Positions 1 to 44,213 of a stretch of 44,213 nucleotides of DNA are shown here, in pieces. The first letter of the stretch is position 1, and each line of letters begins with the position of its first letter. A program made the translations under genes and the position numbers. Source of the DNA: an uncultured Microbacterium sp. (GTDB taxonomy: Bacteria > Actinomycetota > Actinomycetes > Actinomycetales > Microbacteriaceae); contig NZ_CAJYPF010000164.1 in the NCBI RefSeq assembly GCF_913776565.1, positions 1-44,213 on the forward strand, in the 5' to 3' direction. Under the pieces are notes generated by a model. It saw only the letters and a program-made list of their open reading frames with translations. It was not told the origin of the DNA and searched no databases.

Positions 1-3764
<3,764 letters not shown>

Positions 3765-3768
<4 letters not shown>

Positions 3769-4667
3769 GCGACCACCTCCGTTCCGATTCCCTTGCTGGT
3801 GAACAGCTCCACGAGCACCGAGTGCGGCACCCGTCCGTCGATGATGGCCGCCGTCGGCACTCCCCCGTCGACCGCGTCCAGGCACGCCTGCATCTTGGGG
3901 ATCATGCCCGACTCGAGCGAGGGCACCATCCGGCGCAGCTCGCTCGAGGTCAGGTGCGACACGAGCGAGTCCCGGTTGGGCCAGTCGGCGTACAGGCCCG
4001 GAACGTCGGTGAGCACGACGAGCTTCTTGGCGTTGAGGGCCACCGCGAGGGCGGCCGCGGCGGCATCCGCGTTGACGTTCAGCGACGCCCCCGGGTGGTC
4101 GAGGTCGGGGGCGATGCTCGACACGATCGGCACGCGGCCCGCCGCGAGGTGGTCCAGCACCGGCTGCGGGTCGACGGTGACGACGTCGCCGACGCGGCCC
4201 AGATCGTGCTCCACCCCGTCGACGACGACGCCGCGGCGGCGGCCGCCGAACAGACCGGCGTCCTCACCGCTCAGGCCCGTGGCCAGGGGCCCGTGCGCGT
4301 TGACCTTGGCCACCAGTTGAGGGTTGATCTGGCCCGTGAGCACCATGCGGACGACGCCGATCGCCTCGGTCGAGGTGACGCGGTACCCGCCGCGGAACTC
4401 GCTGGGGATGTCGAGACGGTTCAGCATCGACGAGATCTGGGGGCCTCCGCCGTGCACCACGACCGGCTTCACGCCGACGTAGCGCAGGTAGGCGATGTCG
4501 GCCGCGAAGGCGTCCTGCAGCTCGTCGCTGACCATCGCGTTGCCGCCGTACTTCACCACCACCACCTGGTCGCGGTACTTGCGCACCCAGGGCAGCGACT
4601 CGACGAGCGTGACCGCCCGTTCGCTGGCCGCGGCGGGATCGGTGTCTTGCAGATCGACGTGGGTCAT
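3765..4667 (-). CDS. argB: Acetylglutamate kinase
   Basis: [10 protein letters not shown]...[17 protein letters not shown]...[16 protein letters not shown]. Confidence 0.96.
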
Positions 4668-5821
4668 GAGGAGTAGGCGCTGTTCTCGTGGACGTAATCG
4701 TGCGTGAGGTCGTTGGTGCGGATCGTCGCGGTGGCTTCGCCGACGCGGAGGTCGATGACGAGGTCGGTCGCCCGGGGCGTGAGATCGACGTCCTCGCGGG
4801 GGCGGTCGGGACCGCCGGCGGTGCACACGCGCACGCCGTTCATCCACACGTCCACGTCGTAGGGGTCGAAGGCGGCATCCGTCGTGCCGATCGCGGCCAG
4901 AACGCGCCCCCAGTTCGGGTCGTTGCCGAAGATCGCGGCTTTGAAGAGGTTGTTGCGCGCCACCGAGCGTCCCACCTCGACGGCGTCGTCCTCGGTCGCC
5001 GCGTTCGTCACGCGGATGGTGATGTCGTGGCTCGCGCCCTCGGCATCGCCCTGCAACTGGGCGGCCAGGTCGTCGCAGACGCCGGCGAGGGCGGCCGCGA
5101 ACTCCTCGGCATCCACCCGGATGCCGCTCGCCCCGCTGACCAGCAGGGTCACCTGGTCGTTGGTCGACATGCAGCCGTCGGAGTCGAGGCGGTCGAAGCT
5201 GGTGCGGGTGGCCGCGCGCAGGGCCGCGTCGGCCTCACCGGCGTCGAGGACGACGTCGGTGGTGATCACCACGAGCATGGTGGCCAGGCCGGGCGCGAGC
5301 ATCCCCGCGCCCTTGGCCATGCCGCCGATGCTCCAGCCCGCACCGACGTGCGCGGCGCGCTTGGGTCGCGAGTCCGTCGTCATGATGGCGAGCGAGGCGT
5401 CCTCACCGCCCTCGACCGACAGGGCGGCGACACCCTTCTGGACCCCGTCGAGCACCTTGGCGCGGAAGACGTCGTCGCCCGTTCCGATCAGGCCGGTGGA
5501 GCACACGACCACGTCGCCCGCGCCCACGCCCAGCAGTTCGGCGGCGCGCTCGGCGGTCTGGTGGGTGGTCTGGAAGCCGAAGCTACCCGTGAAGCAGTTG
5601 GCCCCGCCCGAGTTGAGCACGACCGCTTCGATGACGCCGTCCTTCACGACCTGCTCCGACCACAGGATGGGATTGGCCTTGGCGCGGTTCGAGGTGAACA
5701 CGGCAGCGCCGACCTTGAGCGGGCCGCGGTTGACCACCACGGCCACGTCGCGCGCGCCGGTGGACTTCAGACCGACGGCGACGCCGGCCGCCTCGAAACC
5801 TGCGGGGGTGGTCACGCTCAC
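4664..5821 (-). CDS. argJ: Bifunctional glutamate N-acetyltransferase / amino-acid acetyltransferase
   Basis: [18 protein letters not shown]...[27 protein letters not shown] start overlaps the argC stop. Confidence 0.95.
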
Positions 5822-6867
5822 GGAGCGACTCCGTTCAGGGGAAGGGCGGTGGTCTCGGCGAGGCCCAGCGCGATGTTCATGGACTGCACGGCGGCACCGG
5901 CGGTGCCCTTGACGAGATTGTCGACGGCGGCGACGACCGTCACCCGGTTCGCGGCGCGATCCACGGCGACTCCCATCGAGGCGACATTGGCGCCCAGCAC
6001 GTCGGCCACCCGGGGGAAGACGCCCTCGGGCAGCAGCTCGACGAAGGGTTCGTCGGCATAGGCCTCGACCCAGGCGGACCGGATCTCGGCATCCGTCGCA
6101 TCGCCGCTGATCGGCGCCGACGAGGTGGCGAGGATACCCCGGGCCATCGGCACGAGCACGGGGGTGAAGGAGATGCGGATGCCGTCGCCCGGCGCGCCCG
6201 CCGCGGCCAGCGCCTGGCGGATCTCGGGGATGTGGCGATGCGTGCCGCCGACGGCGTAGGGGTTGGCCGTGCCAAGGATCTCGCTGGCGAGCAGGTTGGT
6301 CTTGGCCGCCTTGCCGGCGCCGCTGGGGCCGACGGCCAGCACCGAGACTACGTCGCCGGGGTCGATGACACCGGCCGCGACGCCCGGGGCGAGCGAGAGC
6401 GCGACGGTCGACGCATTGCACCCGGGGGCGGCGATGCGGCGCGCCCCGCGCAGCTTGTCGCGCTGCTTTCCGCCCGAGATCGGGAGCTCGGGAACGCCGT
6501 AGGCCCACGGCTCGGCGTGCGCTCCGCCGTAGAAGGCCGCCCAGTCCTCGGCGGACGTGAGGCGGTGGTCGGCCCCGGCGTCGATCACGAGGGCGGTGTC
6601 GGCGAGCGCCTCGGTGTACTGCGCCGACTGCCCGTGCGGCAGCGCGAGGAAGACGACGTCGTGCCCCGCCAGGACCTCGGGGGTCGTCGGCTGCAGCTCG
6701 AGGTGCCCGAGCGAACGCAGGTGCGGCTGGTGGGCGATGAGCCGCTGGCCCGCGCTGGAGTGCGCGGTGACCGTGCGGATCTCGACATCGGGATGGTCGG
6801 CGAGGAGGCGGAGGATCTCGCCGCCCGCGTAGCCGGAAGCGCCGGAAACGGCGACCGAGAGGGTCAT
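5818..6867 (-). CDS. argC: N-acetyl-gamma-glutamyl-phosphate reductase
   Basis: [41 protein letters not shown]...APGCNAST. Confidence 0.96.
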
Positions 6868-6949
6868 ACATCTACCTTACGAGTCGGGGCTGATGCTGCA
6901 CGCAGCAGGAAGCGGGGCGGCGACGCCCGTATGCCCGACCGATGGCGGG

Positions 6950-7045
6950 TTACGAGGTCGCCGAGAATCGGCGCTCGACCCGACGTCGACGCGCAGCACC
7001 GGTGCTCACGGAGAGCTCCTCGGCGCGCACGGTGATCGACGACAT
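6950..7045 (-). CDS. Candidate 31-aa arginine-rich leader peptide upstream of argC: MSSITVRAEELSVSTGAARRRRVERRFSATS
   Basis: ATG...TAA ORF 82 nt upstream of argC; preceded by TTGCTC-N18-TACCCT with the ATG 6 nt after the -10. Confidence 0.45.
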   Translation of the reverse strand: MSSITVRAEELSVSTGAARRRRVERRFSATS

Positions 7046-7051
7046 GACGCG

Positions 7052-7081
7052 AGGGTATCGGCCGCGTCGCCGAAGGAGCAA
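7052..7081 (-). promoter_or_regulatory. Putative arg operon promoter (TTGCTC-N18-TACCCT)
   Basis: -10 TACCCT at 7052-7057, -35-like TTGCTC at 7076-7081 on the minus strand. Confidence 0.45.
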
Positions 7082-7133
7082 ATCGCGTGGTGCCGCGCGG
7101 CCCGTCATGCCCGGGGACGGCGCGTCCCGGGCT

Positions 7134-7153
7134 TGTCCCCCATTTGGGGGACA
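7134..7153. repeat. 20-bp dyad TGTCCCCCATTTGGGGGACA (operator-like)
   Basis: Perfect 9-bp half-sites around a central TT, intergenic. Confidence 0.6.
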
Positions 7154-7175
7154 CAGATCGCGTATGCTGTGGATC

Positions 7176-7229
7176 CTGCCCTCATCGCCGGGCACTTCCG
7201 ACTGCCCCCCTTACCGGCGATGAGGGCAG
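7176..7229. repeat. Perfect 16-bp inverted repeat CTGCCCTCATCGCCGG / CCGGCGATGAGGGCAG, 22-nt spacer
   Basis: Arms 7176-7191 and 7214-7229. Confidence 0.8.
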
Positions 7230-7296
7230 ACCTCTGCTCGCCGCTCGGTCGCCGCGAACGCGCGCCGTCGGTCCGCCCCGCGCAAGCGCCGACACG

Positions 7297-7336
7297 CGAA
7301 GAGCGCCGTACAGCATCGGCTGCGCGGCGCTCTTCG
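7297..7336 (-). terminator. Stem-loop downstream of pheT
   Basis: CGAAGAGCGCCG (7297-7308) / CGGCGCTCTTCG (7325-7336) immediately after the pheT stop. Confidence 0.7.
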
Positions 7337-7345
7337 TCATCGAGG

Positions 7346-9856
7346 TCAGTCGCGGATCGCGGCCCCGAAGCGCTCCGCCGCGACGGCGACCCCGGCGAGC
7401 TTGGCCTCGGTCGCCTCGGCCGCGGTCAGCGTGCGGTCGGGCGCGCGGAAGCGCAGGGCGAACGTGAGGCTCTTCGTCCCCTGGGCCAGCCCCGGCCCGC
7501 GGTAATCGTCGACGAGTCGCGCCCACTCGAGCAGGGGCGCGCCCCCCTCGACGAGCGCCCGGCGCACGTCGCCCGCGGCGATCTCGGCGGGCACGGTCAG
7601 CGAGACGTCCTGCGTGGCGGCGGGGAATCCGGACAGGGATGCCGCGACCACACGCGACTGCGCCAGCTCGAGCATCGCGTCGAGATCGAGCTCGGCCACG
7701 AGCACGCGACCGGGCAGGTCCGCCGCGGCCGACACGGCGGGGAGCACCTCGCCCACGTAGCCGATGTCCTGACCCGCTGCGAGCACGCGTGCCGTGCGCC
7801 CGGGGTGCAGCGCGGCGCGCTGGGCCTGGACCAGCTCGATATCGAGACCCGCGGCCGCGGTCAGCACGCGCACCGCGTCGACGGCATCCGCGAGATCGGC
7901 GGCGAGCGCCGCCTGCCCGGGCTGCTTGGCGACGGAGTGACCGGCGAGCAGGATCGCCACGTGACGGCGCTGCGGCGGGATCGACGCATCGAGGGCGGTC
8001 AGCGTCGCCGCGTCAGGGCGCACCGCGAGCGGCGGCACCGACGGCGTGCCGTACGGCACGCCCGGCTTGGGCAGGAAGACCGTGCCCGTCTCGAAGAGGG
8101 CGAGGTCGACGATGCCGCGCGAGACGTTACGGTGCGCCACCTGCAGAAGCGCCGGGACGAGCGAGCGACGCAGGAAGGGCGACAGCCCGTCGAGCGGGTT
8201 GGCCAGTTTGACGCTCGGCAGCTTCTCGCCCGAGGGCGAGCCGTGCAGCGCGTTCTGCTCCTCGGTCGTGAAGGGGAACGACGGCGTCTCGACGAAACCG
8301 GCCGAGGCCAGGGCGTTCGCGACCCGACGTCGTCCCTGCTGCGCCGAGGTCAGGCCGCGGCCCGACGGCGGGCTCGGCAGCACCGAGGGGATGCGGTCGT
8401 ATCCCTCGATGCGGGCCACCTCTTCGGCGAGCGTCCACTTGTCGGTGAGGTCGGGACGCCACGAGGGCGCGGTGACCGACCAGCCGGCGTCACGCTGCTG
8501 AACCGCGCACCCGATCAGCTCGAGCGCCGACACGGTCTCGTCGTCGGTGTAGTCCACGCCGATCAGACCCGAGACGAACCCCGCGGGCAGGGTGATCGCG
8601 TCGCGACGGTACTCGGCGGACAGCGATCCCCCCAGCTCGGTGTCGAGTGTGCCGCCGGCGAGTTCCACCATCAGCGAGGCGACGCGCTCCGCGGCCACGA
8701 AAGGAACGAGGGGGTCGACACCGCGCTCGAAGCGACGCGACGCCTCGGAGGGCAGCTTGTGCCGCCGCGCGGTGCGCGCGATCGAGACCTGGTCGAAGGT
8801 CGCCGCCTCGATGAGGACGTTGCGCGTGGCGTCGCTCATCTCGGTCGGGCCGCCGCCCATGACGCCGGCCAGGCCGATCGGCCCCGACTCGTCGGTGATC
8901 AGCAGATCTTCGGCGTTGAGCGTGCGCACCTGCCCGTCGAGGGTCTCGAGCTTCTCGCCCTGCTCGGCGCGCCGCACCGTGATGCCGCCCTGAAGGCGGT
9001 CGAGATCGTAACCGTGGATCGGCTGACCGAGTTCGAGCATCACGTAGTTGGTGATGTCGATCAGCACGCCCAGCGAGCGGATCCCGGCGAGCGACAGTCG
9101 CGTGATCATCCACGGCGGGGTCGGGCGCGAGGGGTCGACGTCGCGCACGATGCGCGCCACGAACTCACTGGCCCCCGCGCGCCCGCGGATGGGCGCGCGG
9201 TCGTCGACGGCGAGGGGGAAGCCCGTGGGCGTGCGCGAGGCCGCCTCGTCGTGTCCGGTCCCCGGGTCGCGGAACGCCGCGCCGGTGGCGTGGGAGTACT
9301 CGCGCGCGACGCCGCGCAGCGACAGGGCGTAGCCGCGGTCGGGCGTGACGTTGATCTCGACGGCGATGTCGTCGAGGCCCAGCAGCGCGATGGCATCCGT
9401 TCCCACGGGAGCGTCGATGCCGAGTTCGACCAGGCGCAGGATGCCGGAGTGCTCGCTGCCGAGGCCCAGCTCCTTCGCCGAGGCGATCATGCCGTCGGAC
9501 ACGTGCCCGTAGGTCTTGCGTGCGGCGATCGGGAAGGGGCCCGGCAGGACCGCGCCGGGCAGGGTCACGACGACCTTGTCACCGGCGAAGAAGTTGCCGG
9601 CGCCGCAGACGATGCCCCGCACTCCCCCGTGCTCCGCACCGACGTCGACCTGGCACCAGCGGATGGTCTTGCCGTTGGATTGCGGCTCGGGGGTGAACTC
9701 GATCACCTCACCGACGACGACGGGACCGGTGAGTTCGAAGCGGTGCACGTCTTCTTCTTCGAAGCCGACGGACACCAGGGCGGCGAGGACGTCCTCGGGG
9801 GTGGCCTCGGCGGGTACGTCGACGTACTCGCGCAACCAGGAGAGCGGGACGCGCAT
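7346..9856 (-). CDS. pheT: Phenylalanine--tRNA ligase beta subunit
   Basis: MRVPLSWLREYVDVPAEAT...; B3/B4, B5 and FDX-ACB-like regions; coupled to pheS. Confidence 0.96.
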   Translation of the reverse strand: MRVPLSWLREYVDVPAEATPEDVLAALVSVGFEEEDVHRFELTGPVVVGEVIEFTPEPQSNGKTIRWCQVDVGAEHGGVRGIVCGAGNFFAGDKVVVTLPGAVLPGPFPIAARKTYGHVSDGMIASAKELGLGSEHSGILRLVELGIDAPVGTDAIALLGLDDIAVEINVTPDRGYALSLRGVAREYSHATGAAFRDPGTGHDEAASRTPTGFPLAVDDRAPIRGRAGASEFVARIVRDVDPSRPTPPWMITRLSLAGIRSLGVLIDITNYVMLELGQPIHGYDLDRLQGGITVRRAEQGEKLETLDGQVRTLNAEDLLITDESGPIGLAGVMGGGPTEMSDATRNVLIEAATFDQVSIARTARRHKLPSEASRRFERGVDPLVPFVAAERVASLMVELAGGTLDTELGGSLSAEYRRDAITLPAGFVSGLIGVDYTDDETVSALELIGCAVQQRDAGWSVTAPSWRPDLTDKWTLAEEVARIEGYDRIPSVLPSPPSGRGLTSAQQGRRRVANALASAGFVETPSFPFTTEEQNALHGSPSGEKLPSVKLANPLDGLSPFLRRSLVPALLQVAHRNVSRGIVDLALFETGTVFLPKPGVPYGTPSVPPLAVRPDAATLTALDASIPPQRRHVAILLAGHSVAKQPGQAALAADLADAVDAVRVLTAAAGLDIELVQAQRAALHPGRTARVLAAGQDIGYVGEVLPAVSAAADLPGRVLVAELDLDAMLELAQSRVVAASLSGFPAATQDVSLTVPAEIAAGDVRRALVEGGAPLLEWARLVDDYRGPGLAQGTKSLTFALRFRAPDRTLTAAEATEAKLAGVAVAAERFGAAIRD

Positions 9857-10896
9857 CAGACCACCATTCCGAACTGCTCGCTGAAGCGGACATCGCCCTC
9901 GGCCATGTCGCGCATGTCTTGCACGTCGCTGCGGAACATGAGCGTGCGCTCGATGCCCATGCCGAAGGCGAAGCCCGAGTACTCTTCGGGGTCGATACCC
10001 GCGGCACGCAGGACGTTGGGGTTCACCATTCCGCAGCCGCCCCACTCGATCCATCGCGCCCCGCCCTTGAAGGTCGGGTGCCACAGGTCGAGCTCGGCGC
10101 TCGGCTCGGTGAACGGGAAGAAGTTGGCGCGGAAGCGCGTCTTTGCCTCGGGTCCGAACAGCACGCGCGCGGCGTGGTCCAGGGTGCCCTTGAGATGGGC
10201 CATGGTGATGCCCTTGTCGACGACGAGGCCTTCGAACTGCGTGAACACCGGCAGGTGCGTCGCGTCGAACTCGTCCGTGCGGTACACCCGGCCCGGGCAC
10301 AGCACGTAGATGGGCAGGTCGCGCTCGAGCATCGAGCGCACCTGCACGGGGCTGGTGTGGGTGCGCAGCACGAGGTGACGCGCGACCGGGTCGACGAAGA
10401 AGGTGTCCTGCATCTGACGCGCCGGGTGGTCGACGTCGAAGTTCAGCGCGTCGAAGTTGAACCACTCGTGCTCGAGCTCGGGACCCTCGGCGATCTCCCA
10501 CCCCATGCCGACGAAGATGTCGGACACCTGCTCCTGCAGGAGGGAGATGGGATGCCGTGCCCCGACGCGGGCGCGCTGCGGCAGCGCGGTGACGTCGATG
10601 CGCTCGGCCTCGAGCTGCGCGGCCGTCTCGGCCTCGGCGAGTTCGGCCTCGCGTGCGGCGAGGGCCTGGTTCACCTGCCCGCGCGCCTGGCCGACGAGCT
10701 TGCCGAAGGAGGCCTTGTGCTCGGGGGCGACGTGGCGCATCTGGGCGTTCAGGCGCGCGAGCGGCGACTGGTCTCCCGTGTGCGCGGAGCGGGCGGCTTT
10801 CAGGTCGGCCGTGGTCGCGGCGGCGGCGATGGCGGCATGAGCCTCATCGACCGCGGCGGCGACGGCCTCGGGGGTGATCTCGGGTGCGTCGGACAC
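9856..10896 (-). CDS. pheS: Phenylalanine--tRNA ligase alpha subunit
   Basis: HPISLLQEQVSDIFVGMGWEIAEGPELEHEWFNFDALN...FPFTEPSAELDLW; GTG start. Confidence 0.96.
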   Translation of the reverse strand: MSDAPEITPEAVAAAVDEAHAAIAAAATTADLKAARSAHTGDQSPLARLNAQMRHVAPEHKASFGKLVGQARGQVNQALAAREAELAEAETAAQLEAERIDVTALPQRARVGARHPISLLQEQVSDIFVGMGWEIAEGPELEHEWFNFDALNFDVDHPARQMQDTFFVDPVARHLVLRTHTSPVQVRSMLERDLPIYVLCPGRVYRTDEFDATHLPVFTQFEGLVVDKGITMAHLKGTLDHAARVLFGPEAKTRFRANFFPFTEPSAELDLWHPTFKGGARWIEWGGCGMVNPNVLRAAGIDPEEYSGFAFGMGIERTLMFRSDVQDMRDMAEGDVRFSEQFGMVV

Positions 10897-10911
10897 GAGA
10901 TGAGAGTCTAC

Positions 10912-10941
10912 CGACGGGCGGGGACACTCCCCCGCCCGTCG
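10912..10941 (-). terminator. Stem-loop terminator of the gluABCD-like operon
   Basis: CGACGGGCGGGG-ACACTC-CCCCGCCCGTCG, 12-bp perfect stem just after the permease stop. Confidence 0.75.
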
Positions 10942-10946
10942 ATCGC

Positions 10947-11861
10947 TCACAGTCCGTGGGAGTCGTGCTTGCCGAGGCCGCGCTGGGCGACGATCAGCTC
11001 GGTGTCGGTGCCCGCCTGCCCCGTGGGCTCGGCGGGGGCGACGGCGCCCGCCTTCGGCGACGTGCGCAGGCGCACCTCGACGCGGTGCGCCGCGAACGAC
11101 AGGGCGAGGCACATCGCGACGTAGATGACGCTCGCGATCATCGCGGCGGGGATGAGGGGCGAGCCGTACTCGCCGTTCGAGCCGAGCAGGCGAGCGAAGT
11201 AGAGCAGTTCGGGGTAGGTGATGATGAAGCCGAGCGCGGTGTCCTTGAGGGTCACCACGAGCTGGGCGATGATGACGGGGAGCATGGCGCGGATCGCCTG
11301 CGGCAGCAGGATCAGGCGCATGACGCCCGACTTGCGCAGCCCCACGGCGTAGCCCGCCTCGCTCTGGCCCCGAGGAAGGGCCTCCACACCGGCGCGGATG
11401 ACCTCGGACAGCACGGAACCGTTGTAGAGGATGAGCGCGATCACCACGGCCCAGTAGGACGACATCTTGATGTCGATGACCGGCAGGCCGTAGTACAGCA
11501 GCAGCATGAACACGAGCACGGGGACGGCGCGCAGGATCTCGACGATCCACCCGACCGGCAGACGCACCCACCGGTGGTCCGAGAGGCGACCGATCGCGAG
11601 CACGAAGCCGAGGACGAGGGCTCCGACCGCGGCGACGACGAAGGCGGCGAGCGTCGCCAGCGTCGCTTCGCCGAAGCGCTGCCAGATGGCCGAGTAGGTG
11701 AAGACGTTCCACTTCGCCGCCGAGAACTGGCCGGTGTCGATGAAGCGCCAGATCACGAAGCCGATGACGGCCGCGACGAGCAGCAGCGTGACCACGCCGA
11801 TGATGCGGTTGCGCAGCTGTGCGCGCGGGCCCGGAACGTCGTACAGGACGGAGGAGCTCAT
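10947..11861 (-). CDS. Polar amino-acid ABC transporter permease (GluD-like)
   Basis: HisM-type permease: EILRAVPVLVFMLLLYYGLP, GVEALPRGQSEAGYAVGL. Confidence 0.9.
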   Translation of the reverse strand: MSSSVLYDVPGPRAQLRNRIIGVVTLLLVAAVIGFVIWRFIDTGQFSAAKWNVFTYSAIWQRFGEATLATLAAFVVAAVGALVLGFVLAIGRLSDHRWVRLPVGWIVEILRAVPVLVFMLLLYYGLPVIDIKMSSYWAVVIALILYNGSVLSEVIRAGVEALPRGQSEAGYAVGLRKSGVMRLILLPQAIRAMLPVIIAQLVVTLKDTALGFIITYPELLYFARLLGSNGEYGSPLIPAAMIASVIYVAMCLALSFAAHRVEVRLRTSPKAGAVAPAEPTGQAGTDTELIVAQRGLGKHDSHGL

Positions 11862-12508
11862 CGGGCGACCTTCCACTTCTTCTCGGCGGCGTTCTGCAAG
11901 GCGGCCAGCAGCAGCACGAGGATGACGAACACGACCATCACGAGCAGGATCGTGACGAGCTGGTTCTCGCCGTTCTCGCTCATGGCCGCGCGGATGTTGC
12001 CGAGATTGACCACCGAGAACCCGGCGGCGACCGTGGTGTTCTTGAGCAGGGCGATGAACACGCTCATCATCGGCGGGATGACCGAGCGGGTGGCCTGGGG
12101 CAGCACGACGAGCGACATCACCTGGCCGAAGCCCAGGCCGAGGGCGCGGGCCGCTTCGGCCTGGCCCACCGGGACGGTGTTGATGCCCGCTCGGATGGTC
12201 TCGGCCACGTACGTGGCCGTGTACACGCCGAGGCCGCACACGGCCAGGGGCAGGAAGCTGCCGCGCGGCACGTCGATCAGCAGCGGCACGCAGAACGCGA
12301 AGAAGAACAGCACCAGCGTCAGCGGGGTGTTGCGGATCCAGTTGACGTAGACCGCGCCCACGCCGCGCGCGATCGGGACCGGCGAGACCCGCATGGCCGC
12401 GACGATGAAGCCGAGCACGAGGGCGATGAGTCCGCCGCCCACGAAGAGCACGACGGTCCCCCACAGCGCCTGCGCCCACAGGTCGGGATAGTCGAAGATC
12501 TGATTCAC
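11858..12508 (-). CDS. Polar amino-acid ABC transporter permease (GluC-like)
   Basis: VNWIRNTPLTLVLFFFAF, GINTVPVGQAEAARALGL. Confidence 0.9.
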   Translation of the reverse strand: MNQIFDYPDLWAQALWGTVVLFVGGGLIALVLGFIVAAMRVSPVPIARGVGAVYVNWIRNTPLTLVLFFFAFCVPLLIDVPRGSFLPLAVCGLGVYTATYVAETIRAGINTVPVGQAEAARALGLGFGQVMSLVVLPQATRSVIPPMMSVFIALLKNTTVAAGFSVVNLGNIRAAMSENGENQLVTILLVMVVFVILVLLLAALQNAAEKKWKVAR

Positions 12509-12545
12509 CGGAAGCTTTCCGTTCTTTCGCGTCGTGCTCGGGAGA

Positions 12546-12575
12546 GTGCGGGCGGCGCCGGAGCGCCGCCCGCAC
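12546..12575 (-). terminator. 13-bp intra-operon hairpin downstream of the binding-protein gene (read-through attenuator / mRNA 3' stabiliser candidate)
   Basis: GTGCGGGCGGCGC-CGGA-GCGCCGCCCGCAC; loop reads UCCG (UNCG type) in the mRNA. Confidence 0.6.
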
Positions 12576-12580
12576 GGGGA

Positions 12581-13498
12581 TCAGCTGACGGGGTCGACCG
12601 CCGGCTGCTCGCCGGAGACGCCCGAGGCGCCGAGGTTCTTCTCGAAGATGGCCTGCCAGGTCTCGCCGCCGTCGGTGAACATCGTGTTCACGAACTCCTG
12701 GAAGGCGGTGTCGCCCTTGGCGAGGCCGACGCCGTAACGCTCCTCGCTGAAGGGCTCGCCCGCGATCTTGAGGTTGTCGGGATCCTGGGCCGCGTAGCCG
12801 AGGAGGATGGCCTCATCGGTGGTGACGGCATCCACTTCGCCGTTCTTCAGCTTCTCGACGCACTGCGAGTAGGTGTCGAACTCGACGACCTGGGCGGGAG
12901 TCTGCTCGCGGATGCGCTGGATCGGGGTCGACCCGGTCACCGAGCACACCGTGGTCTCGGCCGTCAGCGAATCCTTGCCCGTGATGGTGTCGTTGTCGGC
13001 GGCGACCAGCAGGCCCTGACCCGTCAGGAAGTACGGGCCGGCGAAGGAGATCTGCTCCTTGCGCTTGTCGGTGATGGAGTAGGTGCCGACGTAGTAGTCG
13101 ATGTCGCCGTTGATGAGGGCCTGCTCGCGGTTGGCCGAAGCGATGGCCTTGTACTCGACCTTCGAGGTGTCGGCCGGGTCGTAACCGAGGGATGCCGCGA
13201 TCCAGCGCGCCACGTCGACGTCGAAGCCCTTGCGCTCACCGGTCACGGGGTCGAGGTAACCCAGGCCCGGCTGGTCTTCCTTGACGCCGACGACGACCTT
13301 GCCCGCCGACTGGATCTTGTCGAACGTGGGGCTGTTCTCGATCGTGACGTCGGTCGCGACCGCGCCGTAGACGGGAGCGTCGCCGCTGCCGCCCTCGGAG
13401 CCGCCCTCGGCGCCGGGGGTGCCGCTGTTGCAGGCCGTCAGGGCCAGCAGGCCGGCGGCGATGATGCTCGCGCCGGCGAGAAAACGTGTCTTACGCAT
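12581..13498 (-). CDS. Glutamate/polar amino-acid ABC transporter substrate-binding lipoprotein (GluB-like)
   Basis: Lipoprotein signal MRKTRFLAGASIIAAGLLALTAC; SBP family 3 features. Confidence 0.92.
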   Translation of the reverse strand: MRKTRFLAGASIIAAGLLALTACNSGTPGAEGGSEGGSGDAPVYGAVATDVTIENSPTFDKIQSAGKVVVGVKEDQPGLGYLDPVTGERKGFDVDVARWIAASLGYDPADTSKVEYKAIASANREQALINGDIDYYVGTYSITDKRKEQISFAGPYFLTGQGLLVAADNDTITGKDSLTAETTVCSVTGSTPIQRIREQTPAQVVEFDTYSQCVEKLKNGEVDAVTTDEAILLGYAAQDPDNLKIAGEPFSEERYGVGLAKGDTAFQEFVNTMFTDGGETWQAIFEKNLGASGVSGEQPAVDPVS

Positions 13499-13626
13499 GT
13501 GATGTCTCCTTGGTTACGTGTGCTGTGCGGATGGATGAGTCGTCGGGACGGCGCGCAAGATCGACCGGGGGGAACGGTGGATGAGCGGTCGGCGGAGAAC
13601 CTCCTCGTTCGGCGCCGTCGGGCAGG

Positions 13627-14388
13627 TCAGTGCGTGATGAGCTTCGAGAGGAAGTCCTTCGCGCGGTCGGATTCCGGACGGGTGAAGAAGTCCTCGGGCG
13701 CAGCCTGCTCGACGATCTGCCCGTCGGCCATGAACACCACGCGGTTGGCCGCCTTGCGGGCGAAGCCCATCTCGTGCGTGACGACGATCATCGTCATGCC
13801 GTCCTTGGCGAGGCCGATCATCACGTCGAGCACCTCGTTGATCATCTCGGGGTCGAGAGCCGACGTCGGCTCGTCGAACAGCATGACCTTGGGCTTCATG
13901 GCGAGGGCGCGGGCGATCGCGACGCGCTGCTGCTGCCCGCCCGAGAGCTGGGCGGGGAGCTTGTCGGCCTGGTGCCCCACTCCCACGCGCTCGAGAAGGG
14001 CGCGCGCCTCCTTCTCGGCATCCGCCTTCTTCATCTTGCGAACCTTGATCGGGCCGAGCGTGACGTTCTCGAGGATCGTCAGGTGCGCGAACAGGTTGAA
14101 CGACTGGAACACCATGCCGACGTCGGCACGCAGCTCGGCCAGGCCCTTCCCCTCTTTGGGAAGCTCCTTGCCGTCGATCGTGATCGAGCCGCTCGTGATG
14201 GTCTCGAGACGGTTGATGGTGCGGCACAGGGTCGACTTGCCCGACCCCGAAGGACCGATCACGACGACCACCTCACCGCGGTCGACGGTGAGATCGATGT
14301 CTTTCAGCGCCTGGAACTGCCCGTAGTGCTTCTGCACATCGGAGACGACGACCAGGGGCTCGGAGAGCGTCGGAGGAACGGATGACAT
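13627..14388 (-). CDS. Amino-acid ABC transporter ATP-binding protein (GluA-like)
   Basis: Walker [10 protein letters not shown], signature [15 protein letters not shown], Walker [15 protein letters not shown]. Confidence 0.95.
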
Positions 14389-14463
14389 GGCTTCACCCTA
14401 TGAGGGTGGCCGCCGTGCGACCACATTCCCGCGCAGGCCTTAACCGTTCTGTAACAGCCGCCC

Positions 14464-15261
14464 TCAGCCGGCGCGCTGCGCGAAAGCCGTCTCGTACAGG
14501 CACACGCTCGCGGCGGTGGCGAGGTTGAGGGACTCGGCGCGGCCGTAGATCGGCAAGCGCAGAGCCAGGTCGGCGTGCGCCAGCGCGGCCTCGTCGAGAC
14601 CGCGCGCCTCGTTGCCGAACAACCACGCCGTGGGCTGGGCCAGAAGATCGCGGGATGCCAGGAAGTCCGCCCCGTCGACGTCGGCGGCGACCACGCGCAG
14701 GCCCGCCTCGTGCACCCGCTCGACGACGTCGGCCAGGTCGAGATCGACCGCCACCGGGACGTGGAACAGCGACCCGGTCGTGGAACGCACCACCTTGGGG
14801 TTGTAGGGGTCGACCGTGCGCCCCGTCAGGATCACGGCGTCGGCACCCGCGGCGTCGGCGGCGCGGATGATCGTGCCGAGATTGCCGGGATCGCGCACCT
14901 CTTCGCAGATGGCGATCAGCCGCGGCCCGCCGGACAGGATGTCCCTCAGGGCCGTGAGGGCCTGCCGGGCCACCGCGACGATCCCCTGCGGTGTGACGGT
15001 GTCGGCCATGGCATCCAGGACCGCCTCGGTCGTGAACTGCAGGTCGACGCCCGCTCGCTCGGCGGCGTCGCGCACGTCGGTGTGCTTCTCCATCGCGGTC
15101 GGCGTGGCGTACACCTCGAGGACCGTCTCGGGCGCCCACTCCAGCGCCTCTCGGGCGGCCTGCGGACCCTCGAGCAGGAACAGACCGGTCTCTTGCCGGG
15201 CGGCGCGCCGGCTGAGCTTGGCCACGGCGCGTACCCGCGGCGAACGGGGGTTCTCCAGCAC
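14464..15261 (-). CDS. TrmH/SpoU-family rRNA methyltransferase
   Basis: SpoU motifs: EEVRDPGNLGTIIRAADAAGADAVIL, WLFGNEARGLDE, RLPIYGRAESLNLATAASVCLYE. Confidence 0.93.
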   Translation of the reverse strand: MLENPRSPRVRAVAKLSRRAARQETGLFLLEGPQAAREALEWAPETVLEVYATPTAMEKHTDVRDAAERAGVDLQFTTEAVLDAMADTVTPQGIVAVARQALTALRDILSGGPRLIAICEEVRDPGNLGTIIRAADAAGADAVILTGRTVDPYNPKVVRSTTGSLFHVPVAVDLDLADVVERVHEAGLRVVAADVDGADFLASRDLLAQPTAWLFGNEARGLDEAALAHADLALRLPIYGRAESLNLATAASVCLYETAFAQRAG

Positions 15262-15315
15262 GGTCCGAGTGTATGACGGCGCGGGAATGAAACCCGGCAG
15301 GCCGCGCGCGAATGA

Positions 15316-15351
15316 CGGAACGGGCGCCCTCCGAGGAGGACGCCCGTTCCG
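15316..15351 (-). terminator. Terminator downstream of rplT
   Basis: CGGAACGGGCG (15316-15326) / CGCCCGTTCCG (15341-15351). Confidence 0.75.
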
Positions 15352-15365
15352 GGAGAAGTCGCGAC

Positions 15366-15749
15366 TTACGCGGACTTCGGAGCGTTGACGTCGCTGGGCA
15401 GGGCCGCCTTGGCGGTCTGCACGAGCGAGGCGAACACGGCCGGCTCGTTCACGGCGAGCTCGGCGAGCATGCGGCGGTCGACCTGCACGCCCGCGAGGCC
15501 GAGGCCCTGGATGAAGCGGTTGTACGTGAGGCCGTTCTGGCGCGACGCAGCGTTGATGCGCTGGATCCACAGACGACGGAAGTCGCCCTTGCGCTTGCGA
15601 CGGTCGCGGTAGGCGTAGACCAGGGAGTGGGTGACCTGCTCCTTGGCCTTGCGGTACAGACGCGAACGCTGTCCGCGGTAACCGGAGGCGCGCTCGAGGA
15701 TGACGCGACGCTTCTTGTGGGCGTTTACCGCCCGCTTGACTCTAGCCAT
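15366..15749 (-). CDS. rplT: 50S ribosomal protein L20
   Basis: [38 protein letters not shown]. Confidence 0.98.
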
Positions 15750-15778
15750 TTCTGTTTCTTCCTAACGTGCGTCGGCGC

Positions 15779-15973
15779 TCAGAGACCGAGGAGCTTCTTG
15801 GCGACCTTCGAGTCGCCCTTGGCCAGGACCTGCTCCTGGTTCAGGCGACGGGTGCGCTTCGAGGCCTTGCCTTCGAGGTTGTGGCGCATACCGGCCTGCT
15901 GCTTCATGAGCTTGCCGCTACCGGTCAGCTTGAAGCGCTTCTTGGCACCCGAGTGGGTCTTCTGCTTCGGCAT
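15779..15973 (-). CDS. rpmI: 50S ribosomal protein L35
   Basis: [44 protein letters not shown]. Confidence 0.98.
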
Positions 15974-16020
15974 CTGTCTTCCTTCGTTGGTGTTCCCGGC
16001 GGAGCGGGAGTCTGGGGGCT

Positions 16021-16647
16021 TTACTCGGCGGGGGCCGAGGTGGGCTTTTCTTCCGGGGCCGCCTCGCCACGAGCGGCGTTACGCGCCGCCTCGCGGTTCG
16101 CCGCGCGCTGCGCGTTCTGCTCGGTCTTGACCTCGGACTTGTTCTTGTGAGGAGCGACCACCATCACCATGTTGCGGCCGTCGATCGTGGGGTTCGACTC
16201 GACGGTTCCGAACTCGGCGACGTCTTCGGCGAACTTGCGGAGCAGGCGCACACCCTGCTCGGGACGCGACTGCTCACGGCCGCGGAACAGGATCATGGCC
16301 TTGACCTTGTCACCCGCCTGCAGGAAGCCCTCGGCGCGCTTGAGCTTGGTGATGTAGTCGTGGGCTTCGATCTTCAGACGGAACCGGACCTCTTTGAGGA
16401 CGGTGTTCGCCTGGTTACGACGCGTCTCTTTGGCCTTCTGAGCGGCCTCGTACTTGAACTTGCCGTAATCCATGATCTTGACCACGGGCGGCTTCGAGCT
16501 CGGCGCAACCTCGACCAGGTCGAGGTCCGCTTCCTGGGCCAGGCGCAGCGCAGCTTCGATTCGGACGATGCCGACCTGCTCGCCGTTGGGTCCGACGAGA
16601 CGGACCTCCGGGACTCGGATGCGCTCGTTGGTGCGGGGATCGCTGAT
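16021..16647 (-). CDS. infC: Translation initiation factor IF-3, probable AUC start codon
   Basis: [57 protein letters not shown] 6 nt before ATC at 16647; no ATG/GTG/TTG at the conserved N-terminus. Confidence 0.9.
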
Positions 16648-16713
16648 GCGGAACTCCTCTTGTGTGCGGGTGGTGGCCGCCGCGATCCGATCGGACCACG
16701 GGCGAAGAGGAGT
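16648..16713 (-). promoter_or_regulatory. infC leader: anti-SD ACTCCTCTT (16705-16713) complementary to SD region AAGAGGAGT (16653-16661)
   Basis: Exact 9-nt complementarity with a 43-nt intervening loop that can itself fold. Confidence 0.5.
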
Positions 16714-16893
16714 ACACACGCCACCCGGCACGGTGCTGTCAGCACCGGCTTCTGCACCCTGGCAACCCCGTACGACACGGAGCGGAGTGCGGGAACCCGG
16801 TAGCCTGGAACGGCAAGCGCGGGTGGGATGTGATCCTCTTTCGTACGGAGTGAATCACTCCGAAGCCCGCCATAGTCTAGCAGAGAGATTCAC

Positions 16894-17319
16894 GTGGACA
16901 CGATCCCCTCCGACCAGCCCGCCGACGACCACGCCCCGCACCGTCACGGAGCAGAAGACGAACGCCTCGCCCGCTGGGAGGAGCAGGAGCGCGCCTCCGC
17001 CTCGGCCACCCGCGACATCGCCGACGTCCCCGCCGTCGAGGTCATCACCACAGCCGCCGTCCATCTGATGAGTGCCGCCGCCGTCAAGACGGGTCTGGCC
17101 GACAACCCGGCCGAACAGCTCGACCTCGACGAGGCGCGCAAGCTCATCAACTCCCTCGCGGGGCTCATCACCGCCGGCGCCCCCGAGATCAGCGACATGC
17201 ACGCTCGCTCCCTGCGCGACGGACTGCGCTCGCTTCAGCTCGCGTTCCGCGAGGCCTCTGTCATCCCCGATCCGATCGGCAAGGGCCCGGGCGAGAAGTG
17301 GACGGGTCCCGTCACCTGA
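16894..17319 (+). CDS. DUF1844 domain-containing protein
   Basis: VEVITTAAVHLMSAAAVKTGL...LDLDEARKLINSLAGLITAGAPEI; divergent from infC. Confidence 0.88.
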   Translation: MDTIPSDQPADDHAPHRHGAEDERLARWEEQERASASATRDIADVPAVEVITTAAVHLMSAAAVKTGLADNPAEQLDLDEARKLINSLAGLITAGAPEISDMHARSLRDGLRSLQLAFREASVIPDPIGKGPGEKWTGPVT

Positions 17320-17388
17320 GTCTGTCGTTCCGGGGTACCGGGCCCGGGACAGCTCCCCCGCGACAACCGCGGGCATCACGTGTCATGA

Positions 17389-17458
17389 GGACAGGGGATG
17401 CCGCGAGAACAGGCAGATCACGCGCAGATCGGCCTGTTGCCGTGGCATCCCCTGTTCT
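17389..17458. terminator. Long imperfect inverted repeat between convergent genes (bidirectional terminator)
   Basis: GGACAGGGGATGCCGCGAGAACAGGC (17389-17414) versus GCCTGTTGCCGTGGCATCCCCTGTTCT (17432-17458). Confidence 0.75.
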
Positions 17459-17480
17459 GATGGCCTCGAACGAGCGGCGG

Positions 17481-18341
17481 TCAGGCGTCGGCGCTGCGGT
17501 GCAGCTTGACCGTCAGGGAGTCGACGAGCACCGCGATGCGGTCGTCGGCGGCCCAGCGGCGCGCGATGCGGGCGAGCACGGCATCCAGTTCCTCCTGCCC
17601 CAGACCCGACATCAGCTGCAGGTGCACGACCAGCTCGGGACCGCGCAGCCGTCCGGTGGGGTCGCCGGGCTCGACGGCGAGGTCCAGCACGGCCAGCTCG
17701 CCCGAGATGCTCTGCTGCAGGCCGGTGAAGATCGTCGGCGAGATGTGGGCGGGTTCCCAGGGCTCGCCCTGCGCGATGGCCCACACGGCGGGACGACGGA
17801 TGACGAACTCGGTCTCGGAGGCCGGATCGATCACGATGAGCTCGGTGTCTTCGGACGCCGCGGCGAGGGCCGTGCGTCGACCATCCGCGGGGACCGGGCG
17901 GGCCGTGGCATCCCATGCCTGCATCGCCGTGACCGAGGTGAAGACGGGCAGCACCTTGCGGCCGTCGGGAGCCGCGACGGTGACGATGGACAGCTCCTGC
18001 GTCTTGTCGACCTCGAGGCCGTGCGCGCCGACGCCGTGGTCGCCCTTCTCGGCGACGAGCGGGATCAGCAGCCGGGCTTCACGGTAGGCGTCGATCACCG
18101 CGCGCGCGTCGGCGTCCCCCGCACGGAACGCGACGAGAGCGGCGAGCAGGGCCGGGTCGGCGGAACCGTCGTCGCCCGCGTGCCGGTTCGACTCGAAGCG
18201 GCGCCCCTCCCAGGGCACGCCGGCCGAATCCGCGCCCACGCCGTGGTGCGCCGCGTCACGCGCATCGCGGGCGTGGTGCGCCGCGTCGTCCCGCGCCCCG
18301 CCGAGCGACCCCTGCGGATCGCCGTCAGTGTCCGGCGACAT
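17481..18341 (-). CDS. SseB family protein
   Basis: [10 protein letters not shown]...[25 protein letters not shown]; 17-nt overlap with the priA 3' end. Confidence 0.8.
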
Positions 18342-19071
18342 CCAGTGCCTCGGCGAGCGTGAACTGGCCCGCGTAGAGGGCCTTGCCCACGATCGCCCCC
18401 TCGACGCCGAGGGGCACGAGCTCGCGCAGAGCCGCGATGTCGTCGAGGTTCGACACGCCTCCCGACGCGACGATCGGCTTGGGGGTGCGCTGCGTCATCT
18501 CGCGCAGCAGTTCGATGTTGGGACCGCGCAGCGTGCCGTCCTTGGTGACGTCGGTCACGACGTACCGGCTGCACCCCGCGTCCTCGAGGCGCTCCAGCAC
18601 CGTCCACAGGTCGCCGCCGTCGCGGGTCCATCCGCGTGCCGCGAGGGTCGTTCCGCGCACGTCCAGGCCGACGGCGATCGCCTCGCCGTAACGGTTGATG
18701 ACGTCGGCGGCCCACTCCGGGTTCTCGAGAGCGGCGGTGCCCAGGTTGATGCGGCTCGCACCGCTCTCGAGCGCGGCCTCGAGCGAACGGTCGTCGCGGA
18801 TCCCGCCCGACAGCTCGACCTGCACGCCTTTGACCTGCTTGATGACCTTGCGCATGACGCCCGCGTTGCTCCCGCGTCCGAAGGCCGCGTCGAGATCCAC
18901 CAGGTGGATCCACTGCGCGCCCTGCCGGGCGAAGTCGGCGGCGGCATCGACCGGGTCGCCGTAACTGGTCTCGGTGCCGGCCTCGCCCTGGGTCAGACGG
19001 ACGGCCTTGCCGTCGGCGACGTCGACCGCGGGAAGCAGCACCAGTTCGGGCGTGGACGCGAAATCGTTCAT
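18325..19071 (-). CDS. priA: Phosphoribosyl isomerase A (HisA/PriA)
   Basis: [35 protein letters not shown]...[10 protein letters not shown]. Confidence 0.95.
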
Positions 19072-19117
19072 GGCTCCTCGCACCCCTCGGCGCATCTCGC
19101 CGAGCCGGGGCACGAGG

Positions 19118-19765
19118 TCACACAGTAGTCGCGCGCAGCCCGTCGATCCAATTGGACAACAGCCGGATGCCGGCTTCGCCCGACTTCTCGGGATGGAACT
19201 GCGTGGCCGCGAGGGGACCGTTCTCGACGGCGGCGATGAACGGAGCGCCGTACGTGCACCACGTCACCGCCGGCTGCGGGAACGGCGGCGTGACCTCGAG
19301 CGACCAGTCCTGTGCGGCGTAGGAGTGCACGAAGTAGAAGCGTTCGTCCTCGATGCCCTCGAACAGGCGGGAGCCCTCGCCGACGTCGACGGTGTTCCAC
19401 CCCATGTGCGGCAGCACCGGGGCCTGCAGCTCAGCGACGGTACCGGGCCACTCCCCCAGTCCCTCGGTGTCGGTACCGCGTTCGATACCGCGGTCGAACA
19501 TGACCTGCATGCCCACGCAGATGCCGAGCACCGGACGGCCGCCCGCGAGTCGGCGGTCGACGATCTCGCCTCCGCGGCTCGACGCGAGGGCGCCCATCAC
19601 CGCGCTGAACGCGCCGACTCCCGGCACGAGCAGACCGTCGGCGTCGAGGAGCAGTGAACGATCCGAGGTCAGGCGCGCGTCGGCCCCCGCCTCGACGAGA
19701 GCCTTGACCGCGGAGTGGACGTTGCCCGACCCGTAGTCCAGAACCGCGACGACGGGCTTGCTCAC
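19118..19765 (-). CDS. hisH: Imidazole glycerol phosphate synthase subunit HisH
   Basis: [18 protein letters not shown]...[16 protein letters not shown]...FYFVHSY. Confidence 0.96.
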
Positions 19766-20376
19766 AGGGCTCCCTTGGTGCTCGGGATGCCGTCGACCAG
19801 CGGATCGAGGGCCTTGGCCTGCCGGAAAGCCCGGGCGAGCGCCTTGTACTCGGCCTCGGCGATGTGGTGGGGATCACGCCCACCGACCACCCGTACGTGC
19901 ACCGTGAGACCGGCGTGGATCGAGATGGCCTCGAACGAGTGACGTACGAGCGAGCCCGTGAAGTGGCCGCCGATGAGGTGGTGCTCGAAGCCCGCCGGCT
20001 CGCCCGTGTGCACGAGGTACGGACGACCGCTGATGTCGACGACGGCCTGCGCGAGGGCCTCGTCGAGGGGGACGAGCGCGTCACCGTACCGCGCGATGCC
20101 GGACTTGTCGCCCAGGGCCTGGCGGATCGCCTGTCCGAGCACGATCGAGGTGTCCTCGACGGTGTGGTGCGCATCGATGTGCGTGTCACCCGTCGCGCGC
20201 ACGCGAAGGTCGGTCAGCGAGTGCTTGGCGAACGCCGTGAGCATGTGGTCGAAGAAGGGCACGCTCGTGGAGATCTCGCTCGCGCCGCGCCCGTCGAGGT
20301 CGAGCTCGAGTTCGACGCGCGACTCGCTCGTCTCACGCGTGATCGAGGCGGTGCGGGGAGTGGCGGGGCCGGTCAT
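19762..20376 (-). CDS. hisB: Imidazoleglycerol-phosphate dehydratase
   Basis: [36 protein letters not shown]. Confidence 0.96.
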
Positions 20377-21458
20377 GCTCGGGATCCTATCGAGGCGAGG
20401 GCATCGAGGAAGGCGGTGGTCTCGTCGGCCGTCCCGGCCGAAACCCGCAAGTGGTGGGGGATGCCGACGTCGCGGATGAGCACTCCCCGGTCGTAGAGTG
20501 CCTTCCACGTCGCGGCCGGATCGTCGACTCCGCCGAAGAGGACGAAGTTGGTCCAGGATTCGTGCGCGGTGTAGCCGAGGGCGGCGACGGTCGCCGAGAT
20601 CCGGTCGCGCTGCGCGACGATCTCGTCCACCATCGCGAGCATCGTGTCGGCGTGGCCGAGCGCGGCGGTGGCGGCGGCCTGCGTCAGCGCGCTCAGGTGA
20701 TAGGGCAGGCGGACGAGACGGAGCGCGTCGACGAAGGCGGGGTCGGCGGCGAGGTATCCGACGCGGGCGCCCGCGAAGGCGAAGGCCTTGCTCATGGTGC
20801 GCGATACGACGAGCCGCGGTCGCCCCGGCAGCAGCGACAGAGCCGACGGCTCGTCACGGGGCGCGAACTCCTCGTAGGCCTCGTCGACGATGACGACGCC
20901 GTCGGTGGCGTCGTAGACCGCCTCGATCACATCGAGGTGCAGCGGGGTGCCGGTGGGGTTGTTGGGCGCGCAGAGGAAGACGATGTCGGGGCGTTTCTCG
21001 CGCACCTGCGCGGCGGCGGAGTCGGCGCTGAGGGTGAAGTCGTGCTCGCGCTCCCCCGCGATCCAGCGCGCGCCGGTGGCCCGCGTAAGGATGGGGTACA
21101 TCGAGTAGGTGGGGGCGAAGCCCATCGCGGTGCGCCCCGGCCCCCCGAACGCCTGGAGGATGTGCTGCAGCACCTCGTTCGAGCCGTTGGCGGCCCAGAT
21201 CTGCTCCGGCGACAGACCGTGACCGAGATAGGTCGCGAACGCCTCACGCAGCGGCGTGAACTCGCGGTCGGGGTAGCGGTTGACGTCACGCAGAGCACGG
21301 GCGACGGCATCGAGGATGTCGTCCGCGACCTCGGCGGGAACGGGGTGCGTGTTCTCGTTGACGTTGAGAGCAACAGGCAGGGCTGCCTGCGGGGCCCCAT
21401 AGGGGGTCATTCCCCGGAGATCGTCACGAAGAGGGAGGTCGTCGAGGCGTACGGTCAC
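20373..21458 (-). CDS. hisC: Histidinol-phosphate aminotransferase (GTG 21458 preferred over ATG 21467)
   Basis: [47 protein letters not shown]; -10 TACGAT overlaps the upstream ATG. Confidence 0.9.
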
Positions 21459-21523
21459 CTCACCCATCGTAGGCGGCGACGCTCTCTCCGGATTGCGGCG
21501 GCATCCGTCGCCAGGCGGCGACC

Positions 21524-21874
21524 TCAGTCGGCGGGAGCGTACGCGACCGGGATGGCGATGCGCTGGCCGGCCGCGACCGATCCGCCCGGCAGGGCGTTCA
21601 GGCGCGTGATCTCGGCCACGACGTCGCGAGGATCGACCCCGGGGGCGAGGTCTTCGGCGATCGACCAGAGGGTCTCGCCGTCCATGACGGTGATCTCGGT
21701 GAAGGAGCCGGCGGGGGCGCCCGCCTCACTGGAGGCGAGAGCGGATCCGCCGCTCAAGGCGGCGATGCCGATCGCCGCGGCGACCGGGAGGGCGACCAGG
21801 AACGCCACGACGCGACGCCCGCGGGCGGTGATGCGCAGGCGGGTGGTCGGGGCGGTGAGGGCGATGCTGCTCAT
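21524..21874 (-). CDS. LysM-domain membrane/secreted protein divergent from lexA (candidate SOS cell-division inhibitor)
   Basis: Hydrophobic segment then [49 protein letters not shown]. Confidence 0.8.
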
Positions 21875-21895
21875 GGTGTGCTCCTTGACGGGGAG

Positions 21896-21939
21896 AGATT
21901 CGCACCCCGATCTCGGCCGGGAGGCCGGGGTGCGAATCT
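21896..21939 (-). repeat. 14-bp perfect inverted repeat in the 5' UTR of the LysM gene
   Basis: AGATTCGCACCCCG (21896-21909) / CGGGGTGCGAATCT (21926-21939). Confidence 0.8.
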
Positions 21940-21944
21940 GTATT

Positions 21945-21960
21945 CCGAATCTATCTTCGA
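21945..21960. promoter_or_regulatory. Candidate LexA/SOS box (imperfect)
   Basis: CCGAATCTATCTTCGA; reverse TCGAAGATAGATTCGG, compared with TCGAAC-N4-GTTCGA. Confidence 0.5.
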
Positions 21961-22130
21961 TAGTGCAGGGGTGTCAACAATCCGTGAGTCGCAGAAGAAT
22001 CGAACGCGACACGCGCGGAGGTCCGTGCGTTCCGCGTCGATCACCGGATACGGTTTCGACACGGAGACCTCATCACCAACCTCCGACATTCGAAGATCCG
22101 CCGTCTTTCCGCGGCGCGAGGGGAGCCCAG

Positions 22131-22820
22131 ATGACCGACGCGACGACCGCCGCCGGCCGCGAACGACCGCAGACGCGGCGACGCAAGAACCTCAGCGACA
22201 AGCAGCTCGCGATCCTCGAGGTCATCCAGCGTTCGATCGCCCGGCACGGTTATCCGCCGAGCATGCGCGAGATCGGCGACGCGGTGGGGCTGAAGTCGCT
22301 GTCGAGCGTCACCCATCAGCTCAACCAGCTCGAACTCAGCGGCTACCTGCGACGTGATCCCGGCAAGACCCGCGCGATGGAAGTGCTGATCGACCTTCCG
22401 GGGGTCGCTGCCGAGAACCCCGCCGACACGGCACCTGCGCTGGGGGACGCCGCCCTGGTCCCCCTGGTCGGCCGCATCGCCGCGGGGGTGCCGATCACCG
22501 CCGATCAGCAGGTCGAGGAGATCTTCCCCCTCCCCCGACAGCTCGTCGGCAAGGGAGAGCTGTTCATGCTGAAGGTGTCGGGTGACTCCATGATCGACGC
22601 CGCGATCTGCGACGGCGACTGGGTCGTCGTGCGCTCGCAGGCGACGGCCGAGAACGGTGAGATCGTCGCCGCCATGCTCGACGGCGAGGCGACCGTCAAG
22701 ACGTTCCGTCGTCGCGACGGTCACACCTGGCTGCTGCCGCGCAACAGCGCGTTCGAGCCCATCCTGGGCGACGAAGCGGTCGTCCTCGGTCGGATCGTCG
22801 CCGTCCTGCGCACGGTCTGA
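22131..22820 (+). CDS. lexA: LexA repressor
   Basis: [44 protein letters not shown]...[20 protein letters not shown]. Confidence 0.97.
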
Positions 22821-22857
22821 GGCGCGGCGGGGTATCGACTCGTCGGACCCGTAGCGC

Positions 22858-22879
22858 TGTCGGAGCCCCTGCGTAGGGT
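22858..22879 (+). promoter_or_regulatory. RecA-NDp/PafBC-type promoter TGTCGGAG-N8-TAGGGT
   Basis: TGTCGGAG-CCCCTGCG-TAGGGT followed by GGATGCC-ATG(22887). Confidence 0.55.
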
Positions 22880-22886
22880 GGATGCC

Positions 22887-24797
22887 ATGGCTCGCACGCT
22901 CCCCTTCGGATCCTGGCCCTCCCCCGTCACCGCCGAGGCGGTGGCCGAGTCCTCGCCGCGCATCGACGGCGCACTCCTGGTCGGCGACGAGGTGTGGTGG
23001 GGTGAGTCCGTCCCCAGCGAGGCCGGTCGCGTCGCGGTCAAGCGCCGCGGCGCCGACGGGCGGACCGAGACCGTCCTCCCCGCTCCCTTCAACGCCCGCT
23101 CGGCCGTGCACGAGTACGGCGGCGGTGCGTGGGCGGCGTCGCCCGACGGTGAGCTCTACTTCGTCGAGAAGAGCGATCAACGCGTCTACGCGCTGACCCC
23201 GGGCGGGCAGCCACGCCCGCTCACGGCCGTCGACGAAGCGGTGCGCCACGGCGGTCTGCGCTTCGATCGCGGCGTGCTCCTGGCGGTGCGAGAGACGCAC
23301 GGCTCCGCCCGCGTTCCGGCGCGTGCGATCGTCCGCATCGCGGTCGACGGGTCGCCGACGGTCGACGTGCTCGCCGAGGGCAGCGATTTCCTCGCGCAGC
23401 CCTCCCTCTCGCCGGACGGTCGACGCCTCGCGTGGGTCGCGTGGGATCACCCGGCCATGCCGTGGGACCGCACGTCCATCCGCGTCGCCGACCTCGAGAC
23501 CGGCGAGATCGTCCAGGTGGCCGGCGGCCCCGAGCGCGCTCCCCTGCAACCGGTGTGGATCGCCGACGACGAGCTCCTCTACGCCGACGACCCGGACGGC
23601 CGGTGGAACCTGTTCCGCCACCCGCTCGGCGGCGACGCGCAGCCCCTCGCTCCGGCGGACGCCGACACGGGAGGGGGCCTGTGGGTGCTCGGCACCCGGT
23701 GGTTCGGCGCCACCGACGACGGGCGCGTGGTCGCGGTCCGCACCCACGGCGCCGACGAGATCATCGAGATCTCGCCGTCCGGCGTGCGTCCTCTCGCCGT
23801 CCCCTCGGTCGCCACCTCGTCGGTCGACGACGTGCGGGGCACGCGAGCCCTGGTGTCGGGCGCGGACGCCGGTGGTCGTGCGGGCCTCTGGCTGGTCGAC
23901 CTCGGTTCCGGCGAGGTCGATCTCGTCACCGGTGGCGCCGGCGCATGGTCCGCGGGGTGGATGCCCACGGCCCTCGCCCTCGAGACGGCCGGTCCGCACG
24001 GTCCCGTCCACGCTTTCGCCTACGCCCCCACCAATCCCGATGTCGTCGCGCCCGACGGCGAGCGTCCCCCGTACGTGGTGATGGTGCACGGCGGGCCGAC
24101 CTCCCACGTGGGCCCGGCCCCGTCCGCCAAGACGGCGTTCTTCACCAGCCGGGGCATCGGCGTCCTCGACGTCAACTACGGCGGGTCGACCGGCTACGGC
24201 CGCACGTACCGCGAGCGGCTCGCGGGTCAGTGGGGCGTGGTCGATGTCGACGACGTCGCGGCCGCGGCATCCGCCCTCGCCCAGGCGGGACTCGCCGACC
24301 CCGACCGCATCGCCATCGCGGGCGGCTCCGCGGGCGGGTGGACGGTGCTCGCCGCGGTCACCACCACCAACGTCTTCGGCGCGGGCATCTCGCGCTACGG
24401 CGTGGGCGACGCGCGCGCCCTGGCCGAGGACACGCACGACTTCGAGGCGCGCTACCTCGACGGGCTGATCGGCCCGCTGCCCGAGGCCGAGGACGTCTAC
24501 ATCGAGCGCTCTCCGCTCAGCCATCCGGAGCGCTTCCGCGTCCCGCTGCTCATCCTGCAGGGCTCCGAGGACCGGGTGGTCCCTCCGGCGCAGGCCGAGG
24601 CGATCCGCGATGCTCTCGTGGCGCACCGGGTCCCCCACTCGTACGTGCTGTACGAGGGCGAGGGGCACGGTTTCCGCCGTGCCGAGACGGTCATCGACTC
24701 GCTCCACCGCGAGCTCGGCTTCCTCGGGGCGGTGTTCGGTTTCGACACCCCGGGGGTGCCGCCGCTGGCGTTGGCGGGCGGCCCCGCCGCGCACTGA
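22887..24797 (+). CDS. S9-family peptidase (prolyl oligopeptidase / acylaminoacyl-peptidase-like)
   Basis: N-terminal beta-propeller-like region; C-terminal VMVHGGPTSH, IAGGSAGGWTVL (GxSxGG), GSEDRVVPPAQAE, GEGHGF. Confidence 0.92.
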   Translation: MARTLPFGSWPSPVTAEAVAESSPRIDGALLVGDEVWWGESVPSEAGRVAVKRRGADGRTETVLPAPFNARSAVHEYGGGAWAASPDGELYFVEKSDQRVYALTPGGQPRPLTAVDEAVRHGGLRFDRGVLLAVRETHGSARVPARAIVRIAVDGSPTVDVLAEGSDFLAQPSLSPDGRRLAWVAWDHPAMPWDRTSIRVADLETGEIVQVAGGPERAPLQPVWIADDELLYADDPDGRWNLFRHPLGGDAQPLAPADADTGGGLWVLGTRWFGATDDGRVVAVRTHGADEIIEISPSGVRPLAVPSVATSSVDDVRGTRALVSGADAGGRAGLWLVDLGSGEVDLVTGGAGAWSAGWMPTALALETAGPHGPVHAFAYAPTNPDVVAPDGERPPYVVMVHGGPTSHVGPAPSAKTAFFTSRGIGVLDVNYGGSTGYGRTYRERLAGQWGVVDVDDVAAAASALAQAGLADPDRIAIAGGSAGGWTVLAAVTTTNVFGAGISRYGVGDARALAEDTHDFEARYLDGLIGPLPEAEDVYIERSPLSHPERFRVPLLILQGSEDRVVPPAQAEAIRDALVAHRVPHSYVLYEGEGHGFRRAETVIDSLHRELGFLGAVFGFDTPGVPPLALAGGPAAH

Positions 24798-24799
24798 CG

Positions 24800-24838
24800 G
24801 TGAAGGCCCCGCCGACGCGATGTCGGCGGGGCCTTCAC
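24800..24838. terminator. Bidirectional terminator between convergent genes
   Basis: GTGAAGGCCCCGCCGAC-GCGAT-GTCGGCGGGGCCTTCAC, 17-bp perfect stem. Confidence 0.85.
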
Positions 24839-24867
24839 GTGGCCTCGACAGCCCAGGACGATCGGAC

Positions 24868-26385
24868 TCAGGCGGCGAAGGGTGCCAGCTCTGCCGCGAG
24901 TCGAGCGCCCACGTGGGCGTGCAGGAACGTCCCGCTCTCGCGGTGCTCCTGCGCGACGATGAGTCCGCTCTCGTGCACGGCCGACACGAGGTCGCCGCGG
25001 TCGTACGGGACGACCGCCTGCACCTCGACCGCGGGGAGCGGCAGAGCGTCCTCGATCGCGGCGCGCAGCTCGTCGATGCCCTCTCCCGTGCGCGACGAGA
25101 CGAACTTCGCCTGCGGTGCCAGTCCGCGCAGCACCAGACGATCGTCCTCGCTCACCAGATCCGCCTTGTTGAAAACGACGATCTCGTGACCGAAGTCCGC
25201 GTTCACGTCGCCCATCACGTCGCGGACCGTCATCAGCTGCGCGGCCGGGTCGGGGTGCGACGCGTCGACGACGTGCAGGATGACGTCGGCGTCGCCGACC
25301 TCCTCGAGCGTCGAACGGAACGCCTCGACCAGCTGATGCGGCAGGTTGCGCACGAAGCCGACCGTGTCGGTCAACGTGTACACGCGACCGTCGGTTGTCT
25401 CGGAGCGGCGGACGGTGGCATCCAGGGTCGCGAACAGCGCGTTCTCGACCAGCACCCCGGCACTGGTCAGGCGGTTCAGCAGACTGGATTTGCCGGCGTT
25501 GGTGTACCCGGCGATCGCGACCGAGGGGATGGTGTGCCGCTTGCGCTCGGCCCGCTTCGCCTCACGGGCGGGAGCGAAGTCGCGCAGCTGCTTGCGCAGC
25601 AGCGCCATCTTGGTGCGGATGCGGCGGCGATCGAGCTCGATCTTGGTCTCACCGGGACCACGCGAGCCCATGCCCGCGCCGCCCGCTCCGACCTGTCCAC
25701 CGGCCTGACGCGACATCGAGTCACCCCAACCGCGCAGGCGCGGCAGCAGGTACTCGAGCTGCGCGAGCTCGACCTGCGCCTTGCCCTCGCGGCTCTTGGC
25801 GTGCTGGCTGAAGATGTCGAGGATGACGGTGGTGCGGTCGATGACCTTGACCTTGACGACGTCCTCGAGCGCACGCCGCTGGCTGGGCGCGAGTTCCGTA
25901 TCGGCGATCACGGTGTCGGCGCCGACGGCGGCGACGATGTCGCGCAGCTCAGCCGCCTTGCCGCGCCCGACGTAGGTCGCCGGGTCCGGGTGGGGACGAC
26001 GCTGCAGCACACCGTCGAGCACCACCGCTCCGGCGGTCTCGGCCAGCGCGGCGAGTTCGCGCAGCGAGTTCTCGGCATCCGCCTGCTCACCCTGGGGGTG
26101 GACGCCGACCAGCACGACGTTCTCGAGGCGCAACTGGCGGTACTCGACCTCGGTGACGTCCTCGAGCTCCGTCGACAACCCCACGACGCGGCGCAGTGCG
26201 GCGCGCTCCTCGCGATCCCACTGGTCGCCGTCGGCGTCTCCGCCGTAGGCCGTCGTGGCGTCCTGGAGCGCCTGCGCCGCACCGAAGACCCGGACCCCGC
26301 GGTGCGCTTCGGCGCGCGAGAGCACGCGGTCCACCGGATCCACGGCGGGCGCGTCGATGCTCGGGGGTGTGGTCTGTTCGGTCAT
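24868..26385 (-). CDS. hflX: GTPase HflX
   Basis: GPGETKIELDRRRIRTKMALLRKQL, GYTNAGKSSLLNRLT, DTVGFVRNLPHQLVEAFRSTLEE. Confidence 0.96.
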   Translation of the reverse strand: MTEQTTPPSIDAPAVDPVDRVLSRAEAHRGVRVFGAAQALQDATTAYGGDADGDQWDREERAALRRVVGLSTELEDVTEVEYRQLRLENVVLVGVHPQGEQADAENSLRELAALAETAGAVVLDGVLQRRPHPDPATYVGRGKAAELRDIVAAVGADTVIADTELAPSQRRALEDVVKVKVIDRTTVILDIFSQHAKSREGKAQVELAQLEYLLPRLRGWGDSMSRQAGGQVGAGGAGMGSRGPGETKIELDRRRIRTKMALLRKQLRDFAPAREAKRAERKRHTIPSVAIAGYTNAGKSSLLNRLTSAGVLVENALFATLDATVRRSETTDGRVYTLTDTVGFVRNLPHQLVEAFRSTLEEVGDADVILHVVDASHPDPAAQLMTVRDVMGDVNADFGHEIVVFNKADLVSEDDRLVLRGLAPQAKFVSSRTGEGIDELRAAIEDALPLPAVEVQAVVPYDRGDLVSAVHESGLIVAQEHRESGTFLHAHVGARLAAELAPFAA

Positions 26386-26471
26386 GTGTTCCTTTCGTCG
26401 CGGGCGATCCCGCGTGTTCTGGCACTTTATCCGCCCCGGTGGGGGCGACGGCCGTCCGATATCCTGGAGGC

Positions 26472-27116
26472 ATGGGGAGCGAGCACTATTTCAGCGCGTC
26501 GCCGTCGAGTCCCGAACAGCTCCGCCGCATCCGTGCGACGCTCGCCGGTCGTGAACTCGAGCTCGTCACGGCGGGCGGCGTCTTCAGTCCGGACCACGTG
26601 GATGCCGGCACGTCGGTGCTGCTCGCCAATACGCCTCCCCCGCCCGCCGGCGGGAACTTCCTCGACCTGGGATGCGGGTGGGGTCCGATCTCGATCTCTC
26701 TCGCGCTCGGGTCACCGCGCGCGACCGTGTGGGCGGTCGACGTCAACGAGCGCGCCCTCGATCTCGTGAGGCGCAACGCCGAGTCACTCGGCCTCATGAA
26801 CGTCAACGCCGTCCGACCCGAGGATGTTCCCGACGACGTCACGTTCCGCACGATCCGCTCGAACCCGCCCATCCGGGTCGGCAAGAACGAGCTGCACGGC
26901 ATGCTGCAGCACTGGATCCCCCGCCTGTCGGAGCGTTCCGACGGCTGGTTCGTCGTCCAGCGCAATCTCGGCTCCGATTCGCTGCAGCGGTGGCTCGCCG
27001 CGACCTTCGCCGACGGCTACGGCGTGCAGCGAGCCGCGACCGGTCGCGGTTTCCGGGTGCTGCGCGTGCGCCGACACGGCTCACCGCCGAGCGAGCTCAT
27101 CGACATCGTCCGCTGA
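26472..27116 (+). CDS. Class I SAM methyltransferase (RsmC-like small-domain)
   Basis: NFLDLGCGWGPISI, AVDVNERALDLVRRN, SNPPIRVGK. Confidence 0.88.
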   Translation: MGSEHYFSASPSSPEQLRRIRATLAGRELELVTAGGVFSPDHVDAGTSVLLANTPPPPAGGNFLDLGCGWGPISISLALGSPRATVWAVDVNERALDLVRRNAESLGLMNVNAVRPEDVPDDVTFRTIRSNPPIRVGKNELHGMLQHWIPRLSERSDGWFVVQRNLGSDSLQRWLAATFADGYGVQRAATGRGFRVLRVRRHGSPPSELIDIVR

Positions 27117-27170
27117 CCGCGGCACGGGGCGTGGGATGCCACGCGCAGCCGCCCCGGTCTTGCCGGGCTC

Positions 27171-28025
27171 TCAGGCGAGGGCGACCTCGCCCGTGAACAC
27201 GAGGGATGCCGGCCCCGACAGGTACACGTGGCCCTCGGACACTCGAACGCCCAGAGTTCCACCCGGGGTGTCGACGATCCAGGAGTCGGGTGCCGCAGCC
27301 CCGGCCCAGTGACGCACCGCGAGAGCCGCCGCGGCGACGCCCGTGCCGCAGCTGAGCGTCTCGCCGACGCCGCGCTCGAACACGCGCAGACGAATCGCTC
27401 CGACGCCGTCGCGCACGAGCGGATCGGCCGGGACGACGAACTCGACGTTCGCGCCATGGCGGGGCGCGGGGTCGAGCACGGGCTGGAACGTCAGGTCGAG
27501 CCCCTCGAGCTCGGCATCCGACGACAGGGCGACCACCACGTGCGGGTTGCCGACGTCGATGCCCACACCGGGGCGTGCGACGCTCAGGCCCTTGGCGCGC
27601 ACCAGGGTCTCGGCGGCGTCCACGGCGAAAGCGCCCAGATCGACCTCGAAACCGCGGTCGCTGCGCGTGAGGGTCTTCACTCCCGCCCGGGTGCCGATGC
27701 GCAGGCCCGCCTCGATCGCGGCCAGACCGGTGTCCGTGAGGTAGCGCGCGAACACGCGCGTGCCGTTCCCGCACATCTCGGCCTTCGACCCGTCGGCGTT
27801 GCGGTAGTCCATGAACCACTCCGCGCCGGATGCCGCGGCCTCCGCGCCCTCGCTGAGCGCGGCCGAGCGCACGACACGCAGCAGGCCGTCGGCGCCGATC
27901 CCGAAGTGACGGTCGCACAACGCCGCGATCTGGGCGTCGGACAGGTCGAGCTCGCCGTCGGGATCGGCCACCACCACGAAGTCGTTTCCGGTGCCATGAC
28001 CCTTGGTGAACGCGAGAGAGGACAT
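27171..28025 (-). CDS. dapF: Diaminopimelate epimerase
   Basis: [50 protein letters not shown]. Confidence 0.96.
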
Positions 28026-28098
28026 GGCATCCAGTCTAGGGACCCCTCTTCGGCTCAGTCGGACGCCGGGACGTGGCGCCCCGCCGGTGCCCATGGCC

Positions 28099-28539
28099 TC
28101 AGGCGGGTCGCCCCGGGCCGTCGACGATCAGGCGCTTGCCGGTCGCCCACGTCTCGAACGGCTCGTACGCGAGCGCGTCGTAGAAACCGCGGGCTCCGGC
28201 ATTGTCGGGGCGCACCATGAGCTGCACCTTGGGGCAGCCCATCTGCTCGAGCAGCCTCTCGGCCTCGGCCACGAGCGCGCGCCCCACGCCGCGCCCGCGG
28301 TGCGACGGCGCCGAAGCGAGGTAGTACAGCCATCCGCGGTGGCCGTCGTACCCGGCCATGACGCTGCCGACGACGCTGCCGTCGTCGACCGCGACGAGGA
28401 AGAGCTCGGGCTGCACGGTCAGCTTGCGCCGGATGTCGGCGCGCGGGTCGTTCCACGGACGAGTCAGTCCCGCCTGCTCCCATAGAGCCACGACGGCGTC
28501 CTCGTCGGAGGGCGCGAAAGCGCGGATGCCGATGGTCAT
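28099..28539 (-). CDS. GNAT acetyltransferase (YpeA-like)
   Basis: [36 protein letters not shown]...[19 protein letters not shown]. Confidence 0.87.
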
Positions 28540-29468
28540 GCGTCTTCACCTCCTGCCGCGCGCACGAGCTGCGCGGCATCCGTGGTTCGGGCGTCCACCC
28601 ACCGCGCGTCGGCGTAGCGTCGGAACCACGACACCTGCCGTCGTGCGTAGCGCCGCGTGAGCGCCTGGGTCTGCGCGACGGCGTCGTCGCGCGTGATCTC
28701 GCCCTTGAGCTGCGCGAGCGCCTGGGCGTAGCCGATCGCGCGCGACGCCGTGATACCCCGCTCGAGGCCCTCACCGCGCAGACGCTCGACCTCGTCGACG
28801 AGTCCCGCCGCCCACATGTCCTCGACGCGCGCGTCCAGCATCTCGACGAGCTGCGCGCGCTCCACCTGCGTCGCGAGGATGCGCGTCGACGGATGCCACC
28901 ACTGCGGGGCCTCGGGAAGGGCGCCGCCGTGGGTCTCGCCGCCCTGCGCCAGCACCTCGAGGGCGCGGACCACGCGTCGACCGTTGCGCGGATCGATGTT
29001 CGCCGCCGCCACGGGATCAGCCGCGCGGAGTCTCTGGAAGAGGACGCCCGCCCCCTCGCTCTCGAGCTCCGCTTCGAGCCGGGCGCGCAACGCCTCATCC
29101 CTCGGAGGGAAGCGGAAATCCCACAGAACGCTCGAGATGTAGAGTCCCGATCCCCCGACGAGGATCGCGTCCGCACCGCGGTCGTGGATCGCGCGGATGG
29201 CCGTGCGGGCGGCATCCTGGTACCAGGCCACCGCGGCCTCGTCGGTCACCGCGAGCGCGTCGAAGAGGTGATGGGGGATGCCGCGTCGCTGGCCGACCGG
29301 AATCTTGGCCGTGCCGATGTCCATCCCGCGGTACAGCTGCATCGCGTCGGCGTTGACGATCTCGGCGGGACGGCCGTTCGCGGCGAGGGTCTCGGCCAGG
29401 TCGAGCGAGAGCCCGGTTTTGCCGGTGCCCGTCGCCCCGACGACGGCCCACAGGGCCGGGGCGGTCAC
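28536..29468 (-). CDS. miaA: tRNA dimethylallyltransferase
   Basis: [52 protein letters not shown] start overlaps the miaB stop. Confidence 0.95.
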
Positions 29469-31012
29469 ACGCCGACGCGGAGCGTGGGCAGCCCGAGCGA
29501 GACGGCCCGCGTCGCACCGGCGTCCCCCGCGGGCGTCGGCACACCGCACGACTCCGCCTGCGAGCGGTCCCACGCGTCACCGGCCCGGGTACGGCGGATG
29601 CGAAGCGGCGCGCCGTCGGGAGCGTCGGCCAGCAGGTGGAACGGCGCAGCGTGCGTCACGGTCACCGAGACCACGTCTCCGGGGCGGGGCACGGCCGAGC
29701 CGGCGGGCAGTTCGAAGTGCACGAGGCGGTTGTCTTCGGCGCGACCGGTGAGGCGGTGGGTCTCGGCGTCCTTCTTGCCCTCGCCCGTCGAGACGAGCAC
29801 CTCGAGAGTGCGGCCGAGCTGCTTCTGATTCTCTTCGGCCGAGATGCGGTCCTGAAGGGCGATGAGTCGCTCGAAGCGCTCCTGCACGACCGCCTTGGGA
29901 ACCTGGTCCGCCATGGTGGCCGCGGGTGTGCCCTCGCGGATCGAGTACTGGAACGTGAAGGCGCTCGAGAAGCGCGACGCCTCGACCACGCGCATGGTCT
30001 CGGCGAAGTCCTCCTCGGTCTCTCCGGGGAAGCCGACGATGATGTCGGTCGTGATCGCCGCGTTCGGGATCCGCTCGCGCACCCGGTCGAGGATGCCGAG
30101 GAACTTCTCGCTGCGGTACGAACGGCGCATCGCCTTGAGGATGCGGTCCGAACCCGACTGCAGCGGCATGTGCAGCTGCGGCATGACGGCGGGGGTCTCG
30201 GCCATCGCGGCGATGACGTCGTCGGTGAAGGCGGCCGGGTGGGGGCTCGTGAAGCGGATGCGCTCGAGCCCCTCGATCTCACCCGCGGCGCGCAGCAGCT
30301 TGCCGAAGGCCAGACGGTCGCCGAACTCGACCCCGTAGGAGTTGACGTTCTGGCCGAGGAGCGTGACCTCGATCGCGCCGTCGTCGACCAGCAGGCGGAT
30401 CTCGTTGAGGATGTCGCCGGGACGACGATCCTTCTCTTTGCCGCGCAGGCTCGGAACGATGCAGAACGTGCAGGTGTTGTTGCAGCCGACCGAGATCGAC
30501 ACCCAACCGCTGTGGACCGAATCCCGCTTGGTGGGCAGAGTGGAGGGGAAGATCTCGAGCGACTCGAGGATCTCGAGCTCGGCCTCGCCGTTGTGGCGGG
30601 CGCGCTCGAGCATGCCGGGAAGCGAGCCCATGTTGTGCGTGCCGAAGACGACGTCGACCCACGGCGCCTTCTGCTGAACCGCGTCCTTGTCCATCTGCGC
30701 GAGGCAGCCGCCGACCGCGATCTGCATGCCCTCGTGCGCGTCCTTGCGCGACTTGAGATGGCCGAGCGTGCCGTAGAGCTTGCCGGCGGCGTTGTCGCGC
30801 ACGGCGCAGGTGTTGATCACCACGACGTCGGCCTCGATCCCCGCCTCGGCACGAACGTACCCCGCGCTCTCGAGCGACCCGGACAGTCGCTCCGAGTCGT
30901 GCACGTTCATCTGGCACCCGAAGGTGCGGACTTCGTAGGTGCGGGGTCCCGCATCGCCCTGCGCGGCGGCGGACGGCGCGATCAGTGTGGGGGTGGAAAC
31001 GGGGGTCGTCAT
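29465..31012 (-). CDS. miaB: tRNA-2-methylthio-N6-dimethylallyladenosine synthase
   Basis: [20 protein letters not shown]; radical-SAM [11 protein letters not shown]. Confidence 0.96.
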
Positions 31013-31022
31013 GATGGATGCC

Positions 31023-31044
31023 AGTCTAAACGGCGCCTCCGACA
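31023..31044 (-). promoter_or_regulatory. RecA-NDp/PafBC-type promoter TGTCGGAG-N8-TAGACT upstream of miaB
   Basis: Minus strand TGTCGGAG-GCGCCGTT-TAGACT. Confidence 0.55.
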
Positions 31045-31168
31045 CCCGCCTCCGGCCCCGGACCGATGCGGATTCGAGGGGGGCTGGACACCTGCCCGGC
31101 ACACCTCGCTATGTTGGAGCTGTGCGCCGCCCGTCGAACCTGACGGGTGACTCCGGGGGGAGCTGTAC

Positions 31169-33781
31169 ATGGGGAACGAACGACCGACGGTGCCGTCGGG
31201 TCATCTGGTGGGGGCGGATCGGGATGCCGTCTCGCTCGCCGAAAGCGCGCGGGCGGGCACGTCGCTGCTGATCGCGGGGCCGCGTGGCTGCGGGCGCAGC
31301 TATCTACTGCGGGCCATCACCGCCGAGCTGCAACGGACCGGGACGCGGACCGCGGTCGTCCGGCCGTGCTCCGCCTTGACGCGGGTGCCCTACGGCGCTC
31401 TCGACGCGGCCGGCGATCCCTGCCTCGACGACGTGCGCGAGCTGACCGGCGACGCCGTCGTCGACGGCGTCATCGTGGTCGACGACGTCGATGCGCTGGA
31501 CACGGCATCCGTGCGGGCGCTGGAGCGTGCCGTGGCCACGCGCCGCACGACGGTGATCTTCGCGATGCGCACCGCCCGACCGCGCGCGATCGACCTCGGC
31601 GACGACGCGAACGAGGTGCGGCGCGCCGTACTGGGGTTGTGGCTGGATGGCATCCTGCGCCGTGTCGACCTGCGCGAGCTGTCGGACGACGACGCCCTCC
31701 GGATGATCGACCTCTTCCCCGACGCGCCGCTCCTCGACAGCGCGACGCGCGCGGCGCTCGCGTGGCGCGCGGACGGGTCGCGCGCCCTGCTGCGTCAGCT
31801 CGTCCTCGAGGCCACCGGCGCCGCCCGTGCCGGTCGCGATCCGCTCAGTCCTCTGCGCGCGATCGCCCGGGACAGCAGACTCGCCGTCGCGCTGGAGCGT
31901 CACGTCGCGGAGATCACGCGCCCGGACCTGGAATGCCTGGCGGGCGTTTTGCGCCTGCCCCACCTCGAGCTCGCGGCCGCGACGCGGCTCTTCAGCGCCG
32001 AGAGCGTGCACGCTCTCCTGGCGAGTGGGCTGCTGCACGCCGACGCGTCGAGCGAGCGTCGTCTGACCGTGAACGACATCGTCGCCCAAGAGGCCCGGCG
32101 CCAGCTGGGCACCGCACACGTCGACGAGCTCATCCGCTCCGCCGGCTCACGGATGCTGGCGGAGGATGACGAATGGTGGAGTCATCCCATCGCCGTCGCC
32201 GTCTCGGAGCGGTGGCACCGCCACGGCGCCGAGTCCGACGAGAACGCCTATCCCCCATCCACCCGGGTGCGCGTGGCACTCGCCGGTGCGCGGGCCGCCA
32301 ACGACCGGGGCGACACCGCGCACGCCGTCGCGCACGCGCTGCGCGGTCTGCGCGCGAAGGAAGACCCCGCACTGCGGCTCGAGGCAGAGCTCGCGGCATC
32401 CGGACCCACCGAGAACGACGGGGACATCGACCTCGGCGCCCGTCGACGCATCGCACGCGCTGCCGCCGAGAGACGCGGCGCGCCCTCGGTCTCGTCGTCG
32501 GCGACCGACGCCGACGCACGCGTCGAGGGGCTGCTCGCCGACGCGCTCCGCGCGGGCGCCCAGCTCGACTGCGCACGGGCGGCCGAGGCCGCTGCGCGCG
32601 CCGCCGCCGAGACCGACGCGTCGCCGGCCGCCCGCCTGCGCGCGACCGTGGCGGCCGGCACCGCCGAGGCCTACCGCGGCCGATGGAAGGTCGCCCAGCA
32701 CTACTACCGCGAGGTGCAGCGGACACTTGATGCACGCCGCCGCGCGGACGGCATCGGCCCCCGGGAGCGGATGGCTGCGGTGATGTCGATGCTCGCGGGA
32801 CACCAGATCGCGGGAGCAGACGGTGCATCCGTGCGCGCGCGTCTCACCGCCGAGGTGGCGATGACGGCCCGTGAGGGCGATGCGGCCGAACTCACGCGCG
32901 CCGGAGCGGCGGGAGCGATCGCCTACGCCGGCGCGGGGCGCCCTGTCGAATCCGCGCGCGAGCTCACCTCCGCGCTCTCGCGTGAGCCCGCGGCCGTCGC
33001 GGCCATGTCGACCGCGATGATCGAGCTCGGCGTCGCCGAGGAGCTCGCCCTCGCGGGACGACTCGACGAGGCGCGAGCGATCATCGCTCATGTCGACGAT
33101 CGCGGTGCCGCCCTCGTTCAACGGAGCAGGTTGTACGTGCAGACCACCGTGCGGGTGGCAGAGGGCAGTCCTGAGGCTGCTCGCGCGACGGCGCGTGCTG
33201 CCGCGGAGCTGACGCGCGGTACCGCCGCGGCCGCGCTGCGCATCCGCGACCTCTCCCGGCTCGCGACCCTCGGCATCGCGTCGACGGACGAGATCGATGA
33301 GCTCGTCCAGCTCGCCGCGACGACGGATCTGCCGATCGCGGCCGAAGCCGTGCGCCGCGCTGTCACTCACCCCCAGGACGACGATGACGCACTCGTGGAC
33401 GAGCTGCGACTGCATGCCCTGTGGTCCGGCGGCGACAGTCTCACCGTCGGCCCGGTCGTGCCGGTCCCGCCCCTTCCCCCGCGGGGCGACACCGCCGACC
33501 GCGGCGAGGAACTCACTGCCCGCGAGCGGGAGATCGCCCTGATGGCGAACGAGGGCCTCACGAACCGCGAGATCGCGACGCGCCTGTTCCTGTCCATTCG
33601 AACCGTCGAGTCGCACGTCTATCAGGCGCGGATGAAGGTGGGCGCCGCAACCCGGCGTGAACTCGGACGCCTCGTCGCGGCCGGTGCCGCCCACCGCGGC
33701 GATGCCACGGTGGGCGCGCGTTCACGCCCCGCCGAGGACGCCATACGTCCGGGCGGGGATGCGCGAGCGCCGAGACCCTGA
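31169..33781 (+). CDS. Large LuxR-family transcriptional regulator with N-terminal P-loop ATPase-like domain
   Basis: P-loop-like GPRGCGRSYLLRAI, Walker-B-like VIVVDDVDALD; C-terminal LTAREREIALMANEGLTNREIATRLFLSIRTVESHVYQARMKVG. Confidence 0.88.
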   Translation: MGNERPTVPSGHLVGADRDAVSLAESARAGTSLLIAGPRGCGRSYLLRAITAELQRTGTRTAVVRPCSALTRVPYGALDAAGDPCLDDVRELTGDAVVDGVIVVDDVDALDTASVRALERAVATRRTTVIFAMRTARPRAIDLGDDANEVRRAVLGLWLDGILRRVDLRELSDDDALRMIDLFPDAPLLDSATRAALAWRADGSRALLRQLVLEATGAARAGRDPLSPLRAIARDSRLAVALERHVAEITRPDLECLAGVLRLPHLELAAATRLFSAESVHALLASGLLHADASSERRLTVNDIVAQEARRQLGTAHVDELIRSAGSRMLAEDDEWWSHPIAVAVSERWHRHGAESDENAYPPSTRVRVALAGARAANDRGDTAHAVAHALRGLRAKEDPALRLEAELAASGPTENDGDIDLGARRRIARAAAERRGAPSVSSSATDADARVEGLLADALRAGAQLDCARAAEAAARAAAETDASPAARLRATVAAGTAEAYRGRWKVAQHYYREVQRTLDARRRADGIGPRERMAAVMSMLAGHQIAGADGASVRARLTAEVAMTAREGDAAELTRAGAAGAIAYAGAGRPVESARELTSALSREPAAVAAMSTAMIELGVAEELALAGRLDEARAIIAHVDDRGAALVQRSRLYVQTTVRVAEGSPEAARATARAAAELTRGTAAAALRIRDLSRLATLGIASTDEIDELVQLAATTDLPIAAEAVRRAVTHPQDDDDALVDELRLHALWSGGDSLTVGPVVPVPPLPPRGDTADRGEELTAREREIALMANEGLTNREIATRLFLSIRTVESHVYQARMKVGAATRRELGRLVAAGAAHRGDATVGARSRPAEDAIRPGGDARAPRP

Positions 33782-33818
33782 ACAGGGAAACGGGCTCGAG
33801 CGGCCGCTCTGCGCGAGC

Positions 33819-34642
33819 TCAGTCGTCCGGCGTGAAGCGGACGCCCGAGGTGGGCCGCGCGTACGAGCGCCCGATGCCCGCCTCGCCGAGCGCCGTGCGG
33901 GCGGCCGTAAGCGCCACCGACGAGGGATACCCACGGCGAGCGAGCTGACCGGAGAGTCGACGGAGAGCGGCGTCGTACTCGACGCCCTCCACGCCTCGGA
34001 CCTTCGACCGGGCGAACTCCAACGCGCGTTCCGCGTCGTCGTCGGGCAGCGCCTCGAGAGCCGCCTCGGCCACGTCGCGGGGAATACCCCTCTTGCGCAG
34101 CGTCTCGGCGACGACACGTCGGCCCTCTTTGCGTTTGTCCATCGCCGACATCACGAGCTGCTCGGCGAAAGTGACGTCGTCGAGGTAACCCAGGTCGACG
34201 AATCGATCGACAAGTTCTTCGCAGATGATCTCGTCGACACCCTCGACCCCGCGCAGCACCGTGCGCGCCTCGCTGAGCGACAGCGACCGCGACCGCAGCT
34301 TGCGCAGCAGAACCGCCTCAGCGCTCTCTCGTACCTGCTCGACCGACGGCTCTGCGCTCACCAGCTCGTCTTCGGAGGAGCGGAACCCCTTATGTGGGGA
34401 GGACGCAGGCTCGACCGGCGCCAGCGGGCGGGTTCGTCGGCCGGACGCCACCGGAGGGTGCCAGTCGTCCGCGTCCGAATGATCGACGGAAGCCCTGGCC
34501 CGCGCGCCGCCGTCGCCGCGTGGCACCGCCACCGTCGGCCGTACGGAGCGATCGCCGAAAAGCGGGATCACGGGAGCGAGGCCGTCGGGACCGTCACCCG
34601 GCGTGGCGCCGGAGTGACGATCCCGACCGTCTGGTGCCGTCA

Positions 34643-34643
<1 letters not shown>
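33819..34643 (-). CDS. recX: Regulatory protein RecX
   Basis: SLSLSEARTVLRGVEGVDEIICEELVDRFVDLGYLDDVTFAEQLV; ATG overlaps the recA stop (TGATG). Confidence 0.9.
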
Positions 34644-35698
<1,055 letters not shown>

Positions 35699-35802
35699 GA
35701 CGTCTTCTTTCTGCTCGCGTTCCGGTCGCCTATAGGCTGTCGCGGTCCCACCGACGGTGGGGGTGCCCGACAAGGCGTTCAGAGTGTCGTTCGACGTTCC
35801 CC

Positions 35803-35825
35803 ACGTTAGGGAGGACCTCCGACAT
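35803..35825 (-). promoter_or_regulatory. RecA-NDp/PafBC-type promoter of recA (ATGTCGGAG-N8-TAACGT)
   Basis: Minus strand ATGTCGGAG-GTCCTCCC-TAACGT. Confidence 0.7.
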
Positions 35826-35882
35826 TGGGTTCGAAAGCTCCCCCGGATGGGGATGGATGCCACGAACACTCCGCTGGGAAGG

Positions 35883-35912
35883 ACACTACGCCCGAATCGA
35901 ACGAAGGTTCGA
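35883..35912 (-). promoter_or_regulatory. LexA-controlled distal recA promoter: SOS box TCGAACCTTCGTTCGA (35897-35912), -10 TAGTGT (35883-35888)
   Basis: + strand TCGAACGAAGGTTCGA, perfect TCGAAC-N4-GTTCGA. Confidence 0.88.
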
Positions 35913-35964
35913 CGACACGCCGAGAAGATCTCCGCGACTACCGAAAGACGCGACGCCGACGCGC

Positions 35965-36189
35965 TCAGGAGCGACGCGGCTCCAGTCGGCCGACGCCGTA
36001 GCGCCTGTTCTCCGGAACGTCGGTCTCCGCGCACAGCGCGAGCCACACGTCGCGCGGAGCGACACCCGCCGCCAGGGCGTCGACGCTCGTCCGCCCACCC
36101 ACGGCGGACAGAACGAGATCGGTCAACAGGGAACCTCCGCGCGCGCCGAACTCGTCGGCGACAGCGCGATCGAACTCGCTTCGACGCAC
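35965..36189 (-). CDS. DUF3046 domain-containing protein
   Basis: [62 protein letters not shown]. Confidence 0.9.
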
Positions 36190-36199
36190 GAGGCGGGAC

Positions 36200-36508
36200 T
36201 CAGCGGAGCGAGAGTTCGGGTTCGACGGCCGCGACGAGCTCGTCGGGGACCACATCGGGGAAGGTCTGCAGCCCCTCGAGAACCGAGAGACGGTCACCGA
36301 CCTGACGCATGATGGTCGAGATGGGCACGTCGAGCGCCTCGGCGACAGAGGCGAGGATCTCGCTGGATGCTTCTTTCTGACCGCGCTCGACCTCGCTGAG
36401 GTAGCCCAGGGCGACACTCGCGCGGCTCGCGACCTGGCGGAGGGTGCGACCCTTCTGCTGGCGGAGGTCACGCAGGACTTCTCCGATCTCTTGACGAACC
36501 AGGATCAT
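36200..36508 (-). CDS. clgR: XRE-family regulator, ClgR-like
   Basis: VLRDLRQQKGRTLRQVASRASVALGYLSEVERGQKEASSEILASVAEALDVP. Confidence 0.85.
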   Translation of the reverse strand: MILVRQEIGEVLRDLRQQKGRTLRQVASRASVALGYLSEVERGQKEASSEILASVAEALDVPISTIMRQVGDRLSVLEGLQTFPDVVPDELVAAVEPELSLR

Positions 36509-36680
36509 TTGGGGCCCTCCTCACTGCTGATTCCGTCGTGTCCGGTTGGACAACTGTGAAACACCGTCTGTGGTCACCCTAATGCCGCGCGCTGAGCACC
36601 GGATGGGAATCGCACAACGAAACCGGGATCTGCCATCATTTGTTCCCCCCTTCGGGTTGGAACACTTCGGCGTCGAAGTA

Positions 36681-37208
36681 TCACAGCGCCGCGAGAGCCC
36701 GCCGGATCGCGAGATGGGCGGTCTCTCGCCGGATCCGCTCCCTGTCGCCGGCGATCACGAGGGAGTCCACTCGTGTGCCCAGAGGAGTGGAGACGGCGAT
36801 GTGCACCGTCCCCACGGGTTGACCGTCCTGCTCGTCGGGACCGGCGACGCCGGTCGTGGCGATGCCGACATCAGCGGAGACGCCGTCGCGGCCGAGGACG
36901 TCGCGCACTCCCCTCGCCATCTGACGCGCCACGCGAGGATTCACCGCGCCGTGAGCGTCGAGAAGCGCCTGATCGACGCCGAGCACCCCGTGCTTGAGGT
37001 CGGTCGCGTAGGCGACCACGCCCCCGCGGACCGTGCGCGAGGCGCCCGGCACATCGACGAGGGACGACACGACGAGACCGCCGGTGAGCGACTCGGCCAC
37101 GGCGACCGTCCAGCCCAGCTCGACGAGCCGATCCAGGAGCAGTGCCGCGCTCTCGCGCGGGGTGCGCACCAGCGTCTCGTCCAGGTCCTCGGGGATGCCG
37201 TCGATCAC
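36681..37208 (-). CDS. CinA C-terminal / nicotinamide-nucleotide amidohydrolase family
   Basis: TVAVAESLTGGLVVSSLVDVPGASRTVRGGVVAYATDLKHGVLGV...GIATTGVAGPD. Confidence 0.93.
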   Translation of the reverse strand: MIDGIPEDLDETLVRTPRESAALLLDRLVELGWTVAVAESLTGGLVVSSLVDVPGASRTVRGGVVAYATDLKHGVLGVDQALLDAHGAVNPRVARQMARGVRDVLGRDGVSADVGIATTGVAGPDEQDGQPVGTVHIAVSTPLGTRVDSLVIAGDRERIRRETAHLAIRRALAAL

Positions 37209-37792
37209 CGAGCGCCTCGGCTCCTGCGCGCCGCACGGACCTCGGTGACGACGTAGTCGATACCGGAGGCGATCGTCAGCATCACCGCGATGGTCATGGT
37301 GACGACCCCCGCCCACCACACACCGGACTGCCAGGCGGGGGCGTCCGAGAGTCCCGCGAAGGGGAGGAGAGCGATCGAGAGGGCGATCGCCTGGAACACC
37401 GTCTTGAGCTTGCCCATCCAGGCCGCGGCGAGGACGTGGTCGCTGACAACGACGAAGCGATACACCGTGATGCCGATCTCTCGGATCAGCACGACGATGG
37501 TGATCCACCACGGCAGCTCGCCGAGGATGGAGAGTCCGACGAATGCGACCCCCGTCAGGGCCTTGTCGGCGATCGGGTCGAGGAGCTTGCCCAGGTCGCT
37601 CACGATCCGGTACCGACGCGCGATGTAGCCGTCGACCCCGTCCGTGGCGATCGCGACGATGAACAGCACCGCAGCGGCCCAGCGCAGCCCGCCGCCGGCG
37701 CCGGCATCGGCGAGGAGCAGCCAGAGGAATACCGGGGCGCAGAGGATGCGCGCGATGGTGATCGCGTTGGGCAGCTGGGGGTGAACGGCCAT
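37205..37792 (-). CDS. pgsA: CDP-diacylglycerol--glycerol-3-phosphate 3-phosphatidyltransferase
   Basis: PNAITIARILCAPVFLWLLL; CDP-OH motif DGVDGYIARRYRIVSDLGKLLDPIADKAL. Confidence 0.94.
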   Translation of the reverse strand: MAVHPQLPNAITIARILCAPVFLWLLLADAGAGGGLRWAAAVLFIVAIATDGVDGYIARRYRIVSDLGKLLDPIADKALTGVAFVGLSILGELPWWITIVVLIREIGITVYRFVVVSDHVLAAAWMGKLKTVFQAIALSIALLPFAGLSDAPAWQSGVWWAGVVTMTIAVMLTIASGIDYVVTEVRAARRSRGAR

Positions 37793-40506
37793 CAGTCGCG
37801 TCCCGTCAGCTGCCACGCGTCTTCGGAGCCCTCGTCGTCATCCGCGTTCACGACGGGCAGACCGTCGAACTGCGCCTCGATCGGGTCCTCACCGTACCGG
37901 TCGTCGTCCGCCACCTCGGCGGCCGGCGGCGCGTCGTCCCCGCGGAGGCGGGCCATGACGGCCGGCAGCTGCTCGTTGGTGACGAGCACGTCGCGAGCTT
38001 TCGACCCCTCGGAGGGCCCGACAATCTCGCGGGATTCGAGCAGGTCCATCAGGCGGCCCGCCTTGGCGAAGCCGACGCGCAGCTTGCGCTGCAGCATCGA
38101 GGTCGAGCCGAATTGCGTCGAGACGACGAGCTCGGCGGCCGCGAGGAGCAGCTCGAGATCGTCGCCGATGTCGGCGTCGATCTCTTTCTTCTCGGCCGCG
38201 GCCTGGACATCGGAACGGTATTCGGGTCGCGCCTGCTGGGTGACGTGCGCGACGACCTTCTCGATCTCCTGTTCGCTGACCCACGCCCCCTGAACGCGGA
38301 GAGCTTTAGAAGCACCCATCGGGAGGAACAGCCCGTCGCCCTGCCCGATCAGGCGGTCGGCGCCGGGCTGATCGAGGATCACGCGGGAGTCGGTGACGCT
38401 CGTCACGGCGAAGGCGAGGCGCGAGGGCACGTTCGCCTTGATGAGGCCGGTGACCACGTCGACCGACGGGCGCTGCGTCGCCAGGACGAGGTGGATGCCG
38501 CTGGCACGGGCGAGCTGGGTGATGCGCACGATCGAGTCCTCGACGTCGCGCGGCGCGACCATCATGAGGTCGGCGAGCTCGTCGACCACGACGAGGAGGT
38601 ACGGGTAGGGCTTGAGCACCCGCTCGCTGCCGGCGGGCAGCTGGAGCTCCCCCGCGACCACGGCGCGGTTGAAGTCGTCGATGTGACGGAATCCGAACGA
38701 CGCGAGGTCGTCGTAGCGCATGTCCATCTCTTTGACGACCCACTGGAGAGCCTCGGCGGCCTTCTTGGGGTTCGTGATGATGGGGGTGATCAAGTGCGGG
38801 ACGCCCGCGTACGAGGTCAGCTCGACACGCTTGGGGTCGATCAGCACCATGCGGACGTCGGAGGGCTTCGCCCGCATGAGCAGGCTCGTGATCATCGAGT
38901 TGACGAAGCTGGACTTTCCCGAACCGGTCGAACCGGCCACCAGCAGGTGGGGCATCTTCGCGAGATTTGCGACGACGAAGCCGCCGCCTACGTCTTTGCC
39001 CACGCCGATCGTCATGGGGTGGGTCGAGGACGTCGCCGCCTCGGAGCGCAGGATGTCACCCAGCGTCACGATCTCGCGGTCGGCATTGGGGATCTCGACG
39101 CCGATCGCGCTCTTGCCGGGGATCGGCGCGAGGATGCGGACTTCATTGGAGGCCACCGCGTACGCGATGTTGTTGGTGAGCGCGGTGATGCGCTCGACCT
39201 TGACGCCCGGACCGACCTCGATCTCGTACTGCGTCACGGTCGGTCCGCGCGAGAACCCGGTCACGCGCGCATCGACCTTGAACTGCTGCATGACGCTCTC
39301 GATCGCCGCGACGACGGCGTCGTTCGCGGCCGACCGCTCCTTGGGCGGCGTGCCGGCGGCGAGGGCCGTCACCGAGGGCAGCCGGTAGTTCGCGGACGGA
39401 GGCGCCCCGGCGTGGTCGCCGCCGAGCCCCGAGATGCCCGGCAGGTCGTCGGCCTCCTCGGCCGCGACGAGCGGAGAGTCGTCGTGCAGACCGCGGCCGG
39501 CCGCGGCTCCGGCGAGAGCGCGCGCGTCGAACACCTCGGTGAGCGCTTCGGACGCGGGGGCGGGGGGCACGGGCGGGGGCGTGAGCGCGGCGGGCTTGGC
39601 CACCGGCTCGGGCGCCACGACGGGAGAGTCGAATCCGCCCTGGGGCTTCCCGGGCGAGAGCAGCTCGGTGAGGTCATGGGAGCCGAGCGACCCGTCGGAC
39701 TCCTCTTCTCGGCCCGTCTTGTTGCGTCGCCACCACGGCAACGACTTCTCGGGCGCGTCATCGTCGTCGGTCGACAGGACCTTCGTCGCCGGGTCGGGAC
39801 GCTCGACGCGTTCCGCGCCGAACATCCAGGCATAGAGGTCTCCGAGGCGCCGTCCGATGCGATTGGGCGGGGTCTTGGTGAGGATCAGGACGCTCAGCAC
39901 GGCGAGGAGGGACAAAGCGATGTAGGCCCCGATGTCGGTGAGCACCGTCGCGAGCGGCTCGCCGACGATCCAGCCCGAGATCCCGCCGGCCAGGCTGAGC
40001 ACGGGAAGACCTTCGTTGGGCGCGGGCCCGCCGTTCGCGACGTGGCAGAAGCCCGCGACCGTGACGACGAAGAGTCCGAAACCGATGCCCACACGCCCGT
40101 TGTCATGCACGGACGCGGGGTGCCGGAACAACCACCCGGCCAGCAGCAGCAGGAGGACCGGCAGAACGAAGGCGACCCGACCCACCAGGGCGCCGAAGCT
40201 GTAGGCGCTGATGAGGGCCGCGGCATCCGTCCCGATGAAGAACCACTCCACGACCGCACCGAGGACGGCGAGGACGACGAGGAAGAACGGGAAACCGTCG
40301 CGTCGCTGCTCGCGCTCGAGCGTCTCGGGACCGAAGGCCCGGAACATGCCGCCCACCCCGTGAGCGACGGCCATCCACGCCCGGACGGCGACCGGGGGCT
40401 TCTCGGGCTCGTCGACGTAGCGTTTGGGCGCCGGAGCAGAGGCCTTGGATCGCGTCGACCCCTTCGCGGGGGCGCGACCGCCGGACGGTGACGAGGTGCG
40501 GGCCAT
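37792..40506 (-). CDS. ftsK: DNA translocase FtsK/SpoIIIE
   Basis: 4-TM N-terminus, [18 protein letters not shown], winged-helix gamma domain ([24 protein letters not shown]). Confidence 0.96.
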
Positions 40507-40556
40507 CCCTCCACGGTAGGCGGGACCGCCGACATTCGCTCGGACCGACGCGGGGT

Positions 40557-41048
40557 TCAGCGCAGTCGCTTCACCATCACGTCGCGCCCGATCCCCCGCC
40601 GCACCACCGCGAAGCCCTCGGAGCGGTACAGCGACACGGCGTAGTTGTCGCGCTCGACGCTCAGGCTGATGCGGGCGAACCCCTGGCTGCGCGCGTGGTC
40701 CACGAGGCGCTGGAGCAGCGCGCGCCCGGTCCCGTGCGCGCGCCAGACGGGACGCACCCCGATGATCAGCTCCGGCACGCCCGTCCCCACCCACCCGAAG
40801 CCCGGTTCGTCGCGCGGGAGCATGCGATACCAGGCGGCCCCGATGGACTCCCCGGTGGGCGACTCCGCGACGAAGCCCGCGTCGCCCGGACGCATCCACC
40901 CGGCGATGTAGCGGCTGTGCTCGGGGCTGCTGAGCACCTCGTGGCGTGGGCGGACGGCTCCGGCGCGCCAGGTCGCGGCTTCGACCGTCATGTCGGCGAG
41001 GAAGGCTCCGTCGGATCGGACAGCCGCGCGGATCGGGAGAGCGGACAT
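40557..41048 (-). CDS. GNAT family N-acetyltransferase
   Basis: [20 protein letters not shown]...[48 protein letters not shown]. Confidence 0.85.
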
Positions 41049-41095
41049 GCCCGCATGATAGCGACCAGCGCGCACCGCCGCGGATCCCGGAACGA

Positions 41096-41127
41096 CGAAG
41101 CGCCGCGGGCGGACCCGCGGCGCTTCG
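41096..41127. terminator. Terminator downstream of rnj
   Basis: CGAAGCGCCGCGGG-CGGA-CCCGCGGCGCTTCG, 14-bp perfect stem. Confidence 0.8.
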
Positions 41128-41136
41128 ACGGAGGGC

Positions 41137-42813
41137 TCAGGCCTCGATGACGAGAGGGACGATCATCGGACGACGGCGCAGCGACTGATTGACCCAGCGA
41201 CCGATGGTGCGGCGGACGACCTGGGACAGGGCGTGATTGTCGCGCACGCCCGAGGATGCGGCCTCGGTGAGCGCCTTGGCGATCTTGGGCTTGACGCTGT
41301 CGAAGACCTTGTCGTCCTCGGCGAAGCCGCGAGCGTGGATCTCAGGGCCCGAGACGATTCTGCCGGTCGCCGAGTCGACGACGACGATCACCGAGATGAA
41401 GCCCTCTTCGCCGAGGATACGGCGGTCCTTGAGATCGGCATCCGTGATCTCTCCCACCGACGAGCCGTCGACGTACACGAAACCGATGTCGACCTGACCG
41501 ACGACCTCGGCGACGCCGTCGCGCAGATCGACGACCGTGCCGTTCTCGCCGAGGATCGTGTTCTTCTCGGGGATGCCGGTCTCGCGCGCCAGCTTGGCGT
41601 TCGCCATGAGGTGACGGTATTCGCCGTGCACGGGAAGGACGTTCTTGGGCTTGAGGATGTTGTAGCAATACAGCAGCTCGCCGGCCGCGGCGTGACCCGA
41701 GACGTGCACCTTGGCGTTGCCCTTGTGGACGACGGTCGCGCCGAGCTTGGTGAGACCGTCGATGACGCGGTAGATCGCGTTCTCGTTGCCGGGGATCTGG
41801 CTGGACGCCAAGATGATCGTGTCGCCCTCGCCGGGCTCGATCGCGTGGTCGAGGTTGGCCATCCGGCTCAGCACGGCCATCGGCTCGCCCTGCGATCCGG
41901 TCGACATGTAGACGATCTTGTCGTCGGGCAGGTCGCGCGCCTTCTTGTAATCGATGAGCACGCCGTCCGGCACATTCAGGTAGCCGAGATCGGCCGCGAT
42001 ACCCATGTTCCGCACCATGCTGCGACCGAGCAGCGCCACACGGCGCCCGTTCGCGTGCGCGGCGTCCAGCACCTGCTGGACGCGGTGCACGTGGCTCGAG
42101 AAGCTGGCCACGACGACGCGACGCGGCGCCTTGGCGATCACCTGATCGAGGACGGGACCGATGCCGCGCTCGGTGGGGGTGAATCCGGGGACGTCCGCGT
42201 TCGTGGAGTCGACGAGGAACAGGTCGACGCCCTCTTCGCCGAGGCGGGCGAACGCGCGGAGGTCGGTGATGCGCCCGTCGAGCGGCAGCTGGTCCATCTT
42301 GAAGTCGCCGGTGGCCAGCACGAGACCCGCGGGCGTGCGGATGGCGACGGCGAGGGCGTCGGGGATGGAGTGGTTGACGGCGACGAACTCGAGGTCGAAC
42401 GGACCGACCTGCTCGCGCTGCCCCTCCGCCACGGTGAGCGTGTAGGGACGGATGCGGTGCTCTTTGAGCTTGGCCTCGATGAGCGCGAGCGTGAGGCCCG
42501 AGCCGATGAGAGGGATGTCGCCCTTGAGCTTGAGCATGTAGGGGACGGCGCCGATGTGGTCCTCGTGACCGTGCGTCAGCACGACGCCGACGATGTCGTC
42601 GAGGCGGTGCCGGATCGGCTCGAAGTCGGGCAGGATCAGGTCGACACCCGGCTGATGCTCCTCGGGGAAGAGCACGCCGCAGTCGACGACGAGCAGCTTG
42701 CCGTCGAATTCGAAGACGGTCATGTTGCGACCGACCTCGCCGAGGCCGCCGAGCGGGATGACCCGGAGGGTGCCGGCGGCGAGCGCCGGCGGGTCGTAGG
42801 GGATCGTGGGCAT
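41137..42813 (-). CDS. rnj: Ribonuclease J
   Basis: VIPLGGLGEVGRNMTVFEFDG, VLTHGHEDHIGAVPYML, VHVSGHAAAGELLY. Confidence 0.95.
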   Translation of the reverse strand: MPTIPYDPPALAAGTLRVIPLGGLGEVGRNMTVFEFDGKLLVVDCGVLFPEEHQPGVDLILPDFEPIRHRLDDIVGVVLTHGHEDHIGAVPYMLKLKGDIPLIGSGLTLALIEAKLKEHRIRPYTLTVAEGQREQVGPFDLEFVAVNHSIPDALAVAIRTPAGLVLATGDFKMDQLPLDGRITDLRAFARLGEEGVDLFLVDSTNADVPGFTPTERGIGPVLDQVIAKAPRRVVVASFSSHVHRVQQVLDAAHANGRRVALLGRSMVRNMGIAADLGYLNVPDGVLIDYKKARDLPDDKIVYMSTGSQGEPMAVLSRMANLDHAIEPGEGDTIILASSQIPGNENAIYRVIDGLTKLGATVVHKGNAKVHVSGHAAAGELLYCYNILKPKNVLPVHGEYRHLMANAKLARETGIPEKNTILGENGTVVDLRDGVAEVVGQVDIGFVYVDGSSVGEITDADLKDRRILGEEGFISVIVVVDSATGRIVSGPEIHARGFAEDDKVFDSVKPKIAKALTEAASSGVRDNHALSQVVRRTIGRWVNQSLRRRPMIVPLVIEA

Positions 42814-42825
42814 TGGAGCCTCCTC

Positions 42826-42876
42826 GGATGCCGCGGGGCGGCATCCCTTCGTCTCGGATGCCGCTACCCGGCATCC
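42826..42876. repeat. Two tandem hairpins, each an inverted pair of GGATGCCG
   Basis: GGATGCCG-CGGGG-CGGCATCC (42826-42846) and GGATGCCG-CTACC-CGGCATCC (42856-42876). Confidence 0.8.
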
Positions 42877-42919
42877 TGTGGTGTGGCGTCCCGGGCCGTG
42901 GATCGGCGGACGCCGATGC

Positions 42920-43897
42920 TCATCTCGTCGTGCCGTGCACCTTCGGCAGCGCGCCGCCGGCGGCCGCATTGCGGTCGGGGCGGAAGTTGGAGAAGTCGGC
43001 TCCGGCCACGTTCTTCACGAGCGCCAGTTCGTCTTCGATGACAGCCGCCTCCCACTCCTCCGGCCCGACCAGGGGCAGGCGGACGCGGGGGCTGCCGATA
43101 CGGCCGAGGCCGTGCAGGATGTACTTCGCCGCGACGGTGCCGGGCACGTGCGTCATGACGGCACGCACGAGCGGCTCAAGGCCCTTGTGCGCGGCGGTGG
43201 CCGAGGCCAGATCGCCGGCGTTCACGGCATCCACGATCGTCCGGTAGGGCGCGGCGGCGATGTTCGCGGTCACACCGATGAGCCCGGACGCCCCGATCGA
43301 CAGGTGCGGCAGCACATTGGCGTCGTCGCCGGAGAAGTACATCAGGTCGGTCTGGTTGAGCACACGGCTGACCTCGCTGAAGTCGCCCTTGGCGTCCTTG
43401 ATCGCGAGGATGTTGGGGTGCTTGGCCAGACGCAGGATCGTCTCGTATTTGATCGGCACGCCGGTGCGACCGGGGATGTCGTACAGGATGACCGGCAGGT
43501 CGGTGGCGTCGGCGACGAGACGGAAATGGGTCAGGATGCCGGCCTGCGTGGGCTTGTTGTAGTACGGCGTGACGATCATGATGCCGTCGGCGCCGGCCTT
43601 CTCGCTGGCCTTGTACAGCTCGATCGCGTGGGCGGTCTCGTTCGACCCGCCGCCGGTGATGATCTTGGCGCGGCCGGAGGAGACGCTCTTTCCGACCTCG
43701 ACCAGACGCAGCTTCTCGGGGTCGGTGAGCGTCGAGGTCTCGCCCGTGGTGCCGGTCACGACGATGCCGTCGGCACCGGCCGTGATGACGTCGTCGATGT
43801 GCTTCTCGGTGGCGGGCCAGTCGACCTCGCCGTCGGCGGTCATCGGGGTGATGAGCGCGACGAGCACCTGACCGAAGGGATTGCCGGAGTGCGTCAT
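42920..43897 (-). CDS. dapA: 4-hydroxy-tetrahydrodipicolinate synthase
   Basis: GQVLVALITPMTADGEVDW, VTGTTGETSTLTDPEKL, YYNKPTQAGI, YDIPGRTGVPI. Confidence 0.96.
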   Translation of the reverse strand: MTHSGNPFGQVLVALITPMTADGEVDWPATEKHIDDVITAGADGIVVTGTTGETSTLTDPEKLRLVEVGKSVSSGRAKIITGGGSNETAHAIELYKASEKAGADGIMIVTPYYNKPTQAGILTHFRLVADATDLPVILYDIPGRTGVPIKYETILRLAKHPNILAIKDAKGDFSEVSRVLNQTDLMYFSGDDANVLPHLSIGASGLIGVTANIAAAPYRTIVDAVNAGDLASATAAHKGLEPLVRAVMTHVPGTVAAKYILHGLGRIGSPRVRLPLVGPEEWEAAVIEDELALVKNVAGADFSNFRPDRNAAAGGALPKVHGTTR

Positions 43898-44004
43898 GCT
43901 CCCAGGTTATCGGTTCACGACGCGCCGTCCCCGGCACCGATGTGCACGATCGGTGTGACACGAATGAACAGAGGGGCGCCGTCGACGACCGATCCCGCGG
44001 TCCG

Positions 44005-44213
44005 TCATGCAGGTCGACCACGTCGCCGTGCCAGGACGGCGGCCTCGACGAGATCCCACTCGTACAGGACCATTGCGTAATCGAACCGGAGAGTCGTGAA
44101 CCCCTGAGCTGCAGCGAGGGCGTCGCGGCGGAGGTCCTTGTGGCGCAGCGACGCCCCGTCGTGGTTCTCACGCCCGTCGGTCTCCAGAATGATCCACCCG
44201 TCGAGGACGAAGT
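44005..44213 (-). CDS. DUF559 / Vsr-like endonuclease-domain protein (C-terminal fragment, truncated by window edge)
   Basis: ...FVLDGWIILETDGRENHDGASLRHKDLRRDALAAAQGFTTLRFDYAMVLYEWDLVEAAVLARRRGRPA*. Confidence 0.65.
   Translation of the reverse strand, partial: FVLDGWIILETDGRENHDGASLRHKDLRRDALAAAQGFTTLRFDYAMVLYEWDLVEAAVLARRRGRPA

Follow-up and report, generated by a model that had tools for sequence, protein, structure and literature searches.

An Arginine-Rich Leader ORF Upstream of argC

The question raised by this locus is how the arginine operon of an uncultured Microbacterium sp. is controlled when no arginine repressor can be found in the genome. The operon, argC-argJ-argB-argD-argF according to curated family models, lies within the stretch of 44,213 nucleotides that was analysed (contig NZ_CAJYPF010000164.1; the window), downstream of pheT and of a short ORF that an original prediction, made from the sequence of the window alone, had read as the leader peptide of a candidate arginine attenuator. 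The promoter-like hexamers, their spacing and the Arg-rich ORF of 31 codons, which ends 82 nt upstream of the argC ATG, were all found where the prediction had placed them (Table 1). The product of the first gene matches the argC equivalog model TIGR01850 with 340.6 bits, vs. a cut-off of 233.6. The attenuator itself has gained comparative support from a retained reading frame and retained Arg codons, from synonymous drift, from restriction to argC and from the absence of ArgR. In our view, argCJBDF is probably controlled in cis by this element, a ribosome-mediated arginine attenuator, in a family that lacks ArgR.

Table 1. Features of the pheT-argC gap and of argC in the window.
Feature	Positions	Strand	Basis
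Putative leaderless promoter: −35 TTGCTC (7081-7076), 18-nt spacer, −10 TACCCT (7057-7052), 6 nt to ATG (7045)	7052..7081	-	Sequence; geometry kept in relatives
Leader ORF, MSSITVRAEELSVSTGAARRRRVERRFSATS, 31 codons and stop TAA (6952-6950)	6950..7045	-	Sequence; family conservation
Arg cluster A, CGT CGA CGT CGG	6980..6991	-	Arg kept in relatives
Arg cluster 2, CGC CGA; can pair with TCGGCG (segment B, 6964-6959)	6968..6973	-	Pairing energy; CGCCGA nearly invariant
Segment B, GGCGAC, in the last leader codons, predicted to lie under the terminating ribosome	6957..6962	-	Pairs with C
Segment C, GTCGCC, 3′ arm of the B:C hairpin	6919..6924	-	Position; z-score of the B..C hairpin
C-rich, G-poor stretch from C to the argC Shine-Dalgarno sequence	6880..6918	-	Family base composition
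argC Shine-Dalgarno sequence, TAAGG	6875..6879	-	Sequence; AAGG or AGG retained in relatives, including those that have lost the following T
argC (ATG at 6867), first gene of argCJBDF	5818..6867	-	TIGR01850 argC equivalog

ArgR Is Not Found in the Microbacteriaceae

ArgR control of arginine synthesis is the textbook repressor system. Neither of the two ArgR domains was found in the genome to which the window belongs (86% complete), and the ArgR C-domain model gave no match in 400 Microbacteriaceae genomes from 85 genera; the same model was positive in 23/23 sampled genomes of other families of the order. The positive controls thus worked, and the ArgR that an ArgR regulon would require was not found here. 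That no argR was seen in the operon segment, as the original prediction had remarked, extends to the whole genome and to the family.

Most of the 13 outgroup upstream regions studied carry a TGTATAGTYATGCAC-like sequence at the argC start, which we take to be ARG boxes. ArgR/ARG-box control, which has the same target operon, is apparently what operates in the sister families, where ArgR is present in the genomes; in the Microbacteriaceae, in contrast, the argC mRNA would have a long, ORF-containing leader where the sister families have an operator at the start. Since the family lacks ArgR and has a conserved Arg-rich leader, it is probably the translating ribosome itself that senses arginine shortage and sets the operon accordingly. 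The absence of ArgR from the entire family, together with the wide occurrence of the Arg-codon leader, looks like a switch from protein-based to ribosome-based arginine sensing.

Conservation of the Leader across the Family

The argC gene was located in 166 of the 170 family genomes sampled, and the upstream regions of 145 family members and 13 members of other families were compared using a detector that required a TANNNT box just before ATG or GTG, an ORF of 10-50 aa and at least four Arg among its last 16 residues. The detector was positive in 98 of the 145 Microbacteriaceae regions, vs. 2.1 ± 1.2 after dinucleotide shuffling, and in none of the 13 regions from ArgR-bearing sister families. 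The Arg-rich leader at argC is conserved across much of the Microbacteriaceae, far above chance, and its Arg codons change synonymously, in line with what had been predicted from a single sequence. Within the genus Microbacterium, nearly all of 30 argC upstream regions (that of the window included) contain such a short ORF, with GATTTGC and a TANNNT box on its 5′ side and Arg clusters such as RRRRxxRRL at its end. The leader of M. testaceum NBRC 12675, MSSITVRTEELFVSTGGERRRRVARRFSATS, is very similar to that of the window, which therefore most likely derives from a Microbacterium related closely to M. testaceum.

Counted by genera, the leader is present in 41 of 73, a figure that includes two genomes added by eye for a single genus and leaves out three odd matches discarded in the same way. 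When the trait was placed on an ArgC tree of genus representatives, about 10 changes were needed, vs. 24 in shuffles. The simplest reading, from a tree of one gene with modest support, would be an early gain of the leader followed by repeated loss, because one early-branching clade is wholly leader-positive. About a third of the family genomes have neither ArgR nor the leader, and control of arginine synthesis by the leader route is therefore not essential to the family. Members of this kind (L098, L120, L124 and others) often have a TAGATTTGACGT-ATG-like start, which suggests a leaderless argC with a simple promoter.

Two variations on the arrangement were seen. Three leaders (L171, L200 and L235) contain long in-frame insertions upstream of the Arg clusters or inside them (e.g., ..RFLSERSETKGV..), which may be taken as natural evidence that only the C-terminal part of the leader matters. 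Four loci (L118, L108, L132 and L140) have no separate leader ORF; the end of pheT bears a B-like GGGGCGAC (segments B and C are described below), and a C-like GTCGCC/GCCGCC element lies 3′ of the pheT stop codon, so that in these genomes the tail of pheT may stand in for the leader.

The Element Is Specific for argC

About 85,000 species genomes were scanned with the RNA pattern CGCCGANTCTNGGCGAC-N22-52-GTCGCCG. The scan returned at least 80 loci; 77 among the 80 matches listed lie directly before argC, nearly all of them in Microbacteriaceae. In 75 of the matches listed, argC begins 93-150 nt past the start of the motif, and two further listed matches are cut by the end of the locus, yet the same leader and the start of argC are visible. 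The remaining three listed matches are from Bifidobacterium, from Phycisphaeraceae and from one Agromyces site away from argC. A covariance model retrieved, in the window's own genome, this element alone (53 bits; next match, 26 bits). Outside the family but within the order, the model gave matches of at most 42 bits; those inspected lay in coding-like sequence and were read as chance. As a second target, argG was considered and rejected; it is on another contig behind a short gap only, and no leader was seen before it.

Probable Translation and Codon Usage of the Leader

Start codons chosen by promoter geometry alone were in frame with the Arg codons in 74/74 cases among the motif matches listed. 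In the same listed set, the gap between the −10 element and the start codon is 6 nt in 71/74 and the −35/−10 spacer is 18 nt in 68/74; to judge by this conserved spacing, the layout is leaderless. Arg is retained at the three main Arg columns in 63, 69 and 65 of 77 listed matches, the codons drifting among CGC, CGT and CGA. What is kept is thus the frame, the geometry of the promoter and the Arg runs, and the remaining peptide drifts.

These data bear on two alternatives. The first is that the element is purely structural, a riboswitch or a protein-binding hairpin in the 5′ UTR, with the ORF incidental to it. CGCCGANTCNNGGCGAC is indeed conserved at the nucleotide level irrespective of where the stop codon falls, but the invariably in-frame starts among the matches listed and the synonymous variation of the Arg codons make this reading highly improbable, and in Rfam the element has no match at the gathering score, only chance-level matches being returned at E up to 1. 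The second is arrest by the nascent peptide, in which the Arg-rich chain, inside the exit tunnel, would detect free arginine or some other ligand, as with fungal AAP or bacterial SpeFL. Although the Arg-rich C-terminus adjoins the stop codon, the non-Arg part of the peptide is unconserved (MPSAAT.., MLSVRRTPLAL.., VDMIRGTRLGERR..) and variable in length, and the stop codon follows the last Arg pair by one codon or by several; we consider arrest of this kind improbable.

The original prediction had cautioned that Arg codons are frequent at this GC content. That explanation does not hold, since Arg accounts for 27% of leader codons vs. 4.9% in argC and the otherwise rare CGA is enriched about ten-fold (24.6% of leader Arg codons vs. 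3.1% in argC; p 6e-41). CGG, conversely, makes up 7.5% of leader Arg codons vs. 26% in argC, and AGA and AGG do not occur among the leader Arg codons at all. One tRNA-Arg (ICG) decodes CGU, CGC and CGA, and a different one decodes CGG. Because the three favoured codons share the former tRNA, the leader appears to be tuned to the main tRNA-Arg isoacceptor; RNA pairing may account for part of the CGA excess. The locus thus has what is expected of an attenuator, a short upstream ORF with a run of codons for the amino acid of the pathway, whose translation we infer from its evolution.

Proposed Alternative Pairings around the Leader Stop Codon

Segment B (GGCGAC), beside the leader stop codon, pairs with segment C (GTCGCC), located at a median of 46 nt before argC. 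The energy of the B:C duplex averaged −20.4 kcal/mol for cognate segments, −18.7 kcal/mol when B and C were taken from different species (p 4e-5) and −12.0 kcal/mol with shuffled C; the z-score of the B..C hairpin is −4.4 in the window and −3.3 on average in the family. Bases pair in 91.5% of the cells; three of the eight pairs show changes on both sides, and covariation counts exceed those of shuffles only modestly. GGCGTC/GACGCC (L111) and GGCGGC/GCCGCC (L084) are clear compensations. As judged from these comparisons, the B:C stem is conserved and covarying. The original prediction had instead placed a hairpin (TGCTGC..GCAGCA, 6907-6894) between the leader and the argC Shine-Dalgarno sequence (SD). 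This hairpin is present, but counterparts occur only in close relatives and it is not a general conserved part of the element; the conserved downstream structure is the stem formed by 6962-6957 with 6924-6919.

Alternatively, B can pair with the last two Arg codons, CGC CGA; the two strands of this predicted stem are present (6973-6968 and 6964-6959), its energy is below that of the shuffled control (p 4e-8), and the pairing is conserved, without a covariation signal. Because the leader stop codon is found at B or just a few codons further on, a terminating ribosome would cover B.

Several other candidates were rejected. Neither a pairing between Arg cluster A and C nor one that joins A or B to the sequence preceding the SD gave any covariation, and such pairings scarcely rose above the controls, if at all. 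Pairing of C with a segment D beside the SD was weak (p 0.066 vs. non-cognate pairs). A second leaderless promoter at argC itself (TAAGGT, spaced 6 nt from the ATG like the −10 element of the leader) was dismissed, since relatives that have lost the T still have AAGG and a conserved −35 element is missing.

Model of Attenuation and Its Output Step

In the model that we propose, the mRNA would be leaderless, its 5′ end being the ATG of the leader ORF; this ORF has ~21-35 codons, and CGU, CGC and CGA make up most of its two Arg clusters. Under poor charging of the matching tRNA-Arg, the ribosome would halt on the first Arg cluster, leaving B free to pair with C, and argC would be expressed. With plentiful arginine, the ribosome would reach the stop codon beside B and mask B; C and the C-rich tract behind it would then stay open, and expression would be cut, most likely by premature (Rho-type) termination. 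Arginine limitation is thus predicted to induce argC.

The same sensor could be wired in the opposite way, B:C being a down-regulating hairpin (a U-less terminator or a roadblock) and a ribosome slowed on the last Arg pair covering B and blocking B:C, so that starvation would still turn the operon on. In favour of this wiring, no other pairing comes close to B:C in stability, so that B:C would form by default, and the last Arg pair, CGC CGA, is conserved more strongly than any other and is one footprint away from B; against it, the first and longer Arg cluster is met earlier and would hold the ribosome short of B, and no U-tract follows B:C. We regard this wiring as possible, though doubtful, and of the two we lean somewhat towards B:C as the ON state.

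With respect to the output step, no terminator-like site with a U-tract was found in 6800-7345, where a classical intrinsic terminator would be expected to show one. A thermodynamic model of 92 leaders revealed no consistent difference in SD accessibility between stalled and terminating states, and no segment is conserved as complementary to the argC SD, so that, in these calculations, no alternative fold emerged that hides the SD. These results speak against translational attenuation, in which the position of the ribosome in the leader would expose or hide the argC SD, as proposed for mycobacterial Cys leaders. That mechanism is compatible with the lack of an intrinsic terminator at the argC leader, and leaderless Cys leaders in M. 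smegmatis are described as translational attenuators (cited in PMC13236596); we nevertheless think it unlikely for argC. Since an intrinsic terminator and conserved SD occlusion are both missing, we infer by exclusion that expression is set by premature, probably Rho-type, termination. The interval from C to the SD averages 44% C and 22% G in the family.

Comparison with Known Leader Systems

The closest parallels come from mycobacteria, in which leaderless short ORFs encode polycysteine (Canestrari et al. 2020, as cited in PMC9094748 and PMC13236596) and a translational output is known (cited in PMC13236596). Both systems are actinobacterial and leaderless, place a run of codons for one amino acid before the biosynthetic operon of that amino acid and have no obvious intrinsic terminator. 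The argC leader differs in the amino acid, in the conserved B:C stem at the stop codon, in showing no sign of SD occlusion and in being tied to a family without ArgR.

Like classical trp/ilv/leu transcription attenuators, among them actinobacterial trp and ilvB (PMC1262725; PMC13236596), the argC leader has regulatory codons in a leader ORF and a stop codon beside segment 2; its predicted 1:2 (Arg pair:B) and 2:3 (B:C) pairings would likewise be mutually exclusive. In contrast to these attenuators, the argC leader has no U-tract terminator and no well-supported 3:4 hairpin, and its start is leaderless. A 2005 actinobacterial survey reported leader elements for Trp, Cys and branched-chain/Leu genes and T-boxes for ileS, with no conserved structures for other amino acid pathways (PMC1262725); arginine, in contrast to the amino acids of the classical attenuators, is absent from those reported there. 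In Salmonella, Arg codons of orf34 report the arginine level for speF, and Rho is involved (PMC6386406). The orf34/SpeFL leader likewise uses two consecutive Arg codons and has no intrinsic terminator, but it controls ornithine decarboxylase (polyamines), has a conserved peptide domain and is not leaderless (PMC6386406); the two leaders are unrelated in sequence and lineage.

A search of the open-access literature, a scope that by itself does not prove novelty, returned no earlier description and nothing relevant on ArgR in Microbacteriaceae or on an attenuator of a bacterial arginine operon. A whole family that has dropped the arginine repressor, and a leaderless tRNA-Arg-sensing leader that works with neither a U-tract terminator nor SD hiding, may perhaps represent the first attenuator of bacterial arginine biosynthesis, with an output step not described so far; we put this forward tentatively. 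Such a leader would bring arginine into the group of amino acids with biosynthetic operons under leader-peptide control and would offer a handle on U-tract-less attenuators in high-GC actinobacteria.

Other Elements of the Window

The gap between pheT and the leader promoter contains a perfect palindrome, TGTCCCCCAAATGGGGGACA (7134-7153), which recurs in relatives L003 and L005 and has a similar counterpart in L002; the only further copy in the window's own genome (G000:C76:821-840) carries 2 mismatches. The palindrome is possibly an operator. After argF, an ORF at 438-1670 has no NCBIfam match; its product is hydrophobic and looks like a multi-pass membrane protein. A 16-bp perfect inverted repeat without a T-run (CTGCCCTCATCGCCGG / CCGGCGATGAGGGCAG, 7176-7229) follows pheT and possibly marks the 3′ end of pheST.
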